Origin: a bacterium BMS3Abin14
GTDB taxonomy: Bacteria > BMS3Abin14
Length of the DNA: 64,000 nt
Direction of reading: 5' to 3'
NCBI GenBank assembly: GCA_002897695.1
Contig: BDTG01000019.1
Coordinates: forward strand, 1-64,000
Shown here: positions 1 through 64,000 of the stretch, piece after piece
Layout of the letters: each line of letters starts with the position of its first letter
Position numbering within the stretch: position 1 is the first letter of the stretch
The notes under the pieces: model-generated
Seen by the model: the letters and a program-made list of their open reading frames with translations, nothing else
What the model was told of the DNA's origin: nothing
The model's database searches: none
Program-made: the position numbers and the translations under genes

Positions 1-285
1 CCGGGAGATGTACTTCCCGCACTCATTGTCCATCATCGCTTTCATGTAATCCGCAATGCCGGCTGTGGCCTTCCATTTCGCATCCATCGCCTTGATATCG
101 GCAAGGGTCTCCACCTTGGCATTGTCCACCCTCACCGCCTTGACAATAACAGGGTCATGACCTACGTCAGCCAACGTGGAGGCAGCCAGATCATACACCG
201 ATTGCGGAGCCTTCTCGGCAAAGGCCACCCCCGCGATCATCAGAACCAACGCCAAGACACTCACTAAAACCATGACCCTCTTCAT
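1..285 (-). CDS. Periplasmic sensor-like protein (PDC/Cache-like), cut by the window edge
   Basis: The first 95 residues of an exported protein are visible. It starts MKRVMVLVSVLALVLMIAG, a signal peptide ending at VAFA. The mature part carries DPVIVKAVRVDNAKVETLA, then a DAKWKAT segment and KAMMDNECGKY, a pattern I associate with periplasmic PDC/Cache-type sensor proteins; that match is from memory. AGGAGG stands about 8 nt before the ATG. It lies 56 bp downstream of cheA on the same strand, so it probably ends the chemosensory operon and may bind a small molecule in the periplasm. The C-terminus lies outside the window, so the fold and any membrane anchor are unknown. Confidence 0.6.
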   Translation of the reverse strand, partial: MKRVMVLVSVLALVLMIAGVAFAEKAPQSVYDLAASTLADVGHDPVIVKAVRVDNAKVETLADIKAMDAKWKATAGIADYMKAMMDNECGKYISR

Positions 286-341
286 AGTCCCTTCCTCCTG
301 TTCAGTGGGTTAAAATGGGAAATTCACCCGGCACCAGCAAG

Positions 342-2450
342 TCAACCCGACCTGGATTCCACTTTGGCCATTATCCGCGGAACGTCCAGGATCAGGGCCA
401 CAGAACCGTCTCCGAGAATGGTGGCGCCTGAAATACCATCCACAGAGCGGTAGAATTTACCCAGAGACTTGATAACCGTCTGCTGTTCACCAATGACACG
501 GTCTACAACGAATCCGATCCGATTCCCATGAATGGCAGTGAGAACGATCTGCTCGATCCTGGGCCTCTCCCCCGCCACCTTGAAGGTTTCCCTGAGCCGA
601 ATGTAGGGGATAAGATCCCCCCTGACGACCGCCAGGTCACTTCCGTGATTTACGGCCGCATCCTCAGCCTTCAGTTCCACGCACTCCACCACTTCCGACA
701 GTGGCACGACATACTTTTCATCTCCGATGTCCACCAGCAGCCCTTCGATGATGGCCAGGGTCAGGGGAAGCCGTATGGTGAATGTTGTCCCCTGTCCCGG
801 GATGCTGTCGATCTCGATGGATCCCCTCAATTTCTCGACGGACCGATTCACCACATCCAGGCCAACGCCTCTTCCGGACACGCTGGTAACCTCCGTGGCC
901 GTGGAAAAACCCGGTGAAAAGATCAGGGAAAGAAGTTCATGGCGCGGCAGCTCGGAATTTGACGCCGCGAGTCCTTTCTTCAACGCCCTGTTCTTTATGG
1001 CCTCCTCGTCCAGTCCGCTTCCATCGTCGCTGATCCTGATTACGACATCCGCCCCTGAATGCAACGCAGAGAGATAGATCTTTCCGGCCGGTGGCTTTCC
1101 CAGGGTTTTCCGGATATCCGGGGGTTCGATGCCGTGGTCCACACAGTTTCTGATCAGATGGACAAGGGGGTCATTGAGCCTTTCAATAACGGTCTTGTCC
1201 AGTTCCGTCTCCCCTCCCTCTGTAACCAGTTCCACCTCCTTTTTCATTTCAGAAGACAGGTCTCTGACCAGTCTCCTGAATCGGCTGAAGGTCGTGCCGA
1301 AAGGAATCATGCGGATGGCAAAGGTGCCATCTCGAAGCTCCCAGGTAAGACGCTCAACCATTTCGGAGATGGATGAGAGTTCAGGATCGTTCCTGTCGTC
1401 CGCAGTCTGACTGAGCCTGGCCTGGACTGTAACCAGTTCGCCCACAAGGTCAACCAGGGTGTCGAGCTTGGCGGACGCCACGCGAATACTCGAAACGGAT
1501 TCATCCTCCTGACGCCTTCTCCGCGCGTTCCTGACGACCTGCTGCTCCATAAGAGATGTGCGCAGATCCTCCTCCCCCACGAGATTCCTGTCCAGGAGCT
1601 CCTGCCCGAGCGGTTTGCGGCCCTTAAGAACGTCTTCCAGATCCTCCCGGTTCAGATCTCCTCTTTCGACAAGAATTTCTCCAAGGCGTTTTTCTTCCGC
1701 AGATGAATCGATCAGTCCATCATCGATGATGTCAATAGTAAGATCGCAGCGGTCCTCCAGAAAGATAAAGACGGACCGTATCTCCTCTCTTGGCCGGGAG
1801 GTGATGAGGATGATATCCCACCGGACGTAGCAGGTTTCCGGATCGTACCCATCAAGATCCGGGATATCCTGGAGATGGGCAATCGGCCGGCATTGGCCCA
1901 TGGACCCAAGTTCATCAAGGAGAGCCGCAAGGTTGGTTCCGGTAAGAAAGATCTCTGGTGCGGGCTTGAACCGAATTCTGTATGTACGCAACCCGGCGGA
2001 GGCTGCCCCGGCGCGTTTTTTGACCTCCTCCGATGCCCCTTCCAGGTGATCGCCCAGCGTTGTGGCCCCCGCCAACTTCTGAAACATCTCAGCCAGATCC
2101 GATGAAATCTTTTCCATCTCATCGTCGATATCATCGGGATGCTGAATCATGGATGTGATTATATCCCTGGCGGTGAATGTAAGATCGAGCAGTTCTTTTG
2201 TCACGGGCATCGTGCCTTCGCGCACCAGGTTGTAAACCGACTCTATGTGGTGGGAAAGCGCTGAGACACCGTCGAACCCGAACATGGCTCCATTTCCCTT
2301 CAGGGTGTGCAGGGCTCTGAAGACCCTGTTCACCAACTCCATGTCCTCGGAGGAATCCTCCAGTTCGAGGAGGGCAGACTCCAGCTCCGCCATCAACTCA
2401 GCGGCCTCCTCCTTGAATGTTTCCATTAATACCTGCGCGAATTCCTCCAT
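342..2450 (-). CDS. cheA: Chemotaxis-type sensor histidine kinase CheA
   Basis: CheA autophosphorylates on a histidine in response to receptor input and passes the phosphate to CheY. Domains in order: an N-terminal Hpt domain with the phospho-histidine in RALHTLKGNGAMFGF (His48), a weak P2-like region, an insert around residues 255-305, a P3 dimerisation helix pair (VDLVGELVTVQARL), an HATPase domain (HLIRNCVDHGIEPP as N box, DDGSGLD, GRGVGLDVV) and a C-terminal CheW-like domain. At 702 aa it has normal length. The insert holds two tandem units, RLGEILVERGDLNREDL and PLGQELLDRNLVGEEDL, that resemble the two-helix units of MshEN/PilB N-terminal domains. The start codon shares one base with the cheY stop (TGATG), so the two are translationally coupled. 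Confidence 0.95.
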   Translation of the reverse strand: MEEFAQVLMETFKEEAAELMAELESALLELEDSSEDMELVNRVFRALHTLKGNGAMFGFDGVSALSHHIESVYNLVREGTMPVTKELLDLTFTARDIITSMIQHPDDIDDEMEKISSDLAEMFQKLAGATTLGDHLEGASEEVKKRAGAASAGLRTYRIRFKPAPEIFLTGTNLAALLDELGSMGQCRPIAHLQDIPDLDGYDPETCYVRWDIILITSRPREEIRSVFIFLEDRCDLTIDIIDDGLIDSSAEEKRLGEILVERGDLNREDLEDVLKGRKPLGQELLDRNLVGEEDLRTSLMEQQVVRNARRRRQEDESVSSIRVASAKLDTLVDLVGELVTVQARLSQTADDRNDPELSSISEMVERLTWELRDGTFAIRMIPFGTTFSRFRRLVRDLSSEMKKEVELVTEGGETELDKTVIERLNDPLVHLIRNCVDHGIEPPDIRKTLGKPPAGKIYLSALHSGADVVIRISDDGSGLDEEAIKNRALKKGLAASNSELPRHELLSLIFSPGFSTATEVTSVSGRGVGLDVVNRSVEKLRGSIEIDSIPGQGTTFTIRLPLTLAIIEGLLVDIGDEKYVVPLSEVVECVELKAEDAAVNHGSDLAVVRGDLIPYIRLRETFKVAGERPRIEQIVLTAIHGNRIGFVVDRVIGEQQTVIKSLGKFYRSVDGISGATILGDGSVALILDVPRIMAKVESRSG

Positions 2451-2815
2451 CAGCCAAGAACCTTTCTGACAACATCGAGGAGCTGTTGCGGCTTGAATGG
2501 TTTAACGATCCAGCCCGTAGCACCTGCGTCACGGCCTTCCTGCTTCTTTAGCTCCTGTGATTCGGTTGTGAGAATTATAATGGGGATATACCTGTAGTTC
2601 GGATCTGATCGGAGCCGCCTGACCAGTTCTATCCCGTCCATTTTCGGCATGTTAACGTCCACAATGACCATCTGGATCTGACTGCCGTCGAGTTTTTCCA
2701 GGGCTTCCACTCCATTCTCCGCTTCAAAAACATCGTATCCGGCATCCTTGAGCGTAAATTTTACCATCATCCGGATGCTGGCCGAATCATCGACGGTCAT
2801 TATCTTCTTCCCCAT
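2450..2815 (-). CDS. cheY: CheY-type single-domain response regulator
   Basis: A 121-residue receiver domain with no output domain, the expected phosphate acceptor for the adjacent CheA. Visible residues are the acidic pair VDD (9-10), the acceptor Asp53 in IVDVNMPKMDG, the Thr in IIILTTES and the Lys in IVKPFKP. A longer reading frame runs upstream, but the ATG at 2815 is preceded by GTAGGAGG at good spacing and homology starts there. It lies 10 bp after the STAS gene and overlaps the cheA start by one base. Its output could be a flagellar motor, type IV pili or another partner; the window has no motility genes to decide. Confidence 0.93.
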   Translation of the reverse strand: MGKKIMTVDDSASIRMMVKFTLKDAGYDVFEAENGVEALEKLDGSQIQMVIVDVNMPKMDGIELVRRLRSDPNYRYIPIIILTTESQELKKQEGRDAGATGWIVKPFKPQQLLDVVRKVLG

Positions 2816-2825
2816 CGGGATCCTC

Positions 2826-3170
2826 CTACCCTTGATTGCCCTGAACGGACAAGTTGCAATAATCGGCGAAAAATGCGCTGGTCCTGTCGAATCCGGTCCT
2901 GGTGGAGAATTTCTTGACCAATTCAGGCAGCTCCCCACCGTGAACCACAAGGTTCTTTTTTCTCTCGATAGCAGTGAGATGGGCTGAGTGAAGAAGCTGG
3001 ATGAAGGAAAGGTCCAAAGCGTTGATCCTGCCGAATTTCAACTCTACCACGGGACTGTCTTCCAGGGCATCCAGAAGAGCTTCCCTGATCTTTCCGATGT
3101 TAAAAATGGTCAATTCCCCGGAGAGGTTGATGATCATTTTCCCCTTGCCCTTTTTCAACAATTTTTTCAT
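2826..3170 (-). CDS. STAS-domain protein (anti-sigma-factor-antagonist type)
   Basis: A 114-aa single STAS domain: a GKMIINLSGELTIFNIGKI strand-helix opening, VVELKFGRINALDLSFIQLL at the usual phosphorylation loop (Ser or Asp there is typical) and a C-terminal helix. In chemosensory operons of this group such proteins act as phospho-switched regulatory subunits, but the partner is not evident here. The ATG at 3170 is preferred to the GTG six bases earlier because GAAGGTG stands before it. Spacing to cheY is 10 bp. Confidence 0.85.
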   Translation of the reverse strand: MKKLLKKGKGKMIINLSGELTIFNIGKIREALLDALEDSPVVELKFGRINALDLSFIQLLHSAHLTAIERKKNLVVHGGELPELVKKFSTRTGFDRTSAFFADYCNLSVQGNQG

Positions 3171-3205
3171 AGGCACCTTCTTTTATCTTCCATGTGCTGA
3201 AGCGG

Positions 3206-4921
3206 TCAGAAAAACTCAATATCCCCTCTGCCCGGCAACTCGCCAAGGCCGACATCGGCAATTTCATCGTAAGGCTCATCGGGATTGGCACAGCCGGCTT
3301 CCTCAAGGATCTGTCCGGCAATTCTCTGAAGCTTCATCGACACATCATCGATTACAATGCCGATTGTGTTATGTATTGAAATTCCGTTGATCGTCGCATC
3401 AATATCATGCGAAAAGGCCTTTCCTCCTGAATCGAGCTGTTCAAGGAGGGACATAACCTTCTCCTGCCTGTATCGCAGCGCGTCAAGGAATACCCCCAAG
3501 TCCCGTATCATCTGATCCAACCGGGCCTCTTTCCCCTTTGCCGTTGTCTCGATATCCTGCCTTATCCTTCCGGCCAATGCGGAAGCTTCGTCGAGATCAT
3601 GCAGAAGCGATCCCCTGTAGAGGTTGGACTCCTCCGCGGTCTTCTGAATTGCCCTGGCGATTACTCCCATACCGAGAGCCTCGCTGCCGGTCTGGGCCGC
3701 CTTGATACTGGCGTTGACGGCGATAAGTTCCACCTCTTCACTGATTCGTTCGAAATCTCCAATGAATTTGGACATGCTGTTCACTGTGTCGGCAAAAGAG
3801 GTCATGTTTTCGGACATCGCCCTGTTGGAGGCCATCACCCTGGACAGGAAATCGGTCACCGAGGACATCCCCGTGCCAAGGTCCCTCAGGAAAGTGGAAC
3901 TGTTTCTTTGCACCATGGCAGCGACTTTCGACATTTCGTCAACATGCGCTACGACAAGCTGTAGGCTGCTGATAACGTTCTCCATGGATTCCGCCATCTT
4001 GTCCCTGATCCCCAGAAGAGTCCGAGATTGCCCGACGCTCTGTCTGGCGATCAGGATGTCCAGACGACACTCACCCTCGCCGGAGGCCAGTTCTGCAGCA
4101 GGACTGCAGAACCCGGCCAGAACATTCCGGACTTTTTCCAATACCTGGCAACCGATATCCTGATATTGCATGGAGACCACGACGCCGGCGATATTCTCCC
4201 GTATTTTCCCGGCTCCATCCACAATCTGCCGGGCATTGTCGCTGGACTTCATGCTCAGCCTTTCAAGTGAATCGAGCACCGTCGTGGATCCACTGATGAT
4301 CAGGGATACCTGCTGTTGCTGCGCCACAGCCAGCGCCTTGACCTTTGTATGTACAGAACTGACAAAGTCGAAGAGCTTCCCTGATTCGTCCATAAGATCT
4401 GCGGTTACAGATGCGATTTCCGCGGATAGAAGGGAAATCTCCTCTCCGAGATCCATGAAACCGGCACGGTCGCTGCCCGTCCGGATGCTCTGGATTTTGG
4501 TAGTTAGCCCAAGCATTCTGAGTTTGCCGGCCGTTTCTTTCAGCGCGGTCAGATTCTTACGTATACCGTCAAGGAACACCAATATTGTTTCAAGAACCTG
4601 AAGATTGAGTGCCGCCTCGTCTTCGGCCTCCCTCAGATACTGATGAATCTTTTCAATCATAGCCCGGATTCCTGCAATAGATCCCCGCACCTCGTCCCCC
4701 GATACGACTCCGGCCGCCGACAGCGCCATTTCAGAAATTTTCCCGGCTCTATCTGAGAATTCCACGAGACGGGACCCGACAGAGAGAAATTCTCTTTCCG
4801 CCAGGAGATGGAGTTCGTCCAGACGAACGCACAGCTGCGGCAGGGTCCCACCCCAGGGATCCTGACATTTCTTCGGTACATCAACGGCCTGTCGGCCTGT
4901 AAAACTTATAATATCGCTCAA
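3206..4921 (-). CDS. Soluble coiled-coil chemosensory protein, MCP-signalling-domain-like
   Basis: A 571-residue, largely helical protein with no signal peptide or membrane segment. Two parts recall methyl-accepting protein hairpins: TKIQSIRTGSDRAGFMDLG (near residue 160) and EEVELIAVNASIKAAQTGSEALG (near 395); the second is close to the conserved tip or N-helix pattern of receptors. It is first in the operon with STAS, CheY and CheA, so it is likely a cytoplasmic input or scaffold protein for that CheA. The C-terminus ends in GRGDIEFF, a short acidic-hydrophobic tail separated by a linker, possibly a docking peptide (inference). The start is TTG at 4921, overlapping the stop of a short upstream frame; GGGGG lies about 7 nt upstream. 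No ATG is available near the N-terminus. Confidence 0.8.
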   Translation of the reverse strand: MSDIISFTGRQAVDVPKKCQDPWGGTLPQLCVRLDELHLLAEREFLSVGSRLVEFSDRAGKISEMALSAAGVVSGDEVRGSIAGIRAMIEKIHQYLREAEDEAALNLQVLETILVFLDGIRKNLTALKETAGKLRMLGLTTKIQSIRTGSDRAGFMDLGEEISLLSAEIASVTADLMDESGKLFDFVSSVHTKVKALAVAQQQQVSLIISGSTTVLDSLERLSMKSSDNARQIVDGAGKIRENIAGVVVSMQYQDIGCQVLEKVRNVLAGFCSPAAELASGEGECRLDILIARQSVGQSRTLLGIRDKMAESMENVISSLQLVVAHVDEMSKVAAMVQRNSSTFLRDLGTGMSSVTDFLSRVMASNRAMSENMTSFADTVNSMSKFIGDFERISEEVELIAVNASIKAAQTGSEALGMGVIARAIQKTAEESNLYRGSLLHDLDEASALAGRIRQDIETTAKGKEARLDQMIRDLGVFLDALRYRQEKVMSLLEQLDSGGKAFSHDIDATINGISIHNTIGIVIDDVSMKLQRIAGQILEEAGCANPDEPYDEIADVGLGELPGRGDIEFF

Positions 4922-4986
4922 TCTGGACCCCCACAGGCAAGTTCATCCTTCATCCCCACTATCCGTGTGACGCCTTCGTCTGACAT
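4918..4986 (-). CDS. Possible 22-codon leader peptide coupled to the chemosensory gene
   Basis: A short frame starting MSDEGVTRIVGMKDELACGG ends in a TGA that overlaps the TTG start of the next gene (TTGA). AGGAAA lies about 12 nt before its ATG. If real, it would deliver ribosomes to the weak TTG start. The frame stays open further upstream, but that part reads like intergenic DNA. Evidence is only the overlap and a modest ribosome binding site. Confidence 0.25.
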   Translation of the reverse strand: MSDEGVTRIVGMKDELACGGPD

Positions 4987-5661
4987 ATCTGCTATTTCCT
5001 GGTTGCGATGGATGAGTTTGTACCTCCTCGCCAACGTCGTAGTTAGCAGAAGGCGTGCCGAATACGTTTTATCGAAAAAACCCTTGTACAACCTGGGGTT
5101 TGCCCTGAATACAGGGTAAAAAGACAAACACCCGGGTGAGACACGCCGGATCTCGTATTTGCAAGGCAATATGTTAATTATTTTTAAAATACGGTTACTT
5201 ATGGCTATAAATCCCGGATCGGCGCTCATCAGTCGGTGAAAAATGTCGCACCCGTAATGTAACGTTCGCTGAAACGAAACCAAAGTCTTGATCAATTATC
5301 GTGCCACCAGCTACAACAGCGGATAACCCTTTGTTATTCATGATAATTTCAGATTGATGAATCAGCCTGATATCTCAATCTGCATACATACATGTGCAGG
5401 TTTGACATCCCAGAGCTGCATGAACATCGATTTTTTCTTTTGTTTCAAGGAGTTGTGCGTAATGCACACTTTTGTGTACACCTTAATCGCAAGGATTTCC
5501 ACAAATTTAACGTTGGGGCTGATCACCCTGCGGCCGTTCAGGACAGGCGGCAGGAAGGGGCTTTGAATCCCTTTCCTGCCCTTGAACAGGGAATGGGCAA
5601 ATGCTATCTTGACTAAATTGACAGGATCGTGAAAAGTCCATCTTAAGTCAGGAGACAACAG
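4987..5661. other. A+T-rich intergenic region between divergent operons
   Basis: About 675 bp with no convincing gene; open frames here are shadows. The stretch around 5170-5200 is strongly A+T-rich and probably holds the promoter of the chemosensory operon (minus strand). The right part holds the hairpin at 5549-5580 and a TTGACA at 5618-5623 that could be the -35 box for the DUF1015 operon, with a poor -10 (TCTTAA, 17-bp spacer). A partial copy of the AAAAGTCCATC repeat lies at 5624-5647. Confidence 0.6.
5549..5580. repeat. Strong inverted repeat upstream of DUF1015 operon
   Basis: GGCAGGAAGGGG and CCCTTTCCTGCC form a 12-bp stem (one G-U pair) with an 8-nt loop. No T tract follows on either strand, so it is not a classical terminator; it may be a protein site or mRNA structure. 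Confidence 0.6.
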
Positions 5662-6966
5662 ATGCCTGAGATTCGCCCCTTCCCGGGGGTTCGCTACAAT
5701 CCCGAAAAAATAAAGGATTTCGCAAAGGTCGTCGCACCCCCCTACGACGTCATCGACTCCGCCAAACACGCGGATCTCCTCTCGCGCCACGACCGGAATT
5801 GCGTCAGACTCATACTGGGCGACAGCCCCGGCCAGGCCGGTGATTATACTCAGGACGCCCATCTCATGGGCCGGTGGATGTCGGATGGAACCCTGATTCG
5901 GGACTCTTCGCCAAGGTACTACCTGATAGAGGACTCCTTCCTGCTGCCCGGGGAGCACACCTCTCGCAGGCGCTGGGGAATTATCGGCCGGGTCCGCCTC
6001 GAGCCCCTTGACACCGGGCGCATCCATCCCCACGAAAGAACACACAAGGGCCCCAGGGAGGACCGCCTCCGCGTCATTAAGGCATTCAGGGCCAACCTGA
6101 GTCAGGTATTCGCCCTGTTCGACGGTGACGCCGCAGTGGTCAAGGACACCCTTTCAGGGACGTTCGCTTCCACGCCGGATGTAGACATTACCGATGGAGA
6201 CGGAATCGGGAGAAGGATGTGGGTAATCGGGGATCCGGAGATATTAGCCCGGCTTTCGGCCCTCCTGTCGGACCGTGATTTCTACATCGCCGATGGACAC
6301 CATCGCTACGAAACGGCCTTGGCATACGCGCAGGAGATGGCCGCCACAGATCCTGATCCGACCCCCGAAAGGGGCTATAACTTCCTCATGATGGCTCTCA
6401 TCGGCATGGAGGATCCTGGCCTGGCAATTCTCCCTACCCACAGGCTTTTGTACGGATTCGAGGATTTTGAGTTTTCCAGGTTTTCAGACTGCCTCGCGAA
6501 GTTTTTCGAGATAACGCCCGTTGAACCCGGGGTCGAGTCGGCCATTCGTGCCGGTTCACCACCAAAAAGCATGGAAGGGCGTGGTTTTCTCCTGTATGAC
6601 CCCGGCAATGACTCCTTTGTGCGGGCCCGGATGCGGGATGGAATAGATCTCGCCCGGGAGATTCCCGGCCTTTCAAAACCGGTCCGGGAACTGGACGTTA
6701 CGCTTGCCGAACAACTCGTCATGATGAGGTGCCTTGGGATGACGCCGGAGCAGATAAACCACCAGGAGCACCTTGAATACTTCAAGGATGTCATCCGGGC
6801 CATGGAAAAGGCCAAGGTTGAAGGGCAGGTACTCGTCATCATGCATTCCACCGACATGAAGGATCTCGTGGCCGTCACCTCCGCACGGGAAAGAATGCCG
6901 CAAAAATCCACCTTCTTTTTCCCAAAGCTTCTCACCGGCCTGGTTTTATACAATCATGGCGACTGA
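5662..6966 (+). CDS. DUF1015 family protein
   Basis: A 434-aa cytoplasmic protein of the DUF1015 family, recognised by IRPFPGVRYNPEKI and VVAPPYDVID at the N-terminus and by IADGHHRYETALAYAQEM in the middle. An archaeal member has been described as an ADP-dependent serine kinase; no function is established for bacterial members like this one. AGGAG lies 7 nt before the ATG. It is the first gene of a plus-strand run and is followed after 14 bp by a MinD-type ATPase. Length and motifs look intact. Confidence 0.88.
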   Translation: MPEIRPFPGVRYNPEKIKDFAKVVAPPYDVIDSAKHADLLSRHDRNCVRLILGDSPGQAGDYTQDAHLMGRWMSDGTLIRDSSPRYYLIEDSFLLPGEHTSRRRWGIIGRVRLEPLDTGRIHPHERTHKGPREDRLRVIKAFRANLSQVFALFDGDAAVVKDTLSGTFASTPDVDITDGDGIGRRMWVIGDPEILARLSALLSDRDFYIADGHHRYETALAYAQEMAATDPDPTPERGYNFLMMALIGMEDPGLAILPTHRLLYGFEDFEFSRFSDCLAKFFEITPVEPGVESAIRAGSPPKSMEGRGFLLYDPGNDSFVRARMRDGIDLAREIPGLSKPVRELDVTLAEQLVMMRCLGMTPEQINHQEHLEYFKDVIRAMEKAKVEGQVLVIMHSTDMKDLVAVTSARERMPQKSTFFFPKLLTGLVLYNHGD

Positions 6967-6980
6967 GGAAGGATAAAAGG

Positions 6981-7922
6981 ATGTTCGACACACCCCCTCT
7001 CGACTCTCATGCACGTGGACCCTGCATCTGGGCCATAGGCGGAGGCAAGGGAGGGGTGGGCAAGTCGGTGATAACCGCCAACATGGCCATCCACCTTGCC
7101 CGGATCGGCAAACGCTGCGTTGCCATGGACGCTGACCTGGGGGGCGCCAATCTCCACACGGTCATCGGGATGCCTACCCCGAAACGCACGCTGACCGACT
7201 TTCTCTGCCGCAAGGTCCCGAACCTCACCGACATCATGACACCGACACCCATCCCCAACCTGTGGCTTATCAGCGGGTCCAGGGCGCTCATGGAGATGGC
7301 GAACCCAAAGCACACGCAGAAGGAGAAGATCCTTCGCCACCTGCACAACCTGGACGTGGATTACATCCTCCTGGACCTGGGATCGGGAACAACCTTCAAC
7401 ATCCTGGACTTTTTTCTCGTCGCACAGGAGGGGATACTGGTGGTCCTCCCTGAGCCCACATCGGTCGAAAACGTGTATCATTTTATCAAGGCAGCCTTTT
7501 ACAGGAAACTCAAGAGGGCCACCAGAAAATCCGGGGTGGCCCAGGCCGTCGACAGAGCCATGGAAGAGAAGGTCGCCCGGGGTATCCAGTCCCCGCGCAC
7601 ACTCATCAAAAATGTTTTCGAGATCGACCCTGAGGCCGGACGGGCGCTCCAGAGGGAGGCCGACAACTTCCGGCCAAACGTAATAATCAACCAGTTGCGC
7701 AAGCTGGACGAAAGGGATCTCGGACGGAACATCTCCATCGCCTGCCGGGATTACTTCGGTATCGATATCCGGCCAGTGGGCGCCATTGACGAGGATGAGT
7801 GCGTTCGAAAGGCCATCCGGCTGAAAAAACCTGTGATCGACGCATATGCTGCGTGTCCTTTTTCCCACGCTATCCATGGCATAGTCCGAAACCTCATGCT
7901 GCCGCCCGGAGATCGTCCTTGA
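6981..7922 (+). CDS. MinD/ParA-family ATPase (FlhG/FleN-like group)
   Basis: A 313-aa P-loop ATPase with the deviant Walker A motif GGGKGGVGKSVITANMA near residue 20, switch I (MDADLGGANLH) and the LLDLGSGT Walker B region. These proteins dimerise on ATP and position cellular structures. The C-terminal part differs from true MinD and lacks an obvious amphipathic membrane-targeting helix. In delta-group genomes this ATPase is commonly followed by a helix-turn-helix protein, as here. Its stop overlaps the next gene's TTG start, so the pair is coupled. Target structure (pole, flagellum, chemosensory array) is not shown by the sequence. Confidence 0.85.
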   Translation: MFDTPPLDSHARGPCIWAIGGGKGGVGKSVITANMAIHLARIGKRCVAMDADLGGANLHTVIGMPTPKRTLTDFLCRKVPNLTDIMTPTPIPNLWLISGSRALMEMANPKHTQKEKILRHLHNLDVDYILLDLGSGTTFNILDFFLVAQEGILVVLPEPTSVENVYHFIKAAFYRKLKRATRKSGVAQAVDRAMEEKVARGIQSPRTLIKNVFEIDPEAGRALQREADNFRPNVIINQLRKLDERDLGRNISIACRDYFGIDIRPVGAIDEDECVRKAIRLKKPVIDAYAACPFSHAIHGIVRNLMLPPGDRP

Positions 7923-8461
7923 AAGACATGGCCACAACGGAGGACTACGAGCTCCTGGGCCTGAACAAGGAAAGCACCGGTTCCGCCGAGGCCGCCAATG
8001 CCTACGAAAGGATGAAAGCTCTTTACTCACCGAGTTCGCTGGCCACCTACTCTCTCATGACTGAAGAGGAGCGGGAGGAGACGCTTCAGAAGATCGAAAG
8101 GGCCTATCTCCACATCTCACGTGATATCTCCCGCAGTGAGTCCCTCCCGCTATTCGAGCCGCCGTCCAGAGTTGTCATCAGGTCGGATACGGGTGAGGAG
8201 TTTCCTGTAGACGCCATCGGAAGCTACATCCGCAGGCGCCGTGAGGATATGGGCCTGACCCTGAAGGATATTTCCAGAATTACGCGGATCCGTTCGACCT
8301 ATCTGGAGAGCATCGAGAGGGAAGCCTACGATCTCCTGCCTGCGCCGGTTTATCTGAGAGGTTTTCTCATCGAGTTCAGCAAGGCCCTCGATTTCCCCGA
8401 TCCGGAGGACCTTGCCTCACGCTATCTGGCGTGTTTCAAGGAAAGGACGGACGATAAGTGA
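7919..8461 (+). CDS. J-like plus RodZ-type helix-turn-helix protein without membrane segment
   Basis: A 180-aa protein with two parts. Residues ~8-65 (DYELLGLNKESTGSAEAANAYERM through KIERAYLHISRD) look like a degenerate J domain lacking the HPD motif. Residues ~100-175 hold a Cro-like helix-turn-helix of RodZ type: IGSYIRRRREDMGLTLKDIS, then a tyrosine-rich YLESIEREAYDLLPAPVYLRGFL. Unlike RodZ, no transmembrane helix or periplasmic domain follows. The TTG at 7919 is chosen because GGAG stands 7 nt upstream and it overlaps the ATPase stop; the ATG at 7928 is the alternative. Probably a partner of the ATPase rather than a DNA-bound regulator, by analogy with RodZ. Confidence 0.75.
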   Translation: MKDMATTEDYELLGLNKESTGSAEAANAYERMKALYSPSSLATYSLMTEEEREETLQKIERAYLHISRDISRSESLPLFEPPSRVVIRSDTGEEFPVDAIGSYIRRRREDMGLTLKDISRITRIRSTYLESIEREAYDLLPAPVYLRGFLIEFSKALDFPDPEDLASRYLACFKERTDDK

Positions 8462-9039
8462 AGCTGCTAGCCATCATCATATTGACCCTGATTCCATCCG
8501 TGTGCAGCGCATACGTCCCACCTGCCGCTGACCTGATTGAAAGGATGTCATCCCACTTCCAGAGGGTCAAAACTGTCCAGGTTTCAGTTGCTCTGGAGGA
8601 CGTTGAAGGGCACCTCCTGCAGGATAAGCTTGTCACCGTTCCCATGAGGCCGGGTGACGAACCGGTAGGCCGGCATACCGCGCTGCTTGCGGGCTATCTT
8701 CCATTCCCGTTCCTCACAGCCGGCGCCCGGGACCTGCAATCCATTCTTCCTTCACTTTTTGCCGGGGATTCAAATGTCAACTATGTCAGGCTCGATGGCA
8801 CAATCTGCTACCTGGTGGAGGGCAGAGGCACACGCCTCTGGATCAGGAAGAAGGATCTTTATCCGCTGCGTGCCGAGGTCCTCATGGAGACCGGGAGGTG
8901 GGTCACATGCCTGTACCTGAATCCTGTTCTGCTGACAAAAGGTATGAGCTACCCTTCCAGGACGGCGGTCAGAATCGACGGAAACCTTGAATATATCGAA
9001 CGTCTTTCCTCGTCCAAACCGGATGCTCCGTCCCGATGA
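8458..9039 (+). CDS. Exported protein of unknown function
   Basis: A 193-aa protein with a clear signal peptide (MKLLAIIILTLIPSVCSA). The mature part opens ADLIERMSSHFQRVKTVQVS, which recalls the beginning of LolA-type or MucB/RseB-type lipoprotein-handling domains (mixed beta, LWIRKKDLYPLRAEVLMETG), but I cannot assign a family. GTG start overlaps the previous stop (GTGA) and its own stop overlaps the priA start (ATGA), so it is coupled on both sides. Confidence 0.7.
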   Translation: MKLLAIIILTLIPSVCSAYVPPAADLIERMSSHFQRVKTVQVSVALEDVEGHLLQDKLVTVPMRPGDEPVGRHTALLAGYLPFPFLTAGARDLQSILPSLFAGDSNVNYVRLDGTICYLVEGRGTRLWIRKKDLYPLRAEVLMETGRWVTCLYLNPVLLTKGMSYPSRTAVRIDGNLEYIERLSSSKPDAPSR

Positions 9040-11204
9040 AAGCCCGGTTTGTCCGGGTTGCCGTCCCACGTCCTGTTGATGATACCTTCTACTATCGAAT
9101 CCCGGACCACCTTGAGGATTGCATTCAGCCCGGCGCGGTGGTGCTGGCGCCTTTCGGGAAAAGGACTATCACCTGCGTTGTGGTGGACCTGGCGGACAGC
9201 TCCCCTGTAAAGGCCCGCAGCCTGCTGGCCCTGACCGGCGCCCCCTCCCTGGATCCGGGACTTCTTGAACTGGCACGGTGGACGGCGGGGTACTATCATT
9301 CTCCGTTGGGCCTTATCCTCAGGATGTTTCTACCGCCCCAAGAGCGCAATCGTGGCGCAAAATTCCGCCTCACTACCGTGGGAAAAGAGGTCCGTGAACG
9401 CCATGAAGAAGGCCCTTTTGATCGGCTCCTGGAGCTGCTTTCCAGGGGGCCAAGGACATCTACCTACCTGGATGACAGGACCGACACCGGAAAGATCGAT
9501 GAGGCCATTGAAATCGGTCTCATTGAGACAGTCCTGCCTTCCGCAACAGGGCCGCCCGGAGGTGTGCCGGCGCTCAGACGCATCCGTGTCGAACAGAAGG
9601 TCCTGGAACTGACCCCCCATCAGTCTAAGGCCCTGAAGGGCATCCTGGAATCCATCGACGAGGCCGGATTCAGCGTCACCCTCCTGCATGGCATCACCGG
9701 GTCCGGAAAAACAGAGGTCTATCTCAGGGCCGCCCGAAAGCTGCTCGATAGTGGGCGGGGGGTCCTCCTGCTTGTGCCGGAGATCGCCCTGACCCCTCTT
9801 CTCACCGCCCGCCTGGACACCATGGCCCCGGGCAAGGTTGCCGTTTTTCACAGCGGCGTTCCGGATGGGGAAAGAAGAAATGCGTGGGAGGCGCTGGCTT
9901 CCGGCCGAGCCAGGCTGGCCGTTGGCGTGCGCTCGGGTGTTTTCGCCCCAGTCCCCGACCTGGGCCTCATCATTGTGGACGAGGAGCACGATTCATCCTA
10001 TCGTCAGGAAGAAGCCCCGAGCTACAATGCAAGAGATGTGGCCGTCAAAAGGGGCCAGCTGGAGGGCATTCCGGTTATCCTTGGTTCCGCAACTCCGTCG
10101 CTCGAATCGTACCGAAACGCCGAAACCGGACGATACCGCCTCGCTGTTCTCCCCGATAGAGCCACTGCTTCTGAAAATCCCGGCATCGAGTTGGTCAACA
10201 TGGCGGACCCCAAGTTGGACCGTTCGGCTCATCCCTTTCTTTCGGCAAAACTGCTCTCAGAGCTTCAGGACACGGTGAAGCGTGGGGAGCAGTCGATCAT
10301 CTTCCTGAATCGTCGCGGCTTTGCGCCATTCCTCCTTTGTCCTGAGTGCAACTTTACCCTGGCCTGCCCCAACTGCAGCGTTACCCTCACCTACCATCGC
10401 TCCAGGGGAATGCTATGCCACTATTGCGGTCACGTTCAGGCCCCTCTGTCTATCTGCCCATCGTGCGGAGGAAAGCGGGTTGCCCCCGTAGGGACCGGAA
10501 CACAGCGGATAGAGGAGGTCCTCCAGTCTATTTTACCGGATGCCGTAGTCGAACGGCTGGACAGGGATAAAATGGAAAAACGGGGCACCCTGGAGGATAT
10601 TTTCAGGCGCATGGACAGTGGTGAGATCCAGGTCCTGGTGGGGACACAGATCCTGGCAAAGGGCCACGATTTTCCCGGGGTAACGCTTGTGGGCATCCTC
10701 AACGCCGAACAGGCTCTGGATTTTCCGGATTTCAGGGCAGCGGAAAGGACCTTCCAGCTCATCACCCAGGTTTCAGGACGATCCGGAAGGGGCGGCACAA
10801 GGGGCAGGGTCATCGTGCAGTCCTACTCCCCGAAACATTACGCCGTTGTAGCGGCCCTGGACCAGGACTATAGCGTCTTTTACAGGACCGAGATTGCCAT
10901 AAGGAAGGAGTTCGGCTATCCGCCATTTAAGCGGATGGGTCGGATTATTCTGGACGGGATCTCTGAAAAGAAGGTGGCGGCGGCCATTGGTGAACTCGTC
11001 TCCAGCATTCCGCAGGCGGACGGTATACGCATCCTTGGTCCGTCTCCAGCCCCCCTTCCCAAGATCCAAAACCGGCATCGATGGCATTTTCTTCTTCTCG
11101 CCGACAGCCACCGGCACCTCTCCGCTGCCCTGAAAAAAACAGGGGCCTTTCGCTTTCCGGGGATAAGAATCCATGTGAGGGTGGACCCCTACAATATGAT
11201 GTAG
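9036..11204 (+). CDS. priA: Primosomal protein N', replication restart helicase PriA
   Basis: PriA recognises stalled forks and reloads the replicative helicase. The 722-aa protein has the N-terminal 3'-DNA-binding domain (VAVPRPVDDTFYYRIP), a superfamily 2 helicase core with Walker A GITGSGKTEVY and VDEEHDSSY, eight zinc-binding cysteines in CPECN, CPNC, CHYC and CPSC spacing, and motif VI QVSGRSGRGG. Everything expected is present. The ATG overlaps the previous stop by four bases. Confidence 0.97.
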   Translation: MKARFVRVAVPRPVDDTFYYRIPDHLEDCIQPGAVVLAPFGKRTITCVVVDLADSSPVKARSLLALTGAPSLDPGLLELARWTAGYYHSPLGLILRMFLPPQERNRGAKFRLTTVGKEVRERHEEGPFDRLLELLSRGPRTSTYLDDRTDTGKIDEAIEIGLIETVLPSATGPPGGVPALRRIRVEQKVLELTPHQSKALKGILESIDEAGFSVTLLHGITGSGKTEVYLRAARKLLDSGRGVLLLVPEIALTPLLTARLDTMAPGKVAVFHSGVPDGERRNAWEALASGRARLAVGVRSGVFAPVPDLGLIIVDEEHDSSYRQEEAPSYNARDVAVKRGQLEGIPVILGSATPSLESYRNAETGRYRLAVLPDRATASENPGIELVNMADPKLDRSAHPFLSAKLLSELQDTVKRGEQSIIFLNRRGFAPFLLCPECNFTLACPNCSVTLTYHRSRGMLCHYCGHVQAPLSICPSCGGKRVAPVGTGTQRIEEVLQSILPDAVVERLDRDKMEKRGTLEDIFRRMDSGEIQVLVGTQILAKGHDFPGVTLVGILNAEQALDFPDFRAAERTFQLITQVSGRSGRGGTRGRVIVQSYSPKHYAVVAALDQDYSVFYRTEIAIRKEFGYPPFKRMGRIILDGISEKKVAAAIGELVSSIPQADGIRILGPSPAPLPKIQNRHRWHFLLLADSHRHLSAALKKTGAFRFPGIRIHVRVDPYNMM

Positions 11205-11220
11205 GTCACCCGCGGCCCGT

Positions 11221-11583
11221 CTACTCCCTGAAAAACCCCTTGCACTCAGGACACATCCTGCCCGGTCTGCCGCCCAATCCGATGCGCTGACTCTTCCCCA
11301 TATGGACCAGCCTTCTACTGACATCATAGCATCTTCGGCAATGGGGTTCAGTATCTCCCTCCAGAAAGGCGTAGGGGCCCATAAAGGAAAGCTTTCCCGG
11401 GAGATCCTTATCCTTTTTCAATCGATCGATCTCGCCGAGCAACCTGATGGAATCCTCCTGCAGTTCAATGATCATCCGCTGAAGTTCCATGACCGCTTCG
11501 CTGATCTCCGGCACATTGTTCTTTCCCCCGACATCTTTCAAAATCTTGAGTTGGGCAAGGATCCCACTCCATTCCACCGTCAT
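11221..11583 (-). CDS. Coiled coil plus zinc-ribbon protein of unknown function
   Basis: A 120-aa protein encoded against its neighbours. Residues ~30-60 are a helical coiled coil (EAVMELQRMIIELQEDSIRL), followed by GPYAFLEGDTEPHCRRCYD and a second CPEC near the C-terminus, giving a four-cysteine zinc ribbon. Small proteins of this shape occur scattered in proteobacterial genomes and mobile elements; I do not recognise a named family. It is the only minus-strand gene within the 5.6-19 kb run, so it may be an insertion. Confidence 0.65.
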   Translation of the reverse strand: MTVEWSGILAQLKILKDVGGKNNVPEISEAVMELQRMIIELQEDSIRLLGEIDRLKKDKDLPGKLSFMGPYAFLEGDTEPHCRRCYDVSRRLVHMGKSQRIGLGGRPGRMCPECKGFFRE

Positions 11584-11655
11584 CTTGCGCTCCTTTCATC
11601 ACTCATGATCATCCGCCTTCGCTCTCGGAGCATCTGTAAAACTTTGGTTGGCAAG

Positions 11656-11685
11656 CCTCAAACCTCAAACCTCAAACCTCAAACC
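11656..11685. repeat. Perfect 7-bp tandem repeat (CCTCAAA)x4
   Basis: Four exact copies of CCTCAAA followed by CC lie between the zinc-ribbon gene and def. It is one of several 7-bp-period arrays in this window that differ in sequence. Confidence 0.9.
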
Positions 11686-11789
11686 AGGATGATACCACCC
11701 GCCGGGAAGCCCGGTCAAACTTTCAGATCGTTCCCGAGAACATTGACTTGCCCGTCAGGTGGGTTAAGATACCCGTACGGAGGTTACCA

Positions 11790-12299
11790 ATGGCGATATT
11801 GCCCATCAGGACGTTTCCGGACCCTGTCCTCCGGAATATCTGTTCAAAGGCCGAACCGGCGACAGATTTTATCCGGAAACTCGCCGGCGACCTGCTCGAA
11901 ACCATGTACAACGCTCCCGGTATCGGGCTGGCCGCTCCACAGGTTGGCGAATGCGTACGGATGGTGGTTCTGGACATCACCGGCTCAACCGGCGATGAGG
12001 TCCCCTATTTCCTTCTCAACCCTGAAATTGTCCATTCCGAGGGCTCCATCTCCTTTGAGGAAGGCTGTCTCAGCTTCCCTGAGCTTTCTGTGGAGATCGA
12101 CAGGGCCAATACAGTGCGGGTCATCTTTCAGGATCTGGAGGGAACGCCCGTGACCCTGGAGGCCGATGGGCTTCTCGCTGTGGCTATCCAGCATGAGCTT
12201 GACCACCTCGAGGGACGCGTTATCATGGATTACGCATCGCCTGTCAGGCGTGATCTTTACCGGAGAAAGGTCCGGAAGATTCTGGCCCAGGAGGCCTGA
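11790..12299 (+). CDS. def: Peptide deformylase
   Basis: Removes the formyl group from nascent proteins. All three family motifs are present: GIGLAAPQ, EGCLSFPE (metal-binding Cys) and QHELDHLEG (two metal-binding His and the catalytic Glu). The ATG at 11790 (MAILPIRTFPDPVLR) is chosen over an upstream in-frame start because GGAGG precedes it and homology begins there; length is 169 aa. The stop overlaps the fmt start (TGATG), matching the functional pairing of deformylase and formyltransferase. Confidence 0.97.
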   Translation: MAILPIRTFPDPVLRNICSKAEPATDFIRKLAGDLLETMYNAPGIGLAAPQVGECVRMVVLDITGSTGDEVPYFLLNPEIVHSEGSISFEEGCLSFPELSVEIDRANTVRVIFQDLEGTPVTLEADGLLAVAIQHELDHLEGRVIMDYASPVRRDLYRRKVRKILAQEA

Positions 12300-13225
12300 T
12301 GCGCCTTCTGTTCATGGGCAGCCCCGGGCTTGCCGTCCCTGCGCTGGAGGCGACCTTCGCTTCCGGAGACCTTGTGGGCGTTGTAACCCAGCCCCCTCGA
12401 AAAAAAGGGCGGGGATTAAAAGTAGTATCTTCTCCCGTGGCCTTGAGGGCGCTGCAGTTGGGTTTTGAACCTGTGACCCCCTCAAGCGTCAGGGATAAAA
12501 ATTTTCAGGCATTCCTCCTCGATCTTCATCCGGACCTTGTTGTGGTCATGGCCTACGGGAAAATACTTCCCCCCGAGGTCCTTGCAATCCCCCGCCTGGG
12601 ATGTATCAACATACACACCTCCCTTCTTCCCGAACTCCGGGGAGCCGCGCCCATCCAATGGGCCATTGCCAGGGGATATACTGCCACCGGAGTCACTCTC
12701 ATGCAGATGGACGAGGGGATGGATACCGGACCGATCCTCCTGCAGAAGAATGTGGAGATAGGACCGAATGAGACATCCGAACAGCTGGGGAAACGCCTTG
12801 CCTGCCTGGCCGCGGAAACCCTGCTCGAAGGAATCCCCGCCCTGGCAGGGGGTGAACTGCGCCCTGAGCCGCAGGATGACAGCCGCGCCACCTACGCACC
12901 AATGTTGACCAGGAAGGACGGGAGGATCAATTGGTCCATGGATTCAAGGACGATCGCCGCCCGTATGCGGGGCTTTTTCCCGTGGCCCGGAGCCTTTACC
13001 ACCAGGGCCGGCAGGAGGCTTCGTGTCACCGCGGCTGTCCCCATGGCCGGTAAGGGATCCCCACCCGGGACGATCATGCGCACCGGGGAGGACGGAATCG
13101 AAATCGCCTGCGGTACTGGGTCGCTGATGGTCTCCCGGCTGTGTCCCGAGGGCAAACGGGAAATGGGCGCGACCGAATTCATTTCCGGATACCGCCCAAT
13201 GCCCGGAGAGAGGCTGGGCGGGTGA
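12299..13225 (+). CDS. fmt: Methionyl-tRNA formyltransferase
   Basis: Formylates initiator Met-tRNA using 10-formyltetrahydrofolate. The 308-aa protein opens MRLLFMGSPGLAVPALEA, carries the folate-binding and catalytic motif SLLPELRGAAPIQWAI with the following GVTLMQMDEGMDTGPIL, and a C-terminal OB-like domain (RDKN to GYRPMPGE). Start overlaps the def stop by one base. The def-fmt pair is followed by DUF116 and rsmB, an order common in this bacterial group. Confidence 0.97.
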   Translation: MRLLFMGSPGLAVPALEATFASGDLVGVVTQPPRKKGRGLKVVSSPVALRALQLGFEPVTPSSVRDKNFQAFLLDLHPDLVVVMAYGKILPPEVLAIPRLGCINIHTSLLPELRGAAPIQWAIARGYTATGVTLMQMDEGMDTGPILLQKNVEIGPNETSEQLGKRLACLAAETLLEGIPALAGGELRPEPQDDSRATYAPMLTRKDGRINWSMDSRTIAARMRGFFPWPGAFTTRAGRRLRVTAAVPMAGKGSPPGTIMRTGEDGIEIACGTGSLMVSRLCPEGKREMGATEFISGYRPMPGERLGG

Positions 13226-13256
13226 TGCAGACCGTCGACAGGGAGGAATGCTCCTG

Positions 13257-14054
13257 ATGGCAAAGGCCAAAAAACGCCTCTTCATGAGTCTGCTTCTTGG
13301 TCTCGAACTGGTTATCGCTGTGGGCCTTTTCGTTCTCTGGTACCTCCCGTACCAGGGGTTTGAGACCCTGGGGTCGAACCTTCCTGTTCTCGTCGGATGG
13401 TTCTTCATCGGCCTTCTGAGCCTTTTCAGCCTGGGGATTATTCTCATCGTTCTGACAATTCTTCGCGGCCGTGTGCTGCCTGGCACAAGATGGATGCGCG
13501 GGATACTCATCCGTTATATGCTGCCCGTCATTACGGTGGTCGGCCGAATCTTCGGCATCCCCAAGGACGACATCAGGCGGTCCTTTGTGGAGATCAACAA
13601 TGAACTGGTGAGATCGGAGACCAGAAAGGCGCCCCCCACGCGCATCCTTATTCTAATGCCGCACTGCATTCAGAGGGACGTCTGCCCCTACCGGATTACG
13701 ACGGACGTGCAGAACTGCAGGCATTGCGGAAAGTGCGATTTCTCCGAATTGACCAAAATAGCGGAGGCAATAGGTGTGCAGATGACCGTTGCCACCGGCG
13801 GTTCACTTGCCCGGAGGGTTGTCATCGAGGCGAGGCCGCAGCTCATCGTAGGAATCGCATGTGAGAGGGATCTTTCAAGCGGCATTGCCGACACCTATCC
13901 CATTCCGGTTATCGGCGTTCTCCTGGACAGGCCCGAGGGGCCGTGCATCAATACACGTGTCAGTGTCCAGAAAGTCAGAGAAGCCCTGAACTATTTCCTT
14001 GAGGAGGATTCCATATCCAGTGAAATCGAAGCCGGGCAGAAAACGGCCTCCTGA
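13257..14054 (+). CDS. DUF116 family membrane-associated protein
   Basis: A 265-aa protein with two N-terminal membrane helices (LLLGLELVIAVGLFVLWYL and LVGWFFIGLLSLFSLGIIL) and a cytoplasmic DUF116 domain with a cysteine cluster: PHCIQRDVCPYR, NCRHCGKCDF and GIACERD. The CxxCxxC set suggests an Fe-S or metal site. The family has no established function but is regularly found between fmt and rsmB in delta-group and related anaerobes. Start ATG 13257 has GGGAGG at 10-nt spacing; an ATG nine bases upstream is too near that site. The end overlaps rsmB by 35 bp. Confidence 0.88.
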   Translation: MAKAKKRLFMSLLLGLELVIAVGLFVLWYLPYQGFETLGSNLPVLVGWFFIGLLSLFSLGIILIVLTILRGRVLPGTRWMRGILIRYMLPVITVVGRIFGIPKDDIRRSFVEINNELVRSETRKAPPTRILILMPHCIQRDVCPYRITTDVQNCRHCGKCDFSELTKIAEAIGVQMTVATGGSLARRVVIEARPQLIVGIACERDLSSGIADTYPIPVIGVLLDRPEGPCINTRVSVQKVREALNYFLEEDSISSEIEAGQKTAS

Positions 14055-15405
14055 GGGAGCAAGGTACTCGGCATGGAAGATCCTCGACGAGTGGGAGGAG
14101 GGGAAGTCATCCCTCGAATCCATTCGTGAGAGGAGTTTCGCCCATTCCCTCCTGTCCGCCAGGGACAGGGCGCTTGTAATGGAACTGACCCAGGGCGTTG
14201 TCCGCCATCGGCTTCTGCTTGATCACCGCATAGACGCCCTGCTGGACAAACCCAAAAACCAGCTTCCTGAACAGGTTCGCAACCTTCTGCGGCTCGGTAT
14301 ATATCAGATCATTTTTCTTCAGAAAATCCCCATCCACGCCGCTGTGAATGAGATCGTCCGCGCTACCAAGAAGACAAGATACGCCGGGTTAACTCCGCTG
14401 GTAAACGCCGTGCTCAGGCGGGCCTCCACTGCTCCGCAGACTTCCATGCCCGACCCGGGGATGGATCCGGCGGGGCACATGTCACTGGTGAATTCAATGC
14501 CCCGTTGGCTGGTGGATCGCCTCATCGACCAATGGGGAATTTCTGAAACCCGCCGGATCCTCCAGGCAACCAACCACCCGGGCCCCATGGCCATAAGGGT
14601 CAACACCCTCAAAACGGACAGAGACAGCCTTCTGGAGGAGCTGGATTTACTTGGCTTGCCCGCCAGGCCCGGACGCATCTCCCCCGATGCTATTTTGATC
14701 GAGAGAGGCATTGCACCACTGACCCTTTCACCCTTTCGGGAAGGACGTTGTACCGTCCAGGACGAGGGGGCCCAGCTGATTGCCCCTCTTCTGAATCCTG
14801 AACCGGGGGAGATCATGGTCGACGCATGTGCGGCCCCCGGGGGAAAAGCAGGCCACCTTGCCCAGATTATGGGCGGCAGCGGTTCAGTCATCGCGGTGGA
14901 TCGGAGCTCCGGCCGTCTACAACAGATGACGAGACAGGCCCTTGCCCGTCTGGGGATCAACTCGGTACACCTTCTTGCCGCCGATGTCCGAAGTTTTCCC
15001 CGGTTATTCTCCTGCCCGCCGGACAAGATTCTCCTTGATGCACCTTGCTCGGGCACCGGCGTTATAAGACGTCACCCTGAGGGAAAATGGAGAAAAGACC
15101 CTGAGGGCATCGTAGATCTCATACGCATGCAGAACGTGCTATTAAAGGCCGCCGGCGACTGTCTCGCTCCAGGTGGAAGGCTTCTTTATTCGACATGTTC
15201 CATTCTTCAGGAGGAAAACGAGGAGGTCGTGACCAGGTTCCTGGAGGAGGCCGATTTCATGCTGGAGGATCTCAGGGTCCGTTTCGGCGATCTGGGCCCG
15301 AGCCTTTTTACGTCCAGAGGTGAGCTGAGAACCTGGCCGCAATTACATAACTGCGATGGTTTTTATGCGGCCATGCTGGTTAAAAAAACACGCTGGGCGG
15401 GATAA
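14020..15405 (+). CDS. rsmB: 16S rRNA m5C967 methyltransferase RsmB
   Basis: Methylates C967 of 16S rRNA with S-adenosylmethionine. An N-terminal NusB-like domain (ARYSAWKILDEWEEG to LVNAVLRR) is followed by the methyltransferase domain: VDACAAPGGKAGHLAQI (SAM loop), DAPCSGTGVIRRHPEGKW (Pro-Cys motif) and YSTCSILQEENEEVV with the nucleophilic Cys. The GTG at 14020 is 12 nt after GAGGAGG inside the end of the DUF116 gene; an upstream in-frame TTG overlaps that site and is less likely. Length is 461 aa. Confidence 0.95.
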   Translation: MKSKPGRKRPPEGARYSAWKILDEWEEGKSSLESIRERSFAHSLLSARDRALVMELTQGVVRHRLLLDHRIDALLDKPKNQLPEQVRNLLRLGIYQIIFLQKIPIHAAVNEIVRATKKTRYAGLTPLVNAVLRRASTAPQTSMPDPGMDPAGHMSLVNSMPRWLVDRLIDQWGISETRRILQATNHPGPMAIRVNTLKTDRDSLLEELDLLGLPARPGRISPDAILIERGIAPLTLSPFREGRCTVQDEGAQLIAPLLNPEPGEIMVDACAAPGGKAGHLAQIMGGSGSVIAVDRSSGRLQQMTRQALARLGINSVHLLAADVRSFPRLFSCPPDKILLDAPCSGTGVIRRHPEGKWRKDPEGIVDLIRMQNVLLKAAGDCLAPGGRLLYSTCSILQEENEEVVTRFLEEADFMLEDLRVRFGDLGPSLFTSRGELRTWPQLHNCDGFYAAMLVKKTRWAG

Positions 15406-15409
15406 CCTC

Positions 15410-16360
15410 ATGAATCGTTTCGGCATCCTGGGCAAGATTCTTCTGTTGGCATCGGCGATGGTTCTGGTTACGGTCCTGAGCGCCTGGGTGATATTCACAT
15501 TCCTGACACGCGGCGGAGAGGTGACCGTTCCTGACGTGAAGGGCCAGGAAATGGGCGCCGCCCTCGAAATACTGAGCCGACAAAAGTTGGGCCTCAGCAT
15601 CGCCGCAACTGACTATGACGCATCCGTCCTGCCCGAACATGTAATCTCCCAGGACCCTGACGCCGGGGTCAGAACCAGGAAAAACCGTATCATCCGGGTT
15701 GTGATGAGTCTGGGAACCCGTACCGTGCATGTGCCGAATCTGGCAGGCCTGAGCCTGAGAAGGGTTGAGCTCCAGCTCTCCCAATCCGGCCTCAAGGTTG
15801 GAAAAGTCGCAAGGGCTCATCTCGCCGAAACCGACTCTGGTACTGTTATTTCCCAGGCGCCGCTTGCCGGGGTATTCGCAGCCCGGGGCCAGGAAGTGGA
15901 TGTCCTCCTCAGCGAGGGCGCACCGGTCCTGACATATCTTCTCCCCGACCTCACCGGTTTTCCGGTGGAGGACGTTCTGGCAACAATCCGGGCCTGGGGG
16001 CTGAAGGCCGGTCGTATCAATAACATTGAATCCACCGACTTACCACCCGGTACCGTCACCGCAACTCATCCCCTTCCCGGTAGCGCCGTTCAAGAGGGCC
16101 AGACCGTCAACCTCACCGTCACGACCCTCCCAAAACCCGGTAAAACATTTCCGATAGTCCTTTATCAGTATGTCTCTCCACCGGGTTTCATTCCCCATCA
16201 CCTCCGGCTCGTCCTGTCCGCCGGGCAGGGGGCTTCGGAGGTATTCAGCCAGATGATCGAGCCCGGAACCTCAGTGACAATTCCCGTCCCGGTCCCTCGG
16301 ACCGGAATCCTGAGAGCCTACGTGGACGGATCGCTGCTTGAGGAAAAAGACGTTCCCTGA
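15410..16360 (+). CDS. Membrane-anchored protein with three PASTA domains
   Basis: A short cytoplasmic N-terminus, one membrane helix ([20 protein letters not shown]) and three consecutive PASTA domains outside: [26 protein letters not shown] and [11 protein letters not shown], then a C-terminal beta-rich tail. PASTA domains bind muropeptides or unlinked peptidoglycan in Ser/Thr kinases and penicillin-binding proteins; here there is no kinase domain, so it is probably a cell-wall-sensing or structural protein. The ATG at 15410 starts 4 bp after the rsmB stop with GGCGGGA upstream. Confidence 0.85.
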
Positions 16361-16448
16361 TAGTAAGGGAAAGGGGGGGGAACAGAGACCAGGGTCCAGA
16401 GCAGGGTGTGCCAGACACAACGATGGAAACCATTTGCTGGAGAAGATC

Positions 16449-17120
16449 ATGAGAAGCGGGGAAGTCCTCATTGCTCCATCCATCCTTTCCGCCGACTTTT
16501 CCCGGCTGTGCGAGGAGATACAGGCTGTGGAGGAGGCAGGAGCGGACATCATCCACCTTGACATTATGGACGGCCATTTCGTGCCTAATATCACCATCGG
16601 TCCCGTGGTTTTGTCCTCGTTAAGGAAGTGCACCGACCTGCCCTTCGATTGCCATCTCATGATTGAGAACCCCGACCGGTTTATAGAAGCCTTCGCTGAC
16701 GCCGGCGCTGACATGATAAGCGTCCACCAGGAGGCATGTACTCATCTGGACCGGTCCTTGAACCTCATCAGGGAAAACGGCGCCAAGGCAGGGATAGTGT
16801 TCAACCCGGCCACGGGCATGGATCAGCTGCGCTACACGACCGATCTCGTCGATTATATCCTCCTGATGAGTGTTAACCCCGGATTCGGGGGCCAGAAATT
16901 TATTCCAGGGAGTTTAGGAAAACTGCGGGATCTGACGAACCTCCTCGATGAATTGAAGATGGATGTTCAGATCGAGATAGACGGCGGCATTCGACCTGAA
17001 AATGCCGGAGATGTCATCGAGGCGGGCGCCCGGATTCTCGTGGCAGGATCCGCCATATTTCACAACCCACCTTACGGGGAGGTCATCTCCAGGATGAGGA
17101 ACCCCGTGCTGGTCGCATAA
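16449..17120 (+). CDS. rpe: Ribulose-phosphate 3-epimerase
   Basis: Interconverts ribulose 5-phosphate and xylulose 5-phosphate. The 223-aa TIM barrel shows [25 protein letters not shown] (metal ligands), [25 protein letters not shown] and EIDGGI with VAGSAIF. The start ATG 16449 has GGAGAAG upstream and fits the family N-terminus; the frame is open further upstream but that part is non-homologous. Confidence 0.97.
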
Positions 17121-17124
17121 ACAG

Positions 17125-17150
17125 AAGGTCCAACGTCCAAGGTCCAACGC
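17125..17150. repeat. 7-bp-period repeat of GTCCAAC type
   Basis: GGTCCAAC, GTCCAAG and GTCCAAC follow each other with 7-bp period between rpe and the protease gene. Sequence differs from the CCTCAAA array but the period is the same. Confidence 0.75.
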
Positions 17151-17194
17151 TATAAACCGGAGCAAAGTCCTTTGGCCTTAGGGGAGAACAGCCC

Positions 17195-18031
17195 ATGAGC
17201 TTTTTAAATATTATCTGGATACTTTTCCTCATCTCTGCCTTCTCCCCGCTGGTTGCGCGCCGAGTTCTTGAATCCAGGAGGATCAGCACCCTGCGGAAAA
17301 TCGAAAACTCCAGGGGCAGCCGTGTAATCGCCCTGATCCACCGCCAGGAGACCCTCAGCCTCTTCGGGTTTCCCCTGATGCGCTATATTGACATACAGGA
17401 TTCGGAACACGTCATCCGGGCCATCAAGATGACCGACGACTCCATTCCCATCGACATCATCCTTCACACTCCAGGTGGGCTGGTGCTGGCTTCGGAGCAG
17501 ATTGCCCACGCCATCCTGGGGCATCCATCCAAGGTAACCGTGTTCATCCCCCACTACGCCATGTCCGGCGGCACCCTGCTGGCCCTGGCTGCCGACGAGA
17601 TCTGCATGGATGAAAACGCGGTCCTCGGGCCCGTTGACCCCCAGGTGGGGAAATATCCCGCGGCCTCCATCATCCACGCTTCGGAAAGTAAACCTGTCGA
17701 CAAGGTGGACGACGAGACGCTCATCCTGGCGGACATAAGCCGCAAGGCCATGAAACAGGTTAACCGATATGTTACCAGGATCCTTGAGGGCAAAATGAAG
17801 AAGCCGGAAGCTCACAAGCTGGCCAGGGTGCTGACAAGCGGACAGTGGACCCACGATTACCCCATTGCCTTCGACGAAGCCAAGGAGATCGGTCTTCCCG
17901 TCTCAGGCGGAGTCCCAGTGGAGGTATTCCACTACATGACCCTCTTCCCGCAGCCTTCGGCCAGACGCCCCTCGGTGCAGTATATCCCCATCCCGTACAG
18001 GGAGGCCCCGCATTCGGGCCGGGAGAAGTAA
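17195..18031 (+). CDS. ClpP-fold serine protease of the SDH family, membrane-anchored
   Basis: A 278-aa protein with one N-terminal membrane helix (MSFLNIIWILFLISAF) and a ClpP/SppA-like fold: LHTPGGLVLASEQIA, then YAMSGGTLLALAADEI with the likely nucleophilic Ser in SGGT, and GPVDPQVGKYPAASI. The family (SDH_protease) is widespread in anaerobes with unknown substrates, probably membrane-protein turnover. GGGGAG precedes the ATG. It follows rpe after a 74-bp gap that holds a short repeat array. Confidence 0.85.
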   Translation: MSFLNIIWILFLISAFSPLVARRVLESRRISTLRKIENSRGSRVIALIHRQETLSLFGFPLMRYIDIQDSEHVIRAIKMTDDSIPIDIILHTPGGLVLASEQIAHAILGHPSKVTVFIPHYAMSGGTLLALAADEICMDENAVLGPVDPQVGKYPAASIIHASESKPVDKVDDETLILADISRKAMKQVNRYVTRILEGKMKKPEAHKLARVLTSGQWTHDYPIAFDEAKEIGLPVSGGVPVEVFHYMTLFPQPSARRPSVQYIPIPYREAPHSGREK

Positions 18032-18035
18032 AAGA

Positions 18036-18060
18036 TAGTCCAGAGTCCAGTGTCCAGAGA
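18036..18060. repeat. 7-bp-period repeat of GTCCAGA type
   Basis: AGTCCAGA, GTCCAGT and GTCCAGA follow with 7-bp period and run directly into the start codon of the next gene, leaving no room for a normal ribosome binding site. Confidence 0.75.
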
Positions 18061-18482
18061 TGAAAACATGTAAAAATACATTGCTGTGTGCCGTGCTCAT
18101 CATCTTTTCTCTTCCGCTCGGGTGCGGGAAGACAATGGATGAGGATGTGGTCCAGCCTGTCAAGAGTATGTACAATCAGAAGGACGCGACCGCGCTGAAA
18201 ACGGCTGCCGCCAACGTCCGGCAGGTTCGGTCCGCCCTGATGATATACGCAGCGAATTCCGCAAACAGTGAATACCCCAGTGACACAGATGTATACGACT
18301 ACCAGTCCCTGGGGGAAATACTGCCTTCAGCAAACCTGCCGCAGGACATTGCCGGCCTGATGTGGGACCCCACCGCCGGAATCAAATACTCCTCCGACGG
18401 CGTTTCCTTCACTTTCAAGGTCAGGGCACTGACAAAAAAGAGTGAAATCATCACGGCAACGGTAGCCGGCGTTAAGTGGTGA
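18060..18482 (+). CDS. Predicted small lipoprotein with pseudopilin-like C-terminal part
   Basis: A 140-aa exported protein; the signal peptide ends in a lipobox, LPLGC. The mature part has a helix (AAANVRQVRSALMIYAANSANS) followed by EYPSDTDVYDYQSLGEIL, a layout seen in the globular part of type II secretion/type IV pseudopilins, but without their N-terminal methylation motif. The start abuts a 7-bp repeat array, so initiation may be weak. The stop overlaps the start of the SprT-like gene. Confidence 0.6.
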   Translation: MKTCKNTLLCAVLIIFSLPLGCGKTMDEDVVQPVKSMYNQKDATALKTAAANVRQVRSALMIYAANSANSEYPSDTDVYDYQSLGEILPSANLPQDIAGLMWDPTAGIKYSSDGVSFTFKVRALTKKSEIITATVAGVKW

Positions 18483-18988
18483 CAGGTCGCGAATGTTTGT
18501 CCACTTTAGGGGTCCTTTGGAAGATTGAATCCCTGGAAGACCGGGTGGCCGTAAAGTTCAGTGCAAGGATGGTCCGTTCTCTCGGCAATTGTCGGCCCGA
18601 TGCCACGTTGATCCGGCTTAACAAGGTCCTCGCGAACGCACGCAACAAAAAAATCTTCAGGGAAGTTCTGTGCCATGAAGCGGCACACGCCGCGGTCTTT
18701 CTCCTGTACGGGAAAAGGTGCCGGCCCCACGGACCCGAGTGGCGATCTCTTTTACTAAAAGCCCGTTACAAACCGAGAACGAAAATACCGGAAAATGAAG
18801 TTTACGGGCTGCCCCGGGCCAGTCGGAACAATCGTTATTTATACACATACCGCTGCATGAATTGCGGCACTATCTTTCACACAAGAAGGACCGACCGCCG
18901 CTGGCGGTGTAAACGCTGCCAACTCAAAGGCCTGAACGGGATCTTAATGCTGGTGAGTCGGGAGTCAACGAAGTTTCGCGAAGTTTAA
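18476..18988 (+). CDS. SprT-like zinc metallopeptidase domain protein
   Basis: A 170-aa protein with the zinc-binding active site LCHEAAHAAVFLLYGK (HExxH) and a downstream HGPEW that supplies the third ligand in SprT-like proteins. The C-terminal YRCMNCGTIFHTRR plus WRCKRCQLKG forms a zinc ribbon. Eukaryotic SPRTN members cleave DNA-protein crosslinks; bacterial SprT-like roles are largely unknown. GTG start at 18476 or 18479 overlaps the previous stop. Catalytic residues are intact. Confidence 0.8.
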   Translation: MVTGRECLSTLGVLWKIESLEDRVAVKFSARMVRSLGNCRPDATLIRLNKVLANARNKKIFREVLCHEAAHAAVFLLYGKRCRPHGPEWRSLLLKARYKPRTKIPENEVYGLPRASRNNRYLYTYRCMNCGTIFHTRRTDRRWRCKRCQLKGLNGILMLVSRESTKFREV

Positions 18989-19424
18989 AACCAGGATATT
19001 AGGGTTGGGTTTACTTTGCGCAACTTTGCGGTAAATGGCTTTAAAACCTTATTAGCCGCTGATACACGCTGATAGAACTAAAACTAAACCCCAATCCCGG
19101 GGTTAAATCTTTATCCGCGTCCATCTGCGTTCATCCGCGGTAAATGACTTAAGGCTTTGCACGGGATTGCCGTCCGCCTTCGCTTGCCGAGCTTCGCCGC
19201 GGTAGACCGGCGCTCAAACCTTTCACCCCCTCCTCTGGTCCTCCCCCCTCAAGGGGGAGGAAGAATATGGGACTGGCCTATTTGACGCTCGCAATGACAC
19301 CGTTGGACCCTGGACGTTCTTTACCGTTGGACGTGGAACGTTGAACTGTCCCTCTGGACTCTGGACTCCGCAACGCTGGACGCTGGACTTGTTTTACCCC
19401 GTTGGAACTGCTTTACCCCGGATA
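18989..19424. repeat. Intergenic block of short degenerate repeats
   Basis: No gene in about 435 bp. It is a patchwork of short repeats: ACTTTGCG copies near 19013-19032, GCTGATAGA/GCTGATACACG near 19056-19075, ATCCGCG/CATCTGCG/CATCCGCGG near 19111-19140, a hairpin at 19240-19260 (CCTCCCCC and GGGGGAGG), and a long TGGAC-based array with mostly 7-bp period from 19302 to 19390 (CTGGACT CTGGACT, GCTGGAC GCTGGAC). Similar patches occur at 29.1-29.4 and 56.9 kb. Confidence 0.75.
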
Positions 19425-20311
19425 CTTAGTGCTCCAGTTCATAATTTCGGTGACGTATTTCATGGTTAGTTCCACTAAGCCGCTATTTTTTGTGTCGTAG
19501 GATGTTGATCGATTTTTTTCATGAGTTTGGTTAGATTCTGGCGTGTGAACTTCCATTTAAACGGTTCTGCCAGTTTCTCATAATAATCCTGGAATTTCAT
19601 TAAGCGGTCTTCGAGATCAGCTAACGATTCAAAATGGTTAGGTGTGAGTACTTTACGCTGAACGATGGAAAAAAAGATTTCAATCTGGTTCAACCAACTG
19701 GCATGAACAGGCCCAGCCTTTTCCGCAAAAGCCGGATCACGTGGAAAGATCCAGCTGCGATAATACCAGGGCCGAATGGCATCCGAGTGCAACCAGCGCC
19801 ACAGCGTGCTTCCGCTGATCTGAGCGACAATGCCCCTCGTAAGAACTTCCCTGTGAATATCGTTGATGCTGAACCGGGACAGGGGAATCCCGTGAATATA
19901 GGGAAGCTCACATGCTAACGCTTTTACCTCCACCATCACCTGAGGGGGAAAATTCGGCTGGACGCCCTTTCCTCGGAAGCTCTCGCAGACCTTCGAGCCG
20001 TCGCTCGAAAAAACGTTTTCGCCACTTGCTGACAATCTGTCGTGGCGTGTCCAGCCTGGAGGCGATAATGTCATTGGAGAACCCCTGTGCTGCCAAAAGA
20101 ACGATCTTGGCGCGGATAACATCTCTATATGGTGACGTATATGACCGCGCTTGCTTCTCAAGATGGGCTTTCTCTTTCTGGTCGAGAACAATTACATATG
20201 GACTTTTTCTAGGCATAGTTACACCCCCTTATCAAGGTGATAATTATGGCCCGACTTGGTTCATGATGTCAAGTATTATACGTCATTGTATTTAAGAAAT
20301 CGTGTACTAAG
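19425..20311 (-). mobile_element. Defective IS630-family insertion sequence
   Basis: The boundaries are set by imperfect terminal inverted repeats. The left end reads CTTAGTGCTCC and the right end, reverse-complemented, CTTAGTACACG; both continue with scattered matches to a shared TGACGTAT about 27 bp inside. TA, the usual IS630 target, flanks the left end, but CA flanks the right end, so one copy is lost or mutated. The only gene inside is the damaged transposase. GGAACTGCTTT occurs just outside both ends (about 19405 and 20331). Confidence 0.7.
19475..20216 (-). pseudogene. IS630-type transposase, frameshifted and with the catalytic core deleted
   Basis: Reading from 20216, the helix-turn-helix part (MPRKSPYVIVLDQKEKAH to LRELPRKGRPAEFSP) is in one frame and the rest (QVMVEVKALACELPYIHGIP onward) in another. 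Removing one C from the C5 run (19944-19948 on plus, as G5) restores FSPQVMVEV. Separately, RDPAFAEKAG runs directly into PVHASWLNQIEIFFSIVQRK near 19711. In intact relatives about 150 residues with the DDE catalytic acids lie between these, so this copy cannot be catalytically active even if the frame is repaired. Confidence 0.85.
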
Positions 20312-20337
20312 CACCAGGTTCCAGGCACCAGGAACTG
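20308..20337. repeat. 7-bp-period repeat of CACCAGG type
   Basis: GCACCAG, GTTCCAG and GCACCAG follow with 7-bp period at the right end of the IS remnant, next to the TPR gene's 3' end. Confidence 0.65.
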
Positions 20338-20344
20338 CTTTTCC

Positions 20345-20920
20345 CTACTTCCCCGGCGCGGGGAGGGAATCGATGATCCCGCGGACCTTATCCGCCTGCG
20401 GGCCGGAAGGGGAGATTCTGAGGAAGTCCTCGAAGGCGGCCCTCGCCCCGACGGGGTCCTTGAGGTCGTACAGAAGCACCACGCCCAGGTTCATCCTGCT
20501 CTGCAGATGGGTAGGGCCAACCTTGATTGCCTCTTTGAACCGGCGGACAGCTTCCCCGGGCTGCCCGTTTCTTCGATACATGACCCCAAGATCGGTCAGG
20601 ACGTCCGGATTCCCCGGCTTTAAGGCCAAGGCTTTCTCATAGGCGTTGATGGACTTTTTGTACTGATTGCTGTCGAAGTATGCGTTACCCAGCTGGATAA
20701 GCGCCCCGACGTTGTTGGGGTTGTTCTGCAGCAGGTTTTTCAGCTCATTTATCTTGAGGGTGTAATTGGCGGAAGGTGGAGGCGCCTGGGGAGGAACCTC
20801 CGAAGAAACCACCGAGGTCCCTGCCGGGCGGCTGCCAAAGAGCTTCGGCCCCAGAATGCCGACCATCAAGCCCACTATCAGAGCTGCTATCACAACGATG
20901 AAAGTATTCTTGTTTCCCAT
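20345..20920 (-). CDS. Membrane-anchored TPR protein of the cytochrome c maturation operon
   Basis: A 191-aa protein with one N-terminal membrane helix (NTFIVVIAALIVGLMVGIL), a Pro-rich linker and about three TPR units (NVGALIQLGNAYFDSNQYKKSINAY, NPDVLTDLGVMYRRNGQ, and a third degenerate one). This is the layout of NrfG or the C-terminal part of CcmI, which hold apocytochrome during haem attachment. It is last in the ccm operon, 63 bp after the TlpA-like gene. ATG 20920 has GGAGG upstream. Confidence 0.75.
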   Translation of the reverse strand: MGNKNTFIVVIAALIVGLMVGILGPKLFGSRPAGTSVVSSEVPPQAPPPSANYTLKINELKNLLQNNPNNVGALIQLGNAYFDSNQYKKSINAYEKALALKPGNPDVLTDLGVMYRRNGQPGEAVRRFKEAIKVGPTHLQSRMNLGVVLLYDLKDPVGARAAFEDFLRISPSGPQADKVRGIIDSLPAPGK

Positions 20921-20983
20921 CTGTGCCTCCAGAACGGTTGTAGTGGACAAGTTTGAGAGTTTGAGCGTTTGATGATACAAAAA

Positions 20984-21499
20984 TCAAAGATAATTCTTCA
21001 GTTGGCCTTCAAGCTCCTCCACGGAGTGATAGCCTATCATTTTTCTTACCAATTTACCGTTTCTGTCCACCATGAAAAGGGTGGGAATGGAGGAGATGCC
21101 TCCGAAGGCTTCTCTGACCGCGTCGGTTCCAAGGAGAATCTTGTAGGGAATCCGGTGTTCCACCACGAAGGGCCCCAGCGCCTGCAACCCGTCATTGTCG
21201 AGGGAGATCCCGAGCACCACGACCCCGCGCGAGGAGTATTTCCTGTGAATCTCGGAAAGAACCGGGATCATCTCCCTGCACGGAGGGCACCACGTCGCCC
21301 AGAAATCCACGAGGATGACCTTGCCCCGGTAATCTGAAAGACGGACGATACTGCCGTCCACTGAAGGAAGGGTAAAATTGAGAGCCCCACCGCTCAGTGC
21401 CCGGGCTTCCCCTTTTTTGGGACTTCTGTCGCAGGCCGTCAGGAATGCAAGGCCCCCGATAAACACAACGGGTAAAACGAAAAAGAGGATACGCCTCAT
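20984..21499 (-). CDS. TlpA/CcmG-like thiol-disulfide reductase, probable lipoprotein
   Basis: A 171-aa thioredoxin-fold protein exported through a signal peptide ending LTAC (lipobox). The active site is FWATWCPPCREM, with the cis-Pro in SSIPTLFM. In the ccm context it should reduce the CXXCH cysteines of apocytochromes before haem attachment (the CcmG/CcmX role). Its ATG overlaps the ccmD stop. No CcmH, the usual thiol partner, is encoded nearby. Confidence 0.88.
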   Translation of the reverse strand: MRRILFFVLPVVFIGGLAFLTACDRSPKKGEARALSGGALNFTLPSVDGSIVRLSDYRGKVILVDFWATWCPPCREMIPVLSEIHRKYSSRGVVVLGISLDNDGLQALGPFVVEHRIPYKILLGTDAVREAFGGISSIPTLFMVDRNGKLVRKMIGYHSVEELEGQLKNYL

Positions 21500-21648
21500 A
21501 AACCAGATTCTCTGCCTTTCAACTTTTCCTCGGCACGCATCAACCTTTTCTCGAGTTTTCGCCTCATTACACCAAGCCTCAGCAGGTAGAACAGAACGGC
21601 AGCCCAGATTAAAGTATACGCTGTGGTGAGATAGCTCATTTTACTCAT
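21496..21648 (-). CDS. ccmD: CcmD-like small membrane protein
   Basis: A 50-aa protein: short N-terminus, one helix (TTAYTLIWAAVLFYLLRLGV), then a basic coiled tail (RRKLEKRLMRAEEKL). This matches CcmD, which stabilises the CcmABC-holoCcmE complex. Its start lies 8 bp inside the ccmC 3' end with GGAGG upstream, and its stop overlaps the TlpA-like start. The assignment rests on size, topology and position because CcmD sequence is poorly conserved. Confidence 0.8.
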   Translation of the reverse strand: MSKMSYLTTAYTLIWAAVLFYLLRLGVMRRKLEKRLMRAEEKLKGRESGL

Positions 21649-22315
21649 GGATAATCCTCCGTGACAAGTTCTCAATATCCCTTGATGTACTCTCGATTGC
21701 CGCACGCTCACGCACAATGGCAAGGGAGAGAAGAATGAACCCGGCAATGCTGATCAAAAGCGGCGGCACCATCCCGGCTGCCAGACCGACATGGCCTTTC
21801 CTGATCACTATGGGATGAATCCCCCGCCACCACCGGATGGAAAAGTAGACGATGGGGACGTCCACGAAAGCAAGGGTCCCGTAGACCGCAGACACAACGG
21901 CCCCTTTATATCCGGGGATGGCCTGCCTGAGGGCGAGATAGCCTACATACAGGAACCAGAGGATGAGCGTGGTGGTCAGCCGCGGGTCCCACACCCACCA
22001 TTTTCCCCACACCGGCCGCGCCCAGAGAGGGCCGGTCATAAGGACCAGCGTACAGAAGAGCACCCCTGTCTCCGCAGCCGCCAGCCCCAGTATCTCCCAC
22101 CTGGGCGCCCTCGTTGCCAGGAAGACAAGCGAAAAAACCAGGACCAAGGTGAACGAGAGGAATGCCGCTGTGGCGCTTCCCAGATGAAAATAGAAGATTT
22201 TCTGTACAATCCCCATGCTCTTTTCCACCGGAGCGTAGATAAACACCAGGACCAGGGCCGTCTCAATAAAGAAAAGGGCCGCAAGGGGCAGGGACCAGTC
22301 GATTATTTTCTTCAT
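21641..22315 (-). CDS. ccmC: Haem handling membrane protein CcmC
   Basis: A 224-aa six-helix membrane protein carrying the WWVWDPRLTT tryptophan-rich motif and flanking histidines (YFHLGSATAAF and the later GIHPIVIRKG). CcmC loads haem onto CcmE. The start ATG 22315 (MKKIIDWSLPLA) begins a normal-length protein; the frame continues upstream through the ccmB 3' end without homology. Confidence 0.93.
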   Translation of the reverse strand: MKKIIDWSLPLAALFFIETALVLVFIYAPVEKSMGIVQKIFYFHLGSATAAFLSFTLVLVFSLVFLATRAPRWEILGLAAAETGVLFCTLVLMTGPLWARPVWGKWWVWDPRLTTTLILWFLYVGYLALRQAIPGYKGAVVSAVYGTLAFVDVPIVYFSIRWWRGIHPIVIRKGHVGLAAGMVPPLLISIAGFILLSLAIVRERAAIESTSRDIENLSRRIIHE

Positions 22316-22356
22316 ATACACTCTCCAGGCATCGTGACCCTGATGGCGCCTCCCCT

Positions 22357-23013
22357 TCACTCTTCCACAACCATCGGGAACAGGAGGGTGCCCAGGGAAA
22401 TGAATATAACGTCGAACGCCATGAGACGTCCAAGCCAGATCCAGGCCAAGCCTGGATCGCCACCGGTAAGGGCGATAGTTGTGCAGCGCACACCACCGAC
22501 CAGGACGGGAAGACACAGCGGAAACAGGAGAAGGGGCAGGAGCATCTCACGGCTTCTCAGGTGGATGGTCATTGAGGACAGGAGAACCCCCAGGGCCACG
22601 AACCCCAGATCCCCGAGAACGAATCCCGCCCACGCGAAAAACACACCCTTTATCGGGGAGAAACCGTAAAGCACAGTGAACACAGGCCATAACAGGGCCT
22701 GAAAAACAAGGATGAAGATCAAGGTTGAAAGGCATTTTCCCCAATAGATCTGGACAGGATCCGCAGGGGACAGCAGTAAGCCGTGAAAACAGCCATTCTC
22801 CCTCTCCCTGTCGAAGGTACGGCCCAAACCAAGGACGCCGGCAAAAAGGAAGGTTATCCAGAGAACACCGGGAGCCAACTCCGTCAGGGCGGGTGAACCC
22901 GCCTGGGCCGAGAGAGAGAAGAGGGTCAGGATCAGAAAGCCAAAGACGGACAGGAGAACGATTACCTCCCGGCCTCTCATCTCAAGGACAAGATCCTTCC
23001 ACGCAATCGCCAT
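22357..23013 (-). CDS. ccmB: Haem ABC exporter membrane subunit CcmB
   Basis: A 218-aa six-helix protein (AIAWKDLVLEMRGREVI at the start, LLFPLCLPVLVGGVRCTT in the middle), the membrane partner of CcmA. CcmAB uses ATP to release holo-CcmE from CcmC. The ATG at 23013 is preceded by GAGAGGGG; a TTG twelve bases earlier overlaps the ccmA stop and is an alternative start. Confidence 0.9.
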   Translation of the reverse strand: MAIAWKDLVLEMRGREVIVLLSVFGFLILTLFSLSAQAGSPALTELAPGVLWITFLFAGVLGLGRTFDRERENGCFHGLLLSPADPVQIYWGKCLSTLIFILVFQALLWPVFTVLYGFSPIKGVFFAWAGFVLGDLGFVALGVLLSSMTIHLRSREMLLPLLLFPLCLPVLVGGVRCTTIALTGGDPGLAWIWLGRLMAFDVIFISLGTLLFPMVVEE

Positions 23014-23021
23014 TGCCCCTC

Positions 23022-23723
23022 TCAAAGACCCTCCTCCATTACGAGACTGAGGTACAGCTCCCTGAGATTGTCTCCCGCCTCGCCCCTGTACCGTATCCGC
23101 CCCTTGTGGATAACAACCACTTCGTTCCCCAGCGAACCGGCGGCATCAAGGTCATGCGTCGACAACAGGGTCGCCCTTTTTCCATCGCGAAAGGATGCGA
23201 GAATATCCGTAAGTTTTTTCGAGGACCGATAATCCAGACCGCTGAATGGCTCATCGAGAATCAACAGGCTTGGATCATGGAGAAGGGAACGTGCGATTGA
23301 CAGCCGCTGCTCCATTCCCCTGGAAAAACCGCCAACCAGGTCGTCCCGCCGGTCCCAGAGCCCGATGAGCCGAAGCATCTCCTCCACCCGCGCCGCGGCG
23401 CCCCTGACACCGTACAGCCGGCAATAAAGAACAAGATTTTCCTGCGCGGACAACCCGCTGTAGAGCATGGAATCATGAGAAAGATATCCGGTAAGGGCCC
23501 GGGCCTCCCGACTGTGTTTAATTTTCTTTCCCTGGAGCCGTACGGTGCCTGAAGTAGGATTAATCCTCCCTGCGAGGACACCGAGCAGGGTGCTCTTGCC
23601 GGCGCCATTAGGACCCAGAAGAACGAGGGCCGCTCCCGCCTCCATGTCAAGTCCCACTCCGTTCAGTGCGGCAAGGGGCCCGTAACGTTTGACGATTCCC
23701 TCGGCTTTCAGGAAAGCTCCCAT
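23022..23723 (-). CDS. ccmA: Haem ABC exporter ATP-binding subunit CcmA
   Basis: A 233-aa ABC ATPase with Walker A GPNGAGKST, the signature FSRGMEQRL (LSGGQ variant), Walker B LLILDEPFSGLD and the switch His in STHDLD. Start: the ATG at 23723 lies 1 nt after the stop of the small upstream gene with GGAG 10 nt before it; three in-frame ATGs further upstream would overlap that gene. It fits the family N-terminus (LKAEGIVKRYGPLAALNGV). Confidence 0.92.
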   Translation of the reverse strand: MGAFLKAEGIVKRYGPLAALNGVGLDMEAGAALVLLGPNGAGKSTLLGVLAGRINPTSGTVRLQGKKIKHSREARALTGYLSHDSMLYSGLSAQENLVLYCRLYGVRGAAARVEEMLRLIGLWDRRDDLVGGFSRGMEQRLSIARSLLHDPSLLILDEPFSGLDYRSSKKLTDILASFRDGKRATLLSTHDLDAAGSLGNEVVVIHKGRIRYRGEAGDNLRELYLSLVMEEGL

Positions 23724-23724
23724 C

Positions 23725-23865
23725 CTAGTCAGGCTCCGATTCATGTCCGTGAGGGACATCTTCATCAGGGCCGGTATCGCTCATGGCCCTTGCCGGTCCC
23801 TGGAGGAAAGGCAGGGAAAGTACGATAACCGACACAATGATAAAAAAGAGCATCCAGGTTGTCAT
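23725..23865 (-). CDS. 46-aa membrane protein between ccmF and ccmA
   Basis: MTTWMLFFIIVSVIVLSLPF begins a single membrane helix, followed by a hydrophilic acidic and His-containing tail (DTGPDEDVPHGHESEPD). Its ATG overlaps the ccmF stop (ATGA) and its TAG lies 1 nt before the ccmA ATG, so it is embedded in a coupled string, good evidence for translation. I recognise no family. It may be an accessory subunit of CcmF or CcmAB. Small CcmD- or CcmI-N-like proteins are the nearest concept, but ccmD is already present downstream. Confidence 0.6.
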   Translation of the reverse strand: MTTWMLFFIIVSVIVLSLPFLQGPARAMSDTGPDEDVPHGHESEPD

Positions 23866-25835
23866 CTTGCGACTTTCCTCTCCCGCAAAACCCTCGTGGG
23901 AATCCCGCCGGGAAACAGAACGAGCATGGTACCCAATGCAATGATGTACCCGCCGGCCCACAACCATGAGACCATCGGCTCTACCAAAACCCGGAAGCTG
24001 GCACGCTCATCCCGATCGTAGCCGGTGAGGGCAACGTAAAGATCCTCTTTCCAGTTTCCCAGGATGGCGACCTCGCTGGTGGGCTGCTTTTCCCGCCCTC
24101 CGTAAAATCTCCGTTCGGGGGTCAGGTATCCAAGTGTTTTCCCTTTTCTGTAGACTTTCAGACGTGTTTTGACCGCAAGGCGATCTCTGGACGGTATCCA
24201 TCCCATTTTCTCATACCGGAGTGTGTATTGTCCTACTTTCATGGACTCTCCCGGGTACAGTGTCGCGATGGCCGCCCGGTTTAAGGTGGCGCCGCTCAAT
24301 CCCAGAAAAATTACCACTATTCCGATGTGGATGAGGTAACCGCCATAGCGCCTTCGTCCGCCGGCCATAACCCGCCGAAGAGCCCTTGCAATCGGTTTAC
24401 CTGTATTCTTTCCGTTCGAGATCGCGGAATTAATGCTCTCCTCAATAATTGAGGCAACCACGAATGCGGAAAAGGCTATCAGCAATATACTGATGGGAGC
24501 CCTGACACCCACACCCCAGGCCAGGCCCCCTCCCGCCAATACAGCAAAACCAGGAAGAATGAAACGCCGGAGCATGTTCCGAACGGTTGTCCCACCCCAG
24601 TCAAGATGGGGGCAGACTCCCATGAGAATCAGAAGCACAATGGCGAGGGGACCTATTATGTGATTGTAAAAGCCGGCTCCCACCGCGACCTTCGTGCCGG
24701 TCGTGATTTCAGACACAACAGGCAGCACCGTTCCCCAAAGAACGGTAAACATCATGAGAGTCATGATGAAATTATTCAAGATGAAGCCGCCCTCCTTCCC
24801 GGACAGGGACTTGAGATTTGTTTCGGGAAGAAGAAGGGGGCGTCGCCGCCACACGACAGCGACACCCGCCGTTGCTATCAATGTCATAAACACGAGAAAA
24901 AATGTGCCGAGGCTGCTCTTTCCGAAGGCATGAACCGAGGAAATAACACCGCTGCGAGTGATGAATGTGCCGAAAATAACCAGAAAGTAGGTAATGATGA
25001 CCAGAAAAAGGTTCCAGAATTTCAGCATTCCTTTCTTTTTCTGGATTATGACGGAATGCAGGAATGCGGTCACGGTTAACCAAGGCATGAGAGAGGCATT
25101 TTCCACAGGATCCCACGACCAATATCCTCCCCAGCCCAGTTCGACATACGCCCATTGGGCTCCAAGGAGAATCCCGGCTCCCAGAAAAAACCATGAGAAA
25201 ATGGTCCAGCGTCTGATGGCGGTAATCCATGCATCATCCCGGCGGCCTGCCAGGAGAGATGCCATGGCAAAGGCGAAAGGGATGGCCAGGCCGACATATC
25301 CGATAAAAAGGGCCGGGGGATGATAGACCATCCCCGGATTCTGCAGAAGCGGATTTAACCCATAACCGTCCCCCGGCGACTGCCCGGGAATAGCAAGGAA
25401 CGGATCGGTCACAAAATTCAGCAGGAGGAGGAAAAACACCCCGTTTAGCATAAGAATATGGATAACCCACGGCATGAGATCACGATACCGGCCCCTGTTG
25501 GTGAAGACCACCAGGGCGGTAAAAAATGCCAGGAGCCACATCCACAGCAGGAGTGAACCTTCCTGTCCGGCCCAGAAGGCTGAAATCGTGTAAAAGCCCG
25601 ACAGGGATCGGCTGGAATATTCGTAGACATACTGGAGGGAAAAATCCCGGGCGATAAAAGCATGAAGGAGAGATACGGCGGCGGCTGTCACCAGGAAAAA
25701 GTTCAGGTAAACAGCGTAACCTGCGCTCCGGACAAACTCATCTTTGTGCCTGATAGCGCCAAACAGTGAAGCTGCCATGCCATAGATCGCCACAGGAAAG
25801 GCAACGATGAGGGCCGCTGATCCCATGGAATTCAA
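23862..25835 (-). CDS. ccmF: Haem lyase core protein CcmF
   Basis: CcmF takes haem from CcmE and attaches it to CXXCH apocytochromes. The 657-aa, many-helix protein has the WWD-type motif GGYWSWDPVENASLMPWL, the HPP loop (GMVYHPPALFIGYVG) and a large C-terminal periplasmic domain (LNRAAIATLYPGES to YDRDERASFRVLVEPM). The TTG at 25835 overlaps the ccmE stop and has GGGGA 6 nt upstream; the ATG at 25826 is the alternative. Confidence 0.95.
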   Translation of the reverse strand: MNSMGSAALIVAFPVAIYGMAASLFGAIRHKDEFVRSAGYAVYLNFFLVTAAAVSLLHAFIARDFSLQYVYEYSSRSLSGFYTISAFWAGQEGSLLLWMWLLAFFTALVVFTNRGRYRDLMPWVIHILMLNGVFFLLLLNFVTDPFLAIPGQSPGDGYGLNPLLQNPGMVYHPPALFIGYVGLAIPFAFAMASLLAGRRDDAWITAIRRWTIFSWFFLGAGILLGAQWAYVELGWGGYWSWDPVENASLMPWLTVTAFLHSVIIQKKKGMLKFWNLFLVIITYFLVIFGTFITRSGVISSVHAFGKSSLGTFFLVFMTLIATAGVAVVWRRRPLLLPETNLKSLSGKEGGFILNNFIMTLMMFTVLWGTVLPVVSEITTGTKVAVGAGFYNHIIGPLAIVLLILMGVCPHLDWGGTTVRNMLRRFILPGFAVLAGGGLAWGVGVRAPISILLIAFSAFVVASIIEESINSAISNGKNTGKPIARALRRVMAGGRRRYGGYLIHIGIVVIFLGLSGATLNRAAIATLYPGESMKVGQYTLRYEKMGWIPSRDRLAVKTRLKVYRKGKTLGYLTPERRFYGGREKQPTSEVAILGNWKEDLYVALTGYDRDERASFRVLVEPMVSWLWAGGYIIALGTMLVLFPGGIPTRVLRERKVAR

Positions 25836-26269
25836 GGAACATCCCCTGTCGCGCCACGAATGGGTGACCCAACAACACCCGCAGGCTCGTATTTGGAAGG
25901 ACACTTGGCGAGGAGGGTGGTGGCCTCAAAAACGGGTTTGCCCCGGTACACCCCCTCTATTACAACGGAGGATCCAGCTTTAAAGGTATCGGGAATCTGG
26001 CCCGAATACCGGACGTCCATGGTTCTCACCCCGTCCGTCATGGTGAAGATGATACCGCCATCGAGGGCTGATCCATGGACACTGCCTTCCCTGACCAGGC
26101 CGGCCAATCGTATCCCGTCGCCGGACATCTGAGTTTTCCTGACATCAAGCTCCTCGAGAGTCAGGTAGAAAACGGCGGACTTCTCCATGCCTGACCATAA
26201 CAGGTACCCCATGGCGCCAAATATGATGGCTACGAGAATCGTGAACTTTATCCGGTTTTTCCTGCGCAC
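25832..26269 (-). CDS. ccmE: Haem chaperone CcmE, cysteine (CxxxY) type
   Basis: A 145-aa membrane-anchored OB-fold protein (anchor FTILVAIIFGAMGYLLW). The covalent haem site, normally HxxxY, is here TTLLAKCPSKYEP: Cys123 takes the place of His and Tyr127 is kept. This variant is known from Desulfovibrio and archaea and goes with loss of CcmH (sometimes called System I*), as in this operon. The start is GTG without an obvious Shine-Dalgarno; the ccm operon begins here, reading leftward. Confidence 0.93.
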   Translation of the reverse strand: MRRKNRIKFTILVAIIFGAMGYLLWSGMEKSAVFYLTLEELDVRKTQMSGDGIRLAGLVREGSVHGSALDGGIIFTMTDGVRTMDVRYSGQIPDTFKAGSSVVIEGVYRGKPVFEATTLLAKCPSKYEPAGVVGSPIRGATGDVP

Positions 26270-26608
26270 TATTGACCGGGTCGTAAAAAGTCCATTGATG
26301 GCTTTTTACTCCTTTTATTCCATGCCCTCATCCCGGCCCTCTCCCGAAAGGAGATTGAGGAAGAAAGGGCAACCTTTTATTTCAGCAATCCTCATGCCAT
26401 TGGGTAAAAAAACCACTTTTTAACGAATTCAATTGGTTAGGGCATCAACCCGGGGCATAACCTCGGAGATGCGTGCAATAATTTCCCGCCGTGGGTGAAT
26501 TTGCGCACACCATATGGCTTTCTGATTTTCCAGGCCGTCATGGCAGTGGCCCAGACGATGCTGTATTTTTCCATTGACAGCGCCCCGTCGGGGAGGTCCA
26601 ATAACACC
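26270..26608. other. Intergenic region between ccmE and plsY
   Basis: About 340 bp between divergent genes, expected to hold both promoters; I see no clear -35/-10 pair. It contains the palindromic repeat at 26283-26309. The plsY frame is open to 26495, but residues before the ATG at 26609 do not resemble the family. Confidence 0.5.
26283..26309. repeat. Dispersed stem-loop element (AAAAAGTCCATTGATGG)
   Basis: GTAAAAAG and CTTTTTAC form an 8-bp stem, continued by CCA/TGG around a TTGA loop. The core AAAAAGTCCAT recurs at 46.3, 53.1 and 56.3 kb, so it belongs to a dispersed family. Confidence 0.75.
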
Positions 26609-27220
26609 ATGGGTATTGAATATGCGGCGCTTATTATCCTGAGCTATCTCATCGGTTCCATCCCCTCCGGGCTCATTGTCGCCAAGATGATGGGTGGCTC
26701 TGATCCAAGGGAGTCCGGTTCGGGGAACATCGGCGCAACGAATGTCTTGAGGACGCTTGGAAAGAAGGCGGGCGCCTACACCCTGGTCGGGGACGCGCTG
26801 AAAGGTCTCGTCCCTGTCCTGGCCGCCATGATAATCTTTCCCGGCACCCCGTTGATTATTTTTTTAGCTGCCGGCGGGGCAATCCTCGGGCATGATTTTT
26901 CGATTTTCCTGAAGTTCCACGGAGGAAAAGGGGTTGCGACCACTTTCGGCTGCATGGCCGGACTTAATCCCGGGCTGGCGGGTCTTGTTCTGGCAACCTG
27001 GATCGTGGTGGTGGCCGTAACCCGATATTCGTCAGCCGGAGCGATTGTTGCCGCCCTCCTGAGCCCGGTTTTCGCAGCGACGGTGTTCCATAACCTTCCC
27101 CTGGTCTTTTTCTGTGTGGCGGCCGCCCTGCTCCTTACTTTTCTTCACAGGGAGAACCTGAAGAGACTTTCCGACGGAACGGAGAAAAGAGTTTCTCAAT
27201 CTTTATCCTCAGAGGCGTGA
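26609..27220 (+). CDS. plsY: Glycerol-3-phosphate acyltransferase PlsY
   Basis: Transfers an acyl group from acyl phosphate to glycerol 3-phosphate, the first step of phospholipid synthesis. The 203-aa membrane protein has SYLIGSIPSGLIVAKMMG, the GSGNIGATNVLRTLGKK motif (glycerol phosphate and acyl-phosphate site) and KFHGGKGVATTFG. The start ATG 26609 has GGGGAGG 12 nt upstream and gives the normal length. Ends overlap tail-to-tail with the NYN gene by 12 bp. Confidence 0.95.
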   Translation: MGIEYAALIILSYLIGSIPSGLIVAKMMGGSDPRESGSGNIGATNVLRTLGKKAGAYTLVGDALKGLVPVLAAMIIFPGTPLIIFLAAGGAILGHDFSIFLKFHGGKGVATTFGCMAGLNPGLAGLVLATWIVVVAVTRYSSAGAIVAALLSPVFAATVFHNLPLVFFCVAAALLLTFLHRENLKRLSDGTEKRVSQSLSSEA

Positions 27221-27706
27221 CAACAAATTTTTCACTTTTCGAGCCTTCCTCTTGAGCTTCTGCCCGTAACCGCGCGAAGGGAAATCCTCGTCCTCCGGTT
27301 CCAGCCCTTTCATTCTCCTGAATTTCTCCTCTTCAATTTTTCTCCAGAACAGCTCCGGGGCCGCTGCCGGCACACCGGCGTTTTCCGCACGCCGGCAAAG
27401 TTCCCGGTCAGCTGTGATCAAAAGGTCCGCTTTCCCTTCGCTGCAAAGAGCTGCGATTACATCGTCGGCAGAACGCCCCTGTCTCGAATATATGACCGTA
27501 ACCCCCTTCACCCTGCAGCTCCGGTTATCGAGGTGACAGGAACCGGCGCCGTCGAAAACCACTGCTATGGCATGGCCCTTGCCCGACCTGTACCCGGAAA
27601 GTTCCTCGATGAGATACTCTCGGCCATTCTCCATATCCGACCTGTCCAGGACGGAAAGTTCAGGGATCCGTCTGATAATGTTGTACCCATCGACAAGAAT
27701 TCTCAT
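27209..27706 (-). CDS. NYN/YacP-type PIN-like RNase domain protein
   Basis: A 165-aa protein with a PIN-like fold: MRILVDGYNIIRR (first metal-binding Asp), AVVFDGAG, SADDVIAAL and LLITADREL (further acids), and a basic C-terminal tail (KLKRKARKVKNLLSRL). It belongs to the YacP/Rae1 group; Rae1 of Bacillus cleaves ribosome-bound mRNA. The four acidic positions appear to be present, so it may be an active endoribonuclease. ATG 27706 is used; a TTG 15 bases upstream is possible. Confidence 0.8.
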   Translation of the reverse strand: MRILVDGYNIIRRIPELSVLDRSDMENGREYLIEELSGYRSGKGHAIAVVFDGAGSCHLDNRSCRVKGVTVIYSRQGRSADDVIAALCSEGKADLLITADRELCRRAENAGVPAAAPELFWRKIEEEKFRRMKGLEPEDEDFPSRGYGQKLKRKARKVKNLLSRL

Positions 27707-27775
27707 GATGACATTTTTCAAGATCCTCTGATATCATGCTACGCTAAGACGCGCTGAGATTGGAGACATAATGCC

Positions 27776-29038
27776 ATGATTTCGATACGTTTAAAAAGCC
27801 TGATCGCCATTGGGGCGAGCTGCCTTATCCTCTGGCCCGGGCCGGCTATCTGTAGTCAAACAGGGGAAGATTTCCCCCTGAACCCCGGAAGCTGGTGGAA
27901 ATACCAGGATCAGGACGGCAACACCGATACAGTCTCCATCACCGGAACCGTCATCATCTCGGGGGTACCCTTTGTAGAGGTCATGCGAAACGGGATCAAT
28001 CCCGGTTATTTTCTTCGCACCCGTGCCGGGCTGTATCGGTTCAACGCCCTGCCCCGGGATGGACAAGCTAAACCAACAGGCGCCCCGCTTCCAACCATGG
28101 TGATCAAATTTCCCCTGGCGGTGGGGCAGACATGGTCTTCACCGTGGACTGATCCGCCTCTTTCCTTTTCGGTCATAGACGAAGATACCTTTGAAACCCC
28201 GGCCGGAAAGTTTCCACACACGTTCAAGATCGCATATCGTCCTGTTTCTGATCCAATCTACCACGGATACAGCTGGTATGCACCCGGGGTTGGATTTGTG
28301 GGCATGGAGGAAAACCGGTACCGCAGCAAGCTTATCTCGTATTCCATATCCGATCTGTTGCCTCCTGCTCCCGTAGGGAAAAAGATCGCCGACCTCCTAC
28401 CCAGGCTGGGGATAATTGCAAATCCAGAAAAAAACCCGGGGACCGCGAAAACCAAAAACATAAACAACGGCTATAGTTCCGCCGCGCGTTTCCTGATCCC
28501 AGGCCTCCTTCTGCTGATCTTCATTGCTGTCCTTACGTGGCTTATCAGGCTTAACCGAAAGATGGATATGGACAGCGACCCCATGGTCCTGAGAGGGGAA
28601 CTCGCTCTTGCCTCGGCAATGGTCCGGGAGGGCCTCTACGCCGATGCAGCCGACATCCTTCAACGCCAGGCCGTCAAGAACCCCCAATGGCCGGATGTGG
28701 CCGCTCTTCTGGGCCAGGCATACACTCAAATGGGACGTTACGAGGACGCCTGCCTTGAGCTCAAAAGAGCGCTTACTTTAAACCCCCACCTGGCCTCGGC
28801 CCGCCTTGATCTGGCCCAGGTTTACCTGGCCAACGACGAACCTTCCAGGGCGCTTGAGGAGCTGGATGCAGTTCTCGCGAAGAATCCCGGTTTTGCCGAT
28901 GTCCTGGTTAAACGGAGCCGGGCCTACCTGGCTCTGGGCAATACCGAACATGCCGAGGCGGACGCCCGTGAGGCGCTTGATATAAACTCCTCCTTCACTG
29001 ATGCCCGGGAGCTCCTGGAGGAGATTCTCTCTTCCTGA
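27776..29038 (+). CDS. Exported-domain plus cytoplasmic TPR protein
   Basis: A 420-aa protein with an unusual order: signal peptide or first helix (LIAIGASCLILWPGPAIC), an extracytoplasmic beta-rich domain (residues ~30-205, GSWWKYQDQDGNTDTV and SWYAPGVGFVGMEE), a membrane helix (FLIPGLLLLIFIAVLTWLI, ~235-255) and a C-terminal TPR domain of about four repeats predicted in the cytoplasm. The outer domain resembles uncharacterised domains whose proteins carry a SWYAPGVGxV signature. This could transmit an envelope signal to a cytoplasmic TPR partner (inference). Confidence 0.7.
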   Translation: MISIRLKSLIAIGASCLILWPGPAICSQTGEDFPLNPGSWWKYQDQDGNTDTVSITGTVIISGVPFVEVMRNGINPGYFLRTRAGLYRFNALPRDGQAKPTGAPLPTMVIKFPLAVGQTWSSPWTDPPLSFSVIDEDTFETPAGKFPHTFKIAYRPVSDPIYHGYSWYAPGVGFVGMEENRYRSKLISYSISDLLPPAPVGKKIADLLPRLGIIANPEKNPGTAKTKNINNGYSSAARFLIPGLLLLIFIAVLTWLIRLNRKMDMDSDPMVLRGELALASAMVREGLYADAADILQRQAVKNPQWPDVAALLGQAYTQMGRYEDACLELKRALTLNPHLASARLDLAQVYLANDEPSRALEELDAVLAKNPGFADVLVKRSRAYLALGNTEHAEADAREALDINSSFTDARELLEEILSS

Positions 29039-29486
29039 TCCTGTCCATTCCATACTTGTTGGTTCATCCGGATAATGCATCCCTTGTTACATTAACACCA
29101 ATGCATCTCACGCCCGTTCATCACGCAGTTGCGTGACTCACTCAAGTCGCCAAGCTCGCAAAGGAAGATCAAAAGCCTTTTTAACACAGCTTGTCCTGAG
29201 CCTGCCGAAGGCAGGATATGATATATACTCCTCATCTAATCTCTCCCATGGGAGAGAGATTTCCCCGAAATCAGCTGTTTGATCATTGCGACTCGTAATC
29301 AAAGTTCACTTTCATCCCGATCGGCAAGGCTCAAACAGCTTCGGTGAGGAGCATATACATGGACAAGATTTTGCACTTCTTGGCGTCCTTTGCGTCTTTA
29401 GCAAGTCGAGTTTCCGGTGCGCCGAGCGAGCGTGAGAAAACAGGTTCCACATCCGGGCACCCGTTTCAAGGAGGATTCATTTTTTT
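29039..29486. repeat. Intergenic region with dispersed repeat fragments
   Basis: No gene in about 450 bp. It holds CTTGTCCTGAGCCTGCCGAAG (29188-29208 region), a fragment of a repeat I have seen in many bacterial genomes; a perfect palindrome TCTCTCCCATGGGAGAGA (29240-29257); and GGCGTCCTTTGCGTCTTTAGC near 29380, related to the TTTGCG patches at 19.0 kb. Confidence 0.6.
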
Positions 29487-30230
29487 TCAGTATACCTCCG
29501 GCCTTCTCAGGGACAGGACCGGGAACCGTTCACGAGCCTCTGATACTGCAAGAGTATCAACCGTGCCCGAGACCGTCCCCTCCTCGCTGCCCATCCTGGC
29601 CACCACTCCGCCCATGGGACCAGCCATGAGGCTATGCCCCCCGAGGACCAGCCCTTTTTCATCGTCTCCGCATGAGTTGGCAGCTGCGATAAAGAGCTGA
29701 TTCTCCATTGCCCGCACCCGGACCAGGTCTGTAAAGTGGCCGATGCGCACCTCAGGCCATTGTGCCGAGACCAGAATCAACTGGGCGCCGGCGAGACAGA
29801 GTTTTCTGGCCATCTCCGGAAACCGGAGGTCAAAACAGGTCAGAAGGCCGACAATTATTGCGTTCCAGGAAAATGTGACGGTATCTCCGCCGGGGACGAA
29901 AAAATGATCCTCATCCCCCAGGGGGAAAAGGTGGACTTTGCCATATGATCCCCTCGGTTCCCCTTTTTCGTCTACAAAGACGAGGGAGTTAAGGATGCCG
30001 TCTTCTCCCTTTTCAGGGATGGACCCGACAATGGCCAAAGACCGGCCGGCCGCCGTGGCGCACATCCACTCTATTACCCGGGGCGCCTCGTCGGCCATGC
30101 CGGCGAGGTCCTTGTGGTAAAAACCTGACGGAAACATCTCCGGCAGCAGGATGATATCTCCCGGACCTGAATCGGTCATGTCCATAAGACGCTCAACAAT
30201 CCCAAGGTTTTCATCGATTCGACCGGGCAA
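29487..30230 (-). CDS. Carbon-nitrogen hydrolase (nitrilase superfamily, omega-amidase-like)
   Basis: Has the Glu-Lys-Cys triad: LLPEMFPSGF (Glu), YGKVHLFP (Lys) and GLLTCFDLRFPE (Cys). The last resembles the CYDxRFPE motif of omega-amidase/YafV-type enzymes, which hydrolyse alpha-ketoglutaramate or related amides. Visible length from the TTG at 30230 is 247 aa, but homology appears to extend ten codons upstream (KIHLLQYKV before LPGRIDENL), where the expected start position is TTC (30258-30260). Start uncertain; the protein is otherwise intact. Confidence 0.85.
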   Translation of the reverse strand: MPGRIDENLGIVERLMDMTDSGPGDIILLPEMFPSGFYHKDLAGMADEAPRVIEWMCATAAGRSLAIVGSIPEKGEDGILNSLVFVDEKGEPRGSYGKVHLFPLGDEDHFFVPGGDTVTFSWNAIIVGLLTCFDLRFPEMARKLCLAGAQLILVSAQWPEVRIGHFTDLVRVRAMENQLFIAAANSCGDDEKGLVLGGHSLMAGPMGGVVARMGSEEGTVSGTVDTLAVSEARERFPVLSLRRPEVY

Positions 30231-30302
30231 AACCTTATATTGCAGCAGGTGAATTTTGAAACTGCCGATAGCTTACCCCCTTTTATTACGAATCAACCCG
30301 CT

Positions 30303-30324
30303 GACGACTTCGTAGGAAGTCATC
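30303..30324. repeat. Short stem-loop (GACGACTT/AAGTCATC)
   Basis: An 8-bp stem with one G-T pair and a 6-nt loop, between the nitrilase and corA genes. Related to the hairpin at 31528-31553 and possibly to the AAGTCCATCAA family. Confidence 0.5.
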
Positions 30325-30347
30325 GACTTTAACCGGCTATTCGATAC

Positions 30348-31457
30348 CTAATTGCCTCCCAGCCAGCCCTTTTTTCGGAAAAAGCCGAGGAGGGCTACTA
30401 CCATGAGGACCATAATCCCCCAGACGGCAGGGTAGCCCCAACGCCAGTTCAGTTCCGGCATGTTGAATGGTGAGATCTTCGTGTTGAAATTCATCCCGTA
30501 GACGCCGACTATAAAGGTCAAAGGGATAAAGATCGTGGCGATTACGGTAAGGACCTTCATGATCTCGTTCATCCTGTTGCTTACCGATGACAGGTAGAAG
30601 TCCATAAGGCTCGAAACGATGTCCCGATGAGTTTCCGCCATGTCGATAATCTGGATCGTATGATCATAACAGTCCCTCAGATAGACCCGGGTTTCTTTGG
30701 AAACCACTGGGTTTCCCTCGCGGAGCAGGGCGTTGATGGCCTCCCTCAGTGGCCAAACGGCCCTTCTGACAAATAGCAGGTCATTCTTCATGGTATGAAT
30801 ATGACTGACGATGTCATGGGTGGGATTATCCAGGATCGCATTCTGCGCATCTTCCAGTTCCTCATCAAACCACTCAAGCAGGGGGAAGTAAGCGTCAATC
30901 ACCGCGTCAAGGAGAGCGTATGCCAGGTAGTCTGCACCGGCCTCCCGGATTCGCCCTTTTCCTCTTCTGATCCTATCCCTTACCGGTTCCAGACAGTCGC
31001 CTGGACGTTCCTGAAATGTGACAAGAAATCCCTGGCCAAGAAACAAGCTGAGTTGTTCCCTGTTCAATACTCCGTTCTCACGAGAGAGCATCTGGACCAC
31101 AATGAAAAGATTATCCCCATACTCCTCAACCTTGGCCCTCTGATGGGCATGGACCACATCCTCGAGGACAAGGCTGTGAATATGAAACAGGCCGGCCAGG
31201 TGGTTCAGGGTTTTTAAATCTCCCAATCCGTCGACATTAACCCATGTAACGGTTGGTCTTTCCGCCAGCGTTTCGAGTTCATGAACATTCTTGACGGTTC
31301 TTTCGATCAGGGTTTCCCCATCGTATTCCACCAGAGTTATTTTAGGGAAGCTGGCCTCGGGATCGATTTCCATGGTCCCCGGAGGTGCACCTGGAACCGT
31401 CCCCCGTCTGAACAGCCTTTTTCGTCCTCCCCCGCGAGTGGTCTTTTTACCTGTCAT
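30348..31457 (-). CDS. corA: CorA-type Mg2+/Co2+ transporter
   Basis: A 369-aa protein with a large N-terminal cytoplasmic domain (WVNVDGLGDLKTLNHLAGLF, LEDVVHAHQRAKVEEYGD) and two C-terminal helices separated by the YGMNF signature (VIATIFIPLTFIVGVYGMNF). It forms a pentameric channel for Mg2+. The start ATG 31457 has GGGGA upstream; the reading frame is open upstream but runs through a repeat element. No Mg-responsive leader is visible. Confidence 0.94.
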   Translation of the reverse strand: MTGKKTTRGGGRKRLFRRGTVPGAPPGTMEIDPEASFPKITLVEYDGETLIERTVKNVHELETLAERPTVTWVNVDGLGDLKTLNHLAGLFHIHSLVLEDVVHAHQRAKVEEYGDNLFIVVQMLSRENGVLNREQLSLFLGQGFLVTFQERPGDCLEPVRDRIRRGKGRIREAGADYLAYALLDAVIDAYFPLLEWFDEELEDAQNAILDNPTHDIVSHIHTMKNDLLFVRRAVWPLREAINALLREGNPVVSKETRVYLRDCYDHTIQIIDMAETHRDIVSSLMDFYLSSVSNRMNEIMKVLTVIATIFIPLTFIVGVYGMNFNTKISPFNMPELNWRWGYPAVWGIMVLMVVALLGFFRKKGWLGGN

Positions 31458-31527
31458 AAGTCGGTCCCCTTTTGTGTTCCAATGCCATCTACGGGCGCTC
31501 AACGAAACTTTTTTCATCATATCACAA

Positions 31528-31572
31528 TTGATGACTTCACAAAAAGTCATCAATGCGCCCGTTGGAGGGCGC
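31528..31572. repeat. Double stem-loop element (TTGATGACTT..., GCGCCC...)
   Basis: TTGATGACTT and AAGTCATCAA form a perfect 10-bp stem, directly followed by GCGCCC/GGGCGC. The first arm followed by GCGCCCG matches the layout of the copy at 46267-46295 (stem, then GCGTCCG), which supports one element family. Confidence 0.75.
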
Positions 31573-31681
31573 CTAAATCAACAGCTTGCAACCTCATAAC
31601 CAGGCTTCAACATTTGACTAAAGGGACCCTCATGGGATATTGCTCCACATTGTTTTTATTCAAACCTCTTTATTCAAACCC

Positions 31682-31710
31682 TTGATGAGAGATATGTGAA
31701 TCTGTATAAT
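31682..31710 (+). promoter_or_regulatory. Predicted sigma-70-type promoter for the DUF3426 gene
   Basis: TTGATG at 31682-31687, a 17-bp spacer and a perfect TATAAT at 31705-31710, giving a transcription start near 31717 and a leader of about 47 nt. A TTTATTCAAACC direct repeat lies immediately upstream. Confidence 0.6.
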
Positions 31711-31763
31711 GCACCCTTGCAGAAAACACGGGTTATTTTTAGGTAAAATCCCAGGGGGTAAAT

Positions 31764-32969
31764 TTGATCGTCCAATGCGACAAATGCCGGACAAAGTATC
31801 GTATCGCCGACGAGAAGGTCACGGGTAAGGGCGTAAAGGTACGGTGCGCCAAGTGCGGAAATGTCTTTATTGTTAAACCGCCAGTCCCGCCCGAGCCTGC
31901 TCCCTCGCCCACCCCCCTGGACTCGCCCGCCCCCCCTCACGAAACCATGAAGATACCATCTCAACCCGAAGGACCAGCAGAACCACCCAGTGACGATACA
32001 GCTTCCACTTCCAAACCGCCGCCCGGATCCCATGGTTTTCAACCATTTGCGCCGTCGCCGGGGGGCCTGGGTGATCTGGCGACTCATCCCTTGCCGGAAT
32101 CGTCGTTCGAGAACCCGGTGTTTTCCGATGAGCCGCTGGGTCGAACGGATGACGCCTTCTCCCAAGCTGACCAGGGTTCCACAACCGGATTACCCGCATC
32201 CGACACATTGACCGATTCACCCGCCGACGGGGCGCTGGATTGGGGCAACATACCACTGGGTTCCGAGGACGGCCAGGATGGCGGGGGGCCAGAGGTGGAT
32301 TTGGCCCCGCCCCCTGCCCCCTCACCGGATTCCGACCCTTTTGCGCCCCCGGTTCAGGCGCCTTCACCGGACCCCGATGTCCCTCCCCGAGGGTTTGAGA
32401 CCGAAGCCACCAGAGTGGAGTCGCGCCAGGTCGCCGCACAACCAGAAAAAAAGGGCGGCAAGGGGCTTGTCCTTTTTCTGGTTCTCGTCCTCCTGGGCGC
32501 GGGTGGATATTTTGCCCGGCCGAAGATAATTCCGCTGATAGAACGGATTACAGGTCGGGTTTCAGCGGAAAAACCCGGGATACTGACGGTGAAGGATTCC
32601 AGGTTCGGTTCCATCAAGCGATCCGACGGCATCACGCTTGTCACCGTCCGGGGAGTGGTCATGAACAACACCGGTAAAAAACAGGGGATGATACGGATTG
32701 TGGGGCAATTCAAGGGGGCGGATGGGGGGATACTCGCTGAATCGGCCTCATTTTGCGGCAACATCCTTTCCGATGAAGATCTGAACCTGATGCCGATGGG
32801 GAAAATCCGATCAGCGCTTCAAAACGAACTGGGCCAGAGCCTGAGCAACGCAGCCGTCGCGTCCGGAAAATCGGTGCCTTTTCTTCTGATCCTGGAAAAT
32901 CCGTCTGTAGGTAAGATCAGGGAGGTTACCTTCACGGTCAAAAGTGACCTGGGCAGGAACAAGGGATAG
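31764..32969 (+). CDS. MJ0042-type zinc-finger plus DUF3426 membrane protein
   Basis: A 401-aa protein that opens with a zinc ribbon (MIVQCDKCRTKYRIADEKV ... VRCAKCGNVF), followed by a long Pro/Ala/Asp-rich linker (~40-205), one membrane helix (GLVLFLVLVLLGAGGYFA) and a C-terminal DUF3426 domain outside (RGVVMNNTGKKQGMIRIVGQ, EDLNLMPMGKIRSAL). The family is common in proteobacteria; function unknown. The start is TTG with AGGGGG about 8 nt upstream, consistent with the promoter at 31682. Confidence 0.85.
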   Translation: MIVQCDKCRTKYRIADEKVTGKGVKVRCAKCGNVFIVKPPVPPEPAPSPTPLDSPAPPHETMKIPSQPEGPAEPPSDDTASTSKPPPGSHGFQPFAPSPGGLGDLATHPLPESSFENPVFSDEPLGRTDDAFSQADQGSTTGLPASDTLTDSPADGALDWGNIPLGSEDGQDGGGPEVDLAPPPAPSPDSDPFAPPVQAPSPDPDVPPRGFETEATRVESRQVAAQPEKKGGKGLVLFLVLVLLGAGGYFARPKIIPLIERITGRVSAEKPGILTVKDSRFGSIKRSDGITLVTVRGVVMNNTGKKQGMIRIVGQFKGADGGILAESASFCGNILSDEDLNLMPMGKIRSALQNELGQSLSNAAVASGKSVPFLLILENPSVGKIREVTFTVKSDLGRNKG

Positions 32970-33042
32970 CAGTCTCGATTATCAGAGGTCTTCTTTCCGG
33001 CCTTATCATCAGCGGCAAAAAGCTTCTACCGTTCACCCTTCA

Positions 33043-33582
33043 TCATCGATCACCTCCCTGAGAGTACCTCCTCACCTCAAAACGAAAAAGATCCACCGGG
33101 TCTCCGGACCCGACCCCTGCCTTCCTCATGGCAATATTTACCTGCTCCTCAGCGGTGTCGATGCCCGGAAGATCCGGCAGGAGAACCCCGGACCTGTTCC
33201 CGCTTCTAACGATCACCCCATATTTACCGGGATCGAGATCCGACATGTCCCCGATTGGCTCAGGTGAGGTAAGGACATCGACTGAGACGGCAAGTTGATC
33301 CAGTTCATCGGGGGTAACGGGCGGAAAGCGCGGATCTCTCGTGGCGGCGCTGACGGCATTTTCGATTATCTCCTCAGCAACGCAGGCAGTGACGGGCTGA
33401 AGGGTCCCGATGCAACCTCTCAGCCGGCCGGACTTCTTGATGCTTACAAAAACACCCGCCCTGCCCTGGACCTCGAGGTCTTCAGGGGGAGCCGGCTTTT
33501 CCCCATCCCTGACATACTTCTCGATAGTCTCCCAAGCCAGGCCCACCAGAGTCCGAACGTCATTTTTCCCTTCCGCCGACAC
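33043..33582 (-). CDS. AMMECR1 domain protein
   Basis: A 179-aa AMMECR1-family protein, identified by [23 protein letters not shown] (the conserved LRGCIG motif), [17 protein letters not shown] and the [20 protein letters not shown] region. In many anaerobes AMMECR1 is encoded with a Memo protein and a radical SAM enzyme; neither lies beside it here. Function is unknown. GTG start overlaps the stop of the upstream polyprenyl synthase gene (TAGTG). Confidence 0.9.
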
Positions 33583-34583
33583 TACGTTCTCCTGCGGGTT
33601 ACATAGCCGACGAGGCCTGCGAGGGAATCCAGGATGGCCCCATCGGGAAGTTTTCTCAGCTCTTCGACAGCCTTTCGCGAGTAATCCTCGGCCATACCCT
33701 GTGTCCTGTTGATTATATCTCGATCTTCCATCATGGATAGTATCCGGTGAAAATCATCCGGGTCGGGGTTTTCACTGAGAAAAACATCCGAGACCATTTT
33801 TCTGGCTTCACCCTTCAGGGTATCCATGAGCAGGATAGCTGGAAGCGTCACCTTGCCCTCCAGAAAATCCTTTCCGATGACCTTCCCGAGATCTCCCAAC
33901 TCGGCTGTATAGTCCAGCAGGTCGTCAATAATCTGAAAACTGAATCCAAGGTGCGTACCGAAACGGCGAAGGGACCGGACGGCCTCGTCTCCAAAACCCG
34001 CCAGGATGCCGGCCGACGCACAGGTAGCCGAGATAAGGCTGGCAGTCTTGCCCTCTATGACCTGGAAGTATTCCTCCGTACTCGTTGCGGGGGAAAATGA
34101 GCGGAGTAGTTGAAGAACCTCCCCGCGCGCCATGGCCGTGGTGGCCGTTGAGATTTCCCTCAGGATACTAATATGTCCGATTTCGGACAGAAGGGAAAAG
34201 GCACGGGAATAGAGGTAATCTCCGGACAGGACACTGGGCTCCGCCCCCCATAACTGGTAGGCGACCCGGTTTCCACGCCGTACATCCGATTGATCAACGA
34301 TGTCATCGTGAAGCAGGGTAGCCGTATGGATGAACTCAACCGAAACGGCCAGCCGGAAGATATCCTCCTCGGAGGCCGTATCGCTAAACGAGGAAATAAG
34401 GATGGCCAGAAGAGGCCGGAAACGTTTTCCCCCACTATCCAGCAGATGTTCGAAGATCCTGTCAATGACCCCGACATCCGTCCTGAGATAGCGCCGAAAA
34501 TAATCGTCCAGCGATTCGTACAGATGGTCAACCGGCTCCTTAATGGCTTCAAGGGACACCCTGTGCCCATCGCTTTCGGCCAT
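33582..34583 (-). CDS. trans-Polyprenyl diphosphate synthase (octaprenyl/IspB type)
   Basis: Extends farnesyl diphosphate with isopentenyl units to make the quinone side chain. The 333-aa all-helical enzyme has the first Asp-rich motif in [18 protein letters not shown] and the second in [28 protein letters not shown] binds isopentenyl diphosphate. The small residues before the first motif suggest a long product. It starts 3 bp after the NfnB-like stop, so it may be cotranscribed. Confidence 0.92.
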
Positions 34584-34586
34584 TAT

Positions 34587-36011
34587 CTACTCCCCGGTTT
34601 CAGGCTGAAGCTCCTCGCCCATCATATAAGCCTGCATGGCCGAAGATGCCTTCCTGCCGTCACCCATGGCCAGGATAACCGTGGCCGCTCCCCGAACGAT
34701 ATCTCCACCGGCATAAACACCCGGCAGGCTCGTGGCCCCCGTCTCCTCGTCCACCTCCACGTACCCCCACTTGTTAAGTTTCAGACCGGGTGTGGATTTG
34801 GTGAGAAGCGGGTTGGCTCCCGTTCCCACTGCCACGATGACGATGTCCGCATCGAAAATGTATTCCGAGCCCTTGATGGGCACGGGCCGGCGCCGGCCGG
34901 ACTCATCCGGTTCCCCGAGTTCCATGCGAAGACACTCCATTCCCGTCACCGCACCATCATCGTTGCCGATTATGCGAACAGGGTTGGTCAGAAGGTTGAA
35001 TATTATTCCCTCTTCCTGGGCATGATGGATCTCCTCGATTCGAGCGGGCATTTCCTTCATTGAACGCCTGTAGACGATATTCACCTCGGCTCCAATTCTC
35101 AGGGCGGTCCGTGCTGAATCCATGGCCACGTTGCCTCCCCCGATTACGGCAACCTTCCTGGCTTTTTTGAGCGGGGTGTCATTTTTGGGAAACAGATAGG
35201 CGCCCATGAGGTTGGATCGAGTCAGGTACTCGTTTGCGGAGTACACCCCGTTAAGGTTCTCACCCGGGATTCCCATGAAGCGGGGAAGTCCTGCGCCAAC
35301 CCCGAGAAAAGCAGCATCGAACCCCTGCTCCTCCATTAGTTCCCGGATAGTGAAGGTTTTACCAACCACAACGTTGGTCTCGATCTTCACACCCAGGGCC
35401 TCCAGATTGCTGATCTCGGCCTCGACAATCCCATTGGGGAGTCGGAACTCGGGGATCCCATAGACAAGAACACCGCCAGGCTTATGGAGAGCTTCAAAGA
35501 CGGTGACCTCATGGCCCTTGTATATCAGGTCGCCGGCAACTGTAAGACCCGCCGGCCCGGCGCCAACGACGGCCACCTTTTTCCCGGTCCGGGAGGGTAC
35601 TCCAGGGGTCTCGGACGCCTCCTGAGCCCGAGCCCAATCAGCGGCAAAACGTTCCAGTCGCCCTATGGCGACCGGTTCGTCCTTGACGCCTACAATGCAC
35701 AGGATTTCGCACTGGTCCTCCTGCGGACAAACCCTGCCGCAGACCGCCGGAAGGGCATTGCTTTCCTTGAGAACCCTGATGGCACGGGAGAAGTCGCCCT
35801 CCTCAATGCCATGGATAAACCCTGGAATGTCGATGCCAACCGGGCATCCCGCCACACATCTCGGCTTCTTGCACTGGATGCAGCGTGTTGCTTCCAACAT
35901 AGCCGTTTCCGGTGAAAATCCCAAAGGGACCTCGGAAAAGTTTTTTCTTCGTACATCCGGTGCCTGCTCCGGCATTCCCTGCCGCGGTATCTTCTCTTTT
36001 TTTTCAGCCAT
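34587..36011 (-). CDS. NfnB/GltD-like NADPH oxidoreductase large subunit
   Basis: A 474-aa flavoprotein: an N-terminal Fe-S domain with ATRCIQCKKPRCVAGCP and PAVCGRVCPQEDQCEILC, an FAD-binding motif (VAVVGAGPAGLTVAGDLI) and an NADPH-binding motif (VAVIGGGNVAMDSARTAL), ending GVYAGGDIVRGAATVILAMG. Databases usually label it glutamate synthase small chain, but no large subunit (gltB) is present and it is paired with an FAD/NAD-binding subunit. That is the arrangement of NfnAB (ferredoxin-dependent transhydrogenase) and SudAB. Reaction inferred: NADPH formation from NADH plus reduced ferredoxin. Confidence 0.88.
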   Translation of the reverse strand: MAEKKEKIPRQGMPEQAPDVRRKNFSEVPLGFSPETAMLEATRCIQCKKPRCVAGCPVGIDIPGFIHGIEEGDFSRAIRVLKESNALPAVCGRVCPQEDQCEILCIVGVKDEPVAIGRLERFAADWARAQEASETPGVPSRTGKKVAVVGAGPAGLTVAGDLIYKGHEVTVFEALHKPGGVLVYGIPEFRLPNGIVEAEISNLEALGVKIETNVVVGKTFTIRELMEEQGFDAAFLGVGAGLPRFMGIPGENLNGVYSANEYLTRSNLMGAYLFPKNDTPLKKARKVAVIGGGNVAMDSARTALRIGAEVNIVYRRSMKEMPARIEEIHHAQEEGIIFNLLTNPVRIIGNDDGAVTGMECLRMELGEPDESGRRRPVPIKGSEYIFDADIVIVAVGTGANPLLTKSTPGLKLNKWGYVEVDEETGATSLPGVYAGGDIVRGAATVILAMGDGRKASSAMQAYMMGEELQPETGE

Positions 36012-36023
36012 GACCGTCCTTTT

Positions 36024-36854
36024 TCATGCGCTCACATAGGTGAAAGACTCGACTGCCTCGCGTTCTTCACTCAGATACATCCGTTGCCTGAGTCTCAACT
36101 CACCGAAATCAACCTGGTGCCCGTCAAAATCAGGGCCATCCACGCATACGAACCTCGTCTCGCCGCCTACAGTCACGCGGCAGGCGCCGCACATACCGGT
36201 CCCATCCACCATGATCGGGTTGAGACTGACCACGGTTTTAAGACCATAGGGCTTGGTCAACTTGCACACGTTCTCCATCATGGGCACCGGTCCGATGGCC
36301 ACTACCAGTTCGATGGGCGCACCCTTCCGGATAAGGCCCTCCAGAACGTTAGTGACGAACCCCTTCTGCCCATAGCTGCCGTCATCGGTGCATACCAGGA
36401 CCTCCGAACTGGCCTTCCTCATCTCGTCTTCCATGATAAGGAGGTCCCGGGTCCTGGCGCCCAGGATTGAAACCACCTTCGCTCCAACTTCAGTGAACCC
36501 GCGGGCGATGGGGTGAATCGGTGCTATGCCGATCCCGCCGCCAACGCATATAACCAGGCCCAGTTTTTCAATATGGCTTGGGATCCCGAGTGGACCGACA
36601 ACGTCGTCCAGAGCGTCCCCCGCAGACAGGCCGCCCATCATCATGGTTGTCTTGCCTACCTCTTGAAAGACAAGGGTGATGGTGCCGGCTGCAGGATCGG
36701 AATCGGCTATGGTCAGAGGAATCCTTTCTCCGCCCTCGCCGAATCTGGTCATCACGAACTGGCCCGGCAGCGTCTTCGCGGCAATATACGAGGCCTCCAC
36801 AACCATGGAATGTACATTGTGAGACAGTTTTTCTTTCTTTGTGATTTTATACAC
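36024..36854 (-). CDS. NfnA/SudB-like FAD/NAD(H)-binding subunit with [2Fe-2S] site
   Basis: A 276-aa ferredoxin-NADP reductase-type protein: RIPLTIADSDP (flavin site), LVICVGGGIGIAPIHPIARGF (nucleotide site) and a C-terminal cysteine cluster GTGMCGACRVTVGGETRFVCVDG for a [2Fe-2S] centre. It lies 12 bp upstream of the large-subunit gene in the NfnA-NfnB order. It is first in the leftward string that continues to polyprenyl synthase and AMMECR1. Confidence 0.88.
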   Translation of the reverse strand: MYKITKKEKLSHNVHSMVVEASYIAAKTLPGQFVMTRFGEGGERIPLTIADSDPAAGTITLVFQEVGKTTMMMGGLSAGDALDDVVGPLGIPSHIEKLGLVICVGGGIGIAPIHPIARGFTEVGAKVVSILGARTRDLLIMEDEMRKASSEVLVCTDDGSYGQKGFVTNVLEGLIRKGAPIELVVAIGPVPMMENVCKLTKPYGLKTVVSLNPIMVDGTGMCGACRVTVGGETRFVCVDGPDFDGHQVDFGELRLRQRMYLSEEREAVESFTYVSA

Positions 36855-37014
36855 CCTCTATTGTCTCCTCCCTTTATTGCTGTTATTCAGGGTTCACATC
36901 GAACAGACGGGACGGGGCTGTCGCGAAGACATAAGACTAACACGATTTTTATTCCGGTGCGACCCCCGGATTGATTGTTGACCTTCCACGCTGAACCGTG
37001 TTACCTCCTCATTC

Positions 37015-37608
37015 ATGAAAATTATCTCCGCGGCACTGCTGGACCAGGCCCATAATCCCAGCCAGATACCATCGCCCCCCTATCCCCAGGCGGCTGTTTT
37101 CGGAAGATCCAACGTCGGGAAATCGTCCCTTCTGGCCAAACTGATGTGCCGGCGCAAGCTTGTCAAGATCAGCTCGACCCCCGGCAAGACGAGGGCAATT
37201 TATTACTATCTCATTAACGAGGCCCTTCTTCTGGTTGACCTTCCGGGCTACGGTTTTTCCAAGGCCCCCAGAGCCGTCGCCAATCAGTGGCGATCCCTGG
37301 TGGAAGCCTATCTGGACAATGATCCTGGTCCGCGACTCGCCCTGCACCTTATTGATATAAGGCACTCCCCTACGAAGGATGACATCGCCGTTCACCGGAT
37401 ACTCGCTGACCGGTACATTCCCTGCGTAACCGTGGCAACGAAGGCTGACAAACTCTCGAGGTCCGCCGTTTCGCGCGCCACATCCGTTATCGGCAGGGAA
37501 TTGGGGGAACCGGTTGAACTCATCCTCCCCACGTCGGCAAAGGACTCGTCCATGTCCGCTGATCCCCTCTGGGACCGGATCCTCGAGGGAATCGGCCTGA
37601 CCCCCTGA
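37015..37608 (+). CDS. engB: Ribosome biogenesis GTPase EngB/YsxC
   Basis: A 197-aa TRAFAC GTPase needed for 50S assembly. Motifs: G1 GRSNVGKSSL, G2 region SSTPGKTRAIYYY, G3 DLPGYGFSK, G4 TKADKL, G5 TSAK. All are intact. The ribosome binding site is weak. It stands alone between two leftward operons. Confidence 0.95.
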   Translation: MKIISAALLDQAHNPSQIPSPPYPQAAVFGRSNVGKSSLLAKLMCRRKLVKISSTPGKTRAIYYYLINEALLLVDLPGYGFSKAPRAVANQWRSLVEAYLDNDPGPRLALHLIDIRHSPTKDDIAVHRILADRYIPCVTVATKADKLSRSAVSRATSVIGRELGEPVELILPTSAKDSSMSADPLWDRILEGIGLTP

Positions 37609-37627
37609 GCGGGGGATGGACAGGTAA

Positions 37628-38641
37628 TTACTGAGCGCCTGCAGTGGTGGTGCGGTGATAGGAACGGGGTTTATGGCAGCCAACAATGCACCTGCCGCCG
37701 TCTTTCAGCGGGGTGTAGTTAAGTGAATACATGGATATACCGTTTCTTGAATAATTACTGATCAGATTGAACTCCTGGGTAGATCCGTGAGGATCGTGGC
37801 ACATGGAACATGACCTCGCCTTTTCCCTTTTCACGATTCCGTACTTGTTCGGCACCAATGCCCCGACTACATGAACATTGTGAAGGTTTTTTTTGCCGTC
37901 CCTGAACCCGGTGGATTCGGCTTGCCCCGTTACCAGCGCGACATCATGACAGTCAAAGCACAGAGCGTACATCTTCTCGGAAAACCCTTTGGGGTATGGT
38001 TTGGTCTCGTACTCATCCTTCAACAGCTTTGGCCTGTTGCCGGCGTGAGGGAAATGGCAGTCGGTGCAGTCTCCATCGGAAAGAGCCGTATGAAGGACAC
38101 TGTCATTCATGTTCGGGACATCGTGGCACTCTGCGCACAGGGCTGGTGGATTTTCCACCAGAAGGTGGTCATTTTTTGACGAGTGGGGGTCGTGGCAGTC
38201 CGTACAGCCGCCATCCATCGCCGCCTCGTGGACAACGGGACCGTCCAGCTTGTCGTCATGGCAATCCAGACAGAGGTTCTTCGGCGACTCCACCAGAAGA
38301 TTTTTATTGACCGAACTGTGGGGGTTGTGACAATCGAGGCACCCGTCATCCTCAATTATTGGATGGACCTTGCCCTTATCCGCCGGATCATCGTGACACT
38401 GCAGGCAAAGGGCTTCCCCTTCCTCCACCAGAACAAGCTTTCCGTCGTCGCCGTGATCGTCGTGGCACGAGGAACAGTCATCCTCAGCGAAGGGCGGATG
38501 GACAACCGGCCGGGACTTGGCAGCAGAAAGCCAGTCGGAATGACACTCCGAGCATTCACCCCGGGCAACAGCCAGGGAGGGAATTACCGTAATTGTCAGA
38601 AGGACCAACGCTGTGAAAAAGAAGAATTTAATATGGCGCAC
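37628..38641 (-). CDS. Periplasmic multihaem cytochrome c with ten CXXCH plus one CX3CH motif
   Basis: A 337-aa exported cytochrome (signal FFFFTALVLLTITVIPSLAVA). I count ten CXXCH sites (CSECH, CSSCH, CLQCH, CLDCH twice, CTDCH twice, CAECH, CFDCH, CSMCH) and a C-terminal CIVGCH (CX3CH). The first eight lie in paired units of the type CLDCHNPHSS...LLVE...LCLDCHDD, the doubled-CXXCH domain. The GTG at 38641 has GAGGAG a few bases upstream; a TTG at 38653 overlaps that site. It is downstream of the 20-aa Cys-rich peptide gene on the same strand, about 155 bp away, so it could be part of the same transcript. Likely role: periplasmic electron transfer. Confidence 0.9.
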   Translation of the reverse strand: MRHIKFFFFTALVLLTITVIPSLAVARGECSECHSDWLSAAKSRPVVHPPFAEDDCSSCHDDHGDDGKLVLVEEGEALCLQCHDDPADKGKVHPIIEDDGCLDCHNPHSSVNKNLLVESPKNLCLDCHDDKLDGPVVHEAAMDGGCTDCHDPHSSKNDHLLVENPPALCAECHDVPNMNDSVLHTALSDGDCTDCHFPHAGNRPKLLKDEYETKPYPKGFSEKMYALCFDCHDVALVTGQAESTGFRDGKKNLHNVHVVGALVPNKYGIVKREKARSCSMCHDPHGSTQEFNLISNYSRNGISMYSLNYTPLKDGGRCIVGCHKPRSYHRTTTAGAQ

Positions 38642-38751
38642 GGGACTCCTCAATAATGCCTTTTCTTCCGCGAGCCCTCTTTACCAAAGAACATGAAATG
38701 CGTCAAGGTACATTTAGCCCCCCCCCATTAACACGATATCCATGCTACCAA

Positions 38752-38790
38752 GCCGGTTGAAATCGGAAAGGGCCGGCTCGAACCGGCTCC
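38752..38790 (-). repeat. GCCGG-rich stem-loop after the Cys-rich peptide gene
   Basis: On the transcript, GAGCCGGTT pairs with AACCGGCTT, and inside it GCCGG can also pair with CCGGC around TTCGAG. It starts about 10 nt after the peptide stop codon. There is no T tract, so it is more likely an mRNA-stabilising or partial-termination structure between peptide and cytochrome genes. Confidence 0.55.
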
Positions 38791-38795
38791 AAACC

Positions 38796-38858
38796 TCAGC
38801 AACTGGAGCAGCACTTGCACAATCCCCTGCTCTTTTTTGAGACCTTAATCAGCTTCAT
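38796..38858 (-). CDS. 20-residue Cys-rich peptide, probable radical SAM substrate (RiPP precursor candidate)
   Basis: The frame encodes MKLIKVSKKSRGLCKCCSSC: a basic N-terminal half and a C-terminal core with four cysteines (C14, C16, C17, C20). It is too short for ordinary gene calling, but the ATG is preceded by AAAGGAGGTGA at 8-nt spacing, about the strongest ribosome binding site in the window. It lies 87 bp after a radical SAM/SPASM gene on the same strand. Short Cys-rich peptides beside SPASM enzymes are the pattern of ribosomally made, post-translationally modified peptides (for example geopeptide-type pairs in Geobacter), where Cys residues are typically cross-linked. Whether this belongs to a named family I cannot tell. 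Confidence 0.7.
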   Translation of the reverse strand: MKLIKVSKKSRGLCKCCSSC

Positions 38859-38945
38859 GACCTTCACCTCCTTTCAGATCAGCATAACGCAATCTTCAAA
38901 CGGATGAACTTTCCAACAGCCAAGAGCGCTCAGGGTACCAGATAA

Positions 38946-40091
38946 TCACCATTTCTTCCAGTCCACTCCTCTTGCCAGACATTGAACGACATCCGGCCCC
39001 AAAGGTTCACCTGTCATCACCTCTGCCCGAAAGCGGCAGCCGCCGCCGCAATCCTCCAGCTGATCGCACCCGCACTGCAGGCCCGAAAGCGGCAGATGAT
39101 CTATCTTCATCCATGCGCCGGCAAGTCCCTCACGCACATACCCCACAGCGCGCTCCCTGTAAAAACCGCACTTGGCTGCCACTCCATCCGGAAAGACCGT
39201 CATAAGGTGTGCGCCGCAGGCCAGTCCGTCGGCGCCCCCATGGTATCCCCCCCCGAACCCAAAACGAAGCCTTTCGGCCATAGCCCGGAGAAAGGTCCCG
39301 TCCTTTTCCTCACCGCCGGCCCATCTACCGGAGCGGCATGGGATGTCGATGTTCCATTCAGTGATTCCCATATCGATGATGAAACGCGAGAGCCTTTTGA
39401 AATCGTTCATGTTGCCGCGGTGGACCATGGTAGCCACGGCAACGGGAACCCCCTCGCCCTGAAGGGCCTCGATACCCGCAACCACACGTCTGAATGACCC
39501 CTCGCCCCTCAATCGGTCATGGCCGCCTTCCATGCCGTCCAGGGAGATCTGCACCTGGTCGAACATTGCTAAATTTTCGGCCATCGCAGAGTTTATCTTT
39601 TCTCCGTGTGTCAGAAGAACAGTTCTCAGCAGCCGCCCTTCCAGTACTTCGAGGACTTCCTCAAACCTGGGGCTGCAAAGAGGTTCTCCACCGGAAACCA
39701 TGACCTTCAACCCCTGCATGAACTCGAATTCATGGAGAATATTCCCTATCTCGCCGGCGGACATATCCACAGGGGCAGCCGGGCCCAGATAGCAATGACG
39801 GCATCTCTTGTCGCATCGCCCCGTAATCTGAAGTTCCAGGTATCTCAGGGACGGCAGGGGGGAAGATCCCCCAACCCAGGCCGCAGTACGCCTTGCTTCA
39901 GTCTGAACGAGGCCTTCTTTTTCCAGAAGCGCCGCAGCCTCATCGTCCCTTGACTCCCCATCGGACATCGCCCTGATGCGGTCAAAGGACTCCCGGCTCA
40001 ACAGATATATATCATCCGTTTTTGAGTCATAGAGCGCCGGTTCCTCGATGTCTTTCAGAAAACAGCCGTCCTTGAGGTATGTGCGGATCAT
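38946..40091 (-). CDS. Radical SAM/SPASM peptide maturase with N-terminal RRE-like domain
   Basis: A 381-aa enzyme. Residues ~1-65 (MIRTYLKDGCFLKDIEEP, DDIYLLSRESFDRIRAM, AAALLEKEGLVQ) look like a PqqD-like peptide-recognition domain. The radical SAM core has the [4Fe-4S] motif GRCDKRCRHCYLG (CxxxCxxC), VMVSGGEP (SAM) and VQISLDG. The C-terminal SPASM part has CGAHLMTVFPDGVAAKCGF and LQCGCDQLEDCGGGC with a last Cys in VVQCLARG, enough for two auxiliary clusters. The ATG at 40091 has AAAGGTG at ~6-nt spacing; in-frame starts at 40130 and 40229 are weaker. It probably modifies the adjacent 20-aa peptide. Confidence 0.82.
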   Translation of the reverse strand: MIRTYLKDGCFLKDIEEPALYDSKTDDIYLLSRESFDRIRAMSDGESRDDEAAALLEKEGLVQTEARRTAAWVGGSSPLPSLRYLELQITGRCDKRCRHCYLGPAAPVDMSAGEIGNILHEFEFMQGLKVMVSGGEPLCSPRFEEVLEVLEGRLLRTVLLTHGEKINSAMAENLAMFDQVQISLDGMEGGHDRLRGEGSFRRVVAGIEALQGEGVPVAVATMVHRGNMNDFKRLSRFIIDMGITEWNIDIPCRSGRWAGGEEKDGTFLRAMAERLRFGFGGGYHGGADGLACGAHLMTVFPDGVAAKCGFYRERAVGYVREGLAGAWMKIDHLPLSGLQCGCDQLEDCGGGCRFRAEVMTGEPLGPDVVQCLARGVDWKKW

Positions 40092-40191
40092 ACGAACACC
40101 TTTAATATCTTTTACGAAAAACTTCACCATCAAAATACCCGACAATACCTGTTGCGCGACAGTCTCAAGGCGTTCAAGCTCGAGCGAGTTG

Positions 40192-40213
40192 CCTTCGCCA
40201 TAGAGGGCGAAGG
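40192..40213. repeat. Inverted repeat between divergent genes
   Basis: CCTTCGCC and GGCGAAGG form a perfect 8-bp stem with a 6-nt loop, between the divergent radical SAM gene and the response-regulator gene. Could be an operator or a transcript hairpin. Confidence 0.45.
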
Positions 40214-40264
40214 ATTTTCCCATCCCCATGGAGACATCAAATCGGCAATCAGAGGCAGAGAAAA

Positions 40265-40963
40265 ATGAGAATACTGCTCGTTGAAGATGATAAAAAGCTG
40301 TCCGGATATCTGAAAAAGGGCTTATTGGAGGAACAGTATGCCGTGGACATCTTCCATGATGGCATTGATGGCGCTTATTGGGCCAAAGAGATCAACTACG
40401 ATCTGATTATATTGGATATCATGCTTCCCCATAAAGACGGCATGACAATATGTAAAGAAATACGGCAGCAGGGAATAATCGTGCCGATTTTGATGCTTAC
40501 AGCAAAAGACGGCCTTGAGGACAGGGTGAAAGGACTTGATGCAGGCGCTGATGATTACCTGGCAAAACCGTTTTCCTTTGACGAACTCCTGGCAAGGGTT
40601 CGGGCTTTACTGCGTCGCTCCCAACAGTATCATAATCAGCAAAACGCCGGCACCCTGCGTGTCGCGGACCTGGAGCTTGACCCCATATCCCACACCGTCA
40701 TGCGTGCCGGCAAAAAAATCACCCTCACCGGCAAAGAATATGCCCTGCTGGAATATCTGATGAGAAATCCGGGAAAAATCGTCACCGAAACAAACATTTT
40801 TGACCATGTTTGGGACATGCAGGCAGAACCATTCACCAATGTGGTCAATGTGTATATTCACTATCTGCGCAACAAAGTAGACAAGGGGTTTGAGAAAAAA
40901 TTGATTTACACTGTTCGTTCCCTCGGATATGTGATGAAAGATGACAACGGTGATGATGATTAA
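40265..40963 (+). CDS. OmpR/PhoB-family response regulator
   Basis: A 232-aa two-domain regulator: receiver (MRILLVEDDKKLSGYL, acceptor Asp in LIILDIMLPHKDG, KPF) and a winged-helix output domain (DLELDPISHTVMRAGKKITLTGKEYALLEYL to YTVRSLGYVM). It resembles CusR/QseB/PmrA-type regulators. It is paired with the histidine kinase that follows and probably controls the exporter genes downstream. Base composition here is richer in A+T than in the flanks. Confidence 0.93.
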   Translation: MRILLVEDDKKLSGYLKKGLLEEQYAVDIFHDGIDGAYWAKEINYDLIILDIMLPHKDGMTICKEIRQQGIIVPILMLTAKDGLEDRVKGLDAGADDYLAKPFSFDELLARVRALLRRSQQYHNQQNAGTLRVADLELDPISHTVMRAGKKITLTGKEYALLEYLMRNPGKIVTETNIFDHVWDMQAEPFTNVVNVYIHYLRNKVDKGFEKKLIYTVRSLGYVMKDDNGDDD

Positions 40964-42423
40964 ATCCGTTCGGTTAAAACTTACGTTCTGGTATGTCGGG
41001 TCATTATGTTTTCTGCTGCTGCTCCTTGGACTCATTGTGTATTTCAGTCTTCAGGCTATTTTGACCGGAAATCTTGATAATGTGCTTCTTAATGGTGGAA
41101 AGATCTTTGAACAATCGTTCTCTGAGTATACGAAAGAGTTTCCAGGTGAACCCCGCAGTCTCTATACTATTGACAAAGGGAAAAAACATTATTTTGTCAA
41201 CACGATAGACGATGAGACAAAAGAGACCTTTTTTGTGAATACCGCGTATATACAACTCCTGGAATTCCCCCAAGCTGAAAAACGAACGTACTCCATGGTA
41301 GCAAGGACATCGTCCCTTAATAATCTGCTGCTGCCGCTTTCACCCAACGCCTATCAGGCCGTTGCTCGCCACACATCTTTTTACGAAACGATTCTCCGGC
41401 CGCTCCCTTTTCCGGTAAGAATGATCTCACTACCTGTATATGACAGGGACAATCGGCCGTATATTCTGCAGGTAGCCCTTTCGACACAACACATTGACAA
41501 CACGCTGGAGGGGCTATTATTTGTGTTCACCATGTTATTTCCAATTGTGCTGATTGTGACTGCGATTGCAGGGTATATTTTCATGAAACAGGCATTTTCT
41601 CCTGTTCGGCGCATGGTTTCCGTAACTCGTAAAATTACGTCGGAAGACCTGTCTCTCAGACTTGACTCGATTGACAGCCATGACGAAATTGGCGAACTGG
41701 CCGAAACATTTAATGCCATGATCGATCGTCTGGAACAGTCATTTCAACAAATTACCCAGTTTTCCGGCGATGTCTCCCACGAGCTAAGAACTCCTCTGGC
41801 GCAACTAAAGTGCAACGCGGATATCGCCTTGCGAAAACCGAGAACACCGGAAGGATATCAGCAGGTCCTGCACAATATAGTTGAAGATGCGGACCAACTT
41901 CAGAAAATCATAGGGGACCTGTTGTTTCTGGCCACAATGGATGTCAACAATTGTTCATCGTCGTTTGTGCCGGTCGCATTGCATGAGGTCTTTTTAGAGG
42001 TATTTGAAGCGATGCACGGGGTTGCTCGAAGGAAACACCTGACTTGCAGGTTCGAAGAGATGGACTTTGCCGAAATTATGGGTGACGGCAGTTTGCTGAA
42101 GAGGATGTTCACAAACCTGATATCCAATGCCATCAAATACACCCCCGCCGGAGGTGCGTATTACGTTTTCATTGCGTCAGGATGCAGGCGAATCTATCTT
42201 TACAATCTCAGATACCGGCATAGGTATCCCCGAGGAGGCGTTACCCTATATTTTCGATCGACTGTATCGGGTTGACCCTTCGCGCTCCCACGATACCGGC
42301 GGTTCCGGCCTTGGATTGGCAATTGTACGCAACATCATCGCTCTCCACCATGGGAAAATCTCGGCAGACAGTCCTCCCGGGCGTGGAACAACATTTCGTG
42401 TCTCATTTCCCCGTATCAGCTGA
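40953..42423 (+). pseudogene. Sensor histidine kinase, frameshifted in the ATPase domain
   Basis: The first part contains two membrane helices (FLLLLLGLIVYFSLQAIL and MLFPIVLIVTAIAGYIF) around a periplasmic domain, a HAMP domain and a dimerisation helix with the phospho-His (FSGDVSHELRTPLAQL). The frame is lost in LISNAIKYTP at a C5 run (42142-42146); removing one C gives NAIKYTPPEVRITFSLRQ and joins the rest of the ATPase domain (TISDTGIGIPEEALPYIFDRLYR, GGSGLGLAIVRNI). Without repair the kinase lacks its G boxes and should be inactive. A single-base homopolymer error in the assembly is a real alternative. Confidence 0.85.
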
Positions 42424-42469
42424 ATTGCAAACCCCCTCCTGAAGCTTTTTCCATTAGAGAATTCTAATC

Positions 42470-42506
42470 TTCCTTTAATGTTCGTTTAAGGTTCCCCCTG
42501 TATGCT
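42470..42506 (+). promoter_or_regulatory. Predicted response-regulator box and -10 element
   Basis: TTCCTTTAATG (42470-42480) and TTCGTTTAAGG (42481-42491) are direct repeats with 11-bp period, the spacing and TTTAA core typical of PmrA/QseB-type boxes. TATGCT follows at 42501-42506 as a possible -10. A box replacing the -35 would suit activation by the response regulator encoded at 40265. Confidence 0.5.
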
Positions 42507-42664
42507 TGTCTTGAAGTTGGAGATTTTCGTTCTTTTTAATCCGCAGGTAACGTTGCTCAGAACCGCTGCAACCCTGATAACGGGTCCAGTTTTGGGCAGG
42601 GGCCAATCCCGGGATCAATGTTCTTTGCCGCTGCATTGTTAACAGCAAATCGAGGAGAGCAGAT

Positions 42665-43309
42665 ATGTATCATTGTACGAGCAGAATGAACGCAACAATC
42701 ATAGTTACCGTAGTCCTGTTACTCATGCCTGGAATCAGTAATATATCGGCCTATGCAGGACAAGTAGATAGCGATGGTGACGGTATCTCGAATGTGGCGG
42801 AACAGATTCTGGGTACCAATCCGAAGAATCAGGATACGGATGGTGACGGCATTAACGATTTAAAGGATAAAACCCCCGTGTTCGCCAAGAACCCCATTGT
42901 CAATGCGGCTATGCGCAAGGGGTTTGAAATTGTAAATGCTATAGTGGAAAATAATTATGATCCCGCAGCGAAAAAGGACGCGAATGATCATTTGGAGATT
43001 ACGCTGAAAAATATTTCCGGCGCCGATTTGATCGGTTTTGAAGCCTATTGCACCATCAGGGACGTCGTTACAAAGAAGCAGGAAGGGTATTACGTTAAAT
43101 TACCGAACCTTGTTGTTAAAAAAAATAAGTCTGCCACGATTCATTTCGACAATACCAAAGGCCTGAATCACTTCGGTGAGAATGAAAACAGCATTTATCA
43201 CACCAGCAAGCACCCCAAGCTTTTTGAATTGACGATGAGTGTGCAGGAATATGCACCCGTGACGATTCAGATCAAGAAAGATGCGGGGGGTGTTGAACAG
43301 GCCGACTGA
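42665..43309 (+). CDS. Secreted protein with thrombospondin type 3-like Ca-binding repeats
   Basis: A 214-aa exported protein (signal IIVTVVLLLMPGISNISAYA). The mature N-terminus has two Asp-rich loops, DSDGDGISNVAEQILGTNP and DTDGDGINDLKDKTP, of the type that bind Ca2+. The rest is a beta-rich domain (ITLKNISGADLIGFEAYCTI, YVKLPNLVVKKNKSATIHF) reminiscent of immunoglobulin-like secreted domains. GAGGAG precedes the ATG. It follows the predicted regulator box after a ~155-nt leader and precedes the ABC exporter genes; perhaps an extracellular partner of that system. Confidence 0.75.
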   Translation: MYHCTSRMNATIIVTVVLLLMPGISNISAYAGQVDSDGDGISNVAEQILGTNPKNQDTDGDGINDLKDKTPVFAKNPIVNAAMRKGFEIVNAIVENNYDPAAKKDANDHLEITLKNISGADLIGFEAYCTIRDVVTKKQEGYYVKLPNLVVKKNKSATIHFDNTKGLNHFGENENSIYHTSKHPKLFELTMSVQEYAPVTIQIKKDAGGVEQAD

Positions 43310-43398
43310 TCAGTAACCGATGGAAGGAGCGCCAACGCAGAACATCGACAGTAAAGTTTCACGCCGGGATACTGAAACAATTATTTTCACGAATCCAC

Positions 43399-44158
43399 AT
43401 GGAAAACAGGACTGAAATTATGAGACGAGAGCACGATTTCATGATAGTGGCCGAAGGGCTAACCAAAAAATATAAAGAGTTTATTTCACTGGACGATTTG
43501 AATTTACAGGTGTCTCGTGGAGAAATTTTCGGGTTCCTCGGGCACAACGGAGCAGGAAAAACCACGACCGTGAATATCCTGACCACGCTGCTGTCTCCGA
43601 CGTCCGGAAGGGCATCGATCTGCGGATTTGATATCCAGGACGAGAGCAGACAGGTCAGGGAAAGAATCGACTACCTGCCGGAAAACGTCAAATTTTATGA
43701 AGACCTGACCGCCTTTGAAAATCTTGCATTTTTTTGCCAGGCTATCAGGCGTGAAAAATCCGGGGGAAAAAATCAGCGAGGTGTTGACCTTCCTGGATTT
43801 TCAGGGGATTGAAAACAAAAAACTCGGGGAATTCTCGAAGGGTATGCGCCAGCGTATCGGCATCGCTCAGGCAATCATCCATGACCCGGAGGTGCTGTTT
43901 CTGGATGAACCAACCTCCGGTCTTGATCCAAGGGGCATCAAGCATCTTCGAGAGGTGATTCTCCGACTCAACAGCGAAAAAGGGATGACAATCTTCATGA
44001 ATACCCATCTGCTGTCAGAGGTTGCCAGAACATGCACGACAATCGGCGTGCTCAGCCATGGGCGGTTGATCTATAAGGACTCATTGGAAAACACATTGGA
44101 TACGTTCAGGGACGAGGTGTCGCTGGAAACCATTTATCTTGAGAACCTGGCCGGATAG
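43399..44158 (+). pseudogene. ABC transporter ATP-binding protein, frameshifted
   Basis: An ABC-2-type ATPase: Walker A FLGHNGAGKTTTVNIL, signature EFSKGMRQRIGIAQA, Walker B VLFLDEPTSGLDPRG. The two halves are in different frames; removing one T from the T7 run (43729-43735) gives ENLAFFARLSGVKNPGEKI and restores one protein of about 250 aa. As read, the gene encodes a truncated product ending at 43812. All catalytic motifs survive on one side or the other, which suggests either a very recent mutation or a sequencing error. Confidence 0.85.
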
Positions 44159-44167
44159 GGAGACGTA

Positions 44168-45085
44168 ATGTTCCTCACAATACGTACAATTGCCGGGCAT
44201 GAATTCCTGGCGCTGCGGAGGCAAAAAACTTTTGCGCTGCTGTTATGTGTCTTTCTTGCGATGACATTGCTTTCAACCTACATCGGGTGGTCCACGAAAC
44301 ACACGATTCTCAGAATTTACGCCGCAACGGTTCAACGTATGGCAGCGGAAGGCATTACGGAGATTCCCGTAAATCCGTTCCTGATGACTCCTGCACTTTC
44401 GATTTTGAAAAACATGGTGATTTATATCCTGCTGATCGGATCGCTGTTGGCTATCATCGTTGGCCATAGTGCTTTTATCAGGGAACGAAGAGCCGGAGTA
44501 TCCAGAATCCTTTTTACGAAACCATTTGACCGCAGAGAATTCGTGTTGGGGAAAATGGGTGGAATGTTGCTCGTCTTGACGTCCGTCATGGCAGCTTCGT
44601 TTGTCATTAGCCTGTTTTCGGCGAGTCTGATTTCATCGCGCCTGTTGTCCTTTGCGGAAATTCTCAGGCTCTTTGCATTTTATGCAGTTTCACTGGAGTA
44701 TGTCGTTGTTTTTGCCATGCTTGGTTTTCTGTTCTCCATCACATCAAAGAGTGAATCACTGGCTCTTTTAAGTCCGGTGATAATCTGGATTTTTATCAGC
44801 TTTGTGATGCCGCAATTAAGTTCCGCTCTGGATCCAACAATGCTGCTGAATCCCACATCGATTCAGGCTGCGTTTCCACAAAGCCACTTTTTTACGACCA
44901 TCCGGGAAATTATCGCGCCATTTTCGATTTCAGAAAACTATACGTCCATGGGCCGAATGCTGCTTGAAGGAGGTAAGTATTCCTTTTCCCCCTGGTCATC
45001 GCTTGTATTCCTGGTTCTCCTGGTGATTGGCTGTGTTTATGCCCTCAGAAGTTTTAATGTGTGTGAAGAGGAGGTCACTGAGTAA
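44168..45085 (+). CDS. ABC-2 type transporter permease (first)
   Basis: A 305-aa membrane protein with about six helices: FALLLCVFLAMTLLSTYIGW first, then a large loop, ILKNMVIYILLIGSLLAIIVGHSAF, and further helices to the C-terminus. ABC-2 permeases export lipids, peptides or polysaccharides; the substrate is not evident. It begins 9 bp after the ATPase stop and lies 4 bp before the second permease. Confidence 0.85.
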   Translation: MFLTIRTIAGHEFLALRRQKTFALLLCVFLAMTLLSTYIGWSTKHTILRIYAATVQRMAAEGITEIPVNPFLMTPALSILKNMVIYILLIGSLLAIIVGHSAFIRERRAGVSRILFTKPFDRREFVLGKMGGMLLVLTSVMAASFVISLFSASLISSRLLSFAEILRLFAFYAVSLEYVVVFAMLGFLFSITSKSESLALLSPVIIWIFISFVMPQLSSALDPTMLLNPTSIQAAFPQSHFFTTIREIIAPFSISENYTSMGRMLLEGGKYSFSPWSSLVFLVLLVIGCVYALRSFNVCEEEVTE

Positions 45086-45089
45086 TATC

Positions 45090-46247
45090 ATGCAAAACAT
45101 GCTTATCATCGCCTTAAAAGATTATCGTGATTCCAGGAAAAATCGGCTTTTTTTTGTTTTGCTGGGCTTTTTGCTGCTCCTTACCATTACTTCGATCGTG
45201 CTGGCATCCTTTGATTTCCGCAACAAGCTCGCCGAGTACAATCAGGCCTTGCAGGTTCTCAAAAACCTCGGAAAGGTGCCAGACACATCCACACCACAGT
45301 TTTTTCCCTTAAAGATGCTACGGGGTGTGGTAGATTACCTTGAGATCATCGGTGCCATCCTTGGTATCATCCTGGGCTACCTCAGTATAGCCAAAGAAAA
45401 GGGGAAAAACACGCTCCAGCTTCTCTTGAGCAGGCCGATTGGCCAATATGATATCGTTTCAGGAAAGGTTCTCGGCAACAGTGCTCTTATCCTTTCTGTC
45501 CTGGCCGTCAATGCTTTGGCTTTGTATCTGATCCTGTGGTTTGTCGGAGGGGTACAATTTTCTACAGCAGAGCTCGTCAAGCTCGGATTGGTTTTTGTGG
45601 CATCCTATTTTTATATCATGTTCTTTTTCTGCCTGACATCGATTCTGGCTCTCAAACTGAAGTCTCTCCCGAATGCCCTGATTATCGGTTTTACCATCTG
45701 GCTTGCCTTCGTGTTAATCATTCCGCAAATCGGGGATACCATGGACCCTGACAATCAGATTCCAGGCGGATTTTTCAAGAGCATGAAAATGAACCATGAC
45801 CAGGGAAAAGAAATTCTGAAAAAATTCAAAACCTACGAAACCGTCAGAAATACTATCGAGGAAACATCGATCACAAAACATTATGAACGCTTGAGCTTTG
45901 CCCTGCTGGGGATAAAAGATTATTACAATAATAAAACGCTTGGCTTTATTTTTCACGATAAATGGTTTGATGGGGTGTGGGTCGCGGGATTTTTTCTGCT
46001 TGCACTGCTGGCAGAATATCTCGTTCTCGCCAGAAAAGAGCATATTTTACACAACGGATCGAGCAGAGACAGCCCCGGAACGATTGAATCTGTCATTTTA
46101 CTATGCATTATTGATTTAATCGCAGCCAAACCGGGTGATTCCGATCATAGCCGCAGGACGGCAGGACAGTTTGGTCCAATTCTCCCTGACAAAAAATATA
46201 TGGCGTCGGCGCTCGTGGCATGTCCTTCTCACAGAAAGGTTGCGTGA
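45090..46247 (+). CDS. ABC-2 type transporter permease (second), C-terminal tail probably replaced
   Basis: A 385-aa membrane protein (MQNMLIIALKDYRDSRKNRL; helices LFFVLLGFLLLLTITSIVLA, IIGAILGIILGYLSIA, ILVLSVLAVNALALYLIL and others). The family-like part ends around LLALLAEYLVLARKEH (46040). The following ~70 residues (GSSRDSPGTIESVILLCI onward) do not look like a membrane protein or match the rest in composition, so the native stop is probably lost at the junction with flanking DNA. GAGGAGG precedes the ATG by ~15 nt. Confidence 0.75.
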   Translation: MQNMLIIALKDYRDSRKNRLFFVLLGFLLLLTITSIVLASFDFRNKLAEYNQALQVLKNLGKVPDTSTPQFFPLKMLRGVVDYLEIIGAILGIILGYLSIAKEKGKNTLQLLLSRPIGQYDIVSGKVLGNSALILSVLAVNALALYLILWFVGGVQFSTAELVKLGLVFVASYFYIMFFFCLTSILALKLKSLPNALIIGFTIWLAFVLIIPQIGDTMDPDNQIPGGFFKSMKMNHDQGKEILKKFKTYETVRNTIEETSITKHYERLSFALLGIKDYYNNKTLGFIFHDKWFDGVWVAGFFLLALLAEYLVLARKEHILHNGSSRDSPGTIESVILLCIIDLIAAKPGDSDHSRRTAGQFGPILPDKKYMASALVACPSHRKVA

Positions 46248-47967
46248 CACGGCTAAGACGTTTAATGTTGATGGACTCGCAAAAAGTCCATCAACGCGTC
46301 CGGGAAGGGAGGAGCTTCCTATTTCCATCATTGAAGGCAAGACCACCGGCCTGAAGCCGGATCAGATCCGCCGCATTGAGCGGTTAGGCCGCATGAAGCC
46401 TGCCCCCGGGGAGATTATCCCTGTCGAGATGGCCCGCCGGCTCTCTGCACTGTCCCGGGAGATTAAAAGGCAGCTTGGCCTTCTCATTGATCGGCGAGGT
46501 TCTGTCAACTTCATCCTCATCGGCGACAGAAAGGGCGTTTACATCCCTGATCTTTCCAGATACCGATTCAGCCCCGGGCACCTGAGGGGGCTGCGGCTTA
46601 TCCACACCCATCTGGAACCGGCGGGCCTTTCCCGGGAGGACCTGGCTGACCTGACGCTGGTGCGGCTGGATCTGATCGTCGCTATCGAGGTCACCCTCGA
46701 AGGCATCCCCTCCACGACCCACCTGGGCTATCTGATGAAATCGGCATCCTCCCGCTGGACGATGGAGACATACCCCGGGCCTCACGCTCTTCCAGGGGAC
46801 CCACTCGCCCTTATCTCCATGGCGGAAGGGGACCTCAGGAAGCATATCACCGGAAGGATCACCGATGGGGCGTCAAGGGCTATTCTGGTTGCCCTGGCCG
46901 GATCTTCTTTTTCCAGAGCCGAAGAGTCCATGGATGAGCTTGGAGAACTGGCGAGAACCGCCGGCATTGTAGTCGCGCGGACTGTTATACAGCCAAGATC
47001 CAGACCCGACCCCCGTTATGTTATCGGTCGGGGAAAGCTTGACGACGCAGCTGTCCTGGCTCTGGATACCGGGGCGGACACCCTGGTTTTCAACAGCGAA
47101 CTCTCCCCCTCCCAACTCCTGGCGATTGCCGACATAACTGAGCTGAAAGTGATCGACAGAACCATGCTGATTCTGGACATCTTCGCCCAACACGCACGGT
47201 CCCGTGGGGGCAAAATCCAGGTGGAACTTGCCCAGCTGCGATATCTTCTTCCACGCCTTTCAGGAAAGGGCACTGCCCTGTCACGGCTGGCAGGCGGCAT
47301 AGGAACACGGGGGCCCGGTGAGACCAAGCTGGAGGTGGACAGGCGGCGCATAAGACAACGGATATCAAAACTGCAGATCAGCCTTGCGCGGCTCCAGAAG
47401 AACCGTCAGGTCAGCAGAAGCCGGAGAGGCAGGGATAAGATCCCCATTGTCTCCATCGTGGGCTATACAAACGTGGGCAAAAGTACCCTCCTCAACACAC
47501 TTACAAGAAGTTCGGAGATCGCTGAGAATAAACTGTTCGCCACCCTGGACCCGGTCAGCAGAAGGCTTTCCTTTCCAGACGGGACGACCTGCATCCTGAC
47601 CGACACCGTTGGCCTGATCCACGATCTCCCCCCGGAACTTGAACGCGCCTTCTCGGCCACCTTCGAGGAGATCAGGGATGCCGACCTGATACTCCATTTG
47701 GCGGACGCTTCTCACGCTCAATGCGAGGAACAGATCCGGACGGTGGAGAGGACCATCGAGGGCATGGAACTATGTTCCATGCCCCAACTCCTGGTACTGA
47801 ACAAATCCGACCTCGTTGACGATGAGACCCTGGTCAACATGGGAAAGCGCCATGACGCCCTGTCGGTATGCGCTCTGGACAGGGACACTTTACAGCCCCT
47901 GATGGAGAAACTCGCCACAAGGATTACTGCACTCAGGAGACCGATGGCCCCGGATACCAATCCATAG
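46240..47967 (+). CDS. hflX: GTPase HflX (start uncertain)
   Basis: HflX splits stalled ribosomes. The long form seen here has an N-terminal regulatory half (KTTGLKPDQIRRIERLGRM, GLLIDRRGSVNFILIGDR), the HflX domain (RGGKIQVELAQLRYLLPRL, GTRGPGETKLE) and the G domain (VGYTNVGKSTLLNTL, DTVGLIHDLP, LNKSDLV). Homology begins near 46321. No ATG/GTG/TTG is in frame close to it: the TTG at 46240 used here adds a non-homologous stretch through a stem-loop element, while ATT at 46321 has GGGAGGAG at 6-nt spacing and may be the real start. The 5' end lies at the edge of the A+T-rich block. Confidence 0.88.
   Translation: MRDTAKTFNVDGLAKSPSTRPGREELPISIIEGKTTGLKPDQIRRIERLGRMKPAPGEIIPVEMARRLSALSREIKRQLGLLIDRRGSVNFILIGDRKGVYIPDLSRYRFSPGHLRGLRLIHTHLEPAGLSREDLADLTLVRLDLIVAIEVTLEGIPSTTHLGYLMKSASSRWTMETYPGPHALPGDPLALISMAEGDLRKHITGRITDGASRAILVALAGSSFSRAEESMDELGELARTAGIVVARTVIQPRSRPDPRYVIGRGKLDDAAVLALDTGADTLVFNSELSPSQLLAIADITELKVIDRTMLILDIFAQHARSRGGKIQVELAQLRYLLPRLSGKGTALSRLAGGIGTRGPGETKLEVDRRRIRQRISKLQISLARLQKNRQVSRSRRGRDKIPIVSIVGYTNVGKSTLLNTLTRSSEIAENKLFATLDPVSRRLSFPDGTTCILTDTVGLIHDLPPELERAFSATFEEIRDADLILHLADASHAQCEEQIRTVERTIEGMELCSMPQLLVLNKSDLVDDETLVNMGKRHDALSVCALDRDTLQPLMEKLATRITALRRPMAPDTNP
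46267..46295. repeat. Dispersed stem-loop element upstream of hflX
   Basis: GTTGATGGACT and AGTCCATCAAC form a perfect 11-bp stem around CGCAAAA, followed by GCGTCCG. The most complete copy of the AAAAAGTCCATCAA family in the window. It sits in the junction between the A+T-rich block and hflX. Confidence 0.85.
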
Positions 47968-47998
47968 AGCCAACGGCCAAATGAAGCTCACCCGTTCG

Positions 47999-49000
47999 TT
48001 ACTTCTTCAATGAAGACAGAATCTCCAGCGCCTTGCCGTTGGCATCATTAAGCAGGGACATGAGGAATTTGCGGTTATGGAAACCGCCGCTTTCATCTGA
48101 CTCGGCATAGCTCAGATTACTTTGAGCCTCATCGAGCTTGGCCTTTAATCCTTTGTCATTTCGGCCCGCCATGACCTTCCCGGCAGCTGCAACATTTTTC
48201 CCGGTGGTGGCATCGAGGGTCCGGAAGCTTGATTTCCATACATCTATGATCGCTTTGGCGGTGGCGCCATCTATGGTTTCGTGGCATTGGGTACATGATG
48301 TTGAGCTTTTTCCATTCGCCTCATTTACCGTAATACTGAACTTATGTCCATGGAACATGGCCGAGTTGCTGCCGTCCACACCGCTGTTATACATATGACA
48401 ATCGGTGCAGGTAACATCCGGCATCGTCTGCTGGTCAGGCACCCCGATACCCCCCTTACCGTTCAGGATATTGTAACTGAGGTGGTCGGTGCCCGGGAAG
48501 CGCAGGCTGCCGTGACACTGCCCGCAAAGTTCCGCAGAGCTTTTCGTCACCACATATTTTCCGGTGGATGAGTTAAAGTACGAACGGGCAGCAGGGTTAT
48601 GCGGGTCGTGGCAGGCGATACAGGAAACGCTTGGCCACTCATCCGTGTGTGCGGTTTTGGTATCTTTAGTGAACCTGCCGTCTTTTGTAGTGAAGAAGTA
48701 TTGCAGCGCCTTCGCCTCGGTCATTCCGCCGTTCGCCAGCACCGACGTGGGGCCGTGGCAGGCGATGCAGTCCTCAGCATCCTCCCCGTGGATCACATCT
48801 CCGGGGGTCTGTCCCACACGTTCTTCGGACAACTCACCGGCGACATCCGCCTGTGTCCGGGAATGGGGGCCGGTAGCCCATTCGGCAACAATGTCTCCGT
48901 ACCGTGAGGGCTGTGAAGCTGCCGTTGCATTGTTCATACTCAGGAAAAAAAAGATCCCTGCCATTGCCACCAATCCTGCGATAAGGCCCTTCTTGTGCAT
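47999..49000 (-). CDS. Periplasmic pentahaem cytochrome c, nitrite-reductase (c552)-like fold
   Basis: A 333-aa exported cytochrome (signal LIAGLVAMAGIFFFLSMNNATA) with five CXXCH sites: CIACH (twice), CGQCH, CTDCH and CTQCH. The order, the MPDVTCTDCHM...FHGHKFSI segment and the helical C-terminus ending GGFHNRKFLMSLLNDA resemble NrfA-type cytochrome c552. NrfA itself has CXXCK at its catalytic haem; here the first motif is a normal CXXCH, so nitrite reduction is not assured. ATG 49000 has GGAG 9 nt upstream. Upstream at 49104-49123 lies TTGTG-N10-CACAA, a possible operator. Confidence 0.88.
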   Translation of the reverse strand: MHKKGLIAGLVAMAGIFFFLSMNNATAASQPSRYGDIVAEWATGPHSRTQADVAGELSEERVGQTPGDVIHGEDAEDCIACHGPTSVLANGGMTEAKALQYFFTTKDGRFTKDTKTAHTDEWPSVSCIACHDPHNPAARSYFNSSTGKYVVTKSSAELCGQCHGSLRFPGTDHLSYNILNGKGGIGVPDQQTMPDVTCTDCHMYNSGVDGSNSAMFHGHKFSITVNEANGKSSTSCTQCHETIDGATAKAIIDVWKSSFRTLDATTGKNVAAAGKVMAGRNDKGLKAKLDEAQSNLSYAESDESGGFHNRKFLMSLLNDANGKALEILSSLKK

Positions 49001-49103
49001 TTCAACCATCTCCTTTCATGAACCTTGGGGGAAACCCTTTCTGCTCTTTAATGTGTCCATTTTCCATGAACATTTTTACTATTATATCATAGAATTACGT
49101 GAT

Positions 49104-49123
49104 TTGTGTGCCAAGGTTCACAA
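49104..49123 (-). promoter_or_regulatory. Possible operator and -10 upstream of the pentahaem cytochrome gene
   Basis: TTGTG and CACAA are spaced by 10 bp (49104-49123). On the minus strand a TATAAT lies about 15 bp downstream, near 49082-49087, without a good -35 box, as expected for an activated promoter. The half-site spacing does not match CRP/FNR exactly. Confidence 0.3.
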
Positions 49124-49144
49124 CCAATGATGCAGTTCGTGGGT

Positions 49145-50167
49145 TTACCCAGGACTCAGGGTCCGGACAATTCGTCCGGCAATGGGATTTAAGGGATTTG
49201 AATCGGCGGCGGCGATCTCTTGCCTGTTGGTCGGCAAGCCCTTCCACGACCTGCCCTGGAAACTCTGTCTGGCTAACATCTCTTTCCTTATGGCCTGTAC
49301 CACCTCTATCTTTTCCGGCCACCGGGGGGCAATGAGCATGTCCTCGGGCGCGTCAGCCAGTAGTCGGTGAACCACGGTCCAGGGTGGAATATTCTCCAGA
49401 AAATCCGCGACGATCGCCGGATATTCCGAAAAGTCGAGGGTGGCGATCTCACCGCGCATATACTCGTCCTCCATGCCTGCCCCCCGGATAATCTGAAGAT
49501 GGTGAAGCTTGACGCCTTCCACATCATTTTTGGCCAGAAAGGCTGCCGTAGCCATCATGTCCTCCTTCTCCTCGCCGGGCAGCCCCAGGATGACGTGGGC
49601 ACAGACCGGGATATCCCGGTCCCTCGCCAGGCCCCTGGCGGCGACAAAGGCCTCCACTCCATGCCCCCTCCCGATGCGGGTCAGCGTTCTGTCCGAGGAT
49701 GACTGAAGACCCAATTCCAGCCAGAGGAGCTTACGGCCCTCCCAGGGCGCCAAGACATCAAGTACCTCCTCATCCACGCAGTCCGGCCTGGTACCCACGA
49801 AGAGACCAACCATGCCGGGGAGGCCGCAGAGCTCATCCACCATTTTCCTGAAAACATGGATGGGAGCGTAAGTCCCTGATCCGGCCTGGAGATATACGAT
49901 GAAAGGGGCACGTGAGTAGAGCTTCTCCGCACGCCTGATCTGGTCCATGGGGGTTCCCCCCTCCCTTGCGTGGGAAGGAACAAAACTATCCGGAACGCAG
50001 AAGGAGCACCCTGTCTTACCAAGGGTCCCGTCACGGTTAGGGCACCCGAACCCCGGGTCCACCGGAACTTTCCTGACAGGGGTCCCAAAGATCTCACGCA
50101 GGTAGGATGCCAGAGAACGGTAGGGGAGGGACTGTGGTTGACTCTTTTTTCGTGATCTGCTAGTCAT
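49145..50167 (-). CDS. YhcC-type radical SAM protein (TIGR01212 group)
   Basis: A 340-aa radical SAM protein, with the cluster motif in DPGFGCPNRDGTLGKTGCSFC (CxnCxxC, longer spacing), then FIVYLQAGSGTYAP, FVGTRPDCVDEEVLDVL, LELGLQSSSDRTL and HVILGLPGEEKEDM. This is the YhcC/TIGR01212 signature. The family is broadly distributed and lacks a proven substrate. The C-terminus ends with a short basic tail. It is monocistronic by spacing. Confidence 0.9.
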   Translation of the reverse strand: MTSRSRKKSQPQSLPYRSLASYLREIFGTPVRKVPVDPGFGCPNRDGTLGKTGCSFCVPDSFVPSHAREGGTPMDQIRRAEKLYSRAPFIVYLQAGSGTYAPIHVFRKMVDELCGLPGMVGLFVGTRPDCVDEEVLDVLAPWEGRKLLWLELGLQSSSDRTLTRIGRGHGVEAFVAARGLARDRDIPVCAHVILGLPGEEKEDMMATAAFLAKNDVEGVKLHHLQIIRGAGMEDEYMRGEIATLDFSEYPAIVADFLENIPPWTVVHRLLADAPEDMLIAPRWPEKIEVVQAIRKEMLARQSFQGRSWKGLPTNRQEIAAADSNPLNPIAGRIVRTLSPG

Positions 50168-50240
50168 CTACTCCTGCAATCGAATCGGCACAAGTTTGCG
50201 GGCCTTACCGGGCGCGCCGGCCATATGAAAGGGGCACATC

Positions 50241-50861
50241 ATGGATATCAAGGACCTCGAGAGCAAAACTGTAGCTCAGTTGAAGGGGATTGCCAAGGAG
50301 CTGGGCATTACCGGTATTTCCGGGATGAAGAAGGCCGACCTGATTACCGCCATCGCCGGCACCGAATCTGCCGGAACGTCGACTGAGGAGACCGCCGTCA
50401 AGACCCCGGCTGAAGCCATTGAAGAAGCGCCCGGCAAGGGAACGCAAGCGGACGCACCGGTTGAGGAGGGTGTCGTCGAGGCAACACCCGAGGTGGAGAC
50501 TGCCAAACCCGCTGTGGAAGCTGCTACCGAAGAAGCCCCTGTTGCTGAAACCATCCCCGAGGCGGCTGCCGAGCCGACACCGGAACCCGAGCCCGCAGAG
50601 CCGGAGCCCGCAACTGCGAAGACGGAGTCTGTTAAGACGGCGGCAACACCCCAGGCGAAGGCGCCGGAGGCTGCTGTCCAAACTCAATCCAGGGCAAAGC
50701 GAAAACTTCTCGAAAAATACGACATTCCAGCCCTGAAGAAGGAAAAAAAGAGTTTAAAAGGCCAGATAGCCCAGGCTGCGGAAGCCAAAGATATCGCCAG
50801 GGTCAGGGATCTGCGAAACCGAAAGAAGGAACTCAGGAGAATCCTGAACCGCGCATCCTGA
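50241..50861 (+). CDS. Rho_N (SAP-like) domain protein with Ala/Pro/Glu-rich linker
   Basis: A 206-aa protein: residues 1-40 are a Rho termination factor N-terminal domain (MDIKDLESKTVAQLKGIAKEL, KKADLITAI), a nucleic-acid-binding helical domain. Then follows a ~110-residue low-complexity linker of Ala, Pro, Glu and Thr, and a basic helical C-terminus (ALKKEKKSLKGQIAQAAEAKDIARVRDLRNRKKELRRIL). It is not Rho itself. Probably a nucleoid- or RNA-associated protein. AAAGGGG precedes the ATG. Confidence 0.8.
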   Translation: MDIKDLESKTVAQLKGIAKELGITGISGMKKADLITAIAGTESAGTSTEETAVKTPAEAIEEAPGKGTQADAPVEEGVVEATPEVETAKPAVEAATEEAPVAETIPEAAAEPTPEPEPAEPEPATAKTESVKTAATPQAKAPEAAVQTQSRAKRKLLEKYDIPALKKEKKSLKGQIAQAAEAKDIARVRDLRNRKKELRRILNRAS

Positions 50862-50988
50862 CTTGCGGCTTCAGGTTTGAGATCGCAGATTTGAGATTTG
50901 CCGTTTGAAGTTTGAAGTTGCGCACTTCGGGGAACGGGATTCAGGACCGAGGTCTAGATTTAAACCTCAAACTCTCAAACCCCAAGCT
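50862..50988. repeat. 7-bp-period repeats of TTTGAAG/CTCAAAC type
   Basis: GTTTGAAGTTTGAAG (about 50904-50920) and CCTCAAACTCTCAAAC with TTCAAAC copies (about 50964-50998) form two facing arrays of opposite orientation. The second runs into the 3' end of the GpgS-like gene. CTCAAA is shared with the array at 11656. Confidence 0.7.
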
Positions 50989-52182
50989 TCAAACCTCCTC
51001 CCCTTCATTCCTTACCGCTTCGGCAATTGCGGCCATAATGCCCGGATTCGACCGTTCCAGCTTACGCCATGCGGGTAGTGGCGGCAGATCCTGCCGGCCC
51101 TCCGACCTTTGCAGACCTGATGACACAGCCCCGGCGAAGGTCTCCACCGCCATTTTCTCAGCTTCATCATCGTAATTAAGTCCGTTTGCGAGAGCGTCCG
51201 CACGGTACATGGCAATAAAGATATCGGTTTTCCTGCGGTAGCGGTCAACAAGATCCCTCTTCCACCCTCCAGCGGGCGCCGAGCCCCTGAGAAGGGTCTC
51301 CGCCACCTCCACCGCCATGCGGTTCAGGCCGCCCCGTTCATCACCCGCAGACAGCGCCTGATGCTTGTGATCATAGTTTTCACAAATGCCTGCCTGACAG
51401 ATTCCGGACGGTTCCACCTCCCCGGCGATGGCCGCGAGGATTCCGGCCTCCATGCCCCAATCCCTGGGAATGGATATGCGTCCCGCAAGATCCAGGGTAA
51501 AGGCACACTCGCCGGCAAGGGGATATCTCATGGCGCCGATGAGCATCAGGACATCCGTGGGATTTTCTTCCCTGAGGACAGCTACCAGGGGGGCCACCAG
51601 AAGCCTTGTTACCCTTCCCTGCAGCGTATTATCGGCGATTCTCGTGTAGTACCCCTTGCAGAAAGCAAAGTTCAGGATCGGGTCAGCCACCGGAAGCAGG
51701 AGGCGCATGGGAATCTCTCCCGTGTAGCCGACGATATCAGCATCGTGGAGGGCAATGGCGTGGGCACCGGCATTATACAGGATGTATCCCAGGGCGATCC
51801 AGACGTCACGGCCTTTCCCCGGTGGACCCACATCCAGACCCGGCCGCAGTGATGCCAGAACGCGGGAGAGTTTCGGCCCCTCCGGCCAGACAACTGTCGT
51901 TCGCATGGGGAGAGGGTCCACGAGCTTTTCAAGGCGGCGATAGTCGTCCCGATCGGCCCGGCCGAGAACAAGAACTATTTCCTCAAGATATGCTGCCGAC
52001 GCCAGCCTTTCGAAAATTGCTCCCAGGGCAGGGGTATCCATCTCTGAGGCAAGCGCTGGAATCAGGAGGGCAAGGGAACGATCCCGGGAAAACCGCTCCA
52101 ACCTCGACGCAAGGTCGTCGATCCTGAGTTCGCCCAGTCGATGGATGGTGGTCACTGGTCCGGCTTGCAAAAAATCTCCCAT
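50989..52182 (-). CDS. Glucosyl-3-phosphoglycerate synthase-like glycosyltransferase (GT81)
   Basis: A 397-aa GT-A enzyme. Matches to the GpgS pattern: LALLIPALASE, PGKGRDVWIALGYI (nucleotide-sugar site), AIALHDADI (DXD), FCKGYYTRI, GRVTRLLVAPLVAVLRE and GECAFTLDLAGRISIP ... DWGMEAGIL. GpgS makes glucosyl-3-phosphoglycerate, precursor of the compatible solute glucosylglycerate; a mannosyl variant is possible. No phosphatase partner is adjacent. It starts 21 bp after hisG on the same strand, though the two functions are unrelated. Confidence 0.78.
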   Translation of the reverse strand: MGDFLQAGPVTTIHRLGELRIDDLASRLERFSRDRSLALLIPALASEMDTPALGAIFERLASAAYLEEIVLVLGRADRDDYRRLEKLVDPLPMRTTVVWPEGPKLSRVLASLRPGLDVGPPGKGRDVWIALGYILYNAGAHAIALHDADIVGYTGEIPMRLLLPVADPILNFAFCKGYYTRIADNTLQGRVTRLLVAPLVAVLREENPTDVLMLIGAMRYPLAGECAFTLDLAGRISIPRDWGMEAGILAAIAGEVEPSGICQAGICENYDHKHQALSAGDERGGLNRMAVEVAETLLRGSAPAGGWKRDLVDRYRRKTDIFIAMYRADALANGLNYDDEAEKMAVETFAGAVSSGLQRSEGRQDLPPLPAWRKLERSNPGIMAAIAEAVRNEGEEV

Positions 52183-52203
52183 GGGAAAAACCTGCCATAG
52201 ACC

Positions 52204-53103
52204 CTAAAGGATCTTGTTCAGCTGGTATTCTATAATTCCCTCGGCACCGCATTCGAGAAGTTGCGGAATCAACTGTCGGACCATTTTGTCGGGAACCACC
52301 GACTCAACAGAGTACCATTCGCTCTGGTGAAGCCCGGCAACGGTCGGGGCATTGAGGCTGGGCATCATCTGGATAACTTTCTCCAGATTATCCCGGTGTA
52401 CGTTCAGCTTGATAGCCACCATCCCCATGGCCTTTTCCGCCCCCTTGAGCAGGAGACTGATGTTCTCTATTTTTCGCCTCTTGAATGGATCCTTGTAGGA
52501 GCCGTGGTTGACGATGAGACAGGGGCGGGACTGCATCAATTCATGGATGATCTTCAAGCCATGAGCCCGGATGGTGCTGCCGGTCTCGGTGACCTCAACC
52601 GCCGCGTCGGCGATTCCCTCCACGACTTTTGCCTCGGTTGTGCCCCACGAGTAGTCAACCTTGACATCAATTTTCTTTTCTTCGAAATACCTTTTTGTGA
52701 AACCCACAAGCTCGGTAGATATCCTTTTGCCGGCCAGGTCTTCGATCCTGTCGTAGGAACTGTTCTTCGGTACGATGAGAACCCACCGGGCAGGCCGGGT
52801 GCTGACCTTGGAATAACTCAGCTCCTCCAGCCAGACAACGTCGGACTCGTTTTCCAGGATCCAGTCCCGCCCGGTGATGCCCGCATCCAGAATTCCGTCC
52901 TGAACAAACCGTGACATTTCCTGCGCCCTGACGAGGGAGAAGGATAGTTCATCGTCATCTACGGTTGGAAAGTAGTTTCTGGATCCGCGGCTTATTCGCC
53001 AGCCGGCCTTTCGAAACAGTTCAGTGGTGGCATCCTCCAGGCTTCCCTTTGGAAGACCGATCTTCACCTTGTGTCCATTATTATTGCTGCCCCTGTTTTT
53101 CAT
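52204..53103 (-). CDS. hisG: ATP phosphoribosyltransferase, long form
   Basis: First step of histidine synthesis, joining ATP and PRPP. The 299-aa protein is the long type: catalytic domains (KIGLPKGSLEDATTELFRKAGW, DAGITGRDW, DAAVEVTETGSTIRAHGLKII with the PRPP loop) and a C-terminal regulatory domain for feedback by histidine (about 220-299, SLNAPTVAGLHQSEWYSVESVV). Long HisG does not need HisZ. It is separate from other his genes in this window. GGAGA precedes the ATG. Confidence 0.95.
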   Translation of the reverse strand: MKNRGSNNNGHKVKIGLPKGSLEDATTELFRKAGWRISRGSRNYFPTVDDDELSFSLVRAQEMSRFVQDGILDAGITGRDWILENESDVVWLEELSYSKVSTRPARWVLIVPKNSSYDRIEDLAGKRISTELVGFTKRYFEEKKIDVKVDYSWGTTEAKVVEGIADAAVEVTETGSTIRAHGLKIIHELMQSRPCLIVNHGSYKDPFKRRKIENISLLLKGAEKAMGMVAIKLNVHRDNLEKVIQMMPSLNAPTVAGLHQSEWYSVESVVPDKMVRQLIPQLLECGAEGIIEYQLNKIL

Positions 53104-53132
53104 GCGCCTGTTTTCTCCCTGTTATAACATTG

Positions 53133-53166
53133 GCATGGTCGCAAAAAGTCCATGCATGGCTTTTAA
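53133..53166. repeat. Dispersed stem-loop element near hisG and the YchF-like gene
   Basis: GCATGG and CCATGC flank TCGCAAAAAGT; a second palindrome AAAAGTCCATGCATGGCTTTT overlaps it. A member of the AAAAAGTCCAT family in a leftward intergenic gap. Confidence 0.7.
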
Positions 53167-53171
53167 GCGGT

Positions 53172-54224
53172 TCATACATTGAACCGGACGTGGAAGATTT
53201 CCCCATCCTTCAGGATGTATTCCTTCCCCTCAATGCGCAGCCGGCCCGTTTCCTTGGCCGCCGCAAGCCCGCCGAGGGCAAGGCAATCATCCCACGGGAG
53301 CACCTCGGCCCTGATGAAGCCCCGCTGAAGATCGCTGTGAATCTTTCCTGCGGCCTCTGCCGCCTTTATCCCGTTAGGAACGGTCCACCCCCTGACCTCG
53401 TCCTCACCCACCGTGAAGAAAGTGATAAGATCGATCAATTCGAAGGCCCCGGTTATAAACCTGTCCTTGGATGACAATCCCAACCCCAACTCCTCCTGGA
53501 ATACCGCCCTTTCCTCCTCGGGGATCTCAAGGAGCTCCAACTCGGCTTTGCCGCAGATTTCCATGTACCCGATTCCGTCGGATACGCACGTCGCTTCCAG
53601 TTCCGGATACTGGACCTTGCCGGCGCCGTCCTCTCCCACGTTGACCAGGACATACAGTGGAGTACGGGTGAGAAACTGGTAACCGGCAATCGATCTGTCC
53701 TCATCGGGGGTCAGGCCCATGGACCGTACGGATTCACCATCCTCCAGCCGAGCCCTGATCCTTTTGAGCAGACTCGCCTCCCGCGATGATCCCTTTCCCT
53801 CCTTTTCAAGCCTTTCCAGCCGCCCCTCAACGGGCATCATGTCAGTCAGGGTGAACTCATCGAAAAGGGATGACATCTCCTTCATCAATTCTTCCGGGGA
53901 TCGGATCCGTGGGGACATCGGGGCCTCAAACCCCCGGAGGACTACGGCAAGTGCGTCGAGACCTGCAGCCCTCCCCACCGTCTCTTTCCTCAAGCCGCCG
54001 CCCCTTTCAGGCCTCAGATCACCCAGTTCCACGATATCAAGTTGAACCGGGGTGACCTTCCTTGGGTTGAAAAGCTCTGTGAGGCGCTGAAGTCGTGGGT
54101 CGTGGAGTTTGATCGAACGGATTTCCGGGCTGCCGTGCCTCCCGAGAAGTCCGAGATCCTGAGAGAAGAGGGCAAGGACGCTGGTTACTCCCGAGCCGGA
54201 ATATCCGGCTAATCCAATCTTCAT
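53172..54224 (-). CDS. YchF/Obg-like protein with degenerate P-loop
   Basis: A 350-aa protein with the layout of YchF: N-terminal G-like domain, helical insertion (RSPEELMKEMSSLFDEFTLTDM, RLERLEKEGKGSSREASLL) and a C-terminal TGS-like DUF933 domain (LIDLITFFTVGEDEVRGWTVPNG, IHSDLQRGFIRAEVL). The P-loop reads GLAGYSGSGVTSVL: the invariant Lys of GxxxxGK[ST] is Val, so nucleotide hydrolysis is doubtful. The ATG at 54224 has AGGAAGG upstream; 15 further in-frame codons are ignored. Confidence 0.8.
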   Translation of the reverse strand: MKIGLAGYSGSGVTSVLALFSQDLGLLGRHGSPEIRSIKLHDPRLQRLTELFNPRKVTPVQLDIVELGDLRPERGGGLRKETVGRAAGLDALAVVLRGFEAPMSPRIRSPEELMKEMSSLFDEFTLTDMMPVEGRLERLEKEGKGSSREASLLKRIRARLEDGESVRSMGLTPDEDRSIAGYQFLTRTPLYVLVNVGEDGAGKVQYPELEATCVSDGIGYMEICGKAELELLEIPEEERAVFQEELGLGLSSKDRFITGAFELIDLITFFTVGEDEVRGWTVPNGIKAAEAAGKIHSDLQRGFIRAEVLPWDDCLALGGLAAAKETGRLRIEGKEYILKDGEIFHVRFNV

Positions 54225-54460
54225 AATGGAATCCTTCCTGGAGCTTCTGATGCCCGCATTTTTCGGCATCCAGGCCGAAAAATGCCGACAATCAACCGGT
54301 ATTCAGGTTCATATCACCTTTACTTGACGCATACAAGACCACCTGCCCCTCTATATACCATACACTCCTGCTCCATTACGTCTCTGACCCGTTTGTCCCC
54401 TCTCCTCTGGACTATGGATTCCGGGCTCTTCAACCAAGATCAGCATTGGGGACATTTTGC
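54225..54460. other. Intergenic region, nothing recognised
   Basis: About 235 bp between the leftward YchF-like gene and the promoter at 54461. It contains only small frames without ribosome binding sites. Confidence 0.5.
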
Positions 54461-54489
54461 TTGACATAACAATAACAGTGTTTTAGCAT
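54461..54489 (+). promoter_or_regulatory. Predicted sigma-70-type promoter for the OFA transporter leader
   Basis: Perfect TTGACA (54461-54466), a 17-bp spacer and TAGCAT (54484-54489, 4 of 6 matches to TATAAT) in an A+T-rich patch, with a transcript start near 54496. That predicts a leader of about 470 nt before the transporter start. Confidence 0.5.
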
Positions 54490-54495
54490 GCATAA

Positions 54496-54966
54496 CGTAA
54501 AAATGATTTTTTACACTGCATAACAGCTTGTTTGAAAGCTATGGCTGTCGGCCTGAACGGTCGGCTCGAAAAAGGTGTTTACACGGACATAACCCGGTTC
54601 TGATACCCCGTTTGCCCTGTAAACGCCTTTTCGGTTTTTACTGACAGGCTTTTGATAAATGAGGCCGCGCTGTGAATTTCCGGGCCTTGAAGCAAAGCGT
54701 AATCCCTTATGAAAGGAGGTGGACTTCGACCGTAAGACCCCGTTTCGGCCTTCCACGGACAGGTCGGTGACGGGACCCCCGCATCAAACGGGCCAGTTGC
54801 CTCATTTTGAACCGAATGACCAACGGCGGGAACCAGCCGTCGCTCGGCCTTCACAATGCGGCAGCCCCTGCAGGTGTATCAGCGCTGATACACCTCTCGG
54901 CTACCAGCGACAACTTACCCTGAGGGAGGAAGGTACCTCCCCCTCGAGATACGGAGGTTTAATTAG
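54496..54966 (+). promoter_or_regulatory. Long structured leader of the OFA transporter gene (riboswitch-like candidate)
   Basis: GC-rich, non-coding and full of complementary segments. A stem of about 18 bp with one bulged A, one U-G pair and one mismatch joins 54567-54585 (CGAAAAAGGTGTTTACACGG) with 54615-54633 (CCCTGTAAACGCCTTTTCGG). A perfect 22-bp palindrome lies at 54873-54894. A third hairpin at ~54921-54946 (GAGGGAGG with CCTCCCCCTC) sits just before the GGAGG of the transporter and could mask it. An AAAGGAGGTGG near 54713 has no start codon at useful spacing. I recognise no known riboswitch class. Confidence 0.45.
54873..54894. repeat. Perfect 22-bp palindrome in the transporter leader
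   Basis: GGTGTATCAG CG CTGATACACC. Symmetry this exact and without a T tract suits either a dimeric repressor operator or a tight RNA hairpin. Confidence 0.85.
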
Positions 54967-56226
54967 ATGGAACAAAATCTAGGTAATCGATGGCGATTCG
55001 TCGGCGCGGCGCTCGTTATGCAGCTCTGCCTCGGCGTCCTTTATTCCTGGGCTGTTTTCCGAGGCCCGCTGACTGCCCTGCACGGGTGGAGCAAAGTCCA
55101 GACCATCGCGCCATACCGATGGTCGGTTCTCATGTTCACCGTCGCCATGATCATCGCCGGGTTCTGGCAGGACAAGAAGGGCCCCAGGCTCGTCGGCACC
55201 GTCGGCGGGATTCTTATGGGAACGGGCGTTCTTCTTTCCGCATTCATCGGCAACTCCGTCGGCGGGCTGATCTTCGGCTACGGGATCCTGGGCGGCCTTG
55301 GCGTGGGCTTCGCCTACGTGACGCCCATCGCAACCTGCGTGAAGTGGTTCCCGGACAAAAGGGGCATGATCGTCGGTCTGGCGGTTATGGGCTTCGGCGC
55401 CGGGTCACTGATTTTCGCACCCCTTATCGAAAAACTCATCGGTAACAATCCGGAGGCATACGCAACCACCATTCCCAGGACATTCATTATACTCTCGGTC
55501 GTATTCTACATCTGTGTTATCGGTGCGGCCCAGGTCTATCGGGTCCCCCCCGCAGGCTATAAACCTCCCGGATGGGAACCGCCAGTAGCCACCGGTGCCC
55601 CCACCAAGGAGGACTTCACACCAGGCGAGATGGTAAAGACGTGGCAGTTCTGGGTTCTCTGGGTGATCTACTTCCTGGGCACATCGGTGGGCATCACCGC
55701 CATCGGTCAGGCTAAACCCATAATCGTCGAGCTTTCCAAAGGCGCGGCGGTAATGTCCGGGGGAGCGGCTCTGGGCCTCATGTCACTGTTTAACGGCGTC
55801 GGCCGGTTGGCATGGGGAGCAACCTCCGACAAGATCGGCCGGAACATGACCACTGTGGCCATGTACTGCGGCTACCTTATCGCCTGCCTGTTCTTCCTCA
55901 GAAACGCGACAGGTTTCTGGCAGGTTCTCATCGGTCTTTGCATAGTCGGCTTTTCCTACGGCGGCTATCTGGCCATGATGCCTTCCTTCACCGCGGACTA
56001 CTACGGCTCAAAAAACATCGGCGCCAACTACGGCATTATCTTTACCGCCTGGGGCATCTGCGGGTTCACCGTGCCCAAGTATTTCGCTGGAATCATGAAG
56101 GCAGCCAAGGAATCCGGCAATATCGCCGGCGGCTACAACCAGGTGTACTTCACCCTGGCCATCATGGCTGTCGTGGGCATTGTGCTTACCCTCGTTGTCA
56201 AGAGACCGATACATTCTGTCGACTAG
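54967..56226 (+). CDS. MFS transporter of the oxalate/formate antiporter (OFA) family
   Basis: A 419-aa protein with 12 predicted helices. The N-terminus MEQNLGNRWRFVGAALVMQL and GVLYSWAVFRGPL, the loop FWQDKKGPRLVG after helix 2 and FPDKRGMIVGLAVMGFGAGS are typical of OFA members. These exchange organic acids such as oxalate, formate, pyruvate or lactate. No catabolic genes lie beside it to give the substrate. GGAGG lies 11 nt upstream of the ATG. It is transcribed alone: a long leader precedes it and a strong terminator follows. Confidence 0.9.
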   Translation: MEQNLGNRWRFVGAALVMQLCLGVLYSWAVFRGPLTALHGWSKVQTIAPYRWSVLMFTVAMIIAGFWQDKKGPRLVGTVGGILMGTGVLLSAFIGNSVGGLIFGYGILGGLGVGFAYVTPIATCVKWFPDKRGMIVGLAVMGFGAGSLIFAPLIEKLIGNNPEAYATTIPRTFIILSVVFYICVIGAAQVYRVPPAGYKPPGWEPPVATGAPTKEDFTPGEMVKTWQFWVLWVIYFLGTSVGITAIGQAKPIIVELSKGAAVMSGGAALGLMSLFNGVGRLAWGATSDKIGRNMTTVAMYCGYLIACLFFLRNATGFWQVLIGLCIVGFSYGGYLAMMPSFTADYYGSKNIGANYGIIFTAWGICGFTVPKYFAGIMKAAKESGNIAGGYNQVYFTLAIMAVVGIVLTLVVKRPIHSVD

Positions 56227-56249
56227 CAACTCCGTCAACTGCCCAATAT

Positions 56250-56283
56250 AAAAGGCGGCTCCTTGATGGGGCCGCCTTTTATT
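56250..56283 (+). terminator. Rho-independent terminator after the OFA transporter
   Basis: AAAAGGCGGC and GCCGCCTTTT form a perfect 10-bp stem with an 11-nt loop; the descending arm ends in TTTTAT. It starts 23 bp after the stop codon. Confidence 0.9.
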
Positions 56284-56312
56284 GCCGATCCGTCTTTTTC
56301 TCGATCTATCTG

Positions 56313-56352
56313 TGACAGGGTTGTAAAAAGTCCATCATCTGTGCGCCCCGGC
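56313..56352. repeat. Partial dispersed element overlapping the PxxKW gene's 3' end
   Basis: GTAAAAAGTCCATCATCTG followed by GCGCCCCGG, the one-armed form of the AAAAAGTCCATCAA element. It supplies the stop and the last few codons of the PxxKW gene on the minus strand. Confidence 0.6.
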
Positions 56353-56622
56353 TCTCTTGGATGCCTTGAGGGGATTGATCTTCGCCTGGGCGATAACGGG
56401 ATTTCCCTTCTCCACGTGCGTGGCATAATTGCAGACGCCTATGTTCCATTTCGCCGCCGGGTTGGCGCTGGCCACACAGTAGAAATTATCCTCGATCTCC
56501 CTGGCATTCCCACAGCCCTCGCAGGCCTGCACAACGGGCTCGCAATGGCCTCCATTGTAGGTACAGCCCTGCCGGGTCATAAAAATACAGTCGATTTCCT
56601 CCTTGAGAATAGTGCAGATCAT
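56335..56622 (-). CDS. PxxKW family cysteine-rich protein
   Basis: A 95-aa protein with seven to nine cysteines (MICTILKEEIDC, RQGCTYNGGHCEPVVQACEGCGN, FYCVA) and the family signature NPAAKWNIGVCNYATH. Known as the PxxKW family, found in delta-group anaerobes with unknown function; probably a small metal- or Fe-S-binding protein. ATG 56622 has GGAGG 8 nt upstream; an in-frame ATG 15 bases upstream overlaps that site. The extreme C-terminus is encoded by a repeat element. Confidence 0.85.
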   Translation of the reverse strand: MICTILKEEIDCIFMTRQGCTYNGGHCEPVVQACEGCGNAREIEDNFYCVASANPAAKWNIGVCNYATHVEKGNPVIAQAKINPLKASKRAGAHR

Positions 56623-57121
56623 CTTTCGTTCCTCCATGAAAAGGTTTCAATGCCCACGCATTGGACATCATTGATTGATTTGCGCCCCACTGCATGGACG
56701 CGTTGAGAAAACCCCTTTACACAAAACGGCTGGATTTTTATACTTTCTACAGGGAAAAATCAAGACAAATTTTTCAGGGTCGTCCTGGAAAAGAGTATCT
56801 GGAGGAAAACCGGAAAAGAGAAAATGTAATCTAACACAGAAGGGCACAGGGTTCACGGGGTTAAATCAAGCCTTTTTTTCTCGCTCGCTCGTCACGCTGC
56901 GAGCGTGACTCACCAGAGATCGCAGAGAAAACCAAAATAAAGGTTTATAATCTTTCCAAATCTCTTCTCCGCGTGCTCAGCGAGAGAACAATGTGTCTTG
57001 GCGCTTTACGACTGGAACCCTCTTGTAAAACCCTGCCTGCCAAGTCGAAGCTTTACTCGAAGGCTGGTGGTGTGATCTGGAAGTGGTCACGCTGTGATAA
57101 GTTAACTTCGGAAAGGCCCGC
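56623..57121. other. Intergenic region with repeat fragments
   Basis: About 500 bp without a convincing gene. Near 56875-57000 it contains CTCGCTCGCTCGTCACGC, GCGAGCGTGACTCACCAGAG and TCTCCGCGTGCTCAGCGAG, related to the patches at 19.0 and 29.1 kb. No promoter for queH was recognised. Confidence 0.5.
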
Positions 57122-57673
57122 ATGAAACTGCTGATCCATATATGCTGCGCACCTGACGCCACCATCGGGATCCAGCGCCTCACGGACCGCTGCCGGGCTG
57201 AGGGCTACTTTTTCAACCCCAACATCCATCCCGGGGGCGAATACCGACGGCGGCTTGAGGCGATGAAAGACCTTGCAGCCGCCACCGGTTTTCCCTTCCT
57301 GGAGGGGGCATACGATCCGGAGGTCTGGCACGAGACAGTGAAGGGCATGGAAAACGAGCCTGAGAAGGGAAAGCGCTGCATCGAATGCATCCGCCTGAGA
57401 CTCAGGGAAACAGCGAGGGTGGCCAGGGAACGTGAATTTAGCCATTTCGCGGCGGTCCTCACCGTCAGCCCCCACAAGGACGCCGAAATGGTCAACAGGA
57501 TAGGCCGGGAGGCCGCGGCGGAATTCGGAGTAAACTACATCCCCACCAACCTGAAGAAGAAGGACGGATTCAAGATCAGTGTTCAGCTCAGCAGGATGTA
57601 CGATCTTTACAGGCAGAACTACTGCGGCTGTGTCTACAGCTTACCGTCTGATGGGCAGCCGGAAGACCCGTAA
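57122..57673 (+). CDS. queH: Epoxyqueuosine reductase QueH
   Basis: The last step of queuosine synthesis in tRNA, done by QueH where QueG is absent. The 183-aa protein (former DUF208) has LIHICCAPDATIG (vicinal Cys pair), GKRCIECIRLRLRETA (CxxC), FAAVLTVSPHKDAEM and the C-terminal RQNYCGCVYS. These cysteines bind the Fe-S and metal centres of the family. GGAAAGG precedes the ATG. Length is normal. Confidence 0.93.
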   Translation: MKLLIHICCAPDATIGIQRLTDRCRAEGYFFNPNIHPGGEYRRRLEAMKDLAAATGFPFLEGAYDPEVWHETVKGMENEPEKGKRCIECIRLRLRETARVAREREFSHFAAVLTVSPHKDAEMVNRIGREAAAEFGVNYIPTNLKKKDGFKISVQLSRMYDLYRQNYCGCVYSLPSDGQPEDP

Positions 57674-57678
57674 ATCCG

Positions 57679-58152
57679 TTAAGTGCAAAGTGTTAAGTAT
57701 GGGTCACACTTATCCACAGGTGTGGATAAACCTGTGGATAAGTGCAATTCCGCCAGCCCCAGGGTGGAGTTATCCAGAAGCGCCAGGAACAGCCGATAGC
57801 CACCGCAGGGGGTGGCCCCCTCGACACGAAGCTCCGCCATAAAATCGCACCCATCCTTCAGATAGGAACACCGCATGCAGAGAGCCTCAATCAGTTGACC
57901 GACCTTGCGGGGAACGCCGGGAGGCCGGTTCAGCAGGCTCGCCAGGTGCCCCTGGTGGATTTTCCCACCGGCCATGGCATGAAGAAAGGCGGTGAAGCCG
58001 GCACACCCTGTTTCGCCCCCTTCGTCATTCCTGAAATATTCGCAATATCCACGGCAGGCCAGATCAGCGGCCGTTTTCCGTAAATCGTGTGCGGAATCGA
58101 AAAAAGCGGCAAACGACTCATAACTGAGTCCAGCGGGATTATTGTTTTTCAT
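57679..58152 (-). CDS. Cysteine-rich protein of unknown function
   Basis: A 157-aa cytoplasmic protein with clustered cysteines: ACRGYCEYFR, ETGCAGF, LCMRCSYLKDGCDF and TPCGGYRLF. The CxxxC and CxxCxxxxxxC spacing suggests an Fe-S or zinc site. I recognise no family. Its ATG lies 14 bp inside the 3' end of the CNNM gene, so it is probably translated with it. The last ~20 codons run through a cluster of DnaA boxes and end in a repeat-like stretch, so its natural C-terminus may have been altered. Confidence 0.65.
   Translation of the reverse strand: MKNNNPAGLSYESFAAFFDSAHDLRKTAADLACRGYCEYFRNDEGGETGCAGFTAFLHAMAGGKIHQGHLASLLNRPPGVPRKVGQLIEALCMRCSYLKDGCDFMAELRVEGATPCGGYRLFLALLDNSTLGLAELHLSTGLSTPVDKCDPYLTLCT
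57709..57742. promoter_or_regulatory. Cluster of three perfect DnaA boxes
   Basis: TTATCCACA at 57710-57718, TGTGGATAA at 57721-57729 and TGTGGATAA at 57733-57741, all exact consensus. The outer two are arms of a perfect 13-bp inverted repeat (CTTATCCACAGGT and ACCTGTGGATAAG). The last two share orientation with a 12-bp offset. Neighbouring genes are not those usual at oriC and there is no adjacent A+T-rich unwinding region. Confidence 0.75.
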
Positions 58153-59425
58153 CCACCCTCATCCCCATCGCTACAGGACATATCAGGACCTTCTTGACAT
58201 GTCGCTCGTCCGACTTGATCACGGTAAATCTCAGCCCTGAAAGATCCACAGACTCCCCCGAGGCCGGGACTTTGCCGGTGGTCTCCATTATGAGGCCACC
58301 CACCGTTTTGCAGGTAGTGTCTATATTCATCTGCGGGAAAACTTTCTCCAGCTCATCCAGCGGGGCCTTTCCCGAGACCTCCAGGGCGCCTGAGGGGAGT
58401 TTCTTCATCATCTCCACCTCCCGGTCAAACTCGTCGTGGATCTCGCCAACCAGTTCCTCCAGGAAGTCCTCAAGGGTGATCAGCCCCTCTGTCCCGCCGA
58501 ATTCATCGACGACAATGGCGAGATGGGTCTTTTCCTCCTGCAGCTCCCGGAAAGCACGGCCCAGAGGGGCGCTCTCCGGGATAAAATGCGGCTTTGCGAT
58601 GTGTTCGCCCACGCGAAAGGCATCCCGCTCAGCAGAACTGGCCAGGATCAAATCCTTGGCGTGAAACACACCGACGATATCATCCAGGTTCTCACGGTAG
58701 ACCGGAAGCCGACTGTGCCCGCTTTCGATCACCGTCCGGATAATATGGTCGATTTCATCGGACAGTTCCAAGGCCCGGACCTCCGTTCGGGGTGTCATTA
58801 CATCCTTAACCGTCTGCCGGTCAAAGTGAAACACCCTGTTTATCAGGTCGGCGGGGTACTTTTCTATACCGCCCTCGCTGGCGCTGAGGCTGACCATCAG
58901 TTCCAGCTCATCCGCTTCCACCGGGGAAAAATCCCTGTCCGGATCGCCGCCTGTCAGCCTGATCAATGTGGATGTCATCCGGGTGAAAAATCGGGTGATC
59001 GGCCATGTAATAAAATAAAAGAGCGCAAGTGAAATTGAGACAGAGAGGACAAAGCGCTCAGGGTACTTTCGCGCCATGACTTTCGGGGTTATCTCCCCGA
59101 ACATCAGGATGACGAACGTCATCACGCCCACCGCAACGGCGATCCCTCCATTTTGAAATATCTTTGAGGCGACGTCCGTCGCCAGGGCCGAAGCGGCGAT
59201 ATTGACGAGGTTGTTTCCGAGGAGAATGGAGGTGAGAAGAGCGTTGGGATCCTTGAGCCAGAGTCGAAGTGGGTCCCTTTTACGGCCCCTTTCCTCCAGC
59301 AGCGTCTGGAGTTTTGCCCGTGAAAGGCTGACGAATGCCGTTTCTGCTCCTGAAAAGTAGGCTGACAGAAGGATGCAAAGGGCTATAACCACCCACTCCC
59401 AGGTGGGCACGGGCACATCTAACAT
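58139..59425 (-). CDS. CNNM/CorC-type membrane protein with CBS pair (HlyC/CorC family)
   Basis: A 428-aa protein: DUF21 membrane domain with four helices (VVIALCILLSAYFSGAETAF, SILLGNNLVNIAASALAT, VMTFVILMFGEITPKVMARK, FVLSVSISLALFYFI), a CBS domain pair (VKDVMTPRTEVRAL; VDEFGGTEGLITLEDFLEELVGEI) and a C-terminal CorC_HlyC domain. The family takes part in Mg2+ or Co2+ efflux. RBS AGAGGGAAAG precedes the ATG. It starts 12 bp after the LOG gene on the same strand. Confidence 0.92.
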   Translation of the reverse strand: MLDVPVPTWEWVVIALCILLSAYFSGAETAFVSLSRAKLQTLLEERGRKRDPLRLWLKDPNALLTSILLGNNLVNIAASALATDVASKIFQNGGIAVAVGVMTFVILMFGEITPKVMARKYPERFVLSVSISLALFYFITWPITRFFTRMTSTLIRLTGGDPDRDFSPVEADELELMVSLSASEGGIEKYPADLINRVFHFDRQTVKDVMTPRTEVRALELSDEIDHIIRTVIESGHSRLPVYRENLDDIVGVFHAKDLILASSAERDAFRVGEHIAKPHFIPESAPLGRAFRELQEEKTHLAIVVDEFGGTEGLITLEDFLEELVGEIHDEFDREVEMMKKLPSGALEVSGKAPLDELEKVFPQMNIDTTCKTVGGLIMETTGKVPASGESVDLSGLRFTVIKSDERHVKKVLICPVAMGMRVDEKQ

Positions 59426-59437
59426 CTTTCCCTCTGG

Positions 59438-60205
59438 TCATGTCTTGTCGCCAAGTTCGTCATGTTCCAGATAGCTGATATACGGTTCTCTCTGGGCGCT
59501 GCAGAATCTACTGACGCGGTTTACTGTTTCCTCCGGATCATCGCTTATGGAAAGGAGGTCCAGTTCATCTTCGTCCAGAAACCCGGATTTTACCATGTGG
59601 TTTGTCATCCAGTCGTACAGCCCTCCCCAGTAGCCCCTGTCAAAAAGGATGATGGGAAATTTATGCATCTTGCCGGTCTGTTTCAGAGTCAGGGACTCGA
59701 ACAGCTCATCCATGGTCCCGAAACCGCCAGGCAGGATGATAAGCGCCTTTGCATACTTGAGGAACATGACCTTTCTGATGAAAAAGTAACGAAAATTCAG
59801 AGGGACCGTAACATATCCGTTGGCCTGCTGCTCCTTCGGGAGAAGGATATTGAGTCCCACCGATTCCCCTCCGCCCTCCATGGCGCCCCGATTGGCTGCT
59901 TCCATGAGCCCCGGGCCTCCACCTGTGACCACGGCATAGTGTTCCTCCGCGAATCTACGGCCGATTTTCCGCGCCTTTTTGTAAAGCTCATCCTCCGGCC
60001 GGCTTCGCGCCGAGCCGAAGATAGTCACAGAATCAGGGAGTTTTTCCATAATCTCCATCCCCGTGACCATCTCGGCCATGATCCTGAACAGACGGCGGTT
60101 GTCCATCTCGGCCCTGCGCAGCCTCTCGATGGCAGGATAAACCTCATGGGCGAGAACATCGCCCATGAGCGAGAACATGAGTTCTCGCATTTCATTGTCG
60201 TTCAC
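59438..60205 (-). CDS. LOG family protein (TIGR00730), nucleoside-5'-monophosphate phosphoribohydrolase type
   Basis: A 255-aa protein. The catalytic signature is PGGFGTMDELFESLTLKQTGK with the substrate motif GGGPGLMEAANRGAMEGGG; older annotation calls these lysine decarboxylases wrongly. LOG enzymes cleave AMP-type nucleotides to the base and ribose 5-phosphate (cytokinin activation in plants). The C-terminal ~30 residues are an extension of unknown role. GTG start with AAAGGGG. Confidence 0.9.
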   Translation of the reverse strand: MNDNEMRELMFSLMGDVLAHEVYPAIERLRRAEMDNRRLFRIMAEMVTGMEIMEKLPDSVTIFGSARSRPEDELYKKARKIGRRFAEEHYAVVTGGGPGLMEAANRGAMEGGGESVGLNILLPKEQQANGYVTVPLNFRYFFIRKVMFLKYAKALIILPGGFGTMDELFESLTLKQTGKMHKFPIILFDRGYWGGLYDWMTNHMVKSGFLDEDELDLLSISDDPEETVNRVSRFCSAQREPYISYLEHDELGDKT

Positions 60206-60387
60206 ACAGACCCCTTTCGAGTGTCATTAACCCACGCATGTGCTCCACACCTGAAACGCTGGTCCCGCTCTGTAATTCATATCAGACTTTCTCATCCGAG
60301 GTCAACGCCAACCGGCCGGAAAGTCGTCGGCAGCTTCCTCTTTTATCCCATATATGTTAGCTTGTTCTGCTTCAATGGAAGGGCCGG

Positions 60388-61512
60388 ATGGAGGAAAGAA
60401 TCTTGACAGAGGCGAAACAGCGGACAAGACAGGGCAGAATTTTCGAGCCAAAATGGCTCGCGTGGGAAATTACCGGCAGATGCAACCTGAACTGCATCCA
60501 TTGCCGTTCCTCGTCCACCATGGGTTCGGGCCAGGGAGACTTTTCTCTGGAAGAGGCAAGATCCCTCATTGACGAGATAACCTCTTTTGCAAAACCGGTG
60601 GTTGTCCTTTCCGGCGGTGAGCCGCTGCTGCGTAAGGACGTGTTCGAGATCGCTTCCTACGGTACCTCCAAGGGGCTGCGCATGGCGCTTGCCACCAACG
60701 GGGTCCTCGTAGATGATGAGGTGTGCGATAAGATCAAGCAGTCCGGAATCCGGATTGTTTCCCTCAGCCTGGACGGTTCAAATGCCGGGATTCATGACGA
60801 CTTCCGCCACCAGGAGGGCGCCTTTGAGGCAACCTTGCGGGCGTCGGATTACCTGAAGAAAAACGGCATTGAGTTTCTTGTCAATTCATCCTTCACCAAG
60901 CGGAACCAGACCGATATCCCCAACGTCTACCGGCTGGCCAAAAAGATCGGGGCCGTGGCATGGTACATGTTCATGATAGTGCCCATGGGAAGGGGCGAGG
61001 AGCTCATGGCCGAGCTTATCTCCAGGGAGGATTACGACGATATCCTCAAGTGGCACTTTGACATGGAGCTGCAGGAAACCGAGATGCTTGTGCGCCCGAC
61101 CTGCGCTCCCCATTACTACCGCGTTATCCAGCAGGAGGCCAAGGCGAAAGGGATCGATTTTAACCGACGCAACCTCAAATTCGGGACGGGCGGCGCAAAG
61201 GGATGCATCGCCGCCCAGTCAATCGCCTTTATCGGCAGCAAGGGCGACGTACAGCCATGCAGCTATTTTCCCCAGTCAGCCGGCAACGTACGTGAAAAAA
61301 GCTTCCGTAAGATCTGGGAAGATTCGGCCCTCTTTAACGACATCCGGAGCTTCAAGGATTACAAGGGCCGCTGCGGATCCTGCGAATACCTGGGGGTCTG
61401 CGGCGGGTGCAGGGCCCGGGCGCTGGCCGTATCCGGTGACTACATGGACGAGGAGCCCTTCTGCAGCTACATACCCAAAAAAATTGCCCGTCAGATGGCG
61501 GACAACAGGTAA
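60388..61512 (+). CDS. Radical SAM/SPASM protein of the haem cluster (AhbC/AhbD/NirJ-like)
   Basis: A 374-aa enzyme: [4Fe-4S] motif [16 protein letters not shown] (CxxxCxxC), SAM motif [15 protein letters not shown], and a SPASM region with [23 protein letters not shown] and [20 protein letters not shown], then PFCSYIPKK. Relatives decarboxylate porphyrin side chains in the sirohaem-dependent haem and haem d1 pathways. It is immediately upstream (19 bp) of hemE, hemH and hemY, genes of the classical route, so it may replace the missing coproporphyrinogen oxidase step or do something unrelated. ATG with AAGGG upstream. Confidence 0.85.
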
Positions 61513-61531
61513 ACCAGCGAGGTTTAAATCC

Positions 61532-62560
61532 ATGGCCGCCACATACCCGTTCATCGACGCCTGCTTTCGCAGACCGGTTCCCACAACCCCCATCTGGATC
61601 ATGAGACAGGCGGGACGATTCCTTCCCGAGTACCAGAAGGTCCGTGGCACGGTGGATTTTCTGACCCTGTGCAAGACACCGGAACTGGCCACAAAGGTCA
61701 CACTTCTTCCCGTGGACATCATCGGCGTCGATGCGGCTATCCTCTTTTCCGATATCCTCATTCCCCTGGAGCCCATGGGGATACCGGTGGCTTTCGAGGA
61801 GAAGGTGGGGCCTGTCCTCGGGGCCGTAAGGGACGAAAAGCAGATAAGGGCATTGCGGGCCATTGACCCGGAGAGGGATGTTCCTTTTGTCCTCGAAGCG
61901 GTGAGGATGATCAGGAAAGAGGTGGACGGCAGGGTCCCGTTGATAGGCTTCTCCGGCGCTCCTTTTACCCTGGCCACCTACGCCGTGGAGGGCGGAACGA
62001 CCAAGTCGTTCCACAACATCAAGGGCCTCATCTATTCCCGCCCGAAGCTGGCCGACGAACTCATGGAAAAGCTCGGTGACGCCGTCATCGCCTACCTGAA
62101 CGCCCAGATAGCAGCAGGGGCTCAGGCCGTCCAGATCTTCGACACGTGGGGCGGTATTCTGGCCGACCCGGAGTACGTCAGGTTCGCGTTGGACCCGGTA
62201 AAGAGGATCGTCGCCGGCCTGGACCGAAAGGACGTGCCTGTTATCTACTACATCAATAATGGCTCCTATCTGGCGCATCACATGGAAGGCCTGAACGTGG
62301 ACGTTGTGGGAATAGACTGGCGCCAGGATATCGCTCTGGCCAGAAAAACCTTCGGCAAAGACAAGGCCGTTCAGGGAAACCTGGATCCCACGGTTCTTTT
62401 CGCATCACCGGACGAGATCCGGAGGCGCACCCATCACCTGCTGGAAGAGGCGGGCCCCGAACCCGGCCACATTTTTAACCTTGGGCACGGCATAATGCCC
62501 CAGACTCCCGTGGAAAACGCCCTTGCCCTGGTGGAGGCGGTTCACGAATTCAGGCGCTGA
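61532..62560 (+). CDS. hemE: Uroporphyrinogen decarboxylase
   Basis: Converts uroporphyrinogen III to coproporphyrinogen III. The 342-aa TIM barrel has the substrate-binding PIWIMRQAGRFLPEYQKVR, the catalytic Asp in AILFSDILIPLEPMG, GFSGAPFTLATYAVEGG, FDTWGGILAD and GNLDPTVLF ... FNLGHGI. ATG 61532 with GAGG upstream gives the normal length; the frame is open upstream inside the radical SAM gene, which is a shadow. It is followed by hemH after 6 bp. Confidence 0.97.
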   Translation: MAATYPFIDACFRRPVPTTPIWIMRQAGRFLPEYQKVRGTVDFLTLCKTPELATKVTLLPVDIIGVDAAILFSDILIPLEPMGIPVAFEEKVGPVLGAVRDEKQIRALRAIDPERDVPFVLEAVRMIRKEVDGRVPLIGFSGAPFTLATYAVEGGTTKSFHNIKGLIYSRPKLADELMEKLGDAVIAYLNAQIAAGAQAVQIFDTWGGILADPEYVRFALDPVKRIVAGLDRKDVPVIYYINNGSYLAHHMEGLNVDVVGIDWRQDIALARKTFGKDKAVQGNLDPTVLFASPDEIRRRTHHLLEEAGPEPGHIFNLGHGIMPQTPVENALALVEAVHEFRR

Positions 62561-62566
62561 CATGCC

Positions 62567-63571
62567 ATGATATCCCGACCCGGAGGCACCGCAGTCCTTC
62601 TGCTCAATATGGGGGGCCCTGACTCGATTCAGGCTGTACGCCCGTTTCTGAAAAATCTCTTTTCCGACCCCGCGATTATCGGTCTGCCCGGTTTTATCCG
62701 ACTTCCCCTGGCCGCGTTTCTATCCTCCTCCAGGGCAAAGAGGGTGATTCCGCGATATCGCCTCATCGGCGGCAGAAGCCCCATTGGAGAGATCACCGCC
62801 CGTCAGGCCGATTCCATGGCAAAGGCCCTGTCTTCCAGGGGACTGCAGGGAATAGGCCCGATCCTTCCTGCTTTCTCCTATTGGCACCCTTTTATACGGG
62901 ATTCGCTTGAAAAGGCTTCCGGCAGCGGCCCTGAAAAACTTCTCGCTATATCCCTGTACCCGCAATATTGCGGGGCCACCACCGGGTCGTGTCTGAGGGA
63001 CCTGGAAGCCGCGGTGGCAAGGTCGCCGTTTGAGGGCAAAGTCAGGGTAATCGACAGGTGGCCGGACCATCCCGGTTACCTCGACGCTCTGGCGTCCACC
63101 ATCAGGGATGCACTGGATCAGATCAGGCCTGAGGAAAGGGACGATGCCGTGGTCCTCTTCTCCGCGCATGGCATACCGGTATCCCTTGCCGACAGGGGCG
63201 ACCCGTATCCAAACGAGATAGCCAGGACTGTTCAGGGGGTTATGGAGAGGCTGGGAAACCGTGCTCACGTTCTGGCGTTCCAGAGCAGGCTGGGACCGGT
63301 CAAATGGCTGGGCCCCGACCTGGGGGAGGCCCTGAAGGACCTGGCGGGAAGGGGCGCTCCTCCGATTGTGGTTGTCCCGGTGTCATTCGTGTCGGATCAC
63401 ATCGAGACCCTGTATGAGCTTGACATCCAGCACCGGGAGATCGCCGGGAACCTGGGTATTTCGACCTATGTTCGGGCTCCGGCGTTAAACACCCGTCCCG
63501 ACTTTATAGAAACATTGGCCAACCTGGCCCAAGAGGCAACGAATGACCGGACCGCAGGAAAAAACACATAG
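62567..63571 (+). CDS. hemH: Ferrochelatase
   Basis: Inserts Fe2+ into protoporphyrin IX. The 334-aa enzyme opens AVLLLNMGGPDSIQAVRPFL, has RYRLIGGRSPIGEIT, the metal-binding His in VVLFSAHGIPVSLADRGDPY and the acidic VSFVSDHIETLYELDIQ motif. All are intact. It begins 6 bp after hemE and overlaps hemY by 29 bp. Confidence 0.96.
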   Translation: MISRPGGTAVLLLNMGGPDSIQAVRPFLKNLFSDPAIIGLPGFIRLPLAAFLSSSRAKRVIPRYRLIGGRSPIGEITARQADSMAKALSSRGLQGIGPILPAFSYWHPFIRDSLEKASGSGPEKLLAISLYPQYCGATTGSCLRDLEAAVARSPFEGKVRVIDRWPDHPGYLDALASTIRDALDQIRPEERDDAVVLFSAHGIPVSLADRGDPYPNEIARTVQGVMERLGNRAHVLAFQSRLGPVKWLGPDLGEALKDLAGRGAPPIVVVPVSFVSDHIETLYELDIQHREIAGNLGISTYVRAPALNTRPDFIETLANLAQEATNDRTAGKNT

Positions 63572-64000
63572 GGTAGTTGTAATAGGCGGGGGAATCTCAG
63601 GGCTTGCCGCCGCCTACTTCATCCAGAAGGGGTTGCGGGAGACCGGCGCACCTTTTTCGTTGGAACTCGTTGAGAAGGAAGGGCGGGCAGGTGGAAAATT
63701 CACCGCCCGCAGGGAAGGAGGTTTTCTTGTCGAGGGCGGACCCAACGGTTTCCTTGACAGCAAACCGTGGACTCTGGACCTTGCACATGAATTGGGGCTG
63801 GATGAGTCCCTTCTTCCCAGCGATGAGGCCGCAGCCAGGCGTTTCATCTTTTCAAGGGGCAAGCTTCACGAGTTGAAGGCCTCACCCATGGGCTTTTTTA
63901 CCTCCAATCTTCTGTCCGTACCGGGCCGGGTCCGGATCGTCGGGGAACTTTTCGCCCCGGTCACAAAAAAAGACCAGGATACCAGCCTTGCGGAATTCGC
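63543..64000 (+). CDS. hemY: Protoporphyrinogen oxidase (HemY/HemG family), 3' end outside the window
   Basis: The first 152 codons are visible. The FAD-binding motif VVVIGGGISGLAAAYFIQ, EKEGRAGGKF and EGGPNGFLDSKP are typical of the flavin-dependent protoporphyrinogen oxidase, which makes protoporphyrin IX for HemH. This enzyme uses oxygen or another acceptor. The ATG lies inside the hemH 3' end, so translation is coupled. C-terminus not seen. Confidence 0.9.
   Translation, partial: MTGPQEKTHRVVVIGGGISGLAAAYFIQKGLRETGAPFSLELVEKEGRAGGKFTARREGGFLVEGGPNGFLDSKPWTLDLAHELGLDESLLPSDEAAARRFIFSRGKLHELKASPMGFFTSNLLSVPGRVRIVGELFAPVTKKDQDTSLAEF

Follow-up and report, generated by a model that had tools for sequence, protein, structure and literature searches.

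Enzyme-peptide pairs of the radical SAM/SPASM superfamily usually come without hints of their function. In the GeoRSP/geopeptide and SynChlorMet cassettes, a SPASM enzyme accompanies a short peptide in environmental anaerobes. The PqqA/PqqE and MftA/MftC pairs each comprise a very short peptide and one SPASM enzyme, while the SkfB and SuiB maturases (6efn and 5v1q/5v1t) join an N-terminal peptide-recognition domain to a radical SAM core and SPASM clusters, with a short peptide substrate gene nearby. The locus described here shares this architecture with SkfB and SuiB, but is unlike them (14-18% sequence identity) in having no exporter and a single 20-aa substrate that carries a fixed CKCxxxC tail and is often unlinked to its enzyme. 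Although the kind of system, a SPASM enzyme with a short peptide, is already known, the present family is new to Pfam, NCBIfam and the open-access literature searched: the peptide matches no model in either database, and searches by its motif and for radical SAM and copper peptides found no description of it. The peptide and maturase in the window (the whole stretch of DNA that was analysed, 64,000 nucleotides) are an instance of a still unnamed pair, very probably of enzyme and substrate, that occurs in five or more bacterial phyla. The relevant features are these:

37628-38653 (or from a GTG at ~38638), minus strand: multihaem cytochrome gene with 10 CXXCH motifs and one CX3CH
38796-38858, minus strand: peptide gene, 20 aa, MKLIKVSKKSRGLCKCCSSC* (translation of the window)
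38864-38874, minus strand: Shine-Dalgarno sequence of the peptide gene, AAAGGAGGTGA, with GGAGG 8 nt from the ATG
38946-40091, minus strand: radical SAM/SPASM peptide maturase, 381 aa, ATG at 40091 with AAAGGTG upstream
38979-39218, minus strand: SPASM set of seven cysteines for auxiliary clusters (57-homologue alignment)
39792-39815, minus strand: CX3CX2C motif of the radical SAM core (CDKRCRHC), invariant in 57 homologues
39897-40088, minus strand: predicted PqqD-like RRE (peptide-recognition) domain at the maturase N-terminus, three strands then helices (AlphaFold model, Foldseek)

The maturase passes the Pfam Radical_SAM model (PF04055; 67.5 bits against a cut-off of 29.5), and its SPASM cysteines, at alignment positions 291, 307, 339, 341, 347, 351 and 370, are invariant or nearly so among the 57 homologues. 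In an AlphaFold model (57 homologues; mean pLDDT 94), the N-terminus adopts an EEEHH arrangement (E9-13, E17-21, E26-29, H32-42, H49-57) that looks like a PqqD-like peptide-binding domain; this is recognised by fold only, as the Pfam PqqD model gave no match to the maturase. In a Foldseek search of the PDB, SkfB and SuiB occupied ranks 1-6, and the best folds comprised SkfB, SuiB (also in its precursor-peptide-bound form), TigE, anSME and PqqE. Both the model and the fold search back the earlier note, which had proposed a SPASM maturase carrying a PqqD-like domain and paired with a short Cys-rich peptide. The same note had likened the pair to the geopeptide type, a comparison that is not borne out: the GeoRSP model TIGR04303 scores 60.8 bits against a cut-off of 400, and even the best NCBIfam score, that of ScmE from SynChlorMet (TIGR04250), is 96.5 against 400. 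All NCBIfam equivalog cut-offs lie far above the scores of the maturase. Furthermore, unlike the GeoRSP/geopeptide and SynChlorMet cassettes, the locus has no second SPASM protein. A further radical SAM gene, present in the window at 60451-60990 on the plus strand, shows 27% identity to the maturase in the core region.

The 63-bp peptide gene begins 87 bp after the maturase stop codon, and its coordinates, this gap and the strong Shine-Dalgarno sequence were all verified as the earlier note had given them. Four cysteines within the last seven residues occur in no other frame of the window, and the genome carries a single copy of the peptide. Compared with the copy in a genome of the same genus (G001), the gene shows five synonymous codon changes and one conservative change (dN 0.02, dS 0.65), whereas identity in the 60-bp flanks drops to 57%; by this codon comparison, the peptide is under purifying selection. 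Two other roles or origins were considered. A leader-peptide or attenuator function was rejected, being at odds with the absence of any same-strand gene close behind the peptide in relatives and of a terminator or unusual RNA fold 3' of it (fold z-score +1.7), and a plasmid origin looks unlikely, as plasmid matches are to distant radical SAM proteins only.

A single-sequence scan of genome contigs for relatives gave no match. An alignment-based scan yielded 290 maturase relatives, the best 80 of which were fetched and belong to the Nitrospirota, Desulfobacterota (including Syntrophaceae), Actinomycetota, Clostridia and Spirochaetes; a similar peptide accompanies them in each of these groups. 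Among the 64 peptide copies collected near these best 80 relatives, C14, K15, C16 and C20 are present in all 64 and S19 in 61, C20 is the exact last residue in all but one, and most are preceded by a strong Shine-Dalgarno sequence. Length is conserved as well, at 20 aa (range 19-21). Representative sequences are MKLIKIRKESKGLCKCCSSC, MKLVKVKKESRGLCKCASSC and MKIRKIAKSASITCKCKSSC (G005, G009 and G053, respectively, the last from another phylum). Position 17 is usually Lys. The window peptide is the ordinary, maturase-linked (K-type) form with a Cys17 variant and ends in CKCxSSC; thus, the four C-terminal cysteines previously emphasised are present, but only three are family features, Cys17 being special to the window's lineage. 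A 19-residue form, MI[KR]KVSGKAMPTCKCK[SN]SC, occurs with a strong Shine-Dalgarno sequence at L273, L274 and L275, in genomes where the maturase is unlinked. In Desulfobacterota and Spirochaetes, a Cys-rich protein of ~120 aa (CRPYCxFF...CxG; no Pfam match) lies between peptide and maturase (L058:5586-5954, with similar genes in L024, L042, L043, L075, L088, L089 and L091), and the ORF that follows the peptide at L026, L049 and L051 has ~505-513 aa, a length that permits a fusion of this protein with the maturase.

One of the key features of the pair is its co-inheritance. Across 396 genomes of one phylum (Nitrospirota, that of locus L035), 104 encode both peptide and maturase, 8 the peptide only, 11 the maturase only and 273 neither (Fisher p ~5e-72, a value that overstates independence, since the genomes are kin by descent). 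Some of the peptide-only and maturase-only genomes arise from short variants and draft assemblies; for example, G275 encodes a 19-residue peptide below threshold and was hence scored as an exception. Genomes of the window's family that lack the maturase also lack the peptide, and where the maturase has no adjacent peptide, a copy was found elsewhere in G002, G003 and 12 of the 14 such genomes reached through loci. Maturase loci devoid of a short Cys-rich frame had been named as the observation that would count against the pairing; instead, most have the frame alongside, and nearly all others have it at another site in the genome. A cognate precursor gene co-inherited with its maturase thus joins the CX3CX2C motif, the SPASM cysteines and the fold-predicted recognition domain as features of a radical SAM/SPASM RiPP system, and the peptide and maturase very probably form an enzyme-substrate pair. 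With its recurrence next to most maturase homologues or else within their genomes, its uniqueness in the window and its codon conservation, the frame is more than chance. Conceivably, the peptide could act unmodified as a metallothionein-like thiol peptide while the maturase serves another substrate, given that CKCxSSC resembles metal-thiolate motifs and that some copies described below lie far from any maturase. However, the tight co-occurrence of the two genes and the predicted peptide-binding domain of the enzyme make this very unlikely.

The multihaem cytochrome gene, which the earlier note had placed next to the peptide and linked to it through electron transfer, is indeed its neighbour in the window, on the same strand, but in relatives other genes intervene. 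There, the genes of the window's own family run in the order HflX, maturase, peptide, a response-regulator/PilZ gene on the opposite strand, an ExbB-like gene, cytochrome and EngB; the window lacks the response-regulator/PilZ and ExbB-like genes, so that peptide and cytochrome become adjacent, and only in the window are they immediate neighbours. In G002 and G003, the peptide is elsewhere in the genome. That the peptide is a partner of the cytochrome is a reading with very little probability: a cytochrome does lie a few kb away in same-family relatives and a small cytochrome c gene follows two unlinked copies in Nitrospirota, but in other phyla no cytochrome was found near the maturase, and CXXCH motifs occur in 2 of 89 adjacent downstream genes, which is background (2.2% of all ORFs). 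The proposed cytochrome or electron-transfer link is not supported; it is confined to the window's own family, and a general link to cytochromes was rejected. Several other local arrangements were encountered. An unlinked K-type peptide lies directly upstream of a small c-type cytochrome at L136 and L140 (also L133), and at L136 and L140 the peptide is in turn preceded by Tat translocase genes and two conserved but unassigned proteins. Beyond HflX, the window encodes another protein of the multihaem cytochrome type, at 47999-49009 on the minus strand, which has a longer relative in G001 (L011:2084-3574). Between maturase and HflX, a plus-strand block at 40265-46247 is absent from G001; it encodes a response regulator (heavy-metal type, TIGR01387, 272 against 279 bits), a sensor kinase, a TSP3 protein, an ABC ATPase and permeases, with the kinase (near 42127-42275) and ABC ATPase (near 43715-43812) appearing frameshifted.

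In Nitrospirota, the genome often encodes a further peptide in which position 17 is His (CKCHxSC). This His-type pattern occurs at 36 sites in 34 of the 396 genomes, against 0 in a reversed control; its matches at L221 and L230 are false, due to chance, and that at L202 is a frameshifted copy. The genomic setting of the two forms is distinct. Within the fetched stretches, 30 of 35 His-type loci have copper features, including a CopA-like ATPase in 25, a YHS domain in 21, a Met-rich protein in 23 and a multicopper oxidase in 3 ("YHS" and "Met-rich" being motif definitions made for the present analysis), and none of the 35 contains the maturase. In a comparison set of 40 K-type loci taken from the best-scoring K-type matches, the maturase is present in 33 and any copper feature in 2. 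When similar loci are collapsed, 12 of 15 His-type clusters retain copper features and 3 have no copper gene. The ATPase adjoining the His-type peptide has YHS and heavy-metal-binding domains; at L141 it passes the copper-translocating P-type ATPase model TIGR01511 (608 against 397 bits) as well as, with a lower score, a cadmium-family model (404 against 313.5). The oxidase at L130 passes Pfam multicopper oxidase domains and falls under the copper_res_A cut-off (425 against 479 bits). In a Desulfobacterota sample, the His-type peptide was found in 1 of 326 genomes, where it adjoins its maturase outside a copper operon. Two loci, L215 (G442:C205) and L209 (G303:C89), each have two His-type genes on one contig, no more than ~2 kb from one another.

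The His-type copies in copper-resistance operons suggest, as far as gene neighbourhoods can indicate, that the modified peptide may handle metal ions. The earlier view of the product as metal-related and not an antibiotic is favoured by these paralogues, with the qualification that the copper evidence comes from a paralogue and not from the window's own type. We consider the case for a metal-binding product to be evenly balanced. The genes next to K-type peptides vary from lineage to lineage (OFOR, SOD, ferritin-like proteins, NifS/IscU), and so it is rather doubtful that the copy in the window would bind copper. Bufferin systems would be the nearest functional analogue, as they too employ a Cys-rich modified-peptide strategy in copper stress. 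Bufferins are MNIO-modified, copper-binding RiPPs with Sec-exported precursors (PMC12452194); unlike them, the present family has a radical SAM/SPASM enzyme, not MNIO (DUF692), no DUF2063 partner was seen, and the 20-aa precursor is too short for a Sec signal peptide.

Based upon these features, a mechanism can be proposed. Firstly, the PqqD-like domain would bind the peptide by its basic N-terminal half (M[KT]I[KR]KVxK). Secondly, the radical SAM and auxiliary SPASM clusters would modify the invariant C-terminal Cys-Lys-Cys-x-x-(Ser)-Cys tail, with thioether cross-links, or oxidation or decarboxylation at the always-terminal Cys, being the likeliest reactions. Thirdly, since no exporter, protease or immunity gene is conserved beside the peptide, the product probably stays in the cell, where we infer that it would serve as a short metal-thiolate peptide. 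In Nitrospirota, the His-type copy (CKCHxSC) may have been recruited to copper-export operons, presumably relying on the same enzyme for maturation in trans. As a reasonably probable account, the locus would be a RiPP-like cassette of two genes from an unnamed family, whose maturase modifies the peptide to give an unexported metal-thiolate product.

Two other products have to be weighed against a metal-thiolate peptide. As with PqqA or MftA, the peptide could be the scaffold of a redox cofactor, a small electron-transfer molecule that the maturase would make together with unlinked enzymes. The similar peptide length, the one dedicated SPASM enzyme, the strict C-terminal residue, as in mycofactocin chemistry, and the redox enzymes that neighbour the peptide in some lineages (OFOR, SOD, ferritin-like) would all fit such a scaffold; yet the locus, unlike PqqA/PqqE and MftA/MftC, has no cofactor genes alongside, downstream biosynthetic genes are not conserved, the maturase scores far below the cut-offs of the mycofactocin (74 against 265 bits) and PqqE (47 against 381 bits) models, and a His-type copy in copper operons would be unexpected. 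We regard this explanation as unlikely. Still less probable, and indeed very unlikely, is a secreted antimicrobial sactipeptide or ranthipeptide, as might be envisaged from the resemblance of the maturase fold to SkfB, its closest match, and from the Cys-rich tail of the peptide, for a transporter, protease or immunity gene is not conserved, products of an arms race would not be expected to stay almost unchanged across phyla as this peptide does, and copies reside in copper operons.

The metal-thiolate reading can be extended, albeit tentatively and with less confidence than the cassette itself, to a class of 20-mer metal-thiolate peptides matured by radical SAM enzymes across phyla, whose His-type paralogue would serve copper-export operons and which might be viewed as an intracellular radical SAM counterpart of bufferins. 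The 20-residue substrate recurs almost unchanged among mostly anaerobic bacteria of several phyla, and its paralogues in copper operons provide a first testable hypothesis, namely that the modified Cys peptide binds Cu(I). If true, radical SAM chemistry, besides MNIO chemistry, would be used to build copper-handling peptides.
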